This document shows positions 1-64,000 of a DNA stretch of 64,000 bases, piece after piece. The stretch comes from Bacteroides sp. (GTDB lineage: Bacteria; Bacteroidota; Bacteroidia; Bacteroidales; Muribaculaceae), in assembly GCA_014801225.1 (NCBI GenBank), contig JAAVEO010000009.1, forward strand, positions 46,199-110,198. The letters run 5' to 3'. Numbering within the stretch: position 1 is the stretch's first letter; every line of letters begins with the position of its first letter. Below the pieces are notes generated by a model. It ran no database searches, had not been told where the DNA came from, and saw only the letters and a list, made by a program, of their open reading frames with translations. Both the position numbers and the translations under genes were made by a program.

Positions 1-1
1 C

Positions 2-895
2 GGTGATGATGCTGCAATAATGCAATATATCGGAGACTGTGTAACTCCGATTCTTCCAGAAATTAACCATCAGGTGGAGTATGACTTATGTATAAGTTTT
101 CTCACTCCTCATAATATTGGCAGTGACAAAGTCAAAGCTAAAAAGCGTCTTGCCTGGATTCATACTGACTATTCCACAATAAGTATCAATGCCGATCAGG
201 AATTACCGATATGGGGTAGTTATGATAAAATAGCTTCCATATCCCCCGAAGTTACCAATTCATTTCTTAAGATATTCCCGTCATTAGCCTCTAAAATTAT
301 AGAAATAGAAAATATACTTCCTTTGGAATATGTCAAAAGGCGAAGTGAGGAAAATGATATATCAGGAGAACTTACAGGTAAGCTCAATATCTTATCTATT
401 GGAAGATATGTTTATCAGAAGAATTTTGATAATGTACCCGAAATAACAAGACTACTTGTAAATAATGGTTTTCCTGATTTGAAATGGTATATTATTGGAT
501 TCGGAGGGGAAGAGTCTCTTATAAAGAGTAAGATTAAAGAAGCCGGTATGGAAGACCACGTGATTTTACTTGGTAAAAAGGAAAATCCGTATCCATATAT
601 AAAGGCTTGTGATATATATGTTCAGCCTTCTCGCTATGAAGGAAAGTCTGTGACAGTTCGTGAGGCACAGATGTTATTCAGGCCTGTAGCGGTGACATCA
701 TATCCAACATCTGCATCGCAGATTCACAATAGTATTGACGGTGTTATAGTTCCGCTTGATAATGTTGGTGCATCCAAGGGATTAATTGATTTTATAACTG
801 ATACCACGCTACAATCGCGAATAAAAGACTATTTGCAAACGCATGATTATGCGAATCTTGCCGAAGTTGAAAAAATTTATTCCCTGTTGAAATAA
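2..895 (+). CDS. Glycosyltransferase family 4 (N-terminus cut by window edge)
   Basis: Frame is open to the left edge before the first ATG at 20; GT4 features VKAKKRLAWIHTDY, SIGRYVYQKNFD, CDIYVQPSRYEGKSVTVREAQ. Confidence 0.85.
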   Translation, partial: GDDAAIMQYIGDCVTPILPEINHQVEYDLCISFLTPHNIGSDKVKAKKRLAWIHTDYSTISINADQELPIWGSYDKIASISPEVTNSFLKIFPSLASKIIEIENILPLEYVKRRSEENDISGELTGKLNILSIGRYVYQKNFDNVPEITRLLVNNGFPDLKWYIIGFGGEESLIKSKIKEAGMEDHVILLGKKENPYPYIKACDIYVQPSRYEGKSVTVREAQMLFRPVAVTSYPTSASQIHNSIDGVIVPLDNVGASKGLIDFITDTTLQSRIKDYLQTHDYANLAEVEKIYSLLK

Positions 896-1911
896 TGAAA
901 CGTAATATTTCGCTTGATTTATTGCGCATTCTAGCGTGTATGATGGTTGTGTTCATGCATTCTCCAGTACCATCTTCCAATGCTTATGGACCATTTTTGT
1001 CGGCCTTGAGCTATATAACAGCACCCTGTATCGGATTGTTTTTTATGGTTAGTGGAGCACTGCTACTGCCTGTCAAAACGGATTATTTTACGTTTTTGAA
1101 TCGTCGGTTCAGCAAAATTATCGTACCAACGTTGATTTGGAGTCTAATCTACATTGGATTAAACTTATATGAGAGCAAATCAGAAATTAACCTATTGCAG
1201 CAATTAGGTTCATTGCCATTCTCGAACCAAGGCTCAGGAGTGTTGTGGTTCATGTATACACTCGCCGGACTCTATCTGCTTGCACCGATTTTAAGTACTT
1301 GGGTTCAACAGGCAACCAAGCGTGAGCTCCAATGCGTGTTAGGATTGTGGGGAATAACTATGTGTTACCCGCTAATTCAGTTTATCGGACTGATTACCAA
1401 CACCTCAACAACGGGAATTTTATACTATTTCGGTGGTTATGCAGGATACTTTCTGTTGGGTTACTACATGCGACGTTTCCCTGATTCTATGTCAGTAGCT
1501 GCTTCTTTTGGTATAGCTGGTTTCGGGATCGTGTTATTATTACTTCTAAAATATTTTAATATCCCGTTTGATTTCTATCAACTGTTTTGGTATGAATCTA
1601 TTTTCATCGTCGCTCTGGCTGTAGTAATCTGGAAAACTATTAACTATATATCAAAAAAGTATAGTCAATCCCTGCATCGATATGGTCAATATATTGAAGT
1701 CATATCAAATGTTTCATTTGGCGTATACTTGGTTCATATATTGATTATGCGCCACTGGTTATGGACGCAATCCTGGATTATTGAAATTCATAATTATATT
1801 ATTCAAACACTCTGTGTGGCAATCTTAACACTTGTGTTTTCAAATATTTTTTGCGTACTGATTTGTCGTATTCCGGGAGCACAGTGGCTAATTGGCTACC
1901 GTAAACGCTGA
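895..1911 (+). CDS. Acyltransferase 3 family membrane protein (OafA/WecH-like)
   Basis: MKRNISLDLLRILACMMVVFMHS start typical of acyltransferase-3; many TM helices. Confidence 0.85.
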   Translation: MKRNISLDLLRILACMMVVFMHSPVPSSNAYGPFLSALSYITAPCIGLFFMVSGALLLPVKTDYFTFLNRRFSKIIVPTLIWSLIYIGLNLYESKSEINLLQQLGSLPFSNQGSGVLWFMYTLAGLYLLAPILSTWVQQATKRELQCVLGLWGITMCYPLIQFIGLITNTSTTGILYYFGGYAGYFLLGYYMRRFPDSMSVAASFGIAGFGIVLLLLLKYFNIPFDFYQLFWYESIFIVALAVVIWKTINYISKKYSQSLHRYGQYIEVISNVSFGVYLVHILIMRHWLWTQSWIIEIHNYIIQTLCVAILTLVFSNIFCVLICRIPGAQWLIGYRKR

Positions 1912-1940
1912 ATTATCATATCATATCATTTTGAATATCA

Positions 1941-2681
1941 ATGATTCCTAAAAAAATTCATTACTGCTGGTTCGGACGTAATCCATTGCCGGAATCCGCT
2001 CTTAAATGTATAGAATCGTGGAGGAAGTATCTTCCAGACTATGAGATAATCGAATGGAATGAAGATAATTTCGATGTAAATAGCATTCCATATACACAAC
2101 AAGCTTATGCGGCAAGGAAGTATGCCTTTGTAAGTGATTACGCTCGATTTAAAATTCTCCATGAACATGGAGGTCTCTACTTTGATACTGATGTAGAGGT
2201 AATAAAACCGATAGATGATATAGTAGCTGAGGGACCATTCATGGGATTTGAGATTGATTCGGATGGAAAGTCTTATTGCGGAGCGGTTGCTCCGGGATTG
2301 GGATTGGGTGCTACAGCTAAGATGCCTCTTTATTTTGATATCCTAAAAGCATATCAAGACTTTCGATATCTGAATGAGGATGGGACTCAGAATATGAAAA
2401 CTGTAGTGATATATATTACGGAGATTTTGCAGACGAGGGGATTGGTTCCTAAAAAAGGTATTCAGAAGATTGGAGATATATCAATCTACCCTAAGGAATA
2501 TTTCAATCCTTTGGATTCATTGACAGGCAGATTGCAGCTCACAAAGAATACGAGAAGTATTCATTGGTATACGATGTCGTGGTTAGATCGTTCTCCTCTT
2601 CGTACAAAGATTTCACAAATAATTCACAGAATTATATCTCCGAAGATTACTTCGAGAATAAGAAAGATACTTGGAAGATAA
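1941..2681 (+). CDS. Glycosyltransferase with DXD sugar-binding motif (OCH1/capsular polysaccharide type)
   Basis: MIPKKIHYCWFGRNPLPESALKCIESW...YFDTDVEVIKP. Confidence 0.88.
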   Translation: MIPKKIHYCWFGRNPLPESALKCIESWRKYLPDYEIIEWNEDNFDVNSIPYTQQAYAARKYAFVSDYARFKILHEHGGLYFDTDVEVIKPIDDIVAEGPFMGFEIDSDGKSYCGAVAPGLGLGATAKMPLYFDILKAYQDFRYLNEDGTQNMKTVVIYITEILQTRGLVPKKGIQKIGDISIYPKEYFNPLDSLTGRLQLTKNTRSIHWYTMSWLDRSPLRTKISQIIHRIISPKITSRIRKILGR

Positions 2682-2704
2682 TAATTTCAAGTATTATTTA
2701 AGAT

Positions 2705-3796
2705 ATGTTTGAAGCTTCCCTATATAGTACCATATATTATTTAGTGGTGATTATTGCTACAATAATTGCCACTAATAAGTATAGAGTACTTACCTATACT
2801 AATGATGGAATAGGAGAGAAAAATAAAAAATTAACAGAGTGGATATTTCCGGCAATCATATCGCTTTTTATCGGACTTCGTCCGGTAGATGGAAGATTTG
2901 TCGATATGGTAAACTATAATTCATATTACTATGCTCAACAATATGGAAAATCATTCTCTTTTGATGCGGATGCCACTAATTATATATTTGATAATCTATT
3001 CAGTTGGCTTGGTGCGAATTATTACGACATAACCGTTTTTTTTCTCATTATATCCATATGCTATTTTATGGGGGCATATAAGGCTATGAAATTGCTCTTT
3101 AAAAACCATGCTTTTTTAGCTTTTGTGGTTTTTTTAGGGGCATTTTCTACTCTATCTTATGCCACCAACGGTATAAAGGCAGGTGCGGCAGCTTCCTTCT
3201 TCCTTTGCGCTTTAGGATATAGAGAAAAAAAAATAAAGGCGGCAATTTGTCTCATATTATCTTTAGGATTCCATCATTCTATGATTATGCCTATTATGGC
3301 ATATATTATATCGCTATTTTTAAAAAATTCAAAATACTATTTTGCATTTTGGATATTTGCTCTTCTGATGGCGGTTCTCCATATTTCCGGTTTTCAGGAA
3401 TTTTTTGCCGGCATGTCAGATGAAAGTAGTGCTGAATATCTGAATCCGGAGAATGAAGATTGGGGTGGTAAAACAGGATTCAGACTGGACTTTGTGATAT
3501 ATAGTTTTTTACCGGTATTTATAGGCTATATGGCCATATTCAAATATAAATTGGAATCCAAGATATATTCCTTTTTGCTGAATGTCTATCTATTGACGAA
3601 TGCTGTATGGATGCTGTGTATGTATGCTGCATTTACCAATCGAATAGCCTATCTCTCTTGGCTTATGTATCCGGTAGTAACTATATATCCATTTTTCTGT
3701 AAGAATTTCATGCCGGAACAGACCACCAAACTTAAGCAATTGGTTTGGATTCAGCTTCTATTTACATTATTTATGTATATAGTTTATTATGGATAA
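2705..3796 (+). CDS. EpsG family (Wzy-like) polysaccharide polymerase
   Basis: Polytopic membrane protein with GLRPVDGRFVDMVNY and LGFHHSMIMP motifs. Confidence 0.78.
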   Translation: MFEASLYSTIYYLVVIIATIIATNKYRVLTYTNDGIGEKNKKLTEWIFPAIISLFIGLRPVDGRFVDMVNYNSYYYAQQYGKSFSFDADATNYIFDNLFSWLGANYYDITVFFLIISICYFMGAYKAMKLLFKNHAFLAFVVFLGAFSTLSYATNGIKAGAAASFFLCALGYREKKIKAAICLILSLGFHHSMIMPIMAYIISLFLKNSKYYFAFWIFALLMAVLHISGFQEFFAGMSDESSAEYLNPENEDWGGKTGFRLDFVIYSFLPVFIGYMAIFKYKLESKIYSFLLNVYLLTNAVWMLCMYAAFTNRIAYLSWLMYPVVTIYPFFCKNFMPEQTTKLKQLVWIQLLFTLFMYIVYYG

Positions 3797-4601
3797 ACCT
3801 CGAATTTCTGTAATAATAGGAATTTACAATTGTACTTCTACATTAGCCGAGGCACTTGATTCGCTCTTAGCCCAAACTTATCAAAATTTTAAAGTTATTC
3901 TGTGTGATGACGGGTCAAAAGATGATACTGTAAAGGTTGCGTCGGAGTATGTGAAACGTTATCCCGAAAAGTTTATTCTTATCAGGAATGAGAGGAATAT
4001 GGGACTTAATTTCACGCTAAACCATTGCCTTGAATACGCGGATACGGAATATGTGGCCCGAATGGACGGAGATGATATCTCACTTCCTGAAAGATTTGAG
4101 AAGGAGATAACATTCTTGGATTCGCATCCGGAGATTGCTATAGTCACTACTCCTATGGTTTATTTTGATGAAGGAGGGGATTTTGGTGTAGGAGGTGGTG
4201 GAGATACATATCCGGATAAGAATAGTTTCTTGAATGGTACACCATTATACCATGCCCCTTGTATGGTTCGTAGGGAAGCCTATGAAGCGGTCGGTGGATA
4301 TACGGTTGACCCGAAACTTTTAAGAGTTGAAGATTATCATCTTTGGTTCAAGATGTATGCCAAAGGATATCGGGGGTATATTCTTCCTGAGCCATTATAC
4401 AAAATGCGCGATGACCGCAATGCTATCGCAAGAAGAAATTGGAGAAATAGGATAAACGAATTTCATGTAAAGCGTATTGGATTCTCGATGCTTGGAATTC
4501 CCTACTGGAAACGTATTTATATCTTTCGTCCTATTTTAATAGGATTACTTCCGGGAAAGATATATAATTATTTACATAAACGCAAGAACGCTATTAAATA
4601 A
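3789..4601 (+). CDS. Glycosyltransferase family 2
   Basis: PRISVIIGIYNCTSTLAEALDSLLAQTYQNFKVILCDDGSKDDT; MDGDDISLPERFE. Confidence 0.92.
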   Translation: MDKPRISVIIGIYNCTSTLAEALDSLLAQTYQNFKVILCDDGSKDDTVKVASEYVKRYPEKFILIRNERNMGLNFTLNHCLEYADTEYVARMDGDDISLPERFEKEITFLDSHPEIAIVTTPMVYFDEGGDFGVGGGGDTYPDKNSFLNGTPLYHAPCMVRREAYEAVGGYTVDPKLLRVEDYHLWFKMYAKGYRGYILPEPLYKMRDDRNAIARRNWRNRINEFHVKRIGFSMLGIPYWKRIYIFRPILIGLLPGKIYNYLHKRKNAIK

Positions 4602-4681
4602 CTATCCTATGTAGATATAGGATAATGTCCTATAGATTGATATCTAACTTTACTATTTCAACTGTATAATTTATTATTACA

Positions 4682-5821
4682 ATGAAAAAAAAGAAGATTT
4701 GTTTTGTTGTTGCAATCCCCGGCACAGCACAATCATTCCTTAAAGATCATATTGCGGCTTTATCAGAAGAATATGATGTGTATTTGGCGGCAAATATCAC
4801 GAGCGAAAATGATGTCGCCGGATTGAATATAAATGGATATCATAGTTGTCCTATAAATAGAAAAATCTCTATTAATTCGGATTTGAAAGCGGTGAATGAG
4901 CTTGCATCATATTTTAAAAAAGAGAAATTCGATGCCGTACATTCGGTCACACCAAAGGCCGGGCTGGTAACTGCGCTTGCAGGTAAGTTAGGAGGGATAA
5001 AACATCGAGTACATATCTTTACGGGGCAGGTATGGGCAACTAAAACCGGTTTATTTCGTTCGATGCTAAAGATGCTTGACCGCCTGATTGTGGCTTTGGA
5101 TACTGATATTCTGGTTGATGGGAAATCACAACAGTCTTTTCTCATATCAGAGAAGGTAATTCCGGTTGGTAAATCTGTTGTTTTGGGTGATGGCTCGATA
5201 TCCGGAGTCAATACGGAAAGATTCAATCCTTCCGAAGAGATACGAAATAATCGTCGGAAAGAATTGAATATACCGGATGGTAAGACGGTGTTCGTACTTA
5301 TGGGTAGGCTTAATCATGATAAAGGACTTTATGAACTCCTTCCTGCATTTGACCGACTTGCGGCAGAACGTGATGATGTGTTCCTACTCCTTTTCGGCAG
5401 TGATGAAGAGAATGTGGCATCCCGTTTTCATGAATTCAAGCATCTGAATAAGGATAATTTCCTTTATTACGGTATTACTTCGGAACCACACAATATGCTT
5501 CAGGCGGCAGATATTTTTGTATTGCCTACTTATAGAGAGGGATTTGGAAGCAGTGTTATTGAAGCCGCCTGTCTCGGATTGCCTACAATCACGAGCGATG
5601 CCTACGGTGTGCTTGACGCATCTGTGGCCGGAGAGACAGGGCTCCAATGTAAAGTAGGTGATGTCGAGTCGTTGTATGTCGCGATGAAGACGCTTGCCGA
5701 GGATAAGGAGATGCGTACCCGTATGGGAGAGGCTGGTAGGAAGAGAGTCTTGGAAAAATTTGCCGGCGACGTGGTGGTGAAACATTGGATTGATTTTTAT
5801 CGGGACCTTTTGCAATCTTGA
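4682..5821 (+). CDS. Glycosyltransferase family 4
   Basis: VHSVTPKAGLVTALAGKLGG, FVLMGRLNHDKGLYELLPAF, IFVLPTYREGFGSSVIEAACLGLPTI. Confidence 0.9.
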   Translation: MKKKKICFVVAIPGTAQSFLKDHIAALSEEYDVYLAANITSENDVAGLNINGYHSCPINRKISINSDLKAVNELASYFKKEKFDAVHSVTPKAGLVTALAGKLGGIKHRVHIFTGQVWATKTGLFRSMLKMLDRLIVALDTDILVDGKSQQSFLISEKVIPVGKSVVLGDGSISGVNTERFNPSEEIRNNRRKELNIPDGKTVFVLMGRLNHDKGLYELLPAFDRLAAERDDVFLLLFGSDEENVASRFHEFKHLNKDNFLYYGITSEPHNMLQAADIFVLPTYREGFGSSVIEAACLGLPTITSDAYGVLDASVAGETGLQCKVGDVESLYVAMKTLAEDKEMRTRMGEAGRKRVLEKFAGDVVVKHWIDFYRDLLQS

Positions 5822-5922
5822 TTATTACGCTTTCTTGAAAAATATTACTTTTTCGGGATTGTAGTAAGCAAATTCATTTTTAGGATTTTCTTTTCCTTAA
5901 TATCATTTCTTTGATTTATCCG

Positions 5923-7875
5923 ATGATGAATAAATTCTTAAATAGCGTAATTCATTCAAAACGCTTTGTTCAGTCAAGGATTATTCTCGGACTGGATATT
6001 ATTCTATCTCTCTTTTCTTCCACTTTTGTATTGCTCTTGATCGGGCTGTTGCTTCCGTCGTTTGAGTTCAACGGATTGCAGATAGCTGTGTGGCTGGCGG
6101 GGGCGGTGGTGACTTCCTTTACATCTTTCAGGATTTTCAAGGTATATCGTGCGATTATCCGTTATGCCACACTCAGGGAGTTGGGACGTATATTCTCGGC
6201 TTCTATCGGCAAGGAAATTCTATTGTGGTTGATAATGGCTGCATTCTCCATAATGAGTTTCAAGAGCCTGTTGTTGCTTGGGATGACGGTTATGGATTTC
6301 TTCATAACCCTCTGCAGTCTCTCTCTTATAAGGGTATGGATGGTGATACTGTATGACAAATTGCGGGAGATGCACAAAACCGACAGCGGCTTGAAAAGGA
6401 TACTCGTGTACGGTATCGGCGATAATGCCGCCGGCGTTGTGGCGAGCTTGCGAAATTCGGCATATTATCAAGTTGTAGGCTTCCTAAGTCATGGAGAGAA
6501 AGTAAACGAGCATCGTATCTCCGGACTGGATGTATGCTTTTTCAAGAGTGAAGAGGATTTGGGGGAAATAAAGAAGAGATATGCCGTGTCCGGTATATTA
6601 TTCCCGGATGTATCTGACGCCCGCCTCGAACAGGACAGGCTCATATCCTTCTGTAAGGATACTCATCTCAAGACATATATCATTCCCGGAGTTGACGAGA
6701 TGACGGAGGGTGCCACCCCCGGCAACTATGTGCGCAAGATAAAGATTGAAGATCTGTTGGGGCGCGACGAGATAAAGATATCCATGAATGAGATTGTTGA
6801 GAATTTCAACAATAAGACTGTAATGGTAACGGGCGCGGCGGGTTCTATCGGGTCGGAATTATGTCGTCAGCTCGCTACATTGGGTGTGAAACAGCTGATT
6901 CTATTCGATAATGCGGAGACACCTCTCCATAATATCCGTCTTGAACTTGAGGATCGCTTTCCGGAATTGAATTTTGTTCCCGTTATAGGCGATGTGCGTT
7001 CTGAATATCGACTCGATTACGTATTCCGGAAGCATCATCCTCAGATTGTATTCCATGCGGCCGCCTATAAGCATGTGCCTCTCATGGAGGAGAATCCCTG
7101 CGAGGCTGTATGGGTGAATGTGACAGGATCACGACAGGTGGCTGACAAGTGTGTGGAATACGGAGCCGAGAAAATGGTGATGGTCTCCACTGACAAGGCC
7201 GTGAATCCCACCAATATCATGGGATGTACCAAGCGTCTTGCCGAGATATACGTGCAGTCGTTGGGTCTGGCCATTGAAAGAGGCGAAATCAAGGGAAAGA
7301 CTAAGTTCGTGACAACTCGTTTCGGAAATGTATTGGGTTCCAACGGATCTGTAATCCCACGTTTCCGTGAGCAGATTGAACATGGAGGTCCGGTCACGGT
7401 CACTCATCCTGACATAACCCGATTCTTCATGACAATCCCGGAGGCGTGTCGTCTGGTGATGGAGGCCGCTACGTTTGCATCCGGCACCCAGATTTTCGTA
7501 TTCGATATGGGAGAATCCGTAAAAATAGCGACGCTGGCCGAGCGTATGATTCGTTTGGCGGGACTCGAACCGGGTAGGGATATCCGTATAGAATTTACTG
7601 GTTTGCGTCCCGGTGAGAAACTATATGAGGAGGTGCTCGCAACGAAAGAGAACACATTGCCTACCTGCCACGACCGCATATTCATAGCCAAGGCGCGCGA
7701 ATATGCGTATACGAATGCTCTGGATGTGGTCACGGCCCTTACTCGACAGGCCACCAGTATTTCTATACCGGAGATGGTAAGGCTGATGAAACAGACGGTA
7801 CCCGAGTTTAAGAGTAAAAATTCGGAGTACGAGATTTATGATAAGGAAATCAGCGATACTGCTGATAATTCCTGA
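5923..7875 (+). CDS. Membrane-anchored nucleoside-diphosphate sugar dehydratase/epimerase (CapD/WbpM/FlaA1-like)
   Basis: N-terminal TM helices then SDR Rossmann motif VMVTGAAGSIGSELCRQL. ORF-track start at 5911 is TTG; ATG at 5923. Confidence 0.9.
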   Translation: MMNKFLNSVIHSKRFVQSRIILGLDIILSLFSSTFVLLLIGLLLPSFEFNGLQIAVWLAGAVVTSFTSFRIFKVYRAIIRYATLRELGRIFSASIGKEILLWLIMAAFSIMSFKSLLLLGMTVMDFFITLCSLSLIRVWMVILYDKLREMHKTDSGLKRILVYGIGDNAAGVVASLRNSAYYQVVGFLSHGEKVNEHRISGLDVCFFKSEEDLGEIKKRYAVSGILFPDVSDARLEQDRLISFCKDTHLKTYIIPGVDEMTEGATPGNYVRKIKIEDLLGRDEIKISMNEIVENFNNKTVMVTGAAGSIGSELCRQLATLGVKQLILFDNAETPLHNIRLELEDRFPELNFVPVIGDVRSEYRLDYVFRKHHPQIVFHAAAYKHVPLMEENPCEAVWVNVTGSRQVADKCVEYGAEKMVMVSTDKAVNPTNIMGCTKRLAEIYVQSLGLAIERGEIKGKTKFVTTRFGNVLGSNGSVIPRFREQIEHGGPVTVTHPDITRFFMTIPEACRLVMEAATFASGTQIFVFDMGESVKIATLAERMIRLAGLEPGRDIRIEFTGLRPGEKLYEEVLATKENTLPTCHDRIFIAKAREYAYTNALDVVTALTRQATSISIPEMVRLMKQTVPEFKSKNSEYEIYDKEISDTADNS

Positions 7876-7910
7876 GACAATCCTATATTCTTCCTCACCA
7901 CTCTCTCTTC

Positions 7911-9026
7911 ATGACTGCTACTCTCCCCTATCTTTTTCCACCCCAATGCTATCAACCCGTATACCTTTTGGCTGTTGTGATGATGACCGGATGGCTTATG
8001 CGGGAATATGCCGGCGAGGGGGAGAGATTGAAGTATCGGTCGGACCTGAGGCGGCAGTCTTGGCAGTTGATCGTGGTAGTGGCGATTCTGTCGCTATTCT
8101 TGGGGTTCAGGCCGTTGACCCCGGATTTCGGGGACTCGATGTTTTATGTGAGGGTCTATGAGGAGTTCAAGGGTGGAGTGTTCTGTTTCAGGTGGACGCG
8201 CACGAATGTGTTTTATGACAACCTGCTGCATGTGGTGATCTGCTATGAGTGGGGGATGAAGTCGCTCTATTTCACCATAAGCGCTTTCTATTTCATCTTT
8301 ATAGCGGTAACTTGCCGCAAGCTTTTCCCGAGGGATTATTTTTATGCTTTTGTAGTTTATCTCGGTGCGTTTTCCACTTATACCTATTGTGTCAACGGTT
8401 TCAAGGCCGGAGCGGCCGCGGCCGCTTTCCTCTGTGCTTTGGCTTATTGGAGGAAATGGTGGATATTGATACCATGCCTCGTGCTGTCGTTCGGATGGCA
8501 TCATTCTATGGTAATGCCGGGATGCGTGTTTGTGGTCTGCCGGTTCTTTCATCGTCCCAAGTTCTTTTTTGTGGTATGGATGCTATGTGTGGTCTTCTCA
8601 GTGTTCGGATTGCAGGAGATCCAGCATTTTCTGGTGGATTACACGGATGAGCAAGGGGTGAAGTATCTCACCAACTGGAAAAACGGAATTGACATGGGTT
8701 TCCGCCCGGATTTCATAATCTACAGCGCTATTCCCATTCTTCTCGGATTCTATGTAAAGGTTTACAGAGGTTACGAATCCCGAACCTACGATTTCCTTCT
8801 CAGCACATATATGGCGATCAATTCGGTGTGGCTTCTCGTGATGTATTCGAGCTGCACCAACAGGATTGCCTATCTCTCATGGCTGATGTTTCCGATTGTG
8901 TTGGTGTATCCTTTCTTCGATAAGGGATTCACCACGCGTCAGTTTGACAAATTGAATTTGCTTGCGTTCGGACAGTTGGCCTTTACTGTGCTGATGGATT
9001 TCAGGGATTTCATAAGATATAATTAA
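7911..9026 (+). CDS. EpsG family (Wzy-like) polymerase, second paralog
   Basis: Collinear similarity to the 2705-3796 product (LGAFST..NG.KAGAAA, G.HHSM.MP, TNRIAYLSWLM.P). Confidence 0.78.
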   Translation: MTATLPYLFPPQCYQPVYLLAVVMMTGWLMREYAGEGERLKYRSDLRRQSWQLIVVVAILSLFLGFRPLTPDFGDSMFYVRVYEEFKGGVFCFRWTRTNVFYDNLLHVVICYEWGMKSLYFTISAFYFIFIAVTCRKLFPRDYFYAFVVYLGAFSTYTYCVNGFKAGAAAAAFLCALAYWRKWWILIPCLVLSFGWHHSMVMPGCVFVVCRFFHRPKFFFVVWMLCVVFSVFGLQEIQHFLVDYTDEQGVKYLTNWKNGIDMGFRPDFIIYSAIPILLGFYVKVYRGYESRTYDFLLSTYMAINSVWLLVMYSSCTNRIAYLSWLMFPIVLVYPFFDKGFTTRQFDKLNLLAFGQLAFTVLMDFRDFIRYN

Positions 9027-9048
9027 GGGCTATAGCTGATCTTCATTT

Positions 9049-10425
9049 ATGAAGAACTACCCACTTCTACGGAAATACATTGAAATTAGGAATGCACCGA
9101 TTAAGTATTCGGTGAAATTCTTGGTAGCTATTTCGGTAGTGGTAGGGATTGTCTGTATCGGTTTCTTATGGGGCAGAACCTTTGGTTGGTACAAGGAAGG
9201 ATATGTAGTTGATAATGAGGTATGGGGTAATTTAGGAGATTTCGTGGGCGGTATGTTCGGACCGTTGCTAACGTTTATCACAATATTTTTCATGTGGTGG
9301 ACAATAACCGAGCAACAGGCTCAAATGAAGAAATCTAATAGACTGACAGCTCGTCTTCAAAAGCGGCAGGAAAGGATTGACAATGAAAACAGGCAAATTC
9401 AGGAAGCTTTTGAGAATGAAATCCAGGCTCGGCAGGAGGCCATGGCCGAGATGCAGCGTTTCAACGATCTCTTCTTCTCGATGCTTGAGCTTTACAACTC
9501 ACGTGTGAACGATCTCCGCGTTTCTCTCCCTATGTCGGGATTCTCTTACTCCGATGCGAGTTTTTCTTCCGCTCTTGCCTTAAAGGAATATACAGGAAAA
9601 GAATTCTTTTCCGCTCTGATGCGCAAGATGAAGGAGGATTCAAAGATTAGGGAAAGATATTCCACATCCAAGTCGGATGCTTCCAGGGCCTTCGGAACAA
9701 TCTACAACAGATACTCAATCGAATTGTCGGTATATTTCAGGACAGTGTACCGTATCTTCGATTTTATCTTTCAATCAGAGATTCCGGAGAAGGAGAAGGT
9801 GAGGTATGTAAAGATAATGAGGGCCCAGCTTACTCGCGGTGAACTTTTCTTTCTCCATTATAATGCGAGCTCACGTATCGGAGCGCGTATGTCAGAATAT
9901 GTGGTGATGTACCGTCTGACCAAACACCTTCCTATTTTCGATCATCTTGAATTCAAATGGCTCACATCAAGATTCAAAAGGGACCCTCAGGAAAAGATCG
10001 AGGGCCTGAATATAGCTCTCTATCAGATTACGGAAAAAATAATAGATATTATTCAAGGACGGATTTCCTTGACCGGAAACTCCTATTTCATCGATGATTC
10101 CACCCGATATAAGATTCAGATTATTCATCCTGTGCCGTCAGTTATTTCGATTGTACTGAGGGTTTATCCCAAGCGACATAACATGCTTAAGGAATTAAAG
10201 GGATTTGTGGATTTCAAAGAAGAGGAGTTTCATTGGATGTTGAAAAATTTCCTCAGATGTGTGTTCCGCGACACATCATTCAATATACTCAACCCCAATA
10301 TAAGGATTTCGAAACCCCAAAGTGTCTCCTCGTTATTGGCGTATGACAATTATACAGCGCACACTGCAGTGGCATGGAATCCGGACGGGGAACCGCTGAG
10401 ACTTACTCACCCATATTGGGACTGA
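9049..10425 (+). CDS. Putative phage abortive infection protein (putAbiC-like)
   Basis: Two N-terminal TM segments, coiled coil, then MQRFNDLFFSMLELYNSRVNDL and FIFQSEIPEKEKVRYVKIMRAQLTRGELFFLHYNA, resembling the putative-AbiC Pfam family. Confidence 0.65.
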   Translation: MKNYPLLRKYIEIRNAPIKYSVKFLVAISVVVGIVCIGFLWGRTFGWYKEGYVVDNEVWGNLGDFVGGMFGPLLTFITIFFMWWTITEQQAQMKKSNRLTARLQKRQERIDNENRQIQEAFENEIQARQEAMAEMQRFNDLFFSMLELYNSRVNDLRVSLPMSGFSYSDASFSSALALKEYTGKEFFSALMRKMKEDSKIRERYSTSKSDASRAFGTIYNRYSIELSVYFRTVYRIFDFIFQSEIPEKEKVRYVKIMRAQLTRGELFFLHYNASSRIGARMSEYVVMYRLTKHLPIFDHLEFKWLTSRFKRDPQEKIEGLNIALYQITEKIIDIIQGRISLTGNSYFIDDSTRYKIQIIHPVPSVISIVLRVYPKRHNMLKELKGFVDFKEEEFHWMLKNFLRCVFRDTSFNILNPNIRISKPQSVSSLLAYDNYTAHTAVAWNPDGEPLRLTHPYWD

Positions 10426-10460
10426 CAAGTGAAAAGATACTACTTAAAATTAGAATATAA

Positions 10461-11465
10461 ATGAAACGAGTCATAGTTTTTGGAGCCACAGGCAATCTGG
10501 GCGCATATATCGCGATGCATCTTAAGGAAGAGGGATATGATGTGGTGGCCGTGGGTGGCCGTAAGGATGACCATGGTTTCTTCGCACAACACGGCATGAA
10601 ATATTTCTCTGTGGATATCCGTAAACCGGAGGCTTTCGATGTGCTTCCGGATGAGAAGTTCGATGCCGTATGTCATTTTGCAAGTTCACTCCCGAGCCGA
10701 TACGCGTTCGACCCGGTGGAACTGTTCGAGTCCATCACTATCGGTACGCTCAATGTCCTGAACTGGATGAACAAGGTAGGATGCAAGAAGATTATCTTTC
10801 CGCAGACACCGAGCGATATGGCCAAGTATCATAACAATGGCTCCGTGATTCCTGATGAGGCTCCAAGACATTTCCCTCTTACGGGAGACCATGCGATATA
10901 TACGATAGCCAAGAATGCCGCCGTGGATCTGATGGAGCACTATCGTGCCGAATACGGTATCGCCTTCTTCGCCCTGCGGTTCTTCACGATATATCAATAT
11001 CATCCCAACGCCTATCATTATGCGGATTTCAAGCGCAGGATGATGCCTTTCCGTATGCTTATGGACCGGGCTTCCAAGTCGCTTCCCATCGAGATATGGG
11101 GAAACTGTAAGAAGGCGAAGGAGATGGTGTATATAAAGGATTTCGTGCGTCTGGTACGCAATTGCGTGGATTCCGAACTGCCCGGCGGTTGCTACAATGT
11201 GGGCAACGGATGGCAGGTGTCGCTTGAAGACCAGATCAAGGGCATAATAGAAGTATTCTCCCCGAAGGACAATCCTTCCGAGGTGGTCTATTGTCCGGAG
11301 AAACCGGATCCGCTTGAGAACGCTTTCTGTATGGACCGTACTTTCCATGATTTGAAGTGGAAACCGGAATACTCCTATCTCGACCAGTTGCGCGATTTCA
11401 AGCATGAGATGGAGACAGAGCCGATGGCCGGTCTCTGGGGAAGAAAAGAAGATTATCAGGAGTGA
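10461..11465 (+). CDS. NAD-dependent epimerase/dehydratase (extended SDR)
   Basis: VIVFGATGNLGAYIAMHL, YTIAKNAAVDLMEHY (YxxxK). Confidence 0.88.
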   Translation: MKRVIVFGATGNLGAYIAMHLKEEGYDVVAVGGRKDDHGFFAQHGMKYFSVDIRKPEAFDVLPDEKFDAVCHFASSLPSRYAFDPVELFESITIGTLNVLNWMNKVGCKKIIFPQTPSDMAKYHNNGSVIPDEAPRHFPLTGDHAIYTIAKNAAVDLMEHYRAEYGIAFFALRFFTIYQYHPNAYHYADFKRRMMPFRMLMDRASKSLPIEIWGNCKKAKEMVYIKDFVRLVRNCVDSELPGGCYNVGNGWQVSLEDQIKGIIEVFSPKDNPSEVVYCPEKPDPLENAFCMDRTFHDLKWKPEYSYLDQLRDFKHEMETEPMAGLWGRKEDYQE

Positions 11466-12079
11466 TGTACAGAAAATTTTTCAAACGATTCATAGATGTC
11501 ACGGCAAGTACCGGAGTATTGCTCGTATTCAGTCCGGTGCTTCTGACTGTGGCCGTGTTGCTCCATTTCTTTAATGAGGGGGCAGGTGTATTTTTCCTGC
11601 AGGAACGTCCCGGATACAAGGGAAAGCCATTCAAGATTGTGAAGTTCAAGACAATGAACGAAAGGAAAGGCCCGGATGGGAAGTTACTACCCGACAAACA
11701 ACGCATCACCAAATTCGGTGCGTTCGTACGCAATTCATCTCTTGACGAGTTGCCCCAGTTATGGAACGTGCTGAAAGGGGATATGAGTCTTATAGGTCCG
11801 AGGCCTCTCCTGATGGAATATCTTCCATTATATTCTCCCGAACAGATGCGCCGTCATGATGTGAAGCCCGGTATCTCGGGTTGGGCACAGTGTCATGGCC
11901 GCAATAATCTAAGCTGGACGGATAAATTCAAGCTTGATGTATGGTATGTGGATAATGTGTCGTTCAAGACGGATTGCTCGGTGGTATTGACCACTCTCCG
12001 CCATGTAATAAAGAAAGAGGATATCGACAATTCCCAATCCACTCAATTCACGACTGAACTCTTTAACGGCAAAAACTGA
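11462..12079 (+). CDS. Undecaprenyl-phosphate sugar-1-phosphate transferase (PglC/WcaJ catalytic domain)
   Basis: YRKFFKRFIDVTAS, KFKTMN, SSLDELPQLWNVLKGDMSLIGPRPLL. Confidence 0.92.
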   Translation: MMYRKFFKRFIDVTASTGVLLVFSPVLLTVAVLLHFFNEGAGVFFLQERPGYKGKPFKIVKFKTMNERKGPDGKLLPDKQRITKFGAFVRNSSLDELPQLWNVLKGDMSLIGPRPLLMEYLPLYSPEQMRRHDVKPGISGWAQCHGRNNLSWTDKFKLDVWYVDNVSFKTDCSVVLTTLRHVIKKEDIDNSQSTQFTTELFNGKN

Positions 12080-12084
12080 AAGAA

Positions 12085-13137
12085 ATGGATTTATCTGCAA
12101 TTAAATCACGTTTGGGGAAATATCTCGGTAGTCTGTCCCAATTAAATAAAACTGAAGGCTGGGGGCCGATAAAATCCGTATCGACATATTTCGACTATTT
12201 CGGGGCTTATGTGAAGCATGGCTGTCTCATAGATCAATATATCAACGGTAAATTCTATACCTACAGGAATTACTACCGTAAGCGAATCATCACACAGCGT
12301 CGGCTCGATGAGATTATACGGATTGCAAATAAGCCTGACGGCATCCATCTTTTAGAGAATAAGGCTGATTTCAACAGGCATTTCAGCAAGTGGGTGAAAA
12401 GGGGATGGGCTTTCTCGGAAACAATGACCCTCGATGATTTCTCCGCACTATGCAAGACCTGTAAATACCTCTTCGTAAAACCACTTGATTCCTATGAGGG
12501 AAAAGGGATCGAGAGAATAGAGACTCCTGCGGATGAAGAGAGTATCCGTGGGTTGTATGATAAGTTGAAAGGTGGCCGGTTCATTATCGAGCAGGAACTG
12601 AAACAGCATCCGGGGATGATATTCGGCAATAAATCCGTGAACACACTCCGTATAAATACCCTTCTTGACCGAGAGGGGAATGTACATATTTTCAAACCGG
12701 TTCTCAGAACAGGAGTCGGAGACGCGGTAGTTGATAATTACAATGCGGGAGGAGTCGAGTATGCCGTAGATACGGAAACAGGTATAATCACCATGCCGGG
12801 ATACTCTCAGGGAATTATGAAAGAGATATATCATCCCGGTACTGATATTAAAATGGTAGGATATCAGATTCCCATGTGGAAGGAAGTGATAGAGACTGTC
12901 ACTCAGGCTGCCCGGCATATACCACAGTGCCGGTACATAGGGTGGGATGTAGCGATCACACCGGATGGAATAGAGTTTATCGAGGGCAATCACAACCCGG
13001 GATATGTCTGCATGGAGTATTTTGGCGAGACCGGTTGGTATGGCAAACTGAAAAAATATCTTTCTGCTGATTTGCATGAAAGTATACGACAACCGTCCAA
13101 GTCCATTATCACCCTCCCCCCCCCCAAAAAAAAATAA
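12085..13137 (+). CDS. Sugar-transfer-associated ATP-grasp protein
   Basis: LFVKPLDSYEGKGIERI, FGNKSVNTLRINTLLDREG, GWDVAITPDGIEFIEGNHNPG. Confidence 0.8.
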   Translation: MDLSAIKSRLGKYLGSLSQLNKTEGWGPIKSVSTYFDYFGAYVKHGCLIDQYINGKFYTYRNYYRKRIITQRRLDEIIRIANKPDGIHLLENKADFNRHFSKWVKRGWAFSETMTLDDFSALCKTCKYLFVKPLDSYEGKGIERIETPADEESIRGLYDKLKGGRFIIEQELKQHPGMIFGNKSVNTLRINTLLDREGNVHIFKPVLRTGVGDAVVDNYNAGGVEYAVDTETGIITMPGYSQGIMKEIYHPGTDIKMVGYQIPMWKEVIETVTQAARHIPQCRYIGWDVAITPDGIEFIEGNHNPGYVCMEYFGETGWYGKLKKYLSADLHESIRQPSKSIITLPPPKKK

Positions 13138-13273
13138 GTAAAATACTGGTTATCAATATATTACAACATGTAAAGGCAAGTGATGCAGAATATTATAATT
13201 TGCAATATACTGATTTTCTCATGAAATCGGCTGCTTGACCATACCTTATTTGCGAAGAAGATAAACAGATCTT

Positions 13274-14491
13274 ATGGATTTATTCCAATTCTTTACCCCT
13301 TGTTTCATTCTTGATGAAGTGGAATTCAAGAGAGGTGTGAATGGTTTTCGCACGGCACTTGAAGAAAGATTCGAGGAGGTTGCCCTCGGTTACTCTGTCA
13401 AGACCAATTCCCTTCCGTATGCACTTCGTCTGGCCGAAGCTGAAGGCTGTATGGCCGAAGTGGTGAGCCATGACGAGTATCAGTTGGCAAGGAAGTGCGG
13501 ATTCTCCCCCGACAAGATTATCTATAACGGCCCGATGAAGTCGAAGGAAACTTTCATTGAGGCGGTTGAAAACGGTGGTATAGTGAATCTGGAGACCAAA
13601 CGTGAGTTGAAGTGGCTTGAATCCTTGCCCGCTGACGGAAGGATTTTCAATATCGGACTGCGCCTGAATATAAATATCTCGCACGTCTCTCCGGAGGATG
13701 CTGACGGAGAAGACGACAACAGCCGCTTCGGATTCAGCGACGAAAGCACGGAATTTGCCGAGGCGTTGGACTACATCTCCTCACTCGGAAATATTCGCAT
13801 TGCCGGATTGCATATACATCGTACGGCCCATTCCCGTTCTCCACGGTTTTATGAGCGTTCCGTGGCTTATGCCGCTTCTGTCATAAAGAAGTATAATCTG
13901 AATCTTGATTATCTCGATGTGGGAGGCGGATACTTCGGGATATTTCCCAACAAACCTACTTTCAGGGATTATGCGGAGGCTTTTTACCGTCCGCTCCACT
14001 CCTATGGATTGGACAATCTGAGTATCATTGTTGAGCCGGGCAACGCCCTTACGGCGAGTCCTTTCAAGTTTCTCTCGGAAGTGATCGATGTGAAGAGAGT
14101 GGATGAAAAGACCCGCTTCGTCACGACCGACGGCTCGCGCAATGACATTGATCCTTTCTTCAACAAGAAGGATTATCTCAGGGAGATTATCCGTAGGGAA
14201 CTGGACCGCCCCATAGAACCTCTGCAAATAGTGGCCGGATGTACCTGTCTGGAATATGACAGGCTTTTCTCCCTTTTCAATGAGCCTCGCATTGAACCGG
14301 GCGACCGTATACTCTACAATAATGTCGGGGCTTATACAATGACGCTTTCCCCACTGTTCATCCGTCTTTGGCCACGGGTTTATGCCGTAAATGAAAACGG
14401 GGAGATACGGGAGGTGCGGCGCGAAGCATGCGCCTCGGATATCCTCAATATGGATTTAAATCAGAATATAATACAAGATAACGATGAATAA
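13274..14491 (+). CDS. PLP-dependent decarboxylase of the diaminopimelate/ornithine decarboxylase fold
   Basis: ALGYSVKTN (PLP lysine), LDVGGGYFG, EPGNALTASPF, CTCLEYDRLF. Confidence 0.85.
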   Translation: MDLFQFFTPCFILDEVEFKRGVNGFRTALEERFEEVALGYSVKTNSLPYALRLAEAEGCMAEVVSHDEYQLARKCGFSPDKIIYNGPMKSKETFIEAVENGGIVNLETKRELKWLESLPADGRIFNIGLRLNINISHVSPEDADGEDDNSRFGFSDESTEFAEALDYISSLGNIRIAGLHIHRTAHSRSPRFYERSVAYAASVIKKYNLNLDYLDVGGGYFGIFPNKPTFRDYAEAFYRPLHSYGLDNLSIIVEPGNALTASPFKFLSEVIDVKRVDEKTRFVTTDGSRNDIDPFFNKKDYLREIIRRELDRPIEPLQIVAGCTCLEYDRLFSLFNEPRIEPGDRILYNNVGAYTMTLSPLFIRLWPRVYAVNENGEIREVRREACASDILNMDLNQNIIQDNDE

Positions 14492-15485
14492 CCTGCTGTT
14501 CTGCAGCGTGGGCCGACGTGGCCGTCTGCTGCGCAATGTTAAGGAAACCATAGGCAAGACCGGACTTATCGTCGGTACCGACCATCAGTCAACGGCTCCC
14601 GCACTCCAGTTCTGCGACCGTCAGTATGTCGTGCCCCGTATCACAGACCCCGGGTATGTGGATATCCTGCTGGATATATGCCGCGAGAACGATATAAAGG
14701 CGGTGACTACTCTTATAGATCCCGAAATCGAGATTCTGGCCGCGAATACGGAGCGTTTCAAGGAGGCGGGGGTGATTCCTCTCTGTCCGGCTCCGAAAAG
14801 CGCCATATATTGTTTCAACAAGTATGAGCTTTTCAAATATCTTACAGAGAAGGGTATCCGCACTCCGCTCACTTTCCATGATTGGGACACTTTCAAGGAG
14901 GCTCTTGCCGAGGGACGGATTTCGTTCCCGGTGTTCATGAAGCCCGTCTGCGGCAGCGGCAGTGTGGGCGCCCATAAGGTGCATACTCTGGAGCAGGCAG
15001 AGGCCGACTGGAACAGCGGTGAGCACGATTATATCATTCAGGAACTCATGACGGGAGGTGACTGTGATGCGGATGTCTATGTGGACACTATCTCCCACAA
15101 GGCCGTTGCGGCTTTCTCGAAGCGCAAGATCGAGACCCGGATCGGCGGCGCGAGCAAGACAATCTCTTTCAAGGATCCGAAGCTTTTCGCTTTCATCGAG
15201 GAGGTTTGCTCCGTATTCGAGTTCAACGGTCCGTTGGACATGGATTTCTTTATCAAGGACGGAGAGTATTATCTCTCCGAGATCAATCCACGTTTCGGCG
15301 GCGCCTATCTTCACGCCTACGGCGCCGGAGTAGACTTCATCCAACTCATAGTCAACAATATCAACGGCATCGAGAATCCCGTCAACATCGGCAACTATGA
15401 CGATGATGTGCTGATGATGATGTACGATGACGTGGTCATCGCCCGCGCCTCCGACCTCGTCGACCGCAACTTCTCCATCCTCTGA
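14484..15485 (+). CDS. ATP-grasp domain protein (CarB/PylC-like)
   Basis: FPVFMKPVCGSGSVGAHKV, DYIIQELMTGGDCDADVYVD, LDMDFFIKDGEYYLSEINPRFGG; overlaps the upstream stop codon. Confidence 0.85.
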   Translation: MNNLLFCSVGRRGRLLRNVKETIGKTGLIVGTDHQSTAPALQFCDRQYVVPRITDPGYVDILLDICRENDIKAVTTLIDPEIEILAANTERFKEAGVIPLCPAPKSAIYCFNKYELFKYLTEKGIRTPLTFHDWDTFKEALAEGRISFPVFMKPVCGSGSVGAHKVHTLEQAEADWNSGEHDYIIQELMTGGDCDADVYVDTISHKAVAAFSKRKIETRIGGASKTISFKDPKLFAFIEEVCSVFEFNGPLDMDFFIKDGEYYLSEINPRFGGAYLHAYGAGVDFIQLIVNNINGIENPVNIGNYDDDVLMMMYDDVVIARASDLVDRNFSIL

Positions 15486-15591
15486 TCCTATATCCCTCTC
15501 TCTATTTTCTCTCTCCGCTCTCCACCTCCTCGCTACCATATTTCTTCTCTCCTTACGCTATCCCTCCCCTCTTCATACCCTAACTTACATT

Positions 15592-15622
15592 GACAGGCAC
15601 GCCTCCTTGCGGCGTGCCTGTC
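15592..15622. terminator. Strong hairpin downstream of the capsule operon
   Basis: GACAGGCACGCC-tccttgc-GGCGTGCCTGTC, 12-bp perfect stem. Confidence 0.7.
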
Positions 15623-15716
15623 GCTATTAAATCTCTTTTACTCCTCTCCCATGGCTTCCCCACAATTCTCCTTTGACGGCCCCTTTCTTCTCTCTGAGAA
15701 GAAAGAAGAGTAGAGA

Positions 15717-16376
15717 TTATTCTACAATGGTATCCAAGCCCGCCAAGAAGTATTTGAAACCCTCGCTATGACCGGCCATTTGCTCAATTACACCTCTTTT
15801 CTTCATGTTTTTAAAAATAGTCTTGTACGCTTTTCTTGCTTTAGAGGAGTTCTTGTTGGTATCCGGAATGCCATCCATGTTGCGTCTGCTTAATTCCTGA
15901 TTCAAGACTTTTATGCAATTATTCGTTTTGCAAGCTCTATTGTCAGTGTAGAACAAGGGTAGAAGCCAACACTCTATTTCATTATGGCAGATTGCAAAAA
16001 TAATGCGATGAATATATTTTTTCCTTATATCGGAAGATAGCTCTCTCATTAATCTCGCCTTTATTTCGGCATGAAGCCGCCGTGGGGACTTTGGTGTGCC
16101 ATCTTTGAAATTATGTGGGATATCGTAGGGCGTGATATGAGAGGAGTCTGTGTCGATCTGAATTATCAGATAATCGTTTAACTGGAGGATAGGCTCTATG
16201 TCATCATCTGAACAATGTTCAAGGACTCTTGACCATCCACCCTCATCCGCTTGGGTATCATTATTGATTTTTGGCTGCACTGCATTCAGAGAGTGATCTC
16301 CCAAATAGCGTGAAACAATATGATTTATAATATTAAATTCAGATACGCCTTCACATATTACTGCAATATTCGCCAT
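15717..16376 (-). CDS. TOPRIM-like (DUF4276/OLD-nuclease-like) protein, partner of the upstream AAA ATPase
   Basis: IAVICEGVSEFNIINHIV (TOPRIM-like Glu), YLIIQIDTDSS (DxD), FAICHNEIECWLLPLF; starts 2 nt after the ATPase stop. Confidence 0.6.
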   Translation of the reverse strand: MANIAVICEGVSEFNIINHIVSRYLGDHSLNAVQPKINNDTQADEGGWSRVLEHCSDDDIEPILQLNDYLIIQIDTDSSHITPYDIPHNFKDGTPKSPRRLHAEIKARLMRELSSDIRKKYIHRIIFAICHNEIECWLLPLFYTDNRACKTNNCIKVLNQELSRRNMDGIPDTNKNSSKARKAYKTIFKNMKKRGVIEQMAGHSEGFKYFLAGLDTIVE

Positions 16377-16378
16377 AA

Positions 16379-17542
16379 TCAGAAATTATTTGGTAATCCG
16401 CCGATATATCCTTTCATCCATGCTTCCGATAAAGAAATATTGGAATCTTTAGGAGCTGATATACGATTGATTTTTGTATGTCCGTCCACATCTCTCCTTA
16501 CCACAAAGAGGCGCTGATCTTCTTTGTTTAAATCTAAGGCGTCCAGTACAAAAGGATTGTGAGTAGTCACAATTACTTGTTTATCATGAAGGGATGCCAA
16601 TTTGATCAGCTCTTTCGTAAACTCACGACATAGTTTCGGATTTAGGGCCGATTCAATATTGTCTATTGCAAAAAAAGCGGGAGTTGTGTCAGAGATAAAC
16701 AGTGTGAAATAGAACAGCAGATATAGGAAGGCCTCATTCGCGCTTCTCTGATCAAAATAATTCAGAGCGGTATCGATATACTGGTCGTAAAGCATGATGG
16801 AATTGTCGCCTGAAAGAGCTTCTGTGGGTATCTTAAGGTCATCAAACCAATCCAAGATACTCATGCATTCAATTATCCGGCTTAAGATGACACTTCCTTT
16901 TTCAGTGGATGCTATTTTCTTCAGATATGAAAAAAGACCGGTACCATCCACTCCCAACACAGTATTATCAGGATTGTCAAAACGCCGTAAAGATCTTTCA
17001 TTGAGAGAGTATATCCTAAAGCCCGTAATCTCTTTATCATATGTAGGCAATCCAAAAGATATTTTCTTTCCGGCTTTCTTTATGGAAATATTTATATTTT
17101 CATCTTTTTCTAAAAACTCGGATAGAAGAATATTTTCTACATCTTTAATAGAGCGAGCGCCGACCTCTTTTAAAGAAGATATGAATTTCTTTGCATTAGT
17201 CTTTCCTCGTTCAATCCATCTTCCGGATTCAACGTCATCAGAAAAATGCATATAAAAACTTTCTTTTATATCTTTAGAAAGCTCGAAAGATACCAAGATA
17301 TCATCTTTCTTGTGATCTTCAAAAGCCGAATACATGAATTGAGGGGACGGAACTCGCATTCCTCTTTTTTCAAGATCATGAACATCAAGTTGGTCCATGC
17401 TTGCGGCGCTTGCAAAGGTTATGGCTTCAAGAATATTGGATTTGCCACAACCATTTTCTCCAATCAGAACATTGAATCGTCCTAATGGAATATCAAGATC
17501 GACAACCGATTTAAAATTCTGTATTTTGATATCTTTCACCAT
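16379..17542 (-). CDS. AAA/ABC-type ATPase (AAA_15/AAA_21, OLD/AriA-like)
   Basis: IKIQNFKSVVDLDIPLGRFNVLIGENGCGKSNILEAI (Walker A), FFAIDNIESALNP (Walker B), VIVTTHNPFVLDAL (H-loop). ORF-track start at 17551 is TTG; ATG at 17542. Confidence 0.85.
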   Translation of the reverse strand: MVKDIKIQNFKSVVDLDIPLGRFNVLIGENGCGKSNILEAITFASAASMDQLDVHDLEKRGMRVPSPQFMYSAFEDHKKDDILVSFELSKDIKESFYMHFSDDVESGRWIERGKTNAKKFISSLKEVGARSIKDVENILLSEFLEKDENINISIKKAGKKISFGLPTYDKEITGFRIYSLNERSLRRFDNPDNTVLGVDGTGLFSYLKKIASTEKGSVILSRIIECMSILDWFDDLKIPTEALSGDNSIMLYDQYIDTALNYFDQRSANEAFLYLLFYFTLFISDTTPAFFAIDNIESALNPKLCREFTKELIKLASLHDKQVIVTTHNPFVLDALDLNKEDQRLFVVRRDVDGHTKINRISAPKDSNISLSEAWMKGYIGGLPNNF

Positions 17543-17552
17543 AGAGTGCAAA

Positions 17553-17588
17553 GGTAATAATTTAATTTGATTTCCCCAAAAGTAATAG
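17553..17588 (-). promoter_or_regulatory. Bacteroidota promoter of the ATPase/TOPRIM operon
   Basis: Minus strand TTTG-N20-TACCTTTG directly upstream of the start codon. Confidence 0.65.
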
Positions 17589-17606
17589 ATCTAAGTCATT
17601 CAGCTG

Positions 17607-18728
17607 TCACGGGGCGAGGAGGGCGCGGTTGGCGGCGGCGGCGTCGCGGATGCCGGCGGCAGCGGCCTGGTCGAGCCAGTGGACGGCCTCTGTGGGCACT
17701 ACCATGGCTGAGAGGAGGGGATCCATGGGGAGACGGGGGAGTATGTCGGCGAGAGCATCGGGGAATATCTCAAGGAGTTCGCCGATTATGAATTGGGCGG
17801 AGGGATTGCCGAGAAGTGCGGCTTCCGTGAAATATAGCATGGAGCGGTCATGGTCGTAATCAGCACCCAAGGCTCGTGTCGTGGCGTCTCCCAAAAGAGC
17901 TAACGCATGTGCCTTGACGCTGCGTAGGGTGCTGTCGGAGGGTGTCTCCATATTGGCTATCTGCTCGAAGAGCGTTACTCCTATTACGGGCGCACGATGT
18001 GTATAATGGTGCAGGCCGAGCCGCAGCGCCGAGTCGGCGGGAAGACTTCGCCAGGGTTCGCGCTGCATACTGAGCAATTTGGCTTCGGCATCGCGCAAAC
18101 CTCCCTCTATGGCGCGACAATAGAGGGAGTCGGCCATGACGGTATCGGCGGGTACTCCGCGACCGGTGCGCAGAAGGTCGGCGAGTTGGGCTTGCCCTGC
18201 GGGCAGGCCGGCTTCGGCAGCGCGGCGCAACCAGAAAGCGGCCTTATCATAATCGCGTACTACCCCCTCCCCCTCCGAGAGCATCCAGCCGAGATTGTTG
18301 GCTCCTTTCGCATCCCCTTGCATGGCGGCTTTCTCTATCCATCTCAGACCTTCGTTGACGTCTTTCTCCACGCCTTCGCCATTGAAGAGGCGGAAACCGA
18401 GATAGTTCTGTGCAGGAGCGTAGCCGTTCTCAGCGGAAAGGGTGTAGAGAGCCATGGCTCGCACGGAATCCACGGGTATGGAGTCATACCCTATCTCATG
18501 AAGCCGTGCCAAGTCAAAGAGTGCCTTCCCATCCCCGCTGTCGGCTCGCGCCACAAGCCCGCGCAGAGCCTCTCTACGCGCGCTGTCGGCAGCGTTTGCC
18601 TGTCTCTCCGCATATACTTTATCTTTCCCTCCTTTGGAGGCTACAGGAGGCTGCACGGAGGCCATTACGCCCCATGCAACCAACAGGGAGCATATCAAAG
18701 GAAGCCGGAGCAGGGAAGCGCGTCTCAT
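17607..18728 (-). CDS. Sel1-like (TPR) repeat exported protein
   Basis: Repeated ALFDLARLHEIGYDS, APAQNYLGFRLFNGEGVEKDVNEGLRWIEKAAMQGDAKGANNLGWMLSEGEGV; signal-like N-terminus. Confidence 0.88.
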   Translation of the reverse strand: MRRASLLRLPLICSLLVAWGVMASVQPPVASKGGKDKVYAERQANAADSARREALRGLVARADSGDGKALFDLARLHEIGYDSIPVDSVRAMALYTLSAENGYAPAQNYLGFRLFNGEGVEKDVNEGLRWIEKAAMQGDAKGANNLGWMLSEGEGVVRDYDKAAFWLRRAAEAGLPAGQAQLADLLRTGRGVPADTVMADSLYCRAIEGGLRDAEAKLLSMQREPWRSLPADSALRLGLHHYTHRAPVIGVTLFEQIANMETPSDSTLRSVKAHALALLGDATTRALGADYDHDRSMLYFTEAALLGNPSAQFIIGELLEIFPDALADILPRLPMDPLLSAMVVPTEAVHWLDQAAAAGIRDAAAANRALLAP

Positions 18729-18733
18729 AGCGA

Positions 18734-20272
18734 TTATTCCTTAGGGGTGAGCGTCACGAGGGGTACCAGCATCTCTTGAAGCGAGATACCTCCATGCTGG
18801 AATGTGCCGTCGTAATACTGTACGTAGTAATTGTAGTTGTTGGGATAGGAGAAGAAATCCTCATTGCAAGCGTAGATGAAGGAGCTGGAAAGATTGGGAG
18901 CCGGTAAGCCGAATTTCTTCGGATTCTTCATCTCATATACCTGCTTGGGATTGTAGCTCAGATTCTTCCCTACCTTATAGCGAAGATTGGTGTTGGTGTT
19001 GCGGTCGCCTACCACCTTTATGGGATTATCCACCCGGATTGTGCCGTGGTCGGTGGTGACGATCACCTTATACTTCAACTCCGCGAGCCGGCGGAAGATA
19101 TCCACAGCGGAAGAATGGCGGAACCATGATTCCGTAAGCGAACGGTAGGCGGCGTCTGAATTCGCCAATTCCCTTATCATCTTCGACTCCGTACGGGCGT
19201 GGGAGAGCATGTCGATAAAGTTGAGCACCACCACATTGAGGGGAAGATTCTTTATGCTGTTGAGTTTTGCCACGAATTTCTCTCCGGCATTGGAATCGTT
19301 GAGTTTGCTATAAGAGAATTTCTCCTTGCGGCGGAAGCGGTCGAGCTGAGTCTGTATAAGTTCGCTCTCATGGATATTAAGACCTTCGTCCTCATCCTCC
19401 TCCACCCATAGCTTGGGAAACATCTCGGCTATCTGCAGCGGCATCAAGCCGGCGAAGATAGCGTTGCGCGCATACTGCGTGGAGGTAGGAAGGATGGTGG
19501 TGTATAGTTCCTCACTCGCATTAAACCATTCCGAGAGGAGGGACTGTACCACTCTCCACTGGTCGAGACGGAAATTATCGATAAGGATGAAGCATACTTT
19601 CTCCCCTTCATCGAGCAGGGGGAATACACGGCGTTTGAATATCTCGTGGCTCATCAGGGGGTGATCATCGGTGGTCACCCATTTCTCATATTCGCGCTTC
19701 ACGAATTTGCAGAAGTTGGAATTGGCATCGCGCTTCTGCATAAGCAGCATCTCCCCCATCGAATTGTCGGTGTCGGCAAGGCGGAGTTCCCAATATACGA
19801 GCTGACGGTATACCTCCTTCCAATCCTCGATATCTCCGGCCATATTGATAAGGGAAGATATCTTCTGAAACTCCTGCTGATAATTGCTTGAGGCCTGTGC
19901 GGCCACGAGTTCGCCGCTATGCAGATTCTTCTTGATGGAGAGGAGTATCTGGTTGGGGTTTACGGGTTTTATGAGATAATCGGCTATCTGGTTGCCGATA
20001 GCCTGATTCATGATATTCTCCTCCTCGCTCTTCGTGATCATGATGACCGGGATATCGGGATGAGTCTGATTGATACGGGCGAGAGTCTCCAGACCGGAAA
20101 TACCGGGCATATTCTCATCGAGCAGGATGAGGGAGAAAGTCTCATTATCGAGCGCATCGAGGGCGTCCCGGCCATTTGAGACGGTAGTGACGTCATACCC
20201 TTTGGCTTTGAGGAAGAGGATATGCGGTTTCAGAAGGTCGATCTCATCGTCGGCCCAGAGAATCTTTTCCAT
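18734..20272 (-). CDS. porX: PorX-type two-component regulator: receiver + PglZ/alkaline phosphatase-like domain
   Basis: N-terminal receiver (KILWADDEIDLLKPHILFLKAKGYDV, LILLDENMPGISGLE) and C-terminal PglZ-like domain (VCFILIDNFRLDQWRVVQSLL, VVVLNFIDMLSHARTE, VIVTTDHGTIRV). Confidence 0.92.
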   Translation of the reverse strand: MEKILWADDEIDLLKPHILFLKAKGYDVTTVSNGRDALDALDNETFSLILLDENMPGISGLETLARINQTHPDIPVIMITKSEEENIMNQAIGNQIADYLIKPVNPNQILLSIKKNLHSGELVAAQASSNYQQEFQKISSLINMAGDIEDWKEVYRQLVYWELRLADTDNSMGEMLLMQKRDANSNFCKFVKREYEKWVTTDDHPLMSHEIFKRRVFPLLDEGEKVCFILIDNFRLDQWRVVQSLLSEWFNASEELYTTILPTSTQYARNAIFAGLMPLQIAEMFPKLWVEEDEDEGLNIHESELIQTQLDRFRRKEKFSYSKLNDSNAGEKFVAKLNSIKNLPLNVVVLNFIDMLSHARTESKMIRELANSDAAYRSLTESWFRHSSAVDIFRRLAELKYKVIVTTDHGTIRVDNPIKVVGDRNTNTNLRYKVGKNLSYNPKQVYEMKNPKKFGLPAPNLSSSFIYACNEDFFSYPNNYNYYVQYYDGTFQHGGISLQEMLVPLVTLTPKE

Positions 20273-20365
20273 ATTGTCTAAATCTTTATAAAAGTGAGTC
20301 AGGAAGGGGGATTCCTCCCTGACTATTATAACACTGTTTATCCCTTCGGGTTCTCGGAAGCGGGC

Positions 20366-20704
20366 TTAGTCGTTTTTCAGACTCTCGATATATTTAAGGT
20401 CCACGCCGGTCAATGTACGTATCATATCGGGTGAGAGGCCCTGCTTAAGCATATTCAACACGATTCCACGCATCATTTCCTCTTTACCTTTGGCAATACC
20501 CTTAGCAAAACCCTCGAAATACCCTTCGCAATACCCTTCGAAATAGCCTTTGAAATAACCTTCTTCGCGGGCAGGATTAAGCACATTATTCTGCATCATT
20601 ATTTTGTCAATGTGAGCGTCCCATACGCGATTATCCTTGGGCCAAAGCGTATGCTTCATGGCCCAATCAAAACGGATGTATTCGTTATCCCTATCCATAA
20701 TCAT
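20366..20704 (-). pseudogene. Rpn/PD-(D/E)XK recombination-promoting nuclease family, apparently internally deleted remnant
   Basis: N-terminal DNEYIRFDWAMKHTL and C-terminal EGYFKGYFEGYCEGYFEGFAKGIAKGKEE with little of the catalytic core between (112 aa). Confidence 0.55.
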
Positions 20705-20823
20705 ATCTGTTTATTCCGCTATTGCGGTGGGTAATACTTCCCTACAAAGTTAGCATTTATCTTTTGGCCGTATGGCATATCGAGGTAATTATTTTGGAAA
20801 AATACCTCACTATTACCCGGATT

Positions 20824-23800
20824 TCAGTTGCCGGTGGCCTCCTCCGCTTCCGCTTCGGATTCTTCCATAGCAGGGAGCGACTCTTCATCAGGCACGACGA
20901 CGCTTTCCTCTTCTTCGGCTGTGGCAGTCTCTTCGGGAGGCGTATCATTCTCTTCTTCCGACAGAGTCTCAGCTCCGCCATCGTCATTCACATCGTCATC
21001 CGGGGGAACGGCACCCTCTTCATACTCCATATCCTTCCCGAGCACTTCCTCCTCGCGGGCACGTACGGCCTCCTCTTCTTCGAAGCGGAAGTATTCCTCG
21101 AATGATCGGCCCTCGCGGAGAAGAAGATCAAAGTTATCCTTGCTTATCATGATAGGACGCACACCCTCCGGAAGGTCAAGATCCGAGCGGGCCATCACAT
21201 TGCGATAATGCTCAAGCTCCTTCATGTTGGCGAAGCCTTTCACTATCAGCAGACCTACGTTGGAGAAGGACATCTGTTCCAAGTCGAAGTCCTTAACCAC
21301 AAACGAAGAGAAGTTGAAGCGGGCTACATCATACAGCACCTGATTGGCATTCACGGAGTCGAGCGGGAAGGCGAACACAAGATACTGCGGAGCGTCAGGA
21401 TCATTCTTGAATCCGGCAGGTCCGGACGGTCCCGCACCCTCCTCGCCATTATCCGTAAGACGAATATCCCAAAGCATACCTCGCGAATTGGCACTTCCCG
21501 ACTGGGGCACCCTGCCCGCATTAAGTCCCTTCACTATATTACCGGCCATATCCGTCATATCCGTGTCGGGCCACTTCCGGAGAAGTTCCGTAAGTCGCTC
21601 CTTGAATTGGTCATAATCCTTCTCAGTGAGATATGAGAGAGCATCGATAAATACGAATTTGGGAAGGATAGCCGAAAGGGGATAATCTTTCTCCATCTCC
21701 GCCGTCAGGGCATGCACCTTCGTATTGTTATCAGCGAGATAAGCATCATAAGCCGCCTGATATTTCTCCTCCTGAATCAGATTCATGCGTCGGAGGTTGG
21801 TGAAATAGTCAGGGTCGCGCATAGCCTGCCCATAGGGACTCTCCGGGAAATCCGCTATAATCTTGTCGCGCCAGTAGGCTGCCTGTTGCTCATCGTCCTG
21901 ACGCACCGCCATAAGATACATATTATAGTACACATCCAGACGATACTCATTGTCGGGATAGCGCTCCTCGAGAGTAAGGAATTCCTTACGGGCGGCCGGG
22001 AAATCCTCCAGACGATCCTTGAGAATTACGCCCATATTGTAGAGGCCCTCCATAATCACGTCGTTGGCCGTCTGTTTCTCTTCGGGAGTGGAAGGTATCT
22101 GCTTGAGATAATACTCCACATAATGCGGATCATTCTCGCGCTCCATCACCTCCCTGTCGGCCTCCGAAATAGAATCGTTTGGAGCCGCAGAGCCGTCAGG
22201 GTTGTCATCTTCACCCTCGGGAGTATCGTCAAAAGCGAAAGAGGTTTTGTTACGGCGTCGCCAGTCATCTTCAAGCTTACGCGCACCCCAACGCCGCTGG
22301 AATTCATTCTTTCCGGCATTTTTTGTCATGGTATTGTAGAAATACCAAGAACGGTCAGTATTGAGCTGGAACGAGGATGCGGGCTGCTGGCCCGGTACAT
22401 TCGCCGCGTTGGCTTCCGCTTCGGCCATGTGCTGCTCGCGTGCGGCGGCTTCGGCCTCCTCCTTCTCACGTTTCTTAAGCTCATCCACCAATCTCTGACA
22501 CACCTTCTCCTGCTCCTCACGAGAGAGTTCGGAGAGGCGAAGAAGTGAATCCTGAAGCTCCACATTCCCGGCATATACGGCCAATTCGTCGAGCACATCG
22601 CTCCGGCGTTTCAAAGTCTTGTAATCGGGGAAGGTCTCGGGAAGCATCGGCACCGCCTCCGAATAGCACGGCTGTGCCTTCACGTATGCTCCCTGCTGGA
22701 AATATATGTTTCCCAGCGCCACCTGTGCCAGAGCCTTGTCGATACCGTTGCGGGTGGATTTCTCCACAGCCAGGGCATAATTCTTGGTAGCCTCTACTGT
22801 GTCGCGGCGCGAGAGATAGAGATTGCCTATGGCATAATATATCTGGTCGAGATACTCTTTGTTGCGTTCATATCGCGTCATATTGCGCAAGGAGCGTACC
22901 TCCCCCTTTATATTGTTCCCCTCATACACCTCCGACTGCTTGATGCGGGCATTGAATTTAGTGCGGTAAGCCGTGGAAGGTCCGGAGCCGGCCTTACGGT
23001 AGGCATCATAGGCCATACGTTTGTTGCCGAGCTGTGAATACACCTGTCCCAAGAGGAAATACAGACGATTCTTCTGGCTTCCCGAAGCCGCTTTCGCCGC
23101 GCGGGTCAGGGGAGCCACGGCTTCGCGGTATTTCTCCGTACGTACGTAATAGTCGGCCTCCGTCAGGTCGAAGAGGCTTTTCAGGTGCTTGTCGGTAAGT
23201 TCCTTGGGTTTTATGCGCTGGAGTATATTCTCGGCCTCATAAGCCCAGTCGAGAGCGCAATAGCATCGTGCTTGCCATATCTTTGCTTCGGTCACCACCT
23301 TCGGCAACCATGTGAAATGTTTCGAAATGTAGAAGAATGTGGAGGCAGCTCCGAGGAAATCGCCGTCCATGAATTGGGCACGCCCCATCGAGAGCCACGC
23401 ATTATGCAGGAAGGGATTGAACTCCTCGCGAGCACGGAACGCCTTCTCCTTCGGAGTGCTGTTGCGCTTCGCCGGTTTCTTCTTTATCGAATGAAGCTGT
23501 ATCGCTTTCTGCATCTTCTCGATGGTACGCTTGAAGTCGCCCGTTGGCTGAGGCATCTTATTGTCAGCCCGTGCTTCGGCGGGATGTGTAAGCAGAGTGC
23601 GGGTATAATCATCCTCATAGGTCTGCTCCATCTGCTTCAGTTGCTCCTTATAATGTTCCGAACCGTTGAAATAGACATTATAGCGAGTGGTGAACGCCTG
23701 CCAATTACGTGAGGCGGGAGTATTCTTCTTTGTGGAACAGCCGACGGCTCCCAATATCAAAAGCGCCGGGAGCAAAATAGCGAGGAGACGTACGGACATA

Positions 23801-23871
23801 CATCGCATCCTCCCGCCAAGACGGCGGAAGTGCGAACGACAATCCGGATAGAGAGAAAAAAGCTTCATCAT
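20824..23871 (-). CDS. Large TPR lipoprotein, PorW/SprE-like T9SS accessory protein
   Basis: Lipobox LGAVGCSTKKNT, NWQAFTTRYNVYFNGSEHYKEQLKQME, many TPRs, acidic C-terminus. Confidence 0.78.
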   Translation of the reverse strand: MMKLFSLYPDCRSHFRRLGGRMRCMSVRLLAILLPALLILGAVGCSTKKNTPASRNWQAFTTRYNVYFNGSEHYKEQLKQMEQTYEDDYTRTLLTHPAEARADNKMPQPTGDFKRTIEKMQKAIQLHSIKKKPAKRNSTPKEKAFRAREEFNPFLHNAWLSMGRAQFMDGDFLGAASTFFYISKHFTWLPKVVTEAKIWQARCYCALDWAYEAENILQRIKPKELTDKHLKSLFDLTEADYYVRTEKYREAVAPLTRAAKAASGSQKNRLYFLLGQVYSQLGNKRMAYDAYRKAGSGPSTAYRTKFNARIKQSEVYEGNNIKGEVRSLRNMTRYERNKEYLDQIYYAIGNLYLSRRDTVEATKNYALAVEKSTRNGIDKALAQVALGNIYFQQGAYVKAQPCYSEAVPMLPETFPDYKTLKRRSDVLDELAVYAGNVELQDSLLRLSELSREEQEKVCQRLVDELKKREKEEAEAAAREQHMAEAEANAANVPGQQPASSFQLNTDRSWYFYNTMTKNAGKNEFQRRWGARKLEDDWRRRNKTSFAFDDTPEGEDDNPDGSAAPNDSISEADREVMERENDPHYVEYYLKQIPSTPEEKQTANDVIMEGLYNMGVILKDRLEDFPAARKEFLTLEERYPDNEYRLDVYYNMYLMAVRQDDEQQAAYWRDKIIADFPESPYGQAMRDPDYFTNLRRMNLIQEEKYQAAYDAYLADNNTKVHALTAEMEKDYPLSAILPKFVFIDALSYLTEKDYDQFKERLTELLRKWPDTDMTDMAGNIVKGLNAGRVPQSGSANSRGMLWDIRLTDNGEEGAGPSGPAGFKNDPDAPQYLVFAFPLDSVNANQVLYDVARFNFSSFVVKDFDLEQMSFSNVGLLIVKGFANMKELEHYRNVMARSDLDLPEGVRPIMISKDNFDLLLREGRSFEEYFRFEEEEAVRAREEEVLGKDMEYEEGAVPPDDDVNDDGGAETLSEEENDTPPEETATAEEEESVVVPDEESLPAMEESEAEAEEATGN

Positions 23872-23928
23872 AACATATAACGCCCGTAATCCTCCCCTTA
23901 GTATCCCTGTTCCGACGGGTGGCCGGGG

Positions 23929-26649
23929 TTATTTGCCGGTGACGAGGCCTTTGAGGTCGTAGAGTGTAGCCAAGGCATCGCGCGGGGAGAGTGAGTCGAT
24001 ATCGAGGTCTACGATACGGTCGCGCACCTGCGAGAGCAACGGGTCGTCAAGCTGGAATATGGAGAGTTGGTAACCGCTGTCGGCATTTCCCATCCCTTTC
24101 ATGGCTGGAGCAGCCACTTTCGGAGCGCCTTTTTCCTGCTTACCTTCTTTATCCTTTGCTGAGGATTTTCCTTCTTCGTTGGTTGCCGCCTCGTTTTCAA
24201 TATCCTCCCGCTCTTTGGCCACGCTTTCAAGACGCGAAAGCACCTGATCGGCTCTCTTCACAATCGAAGGGGGCATACCGGCCAGACGTGCAACATGGAT
24301 ACCGAAACTATGGGCCGAGCCGCCACGTTCCAGTTTACGCAGGAACACCACCTTTCCCCCTATCTCTTTAACCGAAACATTGTAGTTTACGATTCGAGGA
24401 AAGGAGTGTTCCATCTCGTTGAGTTCGTGATAATGAGTGGCGAAGAGTGTACGCGGTTTGCATCGTCCGTTCTCGTGGATATGTTCCACTATCGACCATG
24501 CGATGGATATGCCGTCGTAAGTGGAAGTGCCGCGTCCCAATTCGTCGAAGAGTATCAGCGAGCGCTCTCCCATATTGTTGAGGATAGAGGCGGCTTCGTT
24601 CATCTCCACCATGAATGTGGATTCACCCGAGGAAATATTATCGCTGGCGCCTACACGAGTGAATACCTTGTCTACCAAACCGATACGGGCCGCTTTGGCC
24701 GGTACGAAAGATCCCATCTGCGCCATGATGCAGATAAGGGCGGTCTGGCGCAACAACGCCGACTTACCACTCATATTCGGGCCTGTAATCATCATTATCT
24801 GCGCGGAATCGGAGTCGAGTTCGAGGGAGTTGGCGATATAGTTCTCACCCGTGGGAAGATGACGCTCTATAACGGGATGTCGCCCATCCGTTATAGATAT
24901 GGAGAGGGAATTGTCCATCTGCGGTCGCACATAGCGATAATCGGCAGCTACCTGTGCCAGAGAGCGCAAGGCGTCGATCGTTCCCGCAGTTATGGCGTCG
25001 CGTTGCATATCGGGGGCCGCTTCAATAGCTTTTGTCAGGATATCCTCCAGCATGGCCATCTCTATCTCGCGTATGCGCTCGGAAGCGGTATTGATCTTCT
25101 GTTCATACTCCTTCAGTTCGGGAGTGATATATCGTTCGGCATTTACGAGGGTCTGCTTCCTTATCCACTCCTGCGGCACCTTGTCGCGATGAGTGTTGCG
25201 CACCTCGATGTAATATCCGAATACATTGTTGGAATTTATCTTGAGCGATGTGATGCCTGTGGCGGCTATCTCGCGATCGCGGATGGCTATCAGTTGCTCT
25301 TGCGAATGGCGTGCGAAACTGCGCAGTTCATCCAATTCGGGATTCACACCGTCGGCTATCACCGCGCCCTTGTCGGGGTTCACGGCCGTATCCTCGCGGA
25401 TAGTCTTCCCGATGAGTTCGGCCAAAGCGGCACAGGGCTCGATATTGGCGGCGAGTTTTTCGAGAGGTTGGCACCCGGTGCCGGCAAGAAGATTGCGCAG
25501 CGCGGCGCATGCACGCAGACTCTCGCGCAACGCTATGAGTTCGCGGGCGCCCCCCTTTCGGGTGCAGATGCGGGCCGAGAGACGCTGGAGATCGCCTACT
25601 CCGTGGAGAATGCGTCCGGTGAGTTCGCGAAGCTGCGGATCTCCGGCGAATCGCTCCACAATATCATGGCGGCGGTATATCCGCTCCATATTCACCAACG
25701 GACGGCGTACCCACGAAGCCAGCGTACGGCTACCCATCGGCGAGCAAGTGGCGTCAAGCACACCGAGCAGAGAGTCTCCCTCGGGCGAGAGAGGAGCCGT
25801 GAGTTCGAGATTGCGCTGAGTGAAAGGATCGAGCCTTACCGAATCATTCTCATCGATGCGCTGCAGGCGTGTGATATGCGATATGTTGACATGTTGCGTG
25901 AGGTCAAGATAATGCAGCAGCGAGCCGGCGGCTATGACAGCGGCCGGCATCTTCTCCACACCGAACCCCTTGAGGCTGGATGTGTTGAAATGCTTCAGCA
26001 GACGCTCCGTAGCGGCCTGGTCGGTATACACCCAATCTTCAAGATCGAACACCGGACATTTCAATCGGGAGGCTATCGCCTCATAGTCGGCGCGTGAGCC
26101 GCTTTGGCGGAGCATCTCGCGCGGTGCATAGTCGCCGAGGAGCTTTCCCATGGCTTCGGCCGACCCCTCGGCGCATAGAAATTCTCCGGTGGTGATGTCG
26201 AGGAATGCTATTCCGACAGCCTCTTTGCTGCCGCGAGTGCGACGCGCGAAATGAACGCCACCGAGGAAGTTGTTGCCCTTGCGGGCCATACCGCTTTCGG
26301 AAGTATCCACGCCGGGAGTGACGAGCTCCGTGATGCCTCGTTTTACAAGAGTCTTGGTCTTCTTCGGGTCCTCGAGTTGCTCGCATATCGCTACTCTCCT
26401 TCCGGCCCTCACAAGGCGTGGAAGGTAAGTGTCGAGCGCATGATGCGGGAATCCGGCCAGCTCCACATAAGAGGCGCTGCCGTTGGCACGCCGCGTAAGC
26501 GTGATTCCCAATATTTCGGAGGCTGCTATGGCGTCATCGGAGAAAGTCTCGTAAAAATCGCCCACACGGAAAAGAAGTATCGCATCGGGATGCTTCTTTT
26601 TCATGTCGGCATATTGCTTCATCAGCGGGGTCTCGGCTATCTTGGCCAT
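23929..26649 (-). CDS. mutS: DNA mismatch repair protein MutS
   Basis: ETPLMKQYADMKKKHPDAILLFRVGDFYETF; MMITGPNMSGKSALLRQTALI; ILFDELGRGTSTYDG. Confidence 0.98.
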   Translation of the reverse strand: MAKIAETPLMKQYADMKKKHPDAILLFRVGDFYETFSDDAIAASEILGITLTRRANGSASYVELAGFPHHALDTYLPRLVRAGRRVAICEQLEDPKKTKTLVKRGITELVTPGVDTSESGMARKGNNFLGGVHFARRTRGSKEAVGIAFLDITTGEFLCAEGSAEAMGKLLGDYAPREMLRQSGSRADYEAIASRLKCPVFDLEDWVYTDQAATERLLKHFNTSSLKGFGVEKMPAAVIAAGSLLHYLDLTQHVNISHITRLQRIDENDSVRLDPFTQRNLELTAPLSPEGDSLLGVLDATCSPMGSRTLASWVRRPLVNMERIYRRHDIVERFAGDPQLRELTGRILHGVGDLQRLSARICTRKGGARELIALRESLRACAALRNLLAGTGCQPLEKLAANIEPCAALAELIGKTIREDTAVNPDKGAVIADGVNPELDELRSFARHSQEQLIAIRDREIAATGITSLKINSNNVFGYYIEVRNTHRDKVPQEWIRKQTLVNAERYITPELKEYEQKINTASERIREIEMAMLEDILTKAIEAAPDMQRDAITAGTIDALRSLAQVAADYRYVRPQMDNSLSISITDGRHPVIERHLPTGENYIANSLELDSDSAQIMMITGPNMSGKSALLRQTALICIMAQMGSFVPAKAARIGLVDKVFTRVGASDNISSGESTFMVEMNEAASILNNMGERSLILFDELGRGTSTYDGISIAWSIVEHIHENGRCKPRTLFATHYHELNEMEHSFPRIVNYNVSVKEIGGKVVFLRKLERGGSAHSFGIHVARLAGMPPSIVKRADQVLSRLESVAKEREDIENEAATNEEGKSSAKDKEGKQEKGAPKVAAPAMKGMGNADSGYQLSIFQLDDPLLSQVRDRIVDLDIDSLSPRDALATLYDLKGLVTGK

Positions 26650-26728
26650 TTCTACTTATATATATTCTCTGTATTGCGTAATCGGAAAGTGTGGGTATCC
26701 TAAGGATGCCCACGGCATGGAAGCTCGC

Positions 26729-28099
26729 TCAGACGCCTGTCAGCTTCACGAGCATGAGGGTGGACATTCCCACATAGATGAGAAGACCCACCACATCGTT
26801 GGTGATCTGTATGAATGGTCCTGTGGCCAGGGCCGGATTGATCTTCAGGCGTTCGAGCGTCAGGGGTACGAGGGTACCGAATATTGTGGCGAATATCACA
26901 ACGGCGAATAGGGATGAAGCTACCGACGTGGCCACTACCCATCGCAGTTCGCTTTGAGTGAGCATGACGTAGCAGAATACTACCGAACTGATAACTATCG
27001 CGTTCAGCAACGCCACAAGCACCTCCCGCCCTATCTGCCGGGCTGAGTTCTTGAGGTCGAGACGGCCGTTGGCCAGACCTTGCACCACAATCGCCGAGGC
27101 CTGCACACCCACATTACCACCTGTGCCTCCGATGAGGGGGATGAATATGGCGAGAGCCGTCACTGCCTGTATCTGTGCTTCGAATCCTCCCAAGATAAGG
27201 GAGTTGACGATACCTCCGATGATACCGATAAGGAGCCAGGGGAGACGCGCTTTAGTCTGCTCCCATACGGAGTCGCCGGCGTCTACGTCCGACGACAGAC
27301 CGGAGGCCAGCTGATAGTCGCGCTCGCTCTGTTCGCGAACCTCGTCCATGACGTCGTCCACTGTGATCTGTCCTGCCAAACGTCCGATACTGTCCACTAC
27401 GGGCATAGCCACGAGGTCGTATTTCTCGAAGTCTATGGCCACATCCTCGATGGGAGTGTCTGTGCGGACTGACACCGGATCGCGCTCCATGACGTGCTTT
27501 ATCTTGGAGGCGGATGGGGCCGTAATCATGGTCTTCAGCGGCAGCACACCTTTCAGGCGCCCGTCGTCGTCCACCACATATATATTATATATATCCTCGA
27601 TTTCCTCGGCCTGACGGCGCATCTCGTCTATACATTCCGGCATGGATAGATTCTCGTTGACTTCGATCATCTCAGTGCCCATAAGGCCGCCGGCGGTGTC
27701 CTCGTCATATTGGAGAAGGTCGACGATATCTCCGGCCTGCTCCACATCGTCGATATGCTGTATCACCTCTTCGCGGTCCTCCTTGTCGAGTTCCTGAATA
27801 AGGTCTACGGCATCGTCCGTGTCAAGAAGGTCGATGAAATGGCCGATCTGCTCCGGTTCCATCCCTTCGAGGAGCTTCTTTCGGTCCTCCTCGTCGAGCT
27901 CCATGATGACATCGGCCTTCTCTTCCGTATCATCGAGAAGATTAAATACCCATTCTGCATCACGCAAGGGGAGCCGGCGGAGGATTTCGGCGATATCCGC
28001 CGGGTGAAGCCCCGCAATCTCCGCGCGAGCTCCCTCTGCATTATGCTCGTCGGCGAGATGCTCTATAATTTTGATGTCCTCTTCGTTGAATTCTTTCAT
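26729..28099 (-). CDS. mgtE: Magnesium transporter MgtE
   Basis: MgtE N domain, CBS domains, and PLIGGTGGNVGVQASAIVVQGLANG membrane domain. Confidence 0.95.
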   Translation of the reverse strand: MKEFNEEDIKIIEHLADEHNAEGARAEIAGLHPADIAEILRRLPLRDAEWVFNLLDDTEEKADVIMELDEEDRKKLLEGMEPEQIGHFIDLLDTDDAVDLIQELDKEDREEVIQHIDDVEQAGDIVDLLQYDEDTAGGLMGTEMIEVNENLSMPECIDEMRRQAEEIEDIYNIYVVDDDGRLKGVLPLKTMITAPSASKIKHVMERDPVSVRTDTPIEDVAIDFEKYDLVAMPVVDSIGRLAGQITVDDVMDEVREQSERDYQLASGLSSDVDAGDSVWEQTKARLPWLLIGIIGGIVNSLILGGFEAQIQAVTALAIFIPLIGGTGGNVGVQASAIVVQGLANGRLDLKNSARQIGREVLVALLNAIVISSVVFCYVMLTQSELRWVVATSVASSLFAVVIFATIFGTLVPLTLERLKINPALATGPFIQITNDVVGLLIYVGMSTLMLVKLTGV

Positions 28100-28174
28100 T
28101 GCGAAGTAGAAAGTGTTTCGGGCGGGGGCTCCGTCGCGGAGCGCCCGTCAGGAGCGCATAAGCGCCCCTTAGGG

Positions 28175-29866
28175 TTAATATTTGAATGAGGAGCCGCCAA
28201 GGAATTCCCGAAGGAGCGAGGTAGTGGGAATCTGGTCGGTGGGAATCGGAGAGAAATAGCTGAGGAATTTGAGCAGACGATGAGCTTCGCCATATTCCTC
28301 ACAATCGTGAGGCACTTCGCGGAGCAACGGCTCGGCATACTCCTTCATTACGCCCAACTCGAAGAGGAGCGAAGAATTGAAAGTGGCGTCGGCATTCTCC
28401 TGATAAGGGAAGATCCAGCGCTCTTCGCCGCGTCGCACACTCGGCCAGCGGCGGAGAGTGTCGAGAGCCGTAGTGTGGCGGTATTTATGGTCGCGTACGA
28501 TGCGGCGCAACAGGCGGTTGTCGTTGGTCGGAATCCAGTTATGGTCGTCGATGCGGAGAGTGGTGAGGGCCGACACGTAGATCTTGAATACATCCTTCTG
28601 ATCGATTTCCGAAGTCAGCTCCGGGTTCAGACCATGGATACCCTCAATGAGGAGTACATCATGCGGTTCGAGGCGGAGCGGACGCGGTTTCTCCACACGT
28701 CGTCCCAGCTCGAAGCTGTATGTGGGGAGGTTAATCTCCTCGCCGGCGAGGAGGCGACGGAGGTCGGAATTGAGGCGCTCAAGGTCGAGGGCGTAGAGAC
28801 TCTCGTAGTCATAATCTCCGGTCTCGTCGCGGGGAGTCTTGTCGCGATCCACGAAGTAATCGTCAAGCGAGATCATCTTCGGAGTCATGAGATTGGTCAT
28901 GAGCTGAATGGCGAGGCGTTTGGTAGTAGTGGTCTTTCCGGAGGAGGAGGGGCCGGCCAGGAGCACCACTCTCGCGCCGTCTTCCTCACGGCGCCGGCGG
29001 GCTATCTCGTCGGAGATGCGTCCGAGGAGTTTGTCATGCAGCGCTTCAGCCACATTTATAAGCTGAGCCGTCTGACGCTTCTGCACCACTTGATTCAGCT
29101 CTCCTACATTCGAAACCCTTATCACTTGGTTGAAGCGCAGGTAATCGGTGAAAGCATGGTACATCTTTTCCTGAGTCACAGGTTGCTGCGGCACATCGCG
29201 GTTCGCCGGGTCGTACCCCAAGAGGAGGAATCCCTGCTTGTAAGGCTTCAGATCGAATACGGCAATATAAGAGGTATCGGGCGCAAGCGCTCCATAGTAG
29301 GAGTCTGCCAGGCCATCGAGTTTATAGAAAGTGGTATAGAGTTCATGTGTAGTCTCGAGCAACGCCACTTTGTTGAGCAATCCCTGACGGCGGAATATCG
29401 GGAGTACATCCTTTGTGAGGCGTTCGTGGCGCGTGAAAGGGAGAGCTGCGTCGCGGAGTTCGCACATGCGGGCGAATATGCGGACAATATCTTCGTCGGA
29501 GAGGTCGATATGTCTGAGTCCGTCGGCATGGAGCAGACGGCAGTAGTATCCCTTCGAGATCGAATGTTCGATACGCAGGCGAGTACCCTCAGGCATCACA
29601 TCGGCCACAGCTTTATATAGCATCATGCAGAGCGAGCGGGTATATACACGCTTTCCGGAAGATGTATAACGGTCGAGGAATTCCACCTGCTTGGGGGAGA
29701 AGACGGGGAAAGCCAGATCCTCGGTCTTATTGTTCACACGTGCGCAAATGGGGCTGAACCCCAATTGCTCATGGATGCGGGCGGCGATATCGCCCAGAGA
29801 GTCGCCCCCTTCGGCTTCCACATAGGAGCCGGTGTTGACGCAGTATATCTTGAAGAATTTCGACAT
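28175..29866 (-). CDS. Nucleoside (uridine-type) kinase with N-terminal TGS-like domain
   Basis: TGS-like N-terminus; VVLLAGPSSSGKTTTTKRLAIQL; LIEGIHGLNPELT. Confidence 0.88.
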   Translation of the reverse strand: MSKFFKIYCVNTGSYVEAEGGDSLGDIAARIHEQLGFSPICARVNNKTEDLAFPVFSPKQVEFLDRYTSSGKRVYTRSLCMMLYKAVADVMPEGTRLRIEHSISKGYYCRLLHADGLRHIDLSDEDIVRIFARMCELRDAALPFTRHERLTKDVLPIFRRQGLLNKVALLETTHELYTTFYKLDGLADSYYGALAPDTSYIAVFDLKPYKQGFLLLGYDPANRDVPQQPVTQEKMYHAFTDYLRFNQVIRVSNVGELNQVVQKRQTAQLINVAEALHDKLLGRISDEIARRRREEDGARVVLLAGPSSSGKTTTTKRLAIQLMTNLMTPKMISLDDYFVDRDKTPRDETGDYDYESLYALDLERLNSDLRRLLAGEEINLPTYSFELGRRVEKPRPLRLEPHDVLLIEGIHGLNPELTSEIDQKDVFKIYVSALTTLRIDDHNWIPTNDNRLLRRIVRDHKYRHTTALDTLRRWPSVRRGEERWIFPYQENADATFNSSLLFELGVMKEYAEPLLREVPHDCEEYGEAHRLLKFLSYFSPIPTDQIPTTSLLREFLGGSSFKY

Positions 29867-30009
29867 GACGGATATGTTTTTGAGAATGCAAATATAGGAA
29901 AATTTTATGTGTTTCGGGGTATCGGGAGGGATAAAAAGGGTAAGAAAACGGGTAAAAAAGGGGTGAAACGGGTAAAAAACGGGATAAATGCGAATTATTT
30001 ACGAAAAAA

Positions 30010-30041
30010 TTTGGTGGCAAAAAAAAGATTATCTAACTTTG
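30010..30041 (+). promoter_or_regulatory. Bacteroidota promoter for tRNA-Glu / rpsT / tRNA-Glu
   Basis: TTTG (30010-30013) - N20 - TAACTTTG (30034-30041). Confidence 0.7.
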
Positions 30042-30098
30042 CAGTCGCAAATTGCGCCTGCCTCCTATGGAATGGTCTTAGCGCAGTTGTATTATCGT

Positions 30099-30173
30099 GC
30101 CCCATTCGTCTATCGGTTAGGACGAGAGATTTTCATTCTCTAAAGAGCAGTTCGACTCTGCTATGGGGTACCA
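30099..30173 (+). tRNA. tRNA-Glu (anticodon TTC), CCA encoded
   Basis: Cloverleaf: acceptor GCCCCAT/ATGGGGT, anticodon arm AGAGA-TTTTCAT-TCTCT, T-loop GTTCGACTC, 3' ACCA. Confidence 0.95.
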
Positions 30174-30203
30174 ATTAAAAGAAAAAAAGAACAAACGTAA
30201 AAG

Positions 30204-30458
30204 ATGGCAAACCATAAATCATCTCTTAAAAGAATTCGTCAGGCGGAGAAGAGAAGACTCGAGAACCGCTATTGGGCGAAGACCTGCCGTAACGCAGTAC
30301 GCAAAGTGCGTAAAATGACCGACAAAGCCGAGGCTCAGGCTGCTTACAACAAGGTGAGCGCACTTCTTCAGCGTCTTGGCCGCAAAAACGTTATCTCCAA
30401 GAACAAAGCTGCCAACCTCTGCAGCGGACTTCAGAAACATATCAACAAGCTCGGATAA
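30204..30458 (+). CDS. rpsT: 30S ribosomal protein S20
   Basis: [22 protein letters not shown]... Confidence 0.97.
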
Positions 30459-30582
30459 TTCGGAGCGTCCGAATCTTTATTCCGCGTTTGTAACCGGACA
30501 AAATAGCCGCCGTTTGCCCCCGGGCTCCTGATATGGAAGCCATCCCCTGCGTGGCAGCGGATTTTTCTCAACGGCTTGTGTC

Positions 30583-30654
30583 GCCCCATTCGTCTATCGG
30601 TTAGGACGAGAGATTTTCATTCTCTAAAGAGCAGTTCGACTCTGCTATGGGGTA
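30583..30654 (+). tRNA. tRNA-Glu (anticodon TTC), CCA not encoded
   Basis: 72-nt body identical to 30099-30170; followed by CTT instead of CCA. Confidence 0.94.
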
Positions 30655-30737
30655 CTTCCCCAATCCATCCTATCCCGAGGCCACCATCTCATCCCCTGAG
30701 AGGTGGCCTCATCTTTTTTCCTTTAATCATTCCTACA

Positions 30738-31109
30738 ATGCCTGCTCTATATACTGTTCTCCTCCTCGTGATTGCCAACATCTTCATGACCTTTGCTTGG
30801 TATGGTCATCTCAAGATGCAGGAACTCAAATGGATTTCCCACACCACTCCCCTCATCATAGTGGTGCTGATATCATGGGGTATAGCTCTTCTTGAATATT
30901 TCTGTCAGGTCCCTGCCAACCGTATGGGCTTCCACGGCAATGGAGGCCCCTTCTCGCTGATGCAGCTGAAAGTGATGCAGGAAGCGATCACTCTTATCAT
31001 CTTCACGGTCTTTACCGTAGTATTTTTCAAAGGGGAGACACTCCATTGGAATCATTTCGCCGCTTTCGTCTGCCTGATTCTCGCCGTCTATTTTGTATTT
31101 ATGAAATGA
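30738..31109 (+). CDS. DUF486 family small membrane protein
   Basis: MPALYTVLLLVIANIFMTFAWYGHLKMQELKW...; the ORF-track start at 30576 reads through the tRNA, ATG at 30738. Confidence 0.85.
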   Translation: MPALYTVLLLVIANIFMTFAWYGHLKMQELKWISHTTPLIIVVLISWGIALLEYFCQVPANRMGFHGNGGPFSLMQLKVMQEAITLIIFTVFTVVFFKGETLHWNHFAAFVCLILAVYFVFMK

Positions 31110-31209
31110 TATATCAGTCCGCAAGCGGGCTATGCACCTGACAAAAGGGCAGGTGATTTTAAGGGAGGAATATGGTTGGCCCTCCCGGCCGCGACTGTAA
31201 TTTCGCGGT

Positions 31210-31569
31210 ATGAATACAGAATGGTGGGAAATTTTTATATCCGTGTTCGGTGCGCTTGGTGGCATCGAAAGCATCAAGTATCTGCTTGAGAGGCGGGTGA
31301 ATATGCGGCGTGCCCGGTCGCAGGCTGACAGTGACGAATTTCATGTGCTTCGCGAGACTACCGAGTTTCTCCAACAGCAGATGAAGATGAAGGAGGAACT
31401 CTCCGTAGAGCAGAACAGTCGTCTCCGTGATCTCCAGCATTCGCTCTTCGAGGAGTGTGAGAAGCGCCACCGGGCTGAAATCGATCTGGCCATCTATCGG
31501 TGTGAACTGACAGATTGCCCTCATCGTCTCCCTCCCCGCCATGACTCTTGCCGACATACAACTCCTTGA
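31210..31569 (+). CDS. Small membrane/coiled-coil protein, holin/spanin-like (uncharacterised)
   Basis: N-terminal TM WWEIFISVFGALGGIESIKYLL, coiled coil, CELTDCPHRLPP tail; directly upstream of an amidase. Confidence 0.55.
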   Translation: MNTEWWEIFISVFGALGGIESIKYLLERRVNMRRARSQADSDEFHVLRETTEFLQQQMKMKEELSVEQNSRLRDLQHSLFEECEKRHRAEIDLAIYRCELTDCPHRLPPRHDSCRHTTP

Positions 31570-31583
31570 AACAAAACAGAATT

Positions 31584-32210
31584 ATGAAAGTACTTATCGA
31601 CAATGGCCATGGGAACGACACTCCCGGCAAATGCAGTCCTGACCGCCGGCTTCTCGAGTATCGTTATGCGCGTGAAATAGCTTCTGAGACTGTGCGCCGT
31701 CTTCGAGCTGAGGGAGTCGATGCCGACCTCCTCGTTCCGGAGACAACTGACATATCTCTCTCCGAACGCGCACGCAGAGCGAATAAGGTGTGTGACGCCA
31801 TCGGCACAGCCAATGTTTGCCTCGTTAGTATCCACGTCAACGCCGCCGGCAGCGACGGGAAATGGCACGAGGCGTCCGGATGGGAGGCCTGGACCTCTCG
31901 CGGTCAGACCCGTGGCGACGCTCTCGCCGATGCTCTCTATGACGCGGCAGGGAGGGTGCTCTCCCCTATCTTCCCCTCCCGGAAGCTGAGTACCCTTATT
32001 CGCACCGATCTCTCCGATGGCGACCGCGATAAGGAAGCCGGATTCGCCATCCTCAAATCCACTCGGTGCGCCGCCTGTCTCACTGAAAATTTCTTTCAGG
32101 ACTGCCGCCGCGATGTAGACTGGCTCCTCTCCCCTGCGGGTCGCGAAGCGATAGTGCGCCTCCATGTGGAAGGAATCCTCTCCTATCTCCGTGCGCAGGC
32201 TCGCAAATAA
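31584..32210 (+). CDS. N-acetylmuramoyl-L-alanine amidase (Amidase_3-like)
   Basis: KVLIDNGHGNDTPGKCSPD, CLVSIHVNAAGSDGKW, CAACLTENFFQ; ATG at 31584. Confidence 0.85.
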   Translation: MKVLIDNGHGNDTPGKCSPDRRLLEYRYAREIASETVRRLRAEGVDADLLVPETTDISLSERARRANKVCDAIGTANVCLVSIHVNAAGSDGKWHEASGWEAWTSRGQTRGDALADALYDAAGRVLSPIFPSRKLSTLIRTDLSDGDRDKEAGFAILKSTRCAACLTENFFQDCRRDVDWLLSPAGREAIVRLHVEGILSYLRAQARK

Positions 32211-32217
32211 GATGAAA

Positions 32218-32257
32218 TTTGGCTATACCCGCAGAATTGTATAATTTTGCGGGTATA
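32218..32257 (+). promoter_or_regulatory. Promoter of the ECF sigma operon overlapped by a 10-bp inverted repeat
   Basis: TTTG 32218-32221, N20, TAATTTTG 32242-32249; TATACCCGCA 32224-32233 / TGCGGGTATA 32248-32257. Confidence 0.65.
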
Positions 32258-32283
32258 AATTTTAAGAATCAAGCCCATAAAGT

Positions 32284-32808
32284 ATGCGACTCAAGGAGTT
32301 TTCCGAATTCTATCATCGTCGCTACATGCCTTTGTGCATGTATGCGTTGCGTCTTCTCGGCGATGACGAGGAGGCCCGCGATGTCGTGCAGGAAAGCTTC
32401 GCCACAGTCTGGGAGAAGCTCCGCGACGGCGCCGATATCGCCGACCTGAAGAGCTATATGTATCGCGCCGTCTATAATCGCGCCATATCTTTGCTCCGTT
32501 CCCGCTCCGACAAGACCAATGTGAGTCTCGACCTCCTTTCCGAAGAACCATCGGAAGAAGTGATAGATACCTCCGAGCGTGATGCTGCCCTCTGGGAGGC
32601 TATCGATTCCCTTCCCGAAAGATGCCGTGAAGTGTTTCTTCTCTCGAAGCGCGATGGCCTCTCGCGCGAGCAGATTGCCGAGCGGCTCGACATCAGCATC
32701 AAGACCGTGGAGAATCAGATGACCAAGGCCTTCAGCCGCCTTCGCAGTCGGCTCCGTCCGGCCCGAGGATCCGACCTTCTCAACGTCTTCTTCCTCCCCT
32801 TCCTGTAA
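32284..32808 (+). CDS. ECF RNA polymerase sigma-70 factor
   Basis: FSEFYHRRYMPLCMYALRLLGDDEEARDVVQESFATVWE; LPERCREVFLLSKRDGLSREQIAERLDISIKTVENQMTKA. Confidence 0.95.
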   Translation: MRLKEFSEFYHRRYMPLCMYALRLLGDDEEARDVVQESFATVWEKLRDGADIADLKSYMYRAVYNRAISLLRSRSDKTNVSLDLLSEEPSEEVIDTSERDAALWEAIDSLPERCREVFLLSKRDGLSREQIAERLDISIKTVENQMTKAFSRLRSRLRPARGSDLLNVFFLPFL

Positions 32809-32892
32809 ATTCTTACATTTTTTTGAAAATTTTTTGAATGAGAATAGGGGGAAACAGGATTTCCCCCGTCTCGGGATAAAACAACAATAGTT

Positions 32893-33420
32893 ATGGACCA
32901 ACACAGCAGCAATCAAGAGCACCCCGAATCCTCCCGCGAGGAATCTATGCGTTTCGTGGTGAGCCACTACCGCAAGGGGGCTTTCTCCCCCGACCGCGAC
33001 TGGCACGAACTGCGTCTCGGAGGAAGCTGGCTTCGCCGCCATGCGGCTGTCGCCGCGATATGGGGCGGTGTGCTTCTCGCCTCTGCCGCTGTGGCCACAT
33101 TCCTGCTGGTGCCTTCCGCGCCCAAGGAGGAGAAGCCTGCGCCTGAAAAAGAGCGTGTGGAAGCTCCCGCTCCTGCAGGAAAGGATATCTCGCGCCGCAT
33201 AGAGTTTGCCGATGCCTCGCTCGAGGAGGTGGCCGATTCTATAAGCAAGGTCTACGGAGTCTCCCTCTCCGATATGCCCGCGCCCGGCGAATATCGCCTC
33301 ACACTCAGCTACGAAGGCACAGCCGAAGAGCTCGTGGAGGTGATCAACGATATCCTCGGCACCTCCATACGCGTCTCCGCCCATTCCGATTCGGCGGAAC
33401 GTAATCCCGAGACCCGATAA
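32893..33420 (+). CDS. Anti-sigma factor-like protein, short FecR form with C-terminal DUF4974/STN-like domain
   Basis: Single TM (VAAIWGGVLLASAAVATFLL) and IEFADASLEEVADSISKVYGVSLSD...; lies between ECF sigma and TonB receptor. Confidence 0.7.
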   Translation: MDQHSSNQEHPESSREESMRFVVSHYRKGAFSPDRDWHELRLGGSWLRRHAAVAAIWGGVLLASAAVATFLLVPSAPKEEKPAPEKERVEAPAPAGKDISRRIEFADASLEEVADSISKVYGVSLSDMPAPGEYRLTLSYEGTAEELVEVINDILGTSIRVSAHSDSAERNPETR

Positions 33421-36092
33421 TGAAAAGACCTTCCATATTACTGTCACTCCTGCTCACCGGCAGTGCTGCTCTCTGTGCTCAGAATGTAAGTATCGATGCC
33501 CGAGGGCGTCAGGCAAAGAGTGTATTCAAAGAACTTGTACGTCAGACCGGAAAGAACTTCGTATATTCTTCCGATTTGCTCAAGGGGATGAAGGTGACTC
33601 TCCATGCCTCCGACGAGCCGCTCGAAAGTGTGTTGCGCCGTATGCTCGCCGATACCGACATTTCCTTCTCTATTTCAGGAAACAATGTCATGCTTCGCCG
33701 TTCTCCACGCGCGGTAGACACACGGCGTCATGCCGTCAGCGGATATGTGCGCGAGCAGGGTAGCGACGAACCGCTTGTAGGCGCTCTCGTGGCCGTGGAG
33801 GGCACCTCCGAGGGTGTCTTTACCAACGCATCCGGCTTCTACTCCCTGCGTCTGCCCGAGGGAGAGAGCCGTTTGCGTATATCCTATCCCGGATTTCTGC
33901 CCGCTTATCACCGCCTGCGTGTACCCGAGAGCCGAAAAGTCAATATATCCCTTCTGGCGGATAGTGTGGGTGGCACAAATCTTCAGGAGGTTGTGGTCAC
34001 TTCCGATATCAACAATACTATAGCCATGCGTTCGGCCGATGTGGGCCATGTCAACCTCAATATTACGGATATCCGCAATACTCCCGTTATCCTCGGAGAG
34101 GCGGATGTGATCAAGACTCTTCAGTTTCAGCCCGGTGTGTCGCAAGGCATGGAGGGTATGGCCGGAATGTATGTGCATGGCGGCGGAGCCGACGAGAATC
34201 TCGTGCTTCTCGACGGAGTGCCTCTCTATCAGGCCGACCATTTCGGCGGTCTCTTCTCGGCTTTCAATGTGGATGTGATCAAGAATGTGGATTTCTATAA
34301 GTCTACATTCCCTGCTTGCTACGGCGGCCGCCTCTCCAGTGTGCTGGACGTGCATACCAAGGATGGCAGCACCGCCGGTCATCACGGGAGCCTGCGTATA
34401 GGTCTTACTTCCGGTGCGTTCAATATCGATGGCCCGATTACGAAGAATACCACCTACTCCTTCGCCATACGCCGCTCTTGGTATGAGATTCTTTCTGTCC
34501 CCGGTATCGCAATCTATAATAAATTGCGTGATGACAATTACAATCAGACTGTCTTTCGCTATGCTTTCACGGATATAAATGCGAAGATCACGCATCGTTT
34601 CAAGGGCGCGGGCACTCTCCGCGGAATGTTCTATTACGGCGAGGATTACCTTCGCGGCGGAGAGAAGACGGGTCGATCCGGCTTTGACGGCCCCGATGAA
34701 GACTACACCGAGACAAGCGACGTAGCTAAATTGCATTGGGGGAATATCATCGGCACGATCAACTATACCCATCCTTTCTCTTCCTCCCTATTCGGGGAAT
34801 TCTCTTTTTCAGTGAGCCATTTCTCCTCCTCCATCCGGCGTGACCGCGAGAAGAACGAATTCAACGGTAGCAACGACGAGTGCCTCTTTGGCAGCAAGCG
34901 CACTTTCAGCTCCTCCAACAATATCACCGATCTTATTTCGCGCGCCGCTTTCAGTTGGAATGCCTCTACGTCCCATCTCGTGAATTTCGGCGCGGAGTAT
35001 GTGCGCCATTATTTCAAACCGCAGGAATCGGCCACGTTGATAAATGATGACGGCAAGGAGACGGAGGCTTCCGGAGTGGTAGCTCATGTGACGGCCGATG
35101 AGGGGAATCTCTTCATCTCGGATGATTGGGATGTGTCCGACCCTGTGCGTATAAGCCTCGGTCTGCGTGGCAGTCTTTATCGCTCGGAAGGTGTCACACA
35201 TCCTACGCTTGATCCGCGAGCGGCCGTGAGATGGGCTATAAATGATTCCTGGAGTGTGAAGGGTGCCTACGCTTGCATGACGCAATATGTGCATCAGTTG
35301 AGCGAGAGTTTCCTTGCCCTCCCTACCGACCAATGGATTCCCATAGCGGGCGATATGAAGCCGCAACGTAGCCATAATATCTCATTAGGTGCCTATTTTA
35401 CGTTTGGCGACGGTTATACTCTCTCCGCCGAAGGGTACTGGCGATGGCTTCGCAATGTGGTGGATTATCCCGATTATTATTATCTCGCGCCGAAGGATAC
35501 GCCTTGGACCGATCTCCTCTCTTCAGGTAAAGGGCGGGCACGCGGCCTCGACTTCTCTCTTTCGAAGAGCTTCGGCAAGATTTCGGGACATGTAGCCTAT
35601 TCTCTCCTATGGTCCGATCGTAAATTCACCGATAAGAATGGTGGTGAATGGTATCCCGACCGTTTTGACAATCGCCATAAGATCAATATAATGGTGAATT
35701 GGAATATCAACGACCGTTGGGACGTCAATGCGGCTTGGACCGGAATGAGCGGAAACCGCTATACTCTCCAGGCCTCCAACTATATGCTTCTTCCCGACCG
35801 GACCATGCCATTCCTCGATAATAACATATCCTACTCTGTAGATTTCTCCGGCAAGCTTAACTCACGCCGCCTTCCCTTCTATCATCGCCTCGACTTGAGC
35901 GCCAATCTACATACTAAGCACGGTATGTGGACCTTCTCGCTCTATAATGCTTATTGCAATATGAATGTGGTGACTGTCAGGAAGGAATTGGATTGGGAAA
36001 GTACTCCCGAATATAATAAACTTATAGGAAAATTCACCAAATATCGCCTCCTCCCCACTATCCCCGGAGTAAGCTATACATGGTATTTCTGA
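33420..36092 (+). CDS. TonB-dependent receptor with N-terminal STN and carboxypeptidase-like regulatory domains
   Basis: STN region, HAVSGYVREQGSDEPLVGALVAVEGTSEGVFTNASGFYSLRLPEG, plug and C-terminal beta-barrel. Confidence 0.92.
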   Translation: MKRPSILLSLLLTGSAALCAQNVSIDARGRQAKSVFKELVRQTGKNFVYSSDLLKGMKVTLHASDEPLESVLRRMLADTDISFSISGNNVMLRRSPRAVDTRRHAVSGYVREQGSDEPLVGALVAVEGTSEGVFTNASGFYSLRLPEGESRLRISYPGFLPAYHRLRVPESRKVNISLLADSVGGTNLQEVVVTSDINNTIAMRSADVGHVNLNITDIRNTPVILGEADVIKTLQFQPGVSQGMEGMAGMYVHGGGADENLVLLDGVPLYQADHFGGLFSAFNVDVIKNVDFYKSTFPACYGGRLSSVLDVHTKDGSTAGHHGSLRIGLTSGAFNIDGPITKNTTYSFAIRRSWYEILSVPGIAIYNKLRDDNYNQTVFRYAFTDINAKITHRFKGAGTLRGMFYYGEDYLRGGEKTGRSGFDGPDEDYTETSDVAKLHWGNIIGTINYTHPFSSSLFGEFSFSVSHFSSSIRRDREKNEFNGSNDECLFGSKRTFSSSNNITDLISRAAFSWNASTSHLVNFGAEYVRHYFKPQESATLINDDGKETEASGVVAHVTADEGNLFISDDWDVSDPVRISLGLRGSLYRSEGVTHPTLDPRAAVRWAINDSWSVKGAYACMTQYVHQLSESFLALPTDQWIPIAGDMKPQRSHNISLGAYFTFGDGYTLSAEGYWRWLRNVVDYPDYYYLAPKDTPWTDLLSSGKGRARGLDFSLSKSFGKISGHVAYSLLWSDRKFTDKNGGEWYPDRFDNRHKINIMVNWNINDRWDVNAAWTGMSGNRYTLQASNYMLLPDRTMPFLDNNISYSVDFSGKLNSRRLPFYHRLDLSANLHTKHGMWTFSLYNAYCNMNVVTVRKELDWESTPEYNKLIGKFTKYRLLPTIPGVSYTWYF

Positions 36093-36117
36093 ATTTAATA
36101 ATCAAGATATATCGGCA

Positions 36118-37134
36118 ATGAAAAATTATAATCGGAATAATCGGAATAATCGGAGTGATTGGAGGAATTGGAGTTTTATCGCTTTGATTTCACTTCTGTG
36201 CTTCTCTTCCTGCTCTGAGGAGTTTGAGCCGGAGATTGATGAGCCGGATGTGCTGGTGATCAATGTTCTCGCTCAGCCGGATTCTCTCGTATGGGCCTCA
36301 GTGAGCCATTCATGGGTATTCAATGACAGCAACAACTGGCAATCGGTGATTGTGCCGGATGCCACCGCCGAATGTTCGGTCAACGATGGGGAATGGCTTC
36401 CCATGACCTTTGACGAGGAGAATGAGCGATATGTAGCTTCATATCGTCCTGTGAGCGGCGACCGTATACGGGTACGTGCTCATTCTCAGAAATATGGAGA
36501 TGCGGAGGGCCGGACTGAAATTCCGGTGGCTGTCCCTATCGACTCCTGGTCATACACTATCGAGAGTCATGTAGATAACAATGGCTTTATTTTTGAGGGA
36601 GGCACTTTTTATCATCCTATCATGGCAACGGTACGCTATAAGATTGTATTCACCGATCCGGCAGCGAATGACAATTACTATCTTGTCAATGGAGCTGTCA
36701 GATCCATCTATGGGTATAATTGGGAAGTGGATGATCCTATCATCTCCGAGAATGAGAGCAATATCGACGGCGTATTCAATAAGTATCATTACGCCACATT
36801 CTTCTCCGACAATACGATAAAGGGACAGACGTACACCCTTTCCCTGTACACCGAGCATACTATAAACTCGTATGGTGTCGACTATGGCAGGTATACTACC
36901 GACTCTCTGGCCCTTTTTACCATCTCCCGCGACTATTATCTCTATCTACTCTCCCTCTCCAAGAAATACAATGGGTTGCAGGGAAGCCTTGAGGAGTTTG
37001 GCATGGCCGACCCTCGCAACGTATTCTGCAACGTCAATCCCGGAAAAGGTATCGTAGCCTCGTGCGCACCTTCTGTCATCATCAATGATCTCCATGACGA
37101 ACTGATGAAGATCTACTCTGATAATTACGAATAA
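36118..37134 (+). CDS. DUF4249-type lipoprotein
   Basis: Lipobox LLCFSSCSEEFEPEIDEPDVLVINVLAQPD; follows the TonB receptor. Confidence 0.72.
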   Translation: MKNYNRNNRNNRSDWRNWSFIALISLLCFSSCSEEFEPEIDEPDVLVINVLAQPDSLVWASVSHSWVFNDSNNWQSVIVPDATAECSVNDGEWLPMTFDEENERYVASYRPVSGDRIRVRAHSQKYGDAEGRTEIPVAVPIDSWSYTIESHVDNNGFIFEGGTFYHPIMATVRYKIVFTDPAANDNYYLVNGAVRSIYGYNWEVDDPIISENESNIDGVFNKYHYATFFSDNTIKGQTYTLSLYTEHTINSYGVDYGRYTTDSLALFTISRDYYLYLLSLSKKYNGLQGSLEEFGMADPRNVFCNVNPGKGIVASCAPSVIINDLHDELMKIYSDNYE

Positions 37135-37332
37135 GCCCCTCCGGGATAATTACGAATAAGCCCTCGGGCGGGGCCCTTGATAAATGTCTGTCTTTAGTTT
37201 TTTCAATAATGTTGCAGCCCGTGGCCACTCTTTAAGCGGGCCGGGGGCTGCAACATTATGATATTCAGGTGTTAGAATTTAAATTTCTAATTTTGCAATC
37301 GAAAAACGAAACATTCCGCTATCTACAAAATT

Positions 37333-37452
37333 ATGAAGAAAACAATCTTCCTCTTCCTCGCTCTCGCTGCCTCTCTCCTCTATGCTAACGCTCAGTCCGG
37401 TTCCTCTACGGAGGCCGGAGAGCCGTTAGAAGAGACGTGGTCAGCGAACTAA
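37333..37452 (+). CDS. Small predicted secreted peptide, 39 aa (or orphan signal-peptide remnant)
   Basis: MKKTIFLFLALAASLLYANAQSGSSTEAGEPLEETWSAN*; TAATTTTG -7 element at 37288-37295. Not in the supplied ORF track. Confidence 0.45.
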   Translation: MKKTIFLFLALAASLLYANAQSGSSTEAGEPLEETWSAN

Positions 37453-38301
37453 TAATTTTTCTGTGTTTTCAGGGTGAATGAGATCGCGCCAATAAGCTTT
37501 CTGCACTCTGCATGACACAGGCGTGCCGTCGGTCGGTTTCCATATTATGTTGGGCGCCTCTTCATCATCCGTATCATCGGGTGAATACTCGAGGGAGTCG
37601 CCGTTGCCGTTGCGGAAGTAGAAGGTGCGCACTCCGGCCGAACCTTCCATCTTCAATTCTCCGGTAAGTACAGCTTTAGGATTCTCTTCCAATTTGTACT
37701 CAGGAGGATATATGCAGAGACGGTAAAGGGAATCAGCGGGAGCAGTCGGATTGTCGTTGACATCGATGCGATATACAGTACCCTCCTGCATATCACGCAG
37801 ACAAGTGGCCGGGTGCCATCCCGCACGCAAATCTTTGGGGAGCGATTTGATCTCCTCTTCTGAGAGAGTGCGTATCAATTCCTTTTCTGCGGAGGAGATG
37901 TAGCTTATGTTGTATACCGTAGAGTCTATCCAGAGGTATTTCCCGTCGTCAAGAGTCCAACCTCTCCAACCGAGTTCGCTCCATGCGGCGGCAGGCGCTT
38001 TCGTTATGGCACGCCGCAGAGAATCGTCCACCAATACTTTGTAATATTCCTCCATCTCGCGTGCATCAGCTACATCTCTCAGCGGATACGGTCGCTCCAC
38101 GGGGTAGCTGCAGATAGCGGCAAATTTTTGCGGCTCGTCGGATTTCACAGCCTCCACCACTCTCTTCACCTCCTCGGGAAGTCGCCCCGAATCGCCGGCG
38201 CAGGCGCATAGGGATAAAAGCGTGGATACTGTGGCCAATAGCACCACTGCACGCATCGCGTTGATAGGGATTCTATATCTCATCTTCATCGGAAATTTCA
38301 T
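37441..38301 (-). CDS. Hypothetical lipoprotein
   Basis: Lipobox-like LLSLCACAGDSG; no family recognised. Confidence 0.65.
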   Translation of the reverse strand: MKFPMKMRYRIPINAMRAVVLLATVSTLLSLCACAGDSGRLPEEVKRVVEAVKSDEPQKFAAICSYPVERPYPLRDVADAREMEEYYKVLVDDSLRRAITKAPAAAWSELGWRGWTLDDGKYLWIDSTVYNISYISSAEKELIRTLSEEEIKSLPKDLRAGWHPATCLRDMQEGTVYRIDVNDNPTAPADSLYRLCIYPPEYKLEENPKAVLTGELKMEGSAGVRTFYFRNGNGDSLEYSPDDTDDEEAPNIIWKPTDGTPVSCRVQKAYWRDLIHPENTEKLLVR

Positions 38302-38345
38302 TTATGTATTCATTACCTTGAAAAAGACCTTCCGGGCTCCATCTA

Positions 38346-38837
38346 TTATTTTATAAACAATTCTGCGAATTCCTCTTCCCTCCGTTTCTTAAGGCCGGAG
38401 AGTACTTTCCCTTTATAGCGGCAATGCGATTTGAATTCTGCTTCAATATCGCGATTACCCGCCGAGAGTTTCTTGAATACGGATGATTTGGCCACAGTTC
38501 CTGTGCCGCAATTGTAGGCCAGGGCTGCCAGAATCAAGGAATCGGCGCCGAAACTTCTGTATCGGGCGCAAAGCTTTCGGAGATCTGAGCGGAGCAGTGC
38601 GTCGGCTTCTTTCTCCGACAACACTTTCCCCTTCTTGAAATTCTCGCCTTTCTGTACCAAATGACCATACCCCACGAGGGGCCAATGAGCCGCCTTATGG
38701 AGTGTCTCGTACTTCTTTATAATCACCACAGCTTTTTCAAATTCCGGAGAATCGCCCGCAGAGCCGGGGGTGTTGTGGCCCGGCACAGTGAGGAGCATGG
38801 TGAAGGCGAAAGCCAGGATTGTGAGTATGTGTCTCAT
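38346..38837 (-). CDS. Lysozyme, phage-type glycoside hydrolase family 24
   Basis: Exported N-terminus; KYETLHKAAHWPLVGYGHLVQKGE, LAALAYNCGTGTVAKSSVFKKL. Confidence 0.82.
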   Translation of the reverse strand: MRHILTILAFAFTMLLTVPGHNTPGSAGDSPEFEKAVVIIKKYETLHKAAHWPLVGYGHLVQKGENFKKGKVLSEKEADALLRSDLRKLCARYRSFGADSLILAALAYNCGTGTVAKSSVFKKLSAGNRDIEAEFKSHCRYKGKVLSGLKKRREEEFAELFIK

Positions 38838-39104
38838 ATATTCATATTTTCGGGAGTTGCCTGAGTGTCACTCCCCTCTCGGGCACATTATCACAATGTG
38901 TCTTTTCCCCGAAAGGGTCTACGGTTTATACTCCCCTCTTAAGAATCAAGGTTTCGGTCTGTTGTCTATTCGTAACCGAGAGATTTTTATCTGTGCTTTC
39001 AGCACTTACATTCAGCTATATAACGCCGGGTTATCCATAATTGTTCCAGGGCAGGTATTTTTCGGCAGCCATTTCCCAACTATTATTCCTGTGATGTGTT
39101 ATTA

Positions 39105-39150
39105 TTGATAGAGCGCGAAGTTAGTGGTGCTCTATCAGGTGCTCTATCAA
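39105..39150. promoter_or_regulatory. Repeat cluster upstream of ferritin (candidate operator)
   Basis: TTGATAGAGC 39105-39114 opposite two tandem 12-mers GGTGCTCTATCA (39126-39137, 39138-39149). Confidence 0.5.
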
Positions 39151-39181
39151 TTGAATATATGATTATAAAATTACAAAAGAT

Positions 39182-39688
39182 ATGATACTCAAGAAAATAG
39201 AAGAAGCTCTCAATGAGCAGATCAATGCCGAGATGTGGTCGGCTTATCTCTATCTCTCCATGTCGCTCCATTTTGAGCACGAGGGACGCACGGGTGTGGC
39301 CAATTGGTTCCGTGTCCAGTTTCAGGAGGAGCAGGCTCACGCTCTCGCCCTCATGGATTTCCTCAATGCCCGCGACGGCAAGGTAGTGCTTCAGCCTATC
39401 GCCGGCGTTCCCGACTCGTGGGATTCCGTAAGAGACGCATTCCTCGCCACTCTCGAACATGAGCGCAAAGTGACCTCCCTCATCCATAATCTCTATGCCC
39501 TGGCTGAGGAGGAGAAGGATTTCGCCACTCGTCAGAAGCTCAACACCTTCATCGCGGAGCAGGTGGAGGAAGAGGATAATGTCCGTCAGATCATTGACGA
39601 TCTTACTCTCGTCGGCACTGATGGCACCGGTCTCTATCAGATCGATCGCCAGCTCGCCGGCCGCACATACGTGGCTCCTCAGCTCTAA
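39182..39688 (+). CDS. Ferritin
   Basis: EEALNEQINAEMWSAYLYLSMSLHFEHEGRTGVANWFRVQFQEEQAHALALMDFL. Confidence 0.95.
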   Translation: MILKKIEEALNEQINAEMWSAYLYLSMSLHFEHEGRTGVANWFRVQFQEEQAHALALMDFLNARDGKVVLQPIAGVPDSWDSVRDAFLATLEHERKVTSLIHNLYALAEEEKDFATRQKLNTFIAEQVEEEDNVRQIIDDLTLVGTDGTGLYQIDRQLAGRTYVAPQL

Positions 39689-39737
39689 GGCCATTCCTCC
39701 CGCATCTGTCCCGCAACGGATAGATCCGGATCTCATA

Positions 39738-39787
39738 CAGACTGCCGACTCGGTTCCCTGATAAAGATGAACCGAGTCGGCAGTCTG
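39738..39787. terminator. Intrinsic terminator/hairpin between ferritin and DUF2461
   Basis: 18-bp perfect stem CAGACTGCCGACTCGGTT / AACCGAGTCGGCAGTCTG. Confidence 0.75.
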
Positions 39788-39856
39788 CGTTATTCAGTAC
39801 CCTTCTCTTAACTCCGTTTCAGACAATTTGCCTGAATCCGATTCCGTTATCACTAC

Positions 39857-40552
39857 ATGAAGAATAATATACTGAAGTTTCTGAAAAAGCTCCGCCTCAA
39901 TAATAATCGCGAGTGGATGCATGAGAATGAAGATTTATATAAAGCCATAAAAGCCGAGCGCGACCTCACCGCTCAGCGATTCATCGATGCCATAGCCACA
40001 ATCGATCCGGAAGCCGCCGGTTATCCTGTGGAGAAAAGTGTCTACCGTCTTATGCGTGATGTGCGGTTCTCCCACGATAAGACTCCCTACAAGACGCATA
40101 TCGGTATCTTCGTATGTCCTCCGTTGGGTAAGAAATCCCTGCTGTCCGGATATTACCTTCATCTCGAACCCGGCAACTGCCTCCTCTGCGGCGGCAACTA
40201 CGCCCTCCCCTCCAAGCATCTTGCCGTAATCCGCAACGAGATACGCGACAATATCGAAGAATACATTTCCATCGTAGAATCCGAAGACTTCAAGGCCTTC
40301 TTCCCTACTGTGGGCGATATGCCTTTGAAGACCGCCCCCAAGGGGTTTGACCGCGATTGGGAGTACATTGACTATGTCCGTCCCCGCGAATTCTGTGTGA
40401 CTCTCCGTCTCCCCGATTCTTTCTTCGACACTCCCGACTTCCCGGAGCGTCTTATCCCGGCCCTCACTCAGATCAAACGCTACAACGACTTCATCAACTT
40501 CCCCCTCACCGAATCCGGTCTCCCCCTCCTCCGCCCCTCCACGCGCCGCTAA
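39857..40552 (+). CDS. DUF2461 family protein
   Basis: ILKFLKKLRLNNNREWMHENEDLYKAIKAE, YRLMRDVRFSHDKTPYKTHIGIF, GYYLHLEPGNCLLCGG. Confidence 0.9.
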   Translation: MKNNILKFLKKLRLNNNREWMHENEDLYKAIKAERDLTAQRFIDAIATIDPEAAGYPVEKSVYRLMRDVRFSHDKTPYKTHIGIFVCPPLGKKSLLSGYYLHLEPGNCLLCGGNYALPSKHLAVIRNEIRDNIEEYISIVESEDFKAFFPTVGDMPLKTAPKGFDRDWEYIDYVRPREFCVTLRLPDSFFDTPDFPERLIPALTQIKRYNDFINFPLTESGLPLLRPSTRR

Positions 40553-40554
40553 TC

Positions 40555-40782
40555 CCCCTCCCCTGCCAAATTAGCATTTTACTCCGAGCTTACCATATAA
40601 ATCCTTCTCCGCCCCAGCCAAATTCCGCCCTTAGCCGGGATTATACCGTCTTGGTTCTGTGGTCAAGCTTCAGCTTGACCGAGCCCGGGCTTCAAGAAAA
40701 GACTACGCCGCCGGTCTCTACCGAGCGGCTTTTTTCGTATCCAAGAGTCGCTTGATATGATCTTTCACGATCTGCAGCGCCG
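40555..40782. repeat. Composite repeat: copy of the hydrolase promoter region + palindrome + hydrolase 3' end
   Basis: Left part resembles 48598-48735; right part resembles 47690-47830 and on the minus strand encodes IVKDHIKRLLDTKKAAR*, the hydrolase C-terminus. Confidence 0.85.
40661..40680. repeat. Palindromic repeat GGTCAAGCTTCAGCTTGACC, copy 1
   Basis: 9-bp arms, identical to 47708-47727 and 48712-48731. Confidence 0.85.
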
Positions 40783-40879
40783 CACCGACCAATTCATACC
40801 TCTACGGCCCTCATTTTTCAACGTACTATTCCCCGGATCATTCAGATAAGTGTTTTTTCTTCGATTCCTAAAAATTTTA

Positions 40880-40911
40880 TTTGGATAATTCAATAGGTTG
40901 TTGTATTTTTG
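40880..40911 (+). promoter_or_regulatory. Bacteroidota promoter for the structured RNA
   Basis: TTTG 40880-40883, N20, TATTTTTG 40904-40911. Confidence 0.75.
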
Positions 40912-40916
40912 CTTTT

Positions 40917-41235
40917 GATTTCACGCCGTCCGGGTGAAGATGCGCAAGTAATCGACATGGGCGGGAGTTGAAACAACACATATAGGAAGCGTGTATTTGC
41001 GCTTGTTCTTGGCCTCTTGAAACTACCACTTTCAAACCCATGCCAGGGATGAAGCAGCGATAGATGCTCATGGGTATGTTTAGATACCGGCCGATTTATT
41101 ATGCCGTGAAGGCATGATAAAGTCGGCTTATCTGCATATCGGCGTGAGGTCTGCGTTGCTCGTCTGCATGGGTGGGCTGTGGTAGGCCTCAAGAGGCATG
41201 ACGAGCAACGGATAAGGCTCTCACGCTTTCTTTTT
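40917..41235 (+). ncRNA. Predicted structured noncoding RNA, ~310-320 nt, upstream of a small HTH gene
   Basis: Consensus promoter, multiple perfect stems (TTGAAA/TTTCAA, ACCCATG/CATGGGT, GCCGA..ATGCC/GGCAT..TCGGC, GCGTGAG/CTCACGC enclosing CGTTGCTCGTC/GACGAGCAACG) and terminal T-tract at 41227-41235. Confidence 0.7.
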
Positions 41236-41285
41236 ATAGTTTATAATCAGAGTCCGGAGCCGATTCTGAATGGTTTGAAGATACC

Positions 41286-41516
41286 GTGCATATTGGTAAT
41301 AGAATTAGGGAAGTATTTGAGCAGTTGCCCAAGCATGATGATATAGAATGGTTTGCCAAGCAAATTCCCTGTACAAGCCGCCACCTATATCGTATTTTCC
41401 GTAAAGATAACATAGATCTGATATTGCTGCAACGGATTTCCATAATCCTGCAATACAATTTCTTCAAAGACCTGTCCTTGGAATGTGACAATTTAATAGA
41501 AGATTCAGTTCAGTAA
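41286..41516 (+). CDS. Small XRE-like helix-turn-helix protein
   Basis: HIGNRIREVFEQLPKHDDIEWFAKQIPCTSRHLYRIFRKDNIDLILLQRISIILQYNFFKDLS; GTG start. Confidence 0.7.
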   Translation: MHIGNRIREVFEQLPKHDDIEWFAKQIPCTSRHLYRIFRKDNIDLILLQRISIILQYNFFKDLSLECDNLIEDSVQ

Positions 41517-41636
41517 GATATAAGACATAAGACATAAGAGGTCTGTAATAATGATATTATAGGTCTTATAAAAAAGAGGCAAGCTCAGGAATGCATTGTA
41601 ATTTTGCAAGCAGAAATTAGCAATAATAACAAGTAT

Positions 41637-42308
41637 ATGAAAGATGTTGATTTAAGTGCAGCTATAAAGATTATAGCTAACCTAAAAAAAGGAGATAATC
41701 GTAGAATATTGCTTCTATGCAATATGTATATAGCGGTTAGACCCATTATTGATACCATCGGAAAGATAGATGGTTGTGTCGTATGCTCCTACCCATTTCA
41801 CGAGATTACAGAAAATACGAAAACATTAGTTGTCCAAATGCCGAGTTGGGATGATACTTATTTCAATGCTTTAAAATTAGCAGAGAAAAATCAGTATAAC
41901 GTGATTTGCGTAGGTTGGAGAGCGGACGTGAAAGATGAATTCTTTCCTTCAAACGATGAATTTGATGTTTATAATTGTGTTCTTGAAGAAGCTCTCACTG
42001 TCAATGCACTTATTAAGTCATTAAAGGAGTATAATTCCCAATCTATAGTGGTATATAACAGATTAGGAATGACGGGAGTTCTTTTTGCTCAGACTTCGAC
42101 TAATGGAGGTGTATATGATTTCAGCGTAGAGATGAATTACGGAAAATTCCCTGCTTATACAGTGGGTGAGTTAATATCAAGATTAGAAGCTTTACCACAG
42201 AATGCAAAGATCGAAACAAGAATCGGATGGCCTGTTAAAGTGGAAGCTTTCGATAATGTAGTAATCATCAGATGTCAAGATAAAGCGTTGACTCCAAGAA
42301 ATATATGA
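41637..42308 (+). CDS. Hypothetical protein, no family recognised
   Basis: ATG at 41637 just after a TAATTTTG -7 element at 41599-41606; the upstream TTG at 41604 lies in that element. Confidence 0.65.
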   Translation: MKDVDLSAAIKIIANLKKGDNRRILLLCNMYIAVRPIIDTIGKIDGCVVCSYPFHEITENTKTLVVQMPSWDDTYFNALKLAEKNQYNVICVGWRADVKDEFFPSNDEFDVYNCVLEEALTVNALIKSLKEYNSQSIVVYNRLGMTGVLFAQTSTNGGVYDFSVEMNYGKFPAYTVGELISRLEALPQNAKIETRIGWPVKVEAFDNVVIIRCQDKALTPRNI

Positions 42309-42350
42309 TGATGGCTAAAATTCAGAAATTCAACTAACAAACAACATAAT

Positions 42351-45300
42351 ATGAATAAAATTATAAGATTATCAGTCATTTTTGCACTGATATGGTGCTC
42401 GCTACCTCTCCTTGCCCGCGACTTCAAGTACACATACAAAGGGCAGACACTGACCTACACAGTCCTTGATGAGGAGGCAAAGACTGTGCAGACCAAAGAC
42501 GGAGATGAAGATTATCTGAGACCCGGCAATAATGTTTCGGGAAAGCTGATAATTCCGGAGACAGTCTTAGATGGTGACATTGAATACTCCGTTACTTCTA
42601 TCGGAGGCATGGCTTTCTATGGTCGCTCGGGTCTTACCTCAGTGAGTATCCCCGCCACAGTCACGTCAATCGGCAATAGTGCTTTCAGTGGTTGCTCTGG
42701 CCTTACCTCAGTGACTATCCCCAGCTCACTCACTTCAATCGGCAACTCCGCTTTCAATGGTTGCTCTCGCCTTACCTCAGTGACTATCCCCAACTCAGTC
42801 ACTTCAATCGGAAATAGTGCTTTCTCTGGTTGCAGAGGCCTTACCTCAGTGACTATCCCCAACTCAGTCACTTCAATCGGCAACTATACTTTTTTGGATT
42901 GCAGAGGCCTTACCTCAGTGACTATCCCCAACTCAGTCACTTCAATCGGCCACTATGCTTTCGATGGTTGCTCTGGTCTCACCTCGGTTGCGATTCCGAA
43001 TTCAGTAACTTACCTCGGTAAGGATGTTTTCGAAGGTTGTACCAATCTGATTAAGTCAGCGTATCCCGATAATTTAAAGAATCCGTTCCCGAAGGGAATT
43101 TCTATTCCCTACAATGCACAAACTGTAATGTACGAAGATGGATGTATTTACGAACCGGGATCAACTTTTTTGTTTGCTCCAAATTCGCTTACCGGAGAAT
43201 ACACTGTTCCGAACACGGTCACATCAATCGGGGACAATGCATTCTACGGTTGCAAAAGTCTGACATCGGTTACTATTTCCAACTCAATCATCAAAATAGG
43301 TCTTGATGCATTTAGCGGTTGTTCTAATATATCATCTCTAAGTATAGGAACCGGTCTTTTAGAAATAAATAAGAGCGATAACTGTAATCCTATAAAAGTT
43401 ATTTGGCAGTGCAATACACCTCCAAAGGGATATGAGTATTTTACCGGGAAGATAAATTATGTGGCGAATGATTCTTATGACTTTGAAAACATGGTAATTT
43501 ATCCTTTGCTCAGTTCAGTTTTTGAATCAGAAGGAGTAATATATGTGCCTGTAAACCCCTCGCAGCGCACTTGTGATATTATCGATTGTTCATACTCTGA
43601 TAAGACCAAGGAACTTGTACTGAAGGGAGAGACTACTTATAAAGGGACAAAGATGAGCGTCGCTAAAATGAATCCCTATTCCTTCTATAATAACGATTAT
43701 ATTGAGCATCTGAATATATCCTTCAGCGGCGAGATTCCTGAATACGCCTTTTACGATTGCAAAAATATAGACGAAATTATAATTCCTAATACGATTTCCA
43801 ACATTAAGCCATATTCATTCTATGGATGTGGATCGATTAAGGAAATTAGCTTAAACAATACGGGATCTATCGACAATAACGCATTTCAGAACAGTTGTAC
43901 GCAATATGCTGCAACCCTCGTAGTTTCTTCCAATGTACTTGACATTGGGAATGAAGCCTTTATGGACTGTCGCGCCTTATCTGATATACAACTTAATAAT
44001 TCCGGCTCGATTGGAGTCAGTGCGTTTGAGGGAAGCGCCTTATATTCACCGTCTAAGCTCTCAATCGGAGAGACCGTCGGTAAAATAGGGTCCAAAGCGT
44101 TCTTCGGATGCAAAGGTCTGAGCGAGATTACTTTGAATAATTCAGGCTATATTGGAGATAATGCGTTTCAAAATAGCATGAGTCGGAATTCAGCCGAATT
44201 GACAATCGCAAAGTCTATAACATCAATCGGCAACTCTGCATTTAGCAATTGTTCCTCTCTGCAAACTGCTGAAATAAACAACGGTGGCTCTATCGGCAAC
44301 TATGCCTTTAACAATTGTTCCTCTCTACAAACTGCTGAAATAAACAATGGCGGTTCTATCGGCAGCTACGCCTTTTATGGATGTTCTTTGCTCAATGAGA
44401 TAAATATCAGAAGCGTGGGAACTGTAGGTGAATATGCATTCGCTGGTTGTCAGGCTGCTGAGGCTCTAAAGGTAGCGCCGACTGTAACTTCGTTAGGAAA
44501 TTACGCCTTTAAGGATTGTTCTTCGTTAAGGGATGTTACCATAGAAGAATATAACCCGTACGGAACAGATGATATAAAACCTGAATACCAAATACTTGTA
44601 TTAGGAAGCAACGGCAGTAATTCGCTTTTCAGCGATTGCCCTCTTGACGAGGTGTTTATCGGCAAAAAGCTTAGCTATAAGACTTCTTCAGGAAGCGGTT
44701 ACTCCCCGTTCTATCGAAACACAAGCTTGCGAAGCGTGGAAATCTCGGATGTCGAAACCATAATATATGATAATGAGTTCTACGGCTGCACCAATCTTCA
44801 GAGCGTGAAAATCGGGGACGGTGTAAAGTCTTTCGGCAAATACTCCTTCTCCGGATGCTCAAAAATAGACTCTTTTGAATTTGGACGTTCCGTAACAAAT
44901 ATCGGAGAGGAGGCTTTCTCGGATTGTACATCCATGACGAATCTGACGAGCTACAATCCTATTCCTCCGGTATGCGGAAGTCAGGCTCTTGATGATATAA
45001 ATAAGTGGACGTGTACACTTCATGTACCGACAGATGCATTGGAGGCTTACATGGGCGCTGAACAGTGGAATAACTTTTTCTTCGTCGAGCCCGATATGGA
45101 TTCAAACAAATACTTTGAATACAGAGGTTTGTACTACAGGGCAACCGACTTAGACTATCTCAAATGTGAAGTAGTGGCTCAGGAGGATGTCCCGGCTGAA
45201 ATAATGGAGGCTGCGATCCTATCCGCTGATACAATGGTGGTACTTGAAATACCGGATAAGGTATTTTATAAGGGAGTTGCATATTCCGTAGCCGGTATAG

Positions 45301-46220
45301 GTGACAAAGCCTTCTCTACCTTTACAGATCTCCGGGAAGTGGTTATCCCGGAAACCATGGAATATATAGGCTCTGAGGCTTTCGCCAACTGTCCGCTCGT
45401 AAAAGTAGAGGTTAAGGCCATCATACCCCCGGCAGCTCAGGAAGATTCTTTTGATGCTGAAGTTTATGCTTCTGCCGAACTGATGATTCCGGATGAGAGC
45501 AAAAATGCTTATAGAACCGCAGCTGTATGGAAGAATTTCACCATCAGTCCTACTTTAGCTGCTTCCATCACATTAGATCATAATGAGAAAACCCTGAAGG
45601 TGGGTGAGACATTCACCTTGACGGCAACGGTACTTCCCGAAGATACAACCGACAAGACTGTTACGTGGACTTCCTCAGACGAGGCGGTTGCCATTGTCGA
45701 TGCTGACGGCAAGGTGACAGCATTGGCGCCCGGTGAAGCGGAGATTATGGCGAAATGTGGAGACGTTTCTGCGACCTGTAAGGTCTCTGTATTACCGGTT
45801 TTGGTTGAATTCATTACTATCTCACCTGATGCTTGGAGCGGTGCGGTAGGAGATTGCATCCAGTTGGAAGCAACGGTACTTCCTGAAGATGCAACTGATA
45901 AATCACTGAACTGGACTTCGAGTGATGAAATGGTTGCCACCGTTGACAACACTGGTCTTGTGAGTATTCAAGCGGAAGGAACGTGCGTAATCACTGCTAC
46001 TGCAAACGATGGATCCGGAGTCGAGGCCCAATGTATAATAAATGGACTGGTGACTGGTCTTGACACGATTTATGCCAATGGCGATGCAAGCGTAGATGTA
46101 TATAATACTCGAGGCATATTGTTGAAGAAAGGATGTGATAAAGAACAATTGCAGCGACTTACCCCTGGCATATACATCCTGCGCAATGGAGAAAAAGTTG
46201 CCAAAGTGATCGTGAAATAG
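42351..46220 (+). CDS. BspA-like leucine-rich repeat surface protein with two BIG2 Ig-like domains and T9SS type A sorting domain
   Basis: Signal peptide; many LRR_5 units (LTSVTIPNSVTSIGNSAFSGC); ITLDHNEKTLKVGETFTLTATVLPEDTTDKTVTWTSSDEAVAIVDADGKVTA; C-term VDVYNTRGILLKKG...LTPGIYILRNGEKVAKVIVK. Confidence 0.92.
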   Translation: MNKIIRLSVIFALIWCSLPLLARDFKYTYKGQTLTYTVLDEEAKTVQTKDGDEDYLRPGNNVSGKLIIPETVLDGDIEYSVTSIGGMAFYGRSGLTSVSIPATVTSIGNSAFSGCSGLTSVTIPSSLTSIGNSAFNGCSRLTSVTIPNSVTSIGNSAFSGCRGLTSVTIPNSVTSIGNYTFLDCRGLTSVTIPNSVTSIGHYAFDGCSGLTSVAIPNSVTYLGKDVFEGCTNLIKSAYPDNLKNPFPKGISIPYNAQTVMYEDGCIYEPGSTFLFAPNSLTGEYTVPNTVTSIGDNAFYGCKSLTSVTISNSIIKIGLDAFSGCSNISSLSIGTGLLEINKSDNCNPIKVIWQCNTPPKGYEYFTGKINYVANDSYDFENMVIYPLLSSVFESEGVIYVPVNPSQRTCDIIDCSYSDKTKELVLKGETTYKGTKMSVAKMNPYSFYNNDYIEHLNISFSGEIPEYAFYDCKNIDEIIIPNTISNIKPYSFYGCGSIKEISLNNTGSIDNNAFQNSCTQYAATLVVSSNVLDIGNEAFMDCRALSDIQLNNSGSIGVSAFEGSALYSPSKLSIGETVGKIGSKAFFGCKGLSEITLNNSGYIGDNAFQNSMSRNSAELTIAKSITSIGNSAFSNCSSLQTAEINNGGSIGNYAFNNCSSLQTAEINNGGSIGSYAFYGCSLLNEINIRSVGTVGEYAFAGCQAAEALKVAPTVTSLGNYAFKDCSSLRDVTIEEYNPYGTDDIKPEYQILVLGSNGSNSLFSDCPLDEVFIGKKLSYKTSSGSGYSPFYRNTSLRSVEISDVETIIYDNEFYGCTNLQSVKIGDGVKSFGKYSFSGCSKIDSFEFGRSVTNIGEEAFSDCTSMTNLTSYNPIPPVCGSQALDDINKWTCTLHVPTDALEAYMGAEQWNNFFFVEPDMDSNKYFEYRGLYYRATDLDYLKCEVVAQEDVPAEIMEAAILSADTMVVLEIPDKVFYKGVAYSVAGIGDKAFSTFTDLREVVIPETMEYIGSEAFANCPLVKVEVKAIIPPAAQEDSFDAEVYASAELMIPDESKNAYRTAAVWKNFTISPTLAASITLDHNEKTLKVGETFTLTATVLPEDTTDKTVTWTSSDEAVAIVDADGKVTALAPGEAEIMAKCGDVSATCKVSVLPVLVEFITISPDAWSGAVGDCIQLEATVLPEDATDKSLNWTSSDEMVATVDNTGLVSIQAEGTCVITATANDGSGVEAQCIINGLVTGLDTIYANGDASVDVYNTRGILLKKGCDKEQLQRLTPGIYILRNGEKVAKVIVK
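42630..43020 (+). repeat. 69-nt tandem coding repeats (23-aa LRR units), about six copies
   Basis: Units start near 42630, 42699, 42768, 42837, 42906, 42975. Confidence 0.9.
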
Positions 46221-46285
46221 TCTGACTTTCATCAGGCTCCCTTTGATGGCGGTAATGATTTATAAAGACTGCCTGCATACATAAT

Positions 46286-46342
46286 ATGAACCGTTCCGGA
46301 TATTGTAGCATTCAACCACTGCACAATTCCGGAACGGTTCAT
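46286..46342. terminator. Hairpin downstream of the BspA-like gene
   Basis: ATGAACCGTTCCGGA 46286-46300 / TCCGGAACGGTTCAT 46328-46342, 15-bp perfect stem. Confidence 0.65.
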
Positions 46343-46531
46343 TATTTTATATTGCTGTCAATAAAAAACATGGTAATGCGATCCACAAGTTCTTACTCCA
46401 AAAAATCGGCCATTTGACCACTTTTCTGAAGGGTTTTCTCTTAGGGAAAATCTATTCAACAAAAGGAGTGATTAAAATGTTGCTAATATTAGAAACTTTT
46501 ATTAACTTTGCTTTTTCAAATATGAATCACT

Positions 46532-46960
46532 ATGGCAGATAGATTTGATGAAATTGGAACTCTTTTCTTCCGGCGGAGAAAGGAACTTGGACTAACTCAA
46601 GAACAATTGGGGAAGAAAGTCGGTGTGACTAAATCTGAGATTTCTAAGATTGAGAATGGTAGAGGTATCACTTTCTCTACAATCAATAAGTTGTCAGAAG
46701 CTTTAAGGGTATCGACACGCGTAGAATTAAAACCGACTGAATCAGTTTCGTCAGATGTAATTCATTATATAGTGATGAGTCTCGGTTTATTTGCTCGTAA
46801 ATACAAATTGACAAAAAAGGAGGCTTGTAATTATCTGTCACGTTTCAAGGGTCTTGAATTTTCAATCCGTAATTATGAAGCAGAGCATCAGCTCTCACTT
46901 CAGGAGTGTGTAGAGGATATGGCTGCTATCTGTCAAAGAAATGGAGGTGCGGTGTCATGA
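46532..46960 (+). CDS. XRE-family HTH regulator (first gene of TA-like operon)
   Basis: RKELGLTQEQLGKKVGVTKSEISKIENGRGITFSTINKLSEAL. Confidence 0.88.
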   Translation: MADRFDEIGTLFFRRRKELGLTQEQLGKKVGVTKSEISKIENGRGITFSTINKLSEALRVSTRVELKPTESVSSDVIHYIVMSLGLFARKYKLTKKEACNYLSRFKGLEFSIRNYEAEHQLSLQECVEDMAAICQRNGGAVS

Positions 46961-47430
46961 TTCTATATCACGGTTCAAATCAGCCTATAGGCAACATAGA
47001 TTTGTCGCAAGGCAAGAAATTCAAAGATTTCGGTCAAGGTTTCTACACTACCCATTTAAAAGATCAGGCCATTTATTGGTCAAGGAGAATTGCAGATCGC
47101 TTTGGAGGGGTCCCTACAGTTACAGAATTTGAGTTTGATCTTGATGCTGCCATTGCTGCGGGATTAAATGTGAAGGTATTTGATCTGCCGGATAAGGAAT
47201 GGGCATTGTTTGTAATGGCAAACCGCCGGCAGGATGGAGAAGAATTTCATCATGACTATGACATTATCATCGGTCCGGTAGCCGATGACAATATGGCTCG
47301 TCTATTCGGACTCTATGATATGGAAATCATTGACCTTGATGCTGTGGTAACCGGACTGATTTACAAAGACCTCAATTCTCAATATTTCTTTGCCACAGAA
47401 GAATCGCTAAAATATATAAGAAGGGTATGA
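46957..47430 (+). CDS. DUF3990 family protein (putative ADP-ribosyltransferase-fold toxin)
   Basis: MILYHGSNQPIGNIDLSQGKKFKDFGQGFYTTHLKDQAIYWSRR; ATG at 46957 overlaps upstream stop (ATGA). Confidence 0.78.
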   Translation: MILYHGSNQPIGNIDLSQGKKFKDFGQGFYTTHLKDQAIYWSRRIADRFGGVPTVTEFEFDLDAAIAAGLNVKVFDLPDKEWALFVMANRRQDGEEFHHDYDIIIGPVADDNMARLFGLYDMEIIDLDAVVTGLIYKDLNSQYFFATEESLKYIRRV

Positions 47431-47669
47431 AACAGCCAAACAATAATTTTGATTTCCTTGTGGAATACATTACTACTCGGGTCGTAGAGTGGATTATGCG
47501 TGACCAAGCTCTTGGTCTTGAGGAAGCGTTACTTCTGTTTCATAATTCAGAGACTTTCGACAAACTATGCGAGAAGCGCACAGATCTCTATATAGAGAGT
47601 CCGGCATACATATATGAATTGTTAACAGAGGAACTACGTAGAGGAACTCTTCGCGGATTAACCGAATAA
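47427..47669 (+). CDS. DUF3791-like small protein (putative antitoxin/partner)
   Basis: 80 aa, overlaps the DUF3990 stop (ATGA); DUF3990/DUF3791 neighbours recur in Bacteroidota. Confidence 0.65.
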   Translation: MKQPNNNFDFLVEYITTRVVEWIMRDQALGLEEALLLFHNSETFDKLCEKRTDLYIESPAYIYELLTEELRRGTLRGLTE

Positions 47670-47707
47670 ATAACGCATATCGGCTCAGTAACTGTCTATG
47701 GTTCTGT

Positions 47708-47727
47708 GGTCAAGCTTCAGCTTGACC
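47708..47727. repeat. Palindromic repeat GGTCAAGCTTCAGCTTGACC, copy 2
   Basis: Identical to copy 1. Confidence 0.85.
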
Positions 47728-47764
47728 GAGCCTCCGCTTCAAGAAAAGACTACGCCGCCGGTCT

Positions 47765-48565
47765 CTACCGAGCGGCTTTTTTCGTATCCAAGAGCCGCTT
47801 GATATGGTCTTTCACGATATGCATAGCCGGCCTTACCATATCCCCGTGATTGTGTCCTCCGATCTCATAGATCGATACATCAGGATGACCGATCAGCTTC
47901 ATCATTCTCCACATATAGGCATTCTCTTCGTAGCGTCCCAATAATTCAAGCTCTCGGTCGCCGCATATTATTATATAGGGCGATGCATCCTTACGGATAT
48001 GATATATGGGAGCGTATTGGTCAATTGTAGGCTGAAGGTCGGAGCCTCCGGTCATTTTACGCCATTCATAATGGGTGATAGCCTGCCCGCTTACCGGGAA
48101 TAACCCCGCGATTGCATTAGCGTCAATCCCCCTTTTTGCCAGACGCGACTTGTCAAGTCCGATCATACTCGCCAAATATCCTCCTGCCGAATGTCCGGCC
48201 ACAAATATTTTCTCTTTGTCTCCCCCGAAATTCTCAATATTGCCGAATACCGAAGCCACGGCATCAGCGGCATCCTCAATGCAAGCATCGATATCCACAT
48301 CCGGCAGCAACCGATAAGCCGGAGCCACGATTATATAATCCGTATCAAGCAGTTCCTCAGGAATATAGGGTTCACCACCCGTCAGCCCTCCGCCATGAAA
48401 CCATACCACTACAGCATTACCCTTACCCTCCTCAGGCATGGAAATAATCATCCTGTTTCGCTCATGGTCTCCATACTTCACTTCCGCCACACGGCGCGCC
48501 GCCTCTGTCGGAATCACCGACAAAAGAAAAACCATCAGTGCAGAAATCAATACCTTCATACTCAA
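47765..48565 (-). CDS. Alpha/beta hydrolase (carboxylesterase/BD-FAE-like)
   Basis: VVVWFHGGGLTGGEPYIP, FVAGHSAGGYLASMIGLD, GGHNHGDMV. Confidence 0.88.
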   Translation of the reverse strand: MSMKVLISALMVFLLSVIPTEAARRVAEVKYGDHERNRMIISMPEEGKGNAVVVWFHGGGLTGGEPYIPEELLDTDYIIVAPAYRLLPDVDIDACIEDAADAVASVFGNIENFGGDKEKIFVAGHSAGGYLASMIGLDKSRLAKRGIDANAIAGLFPVSGQAITHYEWRKMTGGSDLQPTIDQYAPIYHIRKDASPYIIICGDRELELLGRYEENAYMWRMMKLIGHPDVSIYEIGGHNHGDMVRPAMHIVKDHIKRLLDTKKAAR

Positions 48566-48711
48566 AATCCTATTACATTCAATTTATAATCCTATAATTA
48601 TCCCCCTTCCTCCCGCAAAATTAGCATTTTACTCCGAAATTACCATATAAATCCTTCTCAGCCCTCGCAAAATTCCGTCCTTGGCCTGGATTATACTGTC
48701 TATGGTTCTGT

Positions 48712-48731
48712 GGTCAAGCTTCAGCTTGACC
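48712..48731. repeat. Palindromic repeat GGTCAAGCTTCAGCTTGACC, copy 3
   Basis: Identical to copies 1 and 2. Confidence 0.85.
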
Positions 48732-48751
48732 GGAGCCTCGGCCTCAAGAAA

Positions 48752-48791
48752 AGAGAACGCCCTATGCCGCTCGCAGCATAGGGCGTTCTCT
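48752..48791. terminator. Bidirectional intrinsic terminator
   Basis: 16-bp perfect stem AGAGAACGCCCTATGC / GCATAGGGCGTTCTCT followed by T-tract. Confidence 0.85.
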
Positions 48792-48833
48792 TTTTGAGTA
48801 TTATCTTCCGGTCAATGCCGGAGAAGGGGCGAA

Positions 48834-50516
48834 TTAGAGGAAGGAGAGGTTGAAGCGGGAGAACTCGAGATCCTTCTGCGCACGCTTGAGAAGGGAGCTG
48901 TCGAGCTTCACGGCCTGACGGAGGTTGGACATCACCATATTCTCATTGTTGGTGCGGGCACCGAGGATTGCAGTGAGATAGTAAGTGGTGGCATCGGGTG
49001 TAGCGATACCGGCGAGAGTAGACTTCGCTGCGGGATAATCCTTGGCGAGAATCTGTGCGAGAGCCGCATTGTTGGTCTTGGCATCACCGAAGGCAGTCAC
49101 AGCCTTGTTGATATCACCCTGAGTCAGATAATATACGCCGAGAGCGTCGGAAGCCTCAGGTACACCTGTAGCAGCGCCGATCTGCTCGTTAGCCTTGGCA
49201 TAATTGCCATTGAGAAGGTCTACGAGACCGAGGTTCATCTCCACCTCCTTGGAAGTGGGGTTGAGACGGCGAGCCTGTTCGAAATTGCTCTTGGCAGCGG
49301 AATAATCACCGGCTACGTACTGAGTCATACCGAGGTTGTTGAAAGTGCGGTAATCCTTCGGATAAAGCTCCACAGCCTTGTTGTAGACCTCCATCTTCTT
49401 GGTATTGTCATCAGTGAGAGTAGCGATATAGAGAATCTCGTCTACAGTGAGTTTCTTCGGGTCAGTGTTGAAGAGATTGATAAGCTCCTGATCGCTCTTG
49501 CCGATAACGTTGATAGAAGCCATCACGCGGGAGTAACGGAGCTGGGGAAGAATCTGGTCGGCGAGTTCGTTGAATACGCTGGAGAGATTGCGGATTTCCT
49601 TCTCACGCTGCTCGGGATCCTTATACATGGAAAGAACGCCGAGGATAAGCTCCTTATCCTGGATATTACTCTTCTCCACGAGCTGCTGGAAGCCCTCCCA
49701 GTCCTCGGGAGTGAAGGAGGAAGTAAGCTCACCGAACTCTGTGATCTTATCCTTCTTGAGCTGGTTCTCCACGAGATTGGCAGTATTCTGCTCGCGCTTC
49801 TCGGCAAGCTGGGTATTGAAGCTGAGCGAACCCTCGGGAGAAGCGTAAGAATTGATGGTAAGGCCGGCGATCTCCTGATTGGGAGCCGCGTTAGCCTCGA
49901 GAAGACGCTTGTTGAGATCGATATAATCGGCCTTGGAAGTCTGGGAAGAACGTACGTTGGCCTGGTTGATGAGGAAGTGGATATCGGCGGAATACTTCTC
50001 TGTGATCACCTTCTCGAATTTGTCGGGAGCAGTGGCGGGTGTCACTGTGGCTGCCGAGGCGAGAGTGGAAGTGGCGATAACGCCATTGCCTACCTTCACG
50101 CGGGGAAGAGCGTACATCTTGCCATTCTGGTCAACGGAGAATTCAAGCCAGAGGTCGCTCTGCTCCATCTCGGGCTGATACTCCAGATTGAAGGGGATAT
50201 TGACAGTGCCGCCATTTGAGTAGCTTACTACCTGACCGTTGGCACGGACATTCTCACCCTGCACGATTACGGGAGTGGCGGAAGCCTGGCCGCCATTCCA
50301 TGTGAGCACCGGAGTGGCAGTCACTTTCGCGTTTTTCACCATGAATTTGGCGGGAATATTGCCGGCGATATTGCCGGGAACAGTCTGGCCCACAGTCTCC
50401 AGAGGAGTGGGTGTAGTGGAGAAGAAGTCGCTCTTGAACTGGCCTAACTTCTTGGAGCAGCCGGTAAGGCCCATGGCTGCTACTCCGAGGGCCACATAAA
50501 GCACTTTGGAATTCAT
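48834..50516 (-). CDS. Outer-membrane lipoprotein with OmpA-like region and TPRs
   Basis: Lipobox GLTGCSKKLG; INSYASPEGSLSFNTQLAEKREQNTANLV OmpA-like segment; C-terminal TPRs. Confidence 0.75.
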   Translation of the reverse strand: MNSKVLYVALGVAAMGLTGCSKKLGQFKSDFFSTTPTPLETVGQTVPGNIAGNIPAKFMVKNAKVTATPVLTWNGGQASATPVIVQGENVRANGQVVSYSNGGTVNIPFNLEYQPEMEQSDLWLEFSVDQNGKMYALPRVKVGNGVIATSTLASAATVTPATAPDKFEKVITEKYSADIHFLINQANVRSSQTSKADYIDLNKRLLEANAAPNQEIAGLTINSYASPEGSLSFNTQLAEKREQNTANLVENQLKKDKITEFGELTSSFTPEDWEGFQQLVEKSNIQDKELILGVLSMYKDPEQREKEIRNLSSVFNELADQILPQLRYSRVMASINVIGKSDQELINLFNTDPKKLTVDEILYIATLTDDNTKKMEVYNKAVELYPKDYRTFNNLGMTQYVAGDYSAAKSNFEQARRLNPTSKEVEMNLGLVDLLNGNYAKANEQIGAATGVPEASDALGVYYLTQGDINKAVTAFGDAKTNNAALAQILAKDYPAAKSTLAGIATPDATTYYLTAILGARTNNENMVMSNLRQAVKLDSSLLKRAQKDLEFSRFNLSFL

Positions 50517-50613
50517 AAAAAGGAAAAGTTGTTTTTGTTGTTTTCTATTTGGAGGTAAAATTAATCATAATTTGCGTAATAGCCGCTAATTATTCACAAA
50601 AATATGAAATAAA

Positions 50614-50647
50614 GGCCCTGCCGACGCAGATTGGCGTCGGCAGGGCC
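50614..50647. terminator. Intrinsic terminator after the oxidoreductase operon
   Basis: GGCCCTGCCGACGC-agattg-GCGTCGGCAGGGCC, 14-bp perfect stem. Confidence 0.8.
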
Positions 50648-50672
50648 GATATTTTCAAGGAAAAAAGTTTCC

Positions 50673-51215
50673 TTACTTTCTCAGAAGCTCGCGGCCTTTC
50701 TCGATGGCCTGCTCGTTGAGGGGGATAAGCTTGTGGTGACGCTCGGGGAGGGATTTCTTAAGACCCTTGATCACATTCTCCATGGGGAGCTTGTAGGGCA
50801 TGGCCTCAAGAAGGGCTCCCATCACTACCATGTTGTAAGCCTTGGAGTTGCCGATCTCGAGAGTGGCGTCCATAGCATCGATGGGATAGATAGTGATATC
50901 GTCGCGTTCGGGCACCTTGTGGATACCGTTGGTGTCATAGATGAGGATACCGCCGGGTTTCACTTTGGGCGCGAACTTATCGAGGCTCTGCTGGTTGAGA
51001 GCGATCACGATATCATATTTGTCGAGCACGGGGGAGGATATCTTCTCATCGCTGAGGATTACAGTCACATTGGCTGTGCCGCCGCGCTGCTCGGGGCCAT
51101 AAGAGGGCATCCAGGTCACTTCCTTGTCGTCCATAAGGCCCGAGTAAGCGAGAATCTTGCCCATGGAGAGCACACCCTGGCCACCGAAGCCTGCTATGAT
51201 GATTTCTTCTTTCAT
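50673..51215 (-). CDS. 2-oxoacid:ferredoxin oxidoreductase gamma subunit
   Basis: EEIIIAGFGGQGVLSMGKILAYSGLMDDKEVTWMPSYGPEQRGGTANVTV. Confidence 0.93.
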   Translation of the reverse strand: MKEEIIIAGFGGQGVLSMGKILAYSGLMDDKEVTWMPSYGPEQRGGTANVTVILSDEKISSPVLDKYDIVIALNQQSLDKFAPKVKPGGILIYDTNGIHKVPERDDITIYPIDAMDATLEIGNSKAYNMVVMGALLEAMPYKLPMENVIKGLKKSLPERHHKLIPLNEQAIEKGRELLRK

Positions 51216-51256
51216 TGTCTTTTGTAGGTATTAGAGATTGACTCCGGGTTTGATAA

Positions 51257-52018
51257 TTACTCGTCCTTGAGGTCGCCGAGAGGATACTTCTCGAACATAT
51301 TCTGTACCATCCACTCGTTGCTCTTCTCAGGGCTGAGCTTCCAGCCGGAGTTACAAGTGGCCACTACCTCTACTACGCTTGTGCCTTTCTTGGCCATAGC
51401 GTTCTCGAAGGCTTTCTTGAGGGCGGCTTTAGTCTTGCGTACGTTGCCGGGAGTGTGTACGGACTGACGTGTCACATAGCATGTGCCGTCGAGCACCTTC
51501 ATAAGCTCGGTGATCTCGAGGGGATGACCGTTGAGGTCTACGCGACGTCCGTAAGGAGTGGTAGCGGTCTTCTGGCCTACGAGTGTGGTAGGAGCCATCT
51601 GGCCGCCTGTCATACCGTAGATAGCGTTGTTGACGAAGATCATTACGATGTTCTCGCCACGGTTGGCAGCGTGGATCGACTCAGCGGTACCGATAGCCGA
51701 CATATCGCCGTCACCCTGATATGTGAAGACCACATCCTCCGGCCAGAGGCGTGATACGGCGGTTGCTACAGCAGGTGCGCGACCATGGGCGGCCTCTACC
51801 CAGTCAACATCGATATAGTTGTAGGCGAACACTGCGCAGCCTACGGGAGAGATACCGACTGTTTTCTCTGTGATACCGAGCTCGGCGATCACCTCTGCCA
51901 CGAGCTTATGGATCACACCGTGGCTACAGCCGGGGCAATAGTGCATGTGCACTTCTTCAAGGAGTTCGGGTTTGCTGTAAACCTTATTCTCCGGACGGAT
52001 TATATCTTGGATTTCCAT
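51257..52018 (-). CDS. 2-oxoacid:ferredoxin oxidoreductase beta subunit (TPP-binding)
   Basis: HYCPGCSHGVIHKLVAEV, TYQGDGDMSAIGTAESIHAANRGENIVMIFVNN. Confidence 0.93.
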   Translation of the reverse strand: MEIQDIIRPENKVYSKPELLEEVHMHYCPGCSHGVIHKLVAEVIAELGITEKTVGISPVGCAVFAYNYIDVDWVEAAHGRAPAVATAVSRLWPEDVVFTYQGDGDMSAIGTAESIHAANRGENIVMIFVNNAIYGMTGGQMAPTTLVGQKTATTPYGRRVDLNGHPLEITELMKVLDGTCYVTRQSVHTPGNVRKTKAALKKAFENAMAKKGTSVVEVVATCNSGWKLSPEKSNEWMVQNMFEKYPLGDLKDE

Positions 52019-52047
52019 GAATGCGTTAGATTGGGGTTAATGAAGGT

Positions 52048-53208
52048 TTACTTGTTCATGAGCTTCTTCTCTACGGCCTCCACAACCTCATCGGGGCTGG
52101 GGATGATACCGCCCATGCGGCCGAAGTGCTCTACGGGGAGATTGTCGTGAACAGCGAGACGCACGTCCTCGATCATCTGGCCTGCGTTGAGCTCTACGCA
52201 GAGGATACCTTTCTTACCCTGAGCAGCACGCTCGATAGCCTCTGTGGGGAAGGGCCAGAGTGTGATGGGGCGTACGATGCCGAGGCGGATTCCCTTTTCG
52301 GCAGCGAGTTCGCGGGCCTTGTCGCAGATACGTGCGATAGAACCGAAGGCTACGAGCAGATAGTCGGCGTTCTCTACGTCGATCTCCTCCCAGCGTGTCT
52401 CGTTCTTCTCGATTTCACGGTAGCGGGCCTGAAGTTCATGGTTGATTACCTCCATCTTGGATGACTCGAGCTCCAGAGAGGTCACTACATTACGCTTGCG
52501 CATACCCTTACGGCCGTTAACAGCCCAGGGGCACTGCTTGCGGATCTCCTCATCTGTGCGGCGCGGACGCTGCTCGGGGAGAACCACCTTCTCCATCATC
52601 TGGCCTACGATACCGTCGGCGAGAATCATGGCGGGGTTGCGATATTTGAATGCGAGGTCGAAGCCGAGACCTACGAAGTCTACCATCTCCTGTACTGTGG
52701 AAGGTGCGAGTACGATCAAGTGATAGTCACCATGACCGCCGCCTTTCACTGCCTGGAAATAGTCGGCCTGAGAAGGCTGGATAGTACCGAGACCCGGGCC
52801 GCCGCGCATTACGTTGAGGATAAGGGCGGGAAGCGAGGATGCTGCGATATAGCTGATTCCCTCCTGCTTGAGGCTCACACCCGGTGAGGATGAGGATGTC
52901 ATCACGGCCTTGCCTGTTGCGGCACCGCCGTACACCATATTGATGGCTGCAACCTCTGACTCTGCCTGAAGTACTGTCATGCCGGTGGTCTCCCAGGGCA
53001 TAAGCTCCTCAAGGGTCTCGAGTACCTCGCTCTGCGGGGTGATAGGGTAGCCGAAATAGCCGTCGCAACCGTAGCGGATAGCGGCGTGGGCGATGGCCTC
53101 GTTACCCTTCATTAATCTTACCTCTTCTTTCATATCTTCTGTTGTTTCTTTTTTCTGTGGTTGGGGTGTTGTCTTTTTCACTGTCGATTTAAGGCTTCCG
53201 CCATTCAT
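52048..53208 (-). CDS. 2-oxoacid:ferredoxin oxidoreductase alpha subunit (VorB/KorA type)
   Basis: GNEAIAHAAIRYGCDGYFGYPITPQSEVLETL; start could be ATG at 53133 rather than 53208. Confidence 0.92.
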   Translation of the reverse strand: MNGGSLKSTVKKTTPQPQKKETTEDMKEEVRLMKGNEAIAHAAIRYGCDGYFGYPITPQSEVLETLEELMPWETTGMTVLQAESEVAAINMVYGGAATGKAVMTSSSSPGVSLKQEGISYIAASSLPALILNVMRGGPGLGTIQPSQADYFQAVKGGGHGDYHLIVLAPSTVQEMVDFVGLGFDLAFKYRNPAMILADGIVGQMMEKVVLPEQRPRRTDEEIRKQCPWAVNGRKGMRKRNVVTSLELESSKMEVINHELQARYREIEKNETRWEEIDVENADYLLVAFGSIARICDKARELAAEKGIRLGIVRPITLWPFPTEAIERAAQGKKGILCVELNAGQMIEDVRLAVHDNLPVEHFGRMGGIIPSPDEVVEAVEKKLMNK

Positions 53209-53230
53209 CGTTCTGAAATGCTCTCCTTTC

Positions 53231-53461
53231 TCAGTCTACTTTTACGCGGTATACTTCTATACATGCGTCGGGACATACCCATGCGCAGGAGCAGCAACCG
53301 GTACATTTCTCCGGATTTGCCATATACGCATAGTGATAGCCGCGGTCGTTGACTTCATTGGGCTGGAGCGCCAATGTGCCGGTGGGACATGCCACTACAC
53401 AAAGGTTGCAACCCTTGCATCTGTCGATGTTGACGGTGATTGCGCCTTGTACTTTTGCCAT
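53231..53461 (-). CDS. 4Fe-4S ferredoxin-type subunit of the oxidoreductase
   Basis: Two 4Fe-4S motifs CKGCNLCVVACP and CTGCCSCAWVCP. Confidence 0.92.
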   Translation of the reverse strand: MAKVQGAITVNIDRCKGCNLCVVACPTGTLALQPNEVNDRGYHYAYMANPEKCTGCCSCAWVCPDACIEVYRVKVD

Positions 53462-53568
53462 ATTTAGAGTCTTAGATTGTTAGGTGATACAAAGGTAGTA
53501 TTTTTTTTCGGGTTGACTGACCGAAATAAAATATGTTATAAAACATATTTTTGATTTTCTTTGACTTT

Positions 53569-54282
53569 TTACCCCTTTTTCCCCTTCAAAAGTATGTCGC
53601 GGAGTGTCGCAAGTCCTTTAGTGGCGGGTTCGGGAATCACTTTCACATTCCCTCTGCCGGCTGTAGAGGCCGGCCGGGGATCGATATAATATACCGGCAC
53701 TCCGGGGCGCACATACTCCATGAGTGCCGCCGCGGGATACACCTGCAGGGATGTCCCTATCACGGCGAAGATATCCGCTCTATGCGCAAGCTCGATGGCC
53801 GGCTCGATATTGGGGACTGCCTCCTGGAAGAATACGATGTGCGGGCGCATAGGTTTGCCGTTCTTACCCCGTGTGGCCGGAGTGGTCTCGAGATGCTCGA
53901 TGTCGAGAGTCTCGATATAATCGGGATCGTCCACAGCGCGAATCTTCATCAGTTCGCCGTGGAGATGCAGTACGCGTGTGGAGCCTGCCCTCTCGTGGAG
54001 GTCGTCCACATTCTGGGTTATTACCCAAACATCGAAATCTTTCTCCAGCTCGGCCAGGATGCGATGGGCCTCGTTGGGCTGAGCCTCAAGGAGGGCTTTA
54101 CGGCGCTCATTGTAGAATTGATGTACCAATTCCGGATTACGTCTGAATCCGTCTGCGCTTGCCACATCCATCACGGGATAATTCTCCCAGAGTCCGTCGG
54201 CATCGCGGAAAGTCTTTATGCCGCTCTCGGCACTGATCCCCGCGCCGGTAGAGACTACGAGCATCGGTTTCTTGTTCTCCAT
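53569..54282 (-). CDS. Sir2-family NAD-dependent protein deacylase
   Basis: LVVSTGAGISAESGIKTFRDADGLWE, VITQNVDDLHERAGSTRVLHLHGE. Confidence 0.95.
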   Translation of the reverse strand: MENKKPMLVVSTGAGISAESGIKTFRDADGLWENYPVMDVASADGFRRNPELVHQFYNERRKALLEAQPNEAHRILAELEKDFDVWVITQNVDDLHERAGSTRVLHLHGELMKIRAVDDPDYIETLDIEHLETTPATRGKNGKPMRPHIVFFQEAVPNIEPAIELAHRADIFAVIGTSLQVYPAAALMEYVRPGVPVYYIDPRPASTAGRGNVKVIPEPATKGLATLRDILLKGKKG

Positions 54283-54305
54283 TGATTTTGTCTTTATATA
54301 AGGGG

Positions 54306-54500
54306 TAAGTAGCTAAGAAAAATAAAACGATATATGATTAAGTAGCTTTGAAGCAATCTTGATATGCTATATGCGGCTAATTTTGGTCATCTTGACCTTG
54401 TCGTTCAGTCGCTTAGCTCGCTAAGCTCCTTCTCTCCGCGGCCAACCTGCCTCAAAATTATCTCGCATCTATCATATCATTTATTTTTCTTAGCTACTTA
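54306..54500. mobile_element. MITE-like element with 21-bp perfect terminal inverted repeats
   Basis: TAAGTAGCTAAGAAAAATAAA (54306-54326) and its exact reverse complement (54480-54500); inner palindrome GCTTAGCTCGCTAAGC 54411-54426; noncoding 195 bp. Confidence 0.65.
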
Positions 54501-54539
54501 TGAGATTATTTCAGGTATCGTTTTTCGTTGTTTTTCGGA

Positions 54540-55586
54540 TTATTCCGTATCCAATCCGGGTATCACATTATCGGAAGGGGCTCTGTGGCGGTGGAGATGT
54601 TTCCAAGCCAGATCGGTCACTTCTCGTCCTCTCGGCGTACGCTTGATGAACCCCTCTTTAATAAGGAAAGGCTCATATACCTCCTCGATAGTGCCTGAAT
54701 CCTCTCCAAGGGCGGTAGCGATTGTGGAGAGACCCACCGGTCCACCCTTGAATTTATCGATGATTGTGAGCAGTATGCGGTTGTCGATCTCGTCAAGGCC
54801 GTGGCTGTCGATATTCAATGCCTCCAGCGAATATCGAGCTATCTCGAGATTGATTCGTCCGTTCCCCTTCACCATGGCGAAGTCGCGCACTCGGCGCAAC
54901 AGGGCGTTGGCGATACGCGGAGTGCCGCGTGAGCGAAGGGCGATCTCCAGAGCCGCATCCTCCTCTATCCCGACGCTTAGAAGTCGGGCCGAGCGCTTTA
55001 TGATTGAGCGAAGTACCTCATGGTCATAATATTCAAGGTGGCAGTTGATACCGAATCGGGCTCGCAGCGGAGCCGTAAGCAAGCCGCTGCGGGTAGTGGC
55101 TCCGATAAGTGTAAAGGGGGAAAGGGAGAGCTGTACGCTTTTCGCTCCCGGGCCTTTGTCAAGCAGGATATCTATGCGGTAATCCTCCATGGCGGAATAG
55201 AGATATTCCTCCACTATGGGATGTAGACGATGTATCTCATCGATGAAGAGCACGTCATGCGGCTCCAACGACATGAGGATACCCGCCAGATCACCGGGCT
55301 TGTCGAGCACCGGACCTGACGTCACTTTAAATCCCACTCCCAATTCATTGGCCACGATATTGGAAAGAGTGGTTTTTCCCAATCCCGGCGGACCGTGAAG
55401 CAAGGTATGGTCGAGGGCTTCTCCGCGCAGACGGGCTGCCTGCACGAATACCTGAAGGTTGGACAATATCTTGTCCTGTCCGGAGAAATCGGCGAAGCGC
55501 AAGGGGCGCAACGCTTTCTCCACATCGGAGTCGGACTGCGGCCCGGCCGTAGCCGACTCCCTGATATCGAAATCGTCTTCCTGCAT
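54540..55586 (-). CDS. ruvB: Holliday junction branch migration helicase RuvB
   Basis: LRPLRFADFSGQDKILSNLQVFVQAARLRGEALDHTLLHGPPGLGKTTLSNIVANELG. Confidence 0.98.
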   Translation of the reverse strand: MQEDDFDIRESATAGPQSDSDVEKALRPLRFADFSGQDKILSNLQVFVQAARLRGEALDHTLLHGPPGLGKTTLSNIVANELGVGFKVTSGPVLDKPGDLAGILMSLEPHDVLFIDEIHRLHPIVEEYLYSAMEDYRIDILLDKGPGAKSVQLSLSPFTLIGATTRSGLLTAPLRARFGINCHLEYYDHEVLRSIIKRSARLLSVGIEEDAALEIALRSRGTPRIANALLRRVRDFAMVKGNGRINLEIARYSLEALNIDSHGLDEIDNRILLTIIDKFKGGPVGLSTIATALGEDSGTIEEVYEPFLIKEGFIKRTPRGREVTDLAWKHLHRHRAPSDNVIPGLDTE

Positions 55587-55694
55587 ATATTGGCAAAATT
55601 AATAATAATTAGCGGCATTTCAAAATATGTGTGGAAGTTGTGTATAATTAGAGTTTACCATTTTCAATATAAGGGAGCTCTCGCCGTTCCATAG

Positions 55695-56627
55695 ATGATG
55701 GATACCCTCACAGTGATAATCCCCGTGTTCAACCGTGCCTCTGTCGTAGAGCGTACTCTCGCCTCCGTATTCTCACAGAGGCGATTGCCCGACCGTCTTA
55801 TAGTGGTTGACAACGGTTCTACAGATGATTCCCGCGAGGTTGTGGCCCGCTGGTTGGCCTCTCATTCAGAAGAGGCGGAACGTATGGGCGCCGTGATTGT
55901 GGATCAACCCTCTCCGGGAGCCTGCGCCGCCCGCAACCGAGGTCTTGCCCTTGTCGACACGGATTGGGTGATGTTCTTCGATTCCGATGATGAGATGCTT
56001 CCCGGACATCTGGAGCGCGCTATGCGCGTAGCCTCAGAAAATCCCGAAGCGGAGATAGTGGGCTGGGATGTAGATCAGCAACTGCCTGACGGTTCCCGGC
56101 GCACAGGCCGCTTCCTCACAGAGGATATGCTCACGGCCAATCTGATTCATGCCGTTATGTCCACACAGCGCTATATGGCCCGAACCGCCCTGTTCAGGAA
56201 AGTGGGCGGTTGGAATCCGGAAGTGATGAAATGGAACGACTGGGAATTGGGTGTGCGCCTCCTTCTCGAGAACCCCGTGGCGGTGAAAGCCACCGGAGAG
56301 AATACGGTGGTGATGAATTTTACACGCGATTCCATTACGGGCACCACCGTTACCCCGGGGAGTTGCCTTAGGTCGATTGATACTGTGGAAGCTGATCTTC
56401 GGCGCGCCGGACGTACCGACCTTCTCCCCTGGATTGCCTATCGTCGCGCCATACTCGCTGCCCGGTGTCAAAATACCGGGTTTTATGACGAGGCCGACAA
56501 GATTCTTGCCGATACAATGCGAGGTGTCTCTCTTCGTATGCGTCTGGCCATTCGTCTCACTTTCCTCCATGCCCGCTTCATTGGGCGAGGGGCTCATTAC
56601 ACCTTCCGCCTTCTCGCCCCCGTCTGA
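55695..56627 (+). CDS. Glycosyltransferase family 2
   Basis: LTVIIPVFNRASVVERTLASVFSQRRLPDRLIVVDNGSTDDS; MFFDSDDEMLPGHLERAM. Confidence 0.93.
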   Translation: MMDTLTVIIPVFNRASVVERTLASVFSQRRLPDRLIVVDNGSTDDSREVVARWLASHSEEAERMGAVIVDQPSPGACAARNRGLALVDTDWVMFFDSDDEMLPGHLERAMRVASENPEAEIVGWDVDQQLPDGSRRTGRFLTEDMLTANLIHAVMSTQRYMARTALFRKVGGWNPEVMKWNDWELGVRLLLENPVAVKATGENTVVMNFTRDSITGTTVTPGSCLRSIDTVEADLRRAGRTDLLPWIAYRRAILAARCQNTGFYDEADKILADTMRGVSLRMRLAIRLTFLHARFIGRGAHYTFRLLAPV

Positions 56628-56847
56628 CCTTCATTATGTTGTTGATAGCCGAGCGATTTTATTCCTATATTGAAAGAAAATGTGATATTCATGAACGTTA
56701 TTTGAATTACGTTGTTTGATATTATATATATTTATTGTAATTTTGCATTTGCTATCATTCCTTGAAGGATGCCGGCATCCCCTCTCCCCTCTTGAAATCA
56801 AAACCGACATATCAGAAACATTACTAATAAATAATTCAATTCTAAAA

Positions 56848-57636
56848 ATGAAAAAATTCATTTGGATTCTCGCTGCCGCCCTTCCCATGGTGTTCACCTC
56901 CTGCGGCGACGACAACGACGAGATGCTCACTCTCGATCAGACTGAAATGTCCGTAAACTATCAGGGTACTGCTGTAAAGCTCAAAGCTTCCGAGAAAAAC
57001 TGTACTTGGACATCCGAGAATGACTTCATCGCTGAAGTTGACGGCGACGGCAACGTGACTCCCAAGCATGTCGGTACTACCACTATCGTAGCTACCAAAG
57101 ACGGCAACAAGGCTACTTGCAAGGTGACTGTAAATCCCACCAACACAAAATTCACTAATCCTGTGCTCACTTTCGGTGCTAATGTTGAAGCTGTCAAGGC
57201 TTCTGTAGCAGCTCAGAAGCTCAACCTCAATCTCAACGATGAGGAGGAGGAGAAAGAGAACGGTGTAAACTGGACTACACTCTACTACAGCACCGGTATG
57301 GATATGAATTATCCCTGGTATGCTTATATCTTCGAGGAGAACAAGCTTGCTACCAGCGCTCTCACAGTAGGCGGTGAGGATGACATGATCGATCTCGATG
57401 CATTCCTCCAGCAGTACTACGATCGCTATGGCGAGACAGAAGACGGCTACGTTTACCGCAACGCTGCTACTGAGGCCAAGGCTACAGTATGGGTAGAGTA
57501 TGAGCTCGACGTAGAGGATGACAACGCCACTGCTTACTACACCAGCACTTCCTCTACCAAGGGTGGCGACGTATTCGCTTCTCCCGCTATGAAGATGGCT
57601 AAGAAAGCTGTTCGTAAGGCTTCCGCCCGCAAGTAA
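56848..57636 (+). CDS. Lipoprotein with BIG2 Ig-like domain
   Basis: MKKFIWILAAALPMVFTSCGDD lipobox; WTSENDFIAEVDGDGNVTPKHVGTTTIVATKDGNKATCKVTV; upstream promoter TTTG-N19-TAATTTTG. Confidence 0.75.
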   Translation: MKKFIWILAAALPMVFTSCGDDNDEMLTLDQTEMSVNYQGTAVKLKASEKNCTWTSENDFIAEVDGDGNVTPKHVGTTTIVATKDGNKATCKVTVNPTNTKFTNPVLTFGANVEAVKASVAAQKLNLNLNDEEEEKENGVNWTTLYYSTGMDMNYPWYAYIFEENKLATSALTVGGEDDMIDLDAFLQQYYDRYGETEDGYVYRNAATEAKATVWVEYELDVEDDNATAYYTSTSSTKGGDVFASPAMKMAKKAVRKASARK

Positions 57637-57676
57637 AATTCCATAGAAAGAACAACAAATAATTCATCATACAAAA

Positions 57677-58072
57677 ATGAAGAAAGTATATTCTTTCCTC
57701 GCTGCCGGCTCTCTCGTAATGCTCGCAGCTTGCGGTGGCAACAAGGCTGCCGAAAACGATACTGTAACAGTAGATTCTGTTGAAGTAGTAGAAGTAGCTG
57801 ACACAGTCAACGATACTACTGTAGTAGAGGTAGAGGCCGCTGAGGTCGTTGAGACTGTAGCCGCTCCCGCCAAGAAAGCTGCTTCCACAGCTACCAAGGC
57901 CACTGACAAAGTGAAAGATGCCGCCGACAAGGCTGTTGACTCCGCTGAGGAGGCCGCCAAAGCCAAGATGAACAAAATCGGCAACAAGGCAAAGGAAATA
58001 GCGAAAGAGGGTGTTGACGACGCTGCCGCCAAGACTAAGTCGCTCAAAGACAAAATGAAGAAAGCCGAGTAA
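57677..58072 (+). CDS. Small low-complexity helical lipoprotein
   Basis: Lipobox VMLAACGGNKAAEN; Val/Glu-rich then Ala/Lys-rich (KATDKVKDAADKAVDSAEEAAKAKMNKIGNKAKEIAKEG). Confidence 0.75.
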   Translation: MKKVYSFLAAGSLVMLAACGGNKAAENDTVTVDSVEVVEVADTVNDTTVVEVEAAEVVETVAAPAKKAASTATKATDKVKDAADKAVDSAEEAAKAKMNKIGNKAKEIAKEGVDDAAAKTKSLKDKMKKAE

Positions 58073-58115
58073 TAATACTCCCCGAGTATTTCTCACTCAA
58101 CAATTTCCCCCGAAT

Positions 58116-58151
58116 AAAAAGAGGTGAGGCCCGCAGGCCTCACCTCTTTTT
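58116..58151. terminator. Bidirectional intrinsic terminator
   Basis: AAAAAGAGGTGAGGCC-cgca-GGCCTCACCTCTTTTT between convergent genes. Confidence 0.85.
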
Positions 58152-58175
58152 CATATCGTTTTAAATCGGGGAGAA

Positions 58176-59912
58176 TCAATTATAACCCTTGTTCTGCACA
58201 TACAGTCCCGGTATGTAATAGAGCTGATTGTAAGGGATAGGATAGAATTCATTCTTGCCGGGAGTATAGTGAGCATCCTGATAATATTCACCATATCGCA
58301 CACCCTCATAGCTGGAATCTTTCTCATACTCGAAGTAGCGGTTGAGTACCTCCGAGGCGATACCCCATCGGCGCAAGTCGAAATATCGGCTGCTCTCCAT
58401 AGCCATCTCGAGACGACGCTCCCAGCGCAGACATTCGCGGGCTTTACCCTTATCTGCGAAATAAGATGCCGGATAGAGTGATATCTCGCAATATGGGGCC
58501 GCGTATGAGATATGTTTCTGTACGGAATTTGCGGCACGTTGACGGATATCATTGATTATTCCGCGCGCTTCGTCAAGCCGGCCGAGCTCGATAAGAGCTT
58601 CCGCGCGCATAAGCATCACATCAGTGAATCGGAACACATAATCATTCATCGCGAAAGCTTGCCATGACCCCTCGAAAGTCTCTCCTTTGCTACGCTGGGG
58701 CACATCCTTGAGCGAAGTGTAGTAACCATAAGTGTTGGGAGTGCGAGAGTTATCCGTAGTCATCATATATTCCTCCTCATATTTGTAGGGGAAGGAGGGC
58801 ATACCTACGGTATGGAACAGACGCGGATCCCACTTTTGTGCCGAAGACTCGCCATTTACGGGATAGGCATCCTCATCAGCATAGGTGTCAAACATTGGCA
58901 GGCCATCTTTGGTCTTGTAAGCATTCACAAGATTCTGCGAAGGCTTGTGGAAATCCCATCCGCACGACCACATTCCCCAACAGCCGTTAAGAGTGTTCGA
59001 CCAGTTGGCGCGTCCGAAGCGTGTATTATCCTCAGTATATTGGGATGTCTGCACAGCGAATACTGATTCCTTGCTGTTCTTATACTCGGGAAGGAAGATA
59101 TCACCGAAGTCTTCAAGATAGCCATACCCGGAGTTTTTCACAACTTCCGTATATTCCACCACCTTCTTCATGTGGTCGGCATTGATGAAGTCTACTCCGT
59201 CGGTAGCCTCATAGCCGTCGCCCCATGCGAGTGTGAGATGACACTTGGCCAGATAAGCCGCCGCTGCTACTTTGTTGGCTCTGCCACCGCCATCGGTGTT
59301 TTCCATCGGAAGGGCATTATATGCGAGTTCGAACTCATGTATTACTTTCCCGAACAGTTCTTCATACGTGAATTCATCGTTACGGGTTTTCTCCTGAAGA
59401 TTGTTGGCGAAGACATTCTCGTCAATCCAGGGAATCTGTCGGAACATTGTCAGCAATTTGAAATAGCTGTGGCCACGCAGAAAATGCACCTCACCCATGC
59501 GGCGCGCCGCAGTCTCTTCTCCCAGCACTGCATTGCCATTTTCCTGCAACGCCACGATGGCACGATTGCAACGAGATATATTGCAATAGAGACGATACCA
59601 GAGCTCGTCAAGTTCGCCCGGAGTGGATGTAAGAGTCGACCATATCTCCATCGGATGATAACCTGTGTCGGTTGTGCCTCCTCCTCCCTTGAGGCAGTCA
59701 TCGGAAGAGAGGTCGCCGTAAGGCCAGAGATTGAAGGGATAGGAGAACCAGCAGTCGCCGAGCGAGGCATAGGCTGCGTTGACCATCTTGTCCGGTTCGG
59801 AATAGGCCAGATCGCCGTCGATTACGCCTGTGGGAGGCACATCGATAAAGTCGTTGCAGGAGGTGAAAGCTGTTGCAGCTGCAGCGAGAAGAAATATCTT
59901 GAATAATTTCAT
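58176..59912 (-). CDS. SusD/RagB family nutrient-binding lipoprotein
   Basis: AAATAFTSCNDFIDVPPTGVI; EVHFLRGHSYFKLLTMFRQIPWID; FTDVMLMRAEALIELG. Confidence 0.95.
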   Translation of the reverse strand: MKLFKIFLLAAAATAFTSCNDFIDVPPTGVIDGDLAYSEPDKMVNAAYASLGDCWFSYPFNLWPYGDLSSDDCLKGGGGTTDTGYHPMEIWSTLTSTPGELDELWYRLYCNISRCNRAIVALQENGNAVLGEETAARRMGEVHFLRGHSYFKLLTMFRQIPWIDENVFANNLQEKTRNDEFTYEELFGKVIHEFELAYNALPMENTDGGGRANKVAAAAYLAKCHLTLAWGDGYEATDGVDFINADHMKKVVEYTEVVKNSGYGYLEDFGDIFLPEYKNSKESVFAVQTSQYTEDNTRFGRANWSNTLNGCWGMWSCGWDFHKPSQNLVNAYKTKDGLPMFDTYADEDAYPVNGESSAQKWDPRLFHTVGMPSFPYKYEEEYMMTTDNSRTPNTYGYYTSLKDVPQRSKGETFEGSWQAFAMNDYVFRFTDVMLMRAEALIELGRLDEARGIINDIRQRAANSVQKHISYAAPYCEISLYPASYFADKGKARECLRWERRLEMAMESSRYFDLRRWGIASEVLNRYFEYEKDSSYEGVRYGEYYQDAHYTPGKNEFYPIPYNQLYYIPGLYVQNKGYN

Positions 59913-59947
59913 GTCATTCTATAGTTTATGATTTAAGTAGAAGAGAG

Positions 59948-62900
59948 TTATATGTCAAGCTGGAGTCCGAAAGATACGGAAGTAGGGATCGGATAAGCCC
60001 AGTTGGGGTTTTCGGGGTCAGTGCAGGTGAGGCTCTTGCTTTTTATGGTGAGCAGATTCTGGCCCGAGATATAGAAGCGTACTTTGCTGAGACGAAGTTT
60101 GGAAAGCACTTTGGAAGGCAGGGTATAGCCTATCTGCAGAGTGCGGAGCTTAGCGTATGAACCATTCTCCACGAAATAGGAGGAAGTGCGCCCCTCATCG
60201 CCGGTATTGTTGGTGGTCAGCATCGGGATTGTAGAGGAGGTGTTCACATTGGGAAGCCATGCGTCGAGTACACGCACACCCTTGTTGCTGCCGGCATCTG
60301 TCACACTCCAGAAGTCGTTCTGGAATTTCTGATTGTTGTAGACATCCTGTCCGAGCACGCCCTGCCAGAACATCTGTAAATCGAAGTTCTTATAATTGAG
60401 CTCCAAATTCAGACCGAAAGAGAGATCAGGCACGGGATTGAAGATCCAGGTCTGGTCGGCTGACGTGATATGCCCGTCGCCATCGAGATCGGCATATTTC
60501 ATACCGCCTACTCGAGCATTATCCTGTCCGTAAGAATCCACTTCCGCTTGATTTTGGAAAAGACCGGCGAATTTGTAGCCTACGATCGAGCCGAACGGCT
60601 GATGTGATTCCACAAGGTTCTCGGTGGTGGTATGTGCGTATGAGCCGGTAGTGGTGCCGGGAAGATAAGTCACATGGTTGCGGAAGAAATCGAAGTTAAG
60701 ACCTACTTTATACCCGAAGCCGTTCTGAAGCACATCGCGCCAACCGATAAGGAATTCCATACCTTCGTTGCGGAGTGACGGCCCATTCATCCAGGAGGCT
60801 CCACCCTCACCCATCGCTCCGAGATAGGCGGGATTGATAAGCATATCCTTCACATCCTTTATGTAGGCATCGATGTTGCCGTAAAGGCGATCGTTGAGGA
60901 AACTGAAGTCCACACCGGCATTATACTGTATCGTAGATTCCCATTTCAAATCGGGGTTCTCTGTCTGGCTCGCATAATAGCCGGAAGGGAAGATTCCACT
61001 CTGTTGGAGAAGAAGGTCGTAAGCGGTGGAAGTGACACGGTCATTACCGTAGTCGGATACATAGAGTGCATAACGGGCAGTATTGGAGATGGCCTGATTA
61101 CCCGTCTTGCCCCAGGATAGGCGTACTTTCAGATCGTTGAGCCAAGGCTTATTGATATCTTCCGAGATTCTGTAACCGAGTGTCGCAGCCGGGAATGTAC
61201 CGTATCTGTTGTTTCGGCCGAAGCGAGAGGAGCCGTCTCTACGGATAGTGAAAGAAGCGAGGAGACGATTCTTCCAATTATAGTCGATTTTACCGAAGAA
61301 CGACACCAGAGCGTAAGCCGAGCGATTGCCTGAGGCTCGCTCCACACCTATAGCGGCATCAGGATACATATAGTCGGGTGTCTCGATAGCATACTGTTCG
61401 TTGTAGGCCGCGAAGTCGATACGGCTCTGACGGAAGAGTTCCATACCGGCCAATACCATGAATTCGTGGTCGTTGGCTATGTTGAAGCTATAGTTGATTG
61501 TATTCGACCATGTCCATTTTGAGTCGTTGGCTTGAGAGAGTGTCGTGGAATTGGTATCGTTGTTTACGATATCGCTGTGGAAAGTATAATTGTAGGAGTG
61601 GATGAAAGCTGCATCGTAGTCAAGACCGAAGTTGGAGCGGAAAAGGAATCCCTTGAAAGGCTTGATGTCGATATAAGCGTTGCCGAAGAGTCGCCATATA
61701 CTCAGAGCATTGTCTTTATTGAAGGCGAGTTCGCGGAGAGGATTCTGACGATCGGCCATGCTTCCCACCGATCCGGCATAGGTGGTGCCGTCAATTTCGA
61801 ATACAGGTATAGCGGAGGGCATTTTCAGAGCGTTCTCGAGAGGCTGACAATCCACTTGTTTTGTATAGGTGAGTGTGAAGTTCTCCCCTATTGTCACTAT
61901 GGGACATATATTGTAAGAGGAGTTCATGCGGGCTGAGATATTCTCGAAGTTGGTATATTTGAGGATACCGTCATTGCGCTTGTAGCCTAAAGAGAAGAGA
62001 GCAGAACCCTTGTCGGAAGCTGTGGAGACGGAAGCGTCATAACTTTGAGAGAAACCTGTACGGGAGATTTCATCAAGCCAGTCGGTATCGGAAAGACGCA
62101 TAGTCTGATTACGGTTGATGAAACCGTCATATTGGCCGTTTACGGTATAGTTGCGCCAGTTGCCTGAGGCTATATCATATACTCGTATGGGATAGCCGGA
62201 CGCAGCATTGAGATTCAGGCCATAGCTTGAAGCGTAAGCCACGGGGTCGAGGCCGTCGTTGAGAGCGGCCTGAGCCATTGCTGTGGCATATCCGGATGTA
62301 TTCAGCAGTTTCATCTTAGATTGGGAAGAATAGAACTGTGCTGTGAGATTTGTGGAGAAGCTCACATTTACACGCTGGTCTTTATTCTTCGATCCCTTCT
62401 TAGTGGTGATGATTATCACACCGTTTGCGGCTCTCGAACCATATATAGAGGCCGATGCAGCATCCTTGAGTACCTGCATACTCTCGATATCATTCATATT
62501 GAGCGAATTGAGGGAGGCGGTAGTTGGCACTCCGTCGATCACGAAGAGCGGATCCTGCGATGCATTGAAAGAGCCGATACCACGGATGCGAACAGAGCCT
62601 ATGCCGCTCGGAGAACCGTTGGCTGTGATGGTCATACCGGGCACCTTCCCCTGCAAGGCACGCATGGGGTCGGTATCGGGCGATGTCTCGAGATCATCAG
62701 TCGATACCACTGATACGGCACCTGTAAGGTCGGCTTTGCGTACTGTCTGATAACCTACCACTACCAGTTCGTCGAGCAATTCGGAATCCTCGTCAAGATA
62801 TACAGTGACATAATTCTCGGCTTTCACATCCCGGGAGGTGTAACCCACATAAGTGATTTTAAGGGTAGAGCCTTCCGGTACATTGAGTTGGAAATTACCG

Positions 62901-63070
62901 TCCAGGTCAGTAGCTGTGCCTGCATTGTTGGCGTTACAGAGTACGGTAGCGCCAATCAGCGGCTCTCCATCCGTACGGGAGAATACGGAGCCATGTACCG
63001 TTATATTCTCCGCTCGTAGTCCGAAGATGGCGAATAATGCCAGCATCGTTGTCAGAATCGATGTCTTCAT
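59948..63070 (-). CDS. SusC/RagA family TonB-linked outer membrane protein
   Basis: VHGSVFSRTDGEPLIGATVLCNANNAGTATDLDGNFQLNVPEGSTLKITYVGYTSRDV; DAASASIYGSRAANGVIIITTKKG. Confidence 0.97.
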   Translation of the reverse strand: MKTSILTTMLALFAIFGLRAENITVHGSVFSRTDGEPLIGATVLCNANNAGTATDLDGNFQLNVPEGSTLKITYVGYTSRDVKAENYVTVYLDEDSELLDELVVVGYQTVRKADLTGAVSVVSTDDLETSPDTDPMRALQGKVPGMTITANGSPSGIGSVRIRGIGSFNASQDPLFVIDGVPTTASLNSLNMNDIESMQVLKDAASASIYGSRAANGVIIITTKKGSKNKDQRVNVSFSTNLTAQFYSSQSKMKLLNTSGYATAMAQAALNDGLDPVAYASSYGLNLNAASGYPIRVYDIASGNWRNYTVNGQYDGFINRNQTMRLSDTDWLDEISRTGFSQSYDASVSTASDKGSALFSLGYKRNDGILKYTNFENISARMNSSYNICPIVTIGENFTLTYTKQVDCQPLENALKMPSAIPVFEIDGTTYAGSVGSMADRQNPLRELAFNKDNALSIWRLFGNAYIDIKPFKGFLFRSNFGLDYDAAFIHSYNYTFHSDIVNNDTNSTTLSQANDSKWTWSNTINYSFNIANDHEFMVLAGMELFRQSRIDFAAYNEQYAIETPDYMYPDAAIGVERASGNRSAYALVSFFGKIDYNWKNRLLASFTIRRDGSSRFGRNNRYGTFPAATLGYRISEDINKPWLNDLKVRLSWGKTGNQAISNTARYALYVSDYGNDRVTSTAYDLLLQQSGIFPSGYYASQTENPDLKWESTIQYNAGVDFSFLNDRLYGNIDAYIKDVKDMLINPAYLGAMGEGGASWMNGPSLRNEGMEFLIGWRDVLQNGFGYKVGLNFDFFRNHVTYLPGTTTGSYAHTTTENLVESHQPFGSIVGYKFAGLFQNQAEVDSYGQDNARVGGMKYADLDGDGHITSADQTWIFNPVPDLSFGLNLELNYKNFDLQMFWQGVLGQDVYNNQKFQNDFWSVTDAGSNKGVRVLDAWLPNVNTSSTIPMLTTNNTGDEGRTSSYFVENGSYAKLRTLQIGYTLPSKVLSKLRLSKVRFYISGQNLLTIKSKSLTCTDPENPNWAYPIPTSVSFGLQLDI

Positions 63071-63140
63071 GATTGATTTTCTGATTAAGTTGGTTTCGTT
63101 TCTGCCGCAAAATTATGGTAATCAGGAGAATCAGTGTATG

Positions 63141-63186
63141 AAAAATGATGCATGGACTATCAATTATGAAGTCATGCATCATTTTT
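63141..63186. promoter_or_regulatory. 14-bp perfect inverted repeat upstream of susC
   Basis: AAAAATGATGCATG 63141-63154 / CATGCATCATTTTT 63173-63186, 18-nt spacer. Confidence 0.5.
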
Positions 63187-63229
63187 ATATCATCTCTCCC
63201 CTATATTGAAAGTGTTGAAAGTGGGGCTG

Positions 63230-64000
63230 TCAGCTTAACGACTCCCTAAGCTCGGAGGGAGTTTGTCCATAGGCTTCGCGGAAGCATCGTGTGAAATATG
63301 CCGGGGTAGAGAATCCGACTTCGTATGCTATTTCAGAGATACTCTTTTCAGTTGTGGTAAGCAGGGTACGTGCCTGTTGCAGACGCATTTTCTTCAGTAG
63401 TTCCACAGGAGAGTAATTGGTAAGAGCCTTTATCTTTCGGTAAAATTGCGAACGACCCAGACCCATATCGGCCGCCAGACTGTCGACACTAAGATCAGGA
63501 TCGGCCATACGTTCCTTCACTTTTGCGAGAAATCCGCGATAGAAATCGTTGTCTACTTCCGAGAGAGCTCCGGCACGACGGTCGGATGCAGGATGTGTAT
63601 CTTTATTCTGTTCTCCTTTCGTCGTATCTTTCTCTTTGGTTGCGGGCGAAGTCACGGCGGATGCTTCCCAAATATTCTTTACGCGTCGCCTGTTCTCGAT
63701 AAGATTGCGGCATCTTATGCGCAACATCTCCGCATCGAATGGCTTTTCAAGATAGCCGTCGGCTCCGCTGGTATATCCTTCAATTCGTTGGCTGTCAAGG
63801 GTGCAGGCTGTAAGCATCAGTACCGGTATATGCGATGTGCTTATCTCATTCTTCAGGCGTGTGCAGAATTCCATCCCGTTCATTATGGGCATCATAACGT
63901 CGGTTATCACAAGGTCGGGTACATAACGTGTCGCTGTTCGTAATCCCTCCTTTCCGTCAGCCGCACATGCCACATTATATTCATCCCCCAGAATCCCTGA
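63230..64000 (-). CDS. C-terminal part of hybrid two-component/AraC regulator (HTCS), cut by window edge
   Basis: Receiver (PDLVITDVMMPIMNGMEFCTRLK, LMLTACTLDSQRIEGYTSGADGYLEKPF) plus AraC HTH; frame open to right edge (..GILGDEYNVACAADG). Confidence 0.88.
   Translation of the reverse strand, partial: SGILGDEYNVACAADGKEGLRTATRYVPDLVITDVMMPIMNGMEFCTRLKNEISTSHIPVLMLTACTLDSQRIEGYTSGADGYLEKPFDAEMLRIRCRNLIENRRRVKNIWEASAVTSPATKEKDTTKGEQNKDTHPASDRRAGALSEVDNDFYRGFLAKVKERMADPDLSVDSLAADMGLGRSQFYRKIKALTNYSPVELLKKMRLQQARTLLTTTEKSISEIAYEVGFSTPAYFTRCFREAYGQTPSELRESLS

Follow-up and report, generated by a model that had tools for sequence, protein, structure and literature searches.

The window, that is, the whole stretch of 64,000 nucleotides that was analysed, contains two intact minus-strand genes bordering a capsule/polysaccharide operon. 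They are designated A and B, and the features of the locus are listed below.

15591..15623, no strand assigned: perfect GC-rich hairpin in the gap that separates gene B from the convergent capsule operon
15717..16376, minus strand: gene B, TOPRIM-like putative nuclease, 219 amino acids, PDC-M31B (divergent DUF4276)
16379..17542, minus strand: gene A, ABC-type (SMC/Rad50/OLD-like) ATPase, 387 amino acids, PDC-M31A
17549..17580, minus strand: Bacteroidota-type promoter TTTG-N20-TACCTTTG, exact match, 6 nt before the ATG of gene A
18734-20272, minus strand: PorX-type response regulator with a PglZ domain, conserved in the genus

The stop codon of gene A is followed after 2 nt by the start of gene B. 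The ATG at 17542 is the preferred start of gene A, in line with the starts found in the family, and the TTG at 17551 is disfavoured. The initial annotation of this DNA had described two minus-strand reading frames in the order ATPase then TOPRIM with the same 2-nt gap; all of this was reproduced, and the motifs quoted for both proteins are present. The end it had set at 17588 takes in the promoter region, beyond the coding sequence. The pair is also AT-richer than its surroundings, as had been noted, with a GC content of 37.9% against 48.2% for the whole window; an equally low GC content occurred in 35 of 622 segments of equal size, nearly all of them in a separate AT-rich stretch in the first 5.5 kb. 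The pair comes from a MAG that is 68% complete, where it is internal to a 239-kb contig carrying genus-typical genes.

The earlier proposal that the pair has its own promoter is supported by the exact Bacteroidota-type site upstream of gene A, as seven such sites were found in the window against 0.61 expected from shuffling. The six other exact matches lie at 2960, 30010, 32218, 40880, 55594 and 56715. Several Bacteroidota relatives likewise have a TAnnTTTG box 12-30 nt ahead of their A reading frame. Because the -7 box ends so close to the ATG, a short-leader or leaderless mRNA is predicted. A scan for sigma-70-type promoters gave sites at chance level only. The hairpin beyond gene B, with folding energies of -25.9 and -27 kcal/mol (z about -7), is likely to be a bidirectional transcription end; no U-tract terminator was called.

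Analysis of protein A revealed the Walker A motif GENGCGKSN at residues 28-36 and the stretch FFAIDNIESALNP at residues 290-302, which contains the Walker B motif FFAIDN (D294, N295). Other motifs are the signature-like SANEAF (267-272), TTHN (326-329) and a conserved C-terminus, GGLPNNF. A Pfam AAA_21 domain was found, and the structure model has an ABC fold with PtuA of Septu/retrons and SMC as top structural matches and a likeness to Rad50 heads. In the family tree it clusters with two Prevotellaceae sequences (98/94 support), on a long branch, and identity to any sequence found is at most 47%.

Members of the ABC family carry Asp-Glu at the end of the Walker B motif. Among the relatives of protein A the catalytic glutamic acid is replaced by asparagine (the N295 position) in 71 of 72 members, and PDC-M31A proteins have LNP in place of LHP a few residues further on. 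Since the asparagine is common to 71 of the 72 members, it is a family trait and not a sign of decay. Loss of the Walker B glutamic acid in ABC ATPases slows hydrolysis and stabilises the ATP-bound dimer. Given its replacement throughout the family, ATP binding and not fast hydrolysis would be expected to set the switch.

Protein B contains the motifs ICEGVSE (7-13), IQIDTD (72-77) and EIECWLLP (133-140). Comparison of 73 B sequences found five invariant residues, E9, G10, P35, D75 and W137. Aspartic acid occupies position 77 in 58 of the 73 sequences, and D-[ST]-A-E is found in 14 of the remaining 15, a subclade in which the second metal ligand seems to be shifted by one residue (L039, L053, L054, L058, L062, L063, L065, L067, L068, L071-L074 and L087). 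Candidate metal ligands are E9, D75 and D77; the protein also has an E135-x-W137 motif. The AlphaFold2 model of protein B (pLDDT 92.8, pTM 0.90), made from an alignment without plasmid-derived rows, shows alternating strands and helices; E9 directly follows strand 1 and D75-x-D77 closes strand 3, as in the TOPRIM layout. Foldseek searches of this model against the PDB gave no match at E<=1e-3 and no significant solved TOPRIM structure; the weak matches include T6 topoisomerase II and the PARIS complex (8ux9, rank 28). Nothing significant was found among viral structures, where an RloB-like protein was the top match. The Pfam DUF4276 profile (PF14103) scored 21.2 bits, under its gathering cut-off of 30.2 bits, and a profile comparison with DUF4276 proteins aligned the full length at 96% probability (E 2e-9 for a single comparison). 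The invariant glutamic acid and DxD, the strand order in a confident model and the DUF4276 profile similarity together suggest that protein B is a divergent DUF4276/RloB-type TOPRIM protein, a fold assignment that is well supported but not proven.

Among known systems, PADLOC gave PDC-M31 as the best family for both proteins, with E-values of 3.6e-67 over the full length of protein A and 2.6e-12 for protein B. At weak scores the PDC-M31A model is unspecific, matching 13 of 14 control genomes, and the match of protein A is the top one by far; the PDC-M31B model matched none of the 14 controls and 67 of the 68 collected B relatives. Protein B of the window is remote from the core of the model, at 2.6e-12 compared with about 1e-90s for the best members. 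These profile matches place the pair in PDC-M31, which PADLOC catalogues as an unvalidated anti-phage candidate; PDC systems as such have been described as unvalidated candidates (PMC12988326). As the family is already catalogued, novelty is modest. Our analysis adds the DN signature, the subclade of protein B with a shifted acidic residue and the P2-hotspot location, and an incomplete search of the literature found no earlier account of these, of PDC-M31 or of DUF4276.

The checks proposed in the initial annotation bear on its reading of the locus as a split OLD/PARIS-like cassette. Assignment of both proteins by PADLOC agrees with a split ATPase-TOPRIM cassette of that general kind, and membership of PARIS itself did not hold, protein B being unmatched by AriB. 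Foldseek returned an ABC fold for protein A and no significant TOPRIM match for protein B, whose proposed TOPRIM-like nature is upheld by its motifs and predicted layout and not by a match to a solved structure. That protein B is divergent and no clear DUF4435 was borne out by an empty DUF4435 search.

The left neighbours of the pair encode a sugar transferase, a sugar-transfer ATP-grasp protein, a PLP decarboxylase and a PylC-like ATP-grasp protein; on the right a Sel1-repeat protein is followed by the PorX-type response regulator. Domain searches could take the PglZ domain at 18737-20272 for a BREX PglZ, an assignment that was rejected since the domain is part of the PorX-type regulator. Pfam recognised nothing in an ORF of 112 amino acids at 20366-20704 (minus strand). 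One congener (G619, locus L204) carries a piece with 42% identity to it on the downstream side of Sel1, so that the same stray element appears on both sides of the gene cluster.

The congeners read keep the large-TPR, PorX and Sel1 genes in one cluster and lack the A and B pair, and the region beyond Sel1 differs between most of them. For example, queG follows Sel1 in two congener loci (L200 and L203) and lies about 130 kb away in the present genome. The left neighbour was found at 82% identity in one congener (G619), there on another contig. Full-length protein A was confined to the present genome among 41 genomes of the genus, and full-length protein B to the same genome among 198 of the host family, in which G197 has a match of 60 amino acids (36% identity, E 1e-3); full-length B is also absent from nearly all of 396 genomes of the phylum. 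No clean empty site was found among congeners, as the sequence past Sel1 varies. Absence from congeners together with the differing region beyond Sel1 points to a variable junction and an acquired cassette, and horizontal acquisition at the capsule-locus edge is therefore supported. Conserved synteny of the pair across the genus, named at the outset as evidence that would count against a mobile defence cassette, was examined and not seen: the right flank is kept and the pair is missing.

Homologous pairs were gathered from plasmids, bacterial genomes and viral contigs. A total of 97 A genes scored above 195 bits, and gene B directly follows gene A in 89 of these, mostly within +-45 nt and usually within a few nucleotides. 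Conservation of the two-gene unit in about 90 unrelated loci is more than chance. Remnants of B can still be seen in three or four of the eight exceptions, and four A relatives have no recognisable B. Gene A is intact beside a broken or fragmentary gene B in L032, L081, L013 and perhaps L085; degradation of B while A persists suggests that B is the costly part. The family occurs in at least six phyla (Bacteroidota, Pseudomonadota, Cyanobacteriota, Campylobacterota, Verrucomicrobiota and Planctomycetota), and two PDC-M31 pairs stand in tandem in one Saprospiraceae genome (L052:6001-9452).

In four P2-like contigs (L111, L116, L117 and L118) the cassette and the portal gene gpQ, beside the terminase, are about 15-70 nt apart. 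Further copies stand between replication and terminase genes (L112 and L114) or by a baseplate gene (L108). The genes old and tin occupy the gpA-gpQ interval of P2-like phages, a known defence hotspot (PMC9122126). The cassette is also cargo on mobilizable plasmids of 6-13 kb in Paracoccus (pMARC2) and Acinetobacter. A viral scan with protein B alone and tblastn against phage records found nothing, the ATPase alignment being the better bait. On chromosomes the copies mostly stand alone amid housekeeping genes, and only a minority of 126 neighbours in bacterial genomes gave defence-like matches. Defence is thus argued from the family likeness, from mobility and from carriage by phages, and not from islands.

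Overall, we consider it probable that the two genes form an anti-phage cassette of the PDC-M31 type that was acquired horizontally, with an ATPase sensor/keeper and a TOPRIM nuclease effector. This division of labour, as in PARIS, is most likely by analogy. Protein A would dimerise or oligomerise around bound ATP and, as sensor and keeper, hold protein B inactive; on sensing a phage product it would free B or switch it on. Protein B, a putative small metal-dependent TOPRIM nuclease, would then cut cellular nucleic acid, which could be tRNA (the AriB case) or DNA (the OLD case), and infection would be aborted.

A reading of the pair as true PARIS (AriA/AriB), its AriB having diverged, is largely refuted and can be given very little weight. 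Gene order and sizes are alike, protein A also matches AriA models (2.6e-26) and 8ux9 is weakly present in the Foldseek list of protein B, but protein A fits PDC-M31A 40 orders of magnitude better, and the PADLOC AriB model left protein B unmatched even at E<=10 while detecting homologues in two other loci (L214 and L215). DUF4435 was found in protein B neither by domain search nor by profile comparison with two DUF4435 proteins, used as single sequences only, and protein B fits DUF4276 instead. PARIS membership was rejected on these grounds. A different function for the same proteins, namely an anti-plasmid or mobile-element exclusion or maintenance module that shields the plasmid or prophage carrying it against competitors or serves as an addiction pair, appears unlikely, although several observations are compatible with it: the pair is a large part of the cargo of the small Paracoccus and Acinetobacter plasmids, it is present in prophage-like contigs, and the three or four loci with a degraded gene B and a retained gene A are what a toxic effector would predict. 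Against this, many copies are chromosomal and solitary, and tested occupants of the P2-like hotspot include anti-phage systems (PMC9122126). Deletion of either PARIS gene singly is also non-toxic (PMC9122126), which argues against a simple toxin-antitoxin for this class.

A decaying, inactive remnant would account for the asparagine at the catalytic position of protein A and for its signature, which reads NEA where 71 of 72 relatives have glycine (NEG) at position 271. It is nevertheless an improbable explanation, as the asparagine belongs to the family, both reading frames are full length and every active-site residue of protein B is kept. Also highly improbable is a housekeeping pair for DNA repair or RNA processing (RecF/RecR- or RNase M5-like): SMC/RecF-type ABC ATPases and TOPRIM are both repair folds, but full-length protein B is missing from 197 of 198 genomes of the host family and nearly all of the phylum, and phages and plasmids carry the pair.

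The same genome contains a fused AriA-AriB (PARIS) gene on another contig (C27:17594-18202 of G000; locus L214:1150-2937, minus strand), with a PADLOC E-value of 8.3e-85, the P-loop GAPGAGKT and the Walker B region FIESPSLFLHP. The organism may therefore carry two ATPase-TOPRIM systems of different families.

A more specific extension of the anti-phage reading is offered tentatively, and we would not expect it to hold in full. PDC-M31 might be a distinct ATPase-TOPRIM class in which loss of the catalytic glutamic acid (DN in 71 of 72) leaves an ATP-loaded clamp with essentially no hydrolysis. Such a one-shot switch would release the nuclease on sensing phage, and the system would work beside PARIS in the same cell with different triggers. 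Pairs of ATPase and TOPRIM proteins make up a large part of bacterial immunity, and most are untested. The present locus supplies a clean two-gene candidate from a gut-type Bacteroidales. It connects PDC-M31 with mobile plasmids and with the defence hotspot of P2 phages, and the family-wide Walker B change leads to a definite prediction, namely that ATP is bound but not rapidly hydrolysed.

PARIS, in which an ABC ATPase (AriA) is paired with a TOPRIM/DUF4435 tRNase (AriB), is activated by anti-restriction proteins and cleaves tRNA-Lys. AriA holds AriB and lets go on sensing phage proteins, and AriB then cuts tRNA (PMC12409363, PMC11455837). The pair of the window resembles PARIS in having the ATPase first and the TOPRIM second as separate genes, and differs in the lack of an AriB or DUF4435 match in protein B. 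Both also lie at hotspots, PARIS at a P4-type one and the PDC-M31 family at the P2-type one (PMC9122126, PMC12409363).

With the OLD family (P2 Old, GajA and the retron-Eco8 effector) the pair shares an ABC ATPase plus TOPRIM and the P2-phage hotspot location. Unlike these, it consists of two proteins with no helicase or reverse transcriptase partner; the ATPase-TOPRIM fusion of OLD Classes 1-3 is replaced by separate ORFs here and in 89 pairs. Protein A matches AbiLi models of AbiL (3e-22), one B relative matches AbiLii, and 17 of 68 B relatives match RloB, all of these more weakly than PDC-M31. HEC-01, a PADLOC Hma-embedded candidate made up of an ATPase and DUF4276, is similar in its DUF4276 profile match and in the ATPase gene just upstream, and protein B weakly matches HEC-01B (1.1e-6). 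The DUF4276-linked ATPases examined for this comparison have a canonical Walker B, [DE]EPE...[LI]HP, in all 13 sequences with a readable motif, in contrast to DN-I-[DE]...LNP in PDC-M31A. It is with PDC-M31 that the pair of the window agrees in order and tight spacing, which are the same as in about 90 loci.
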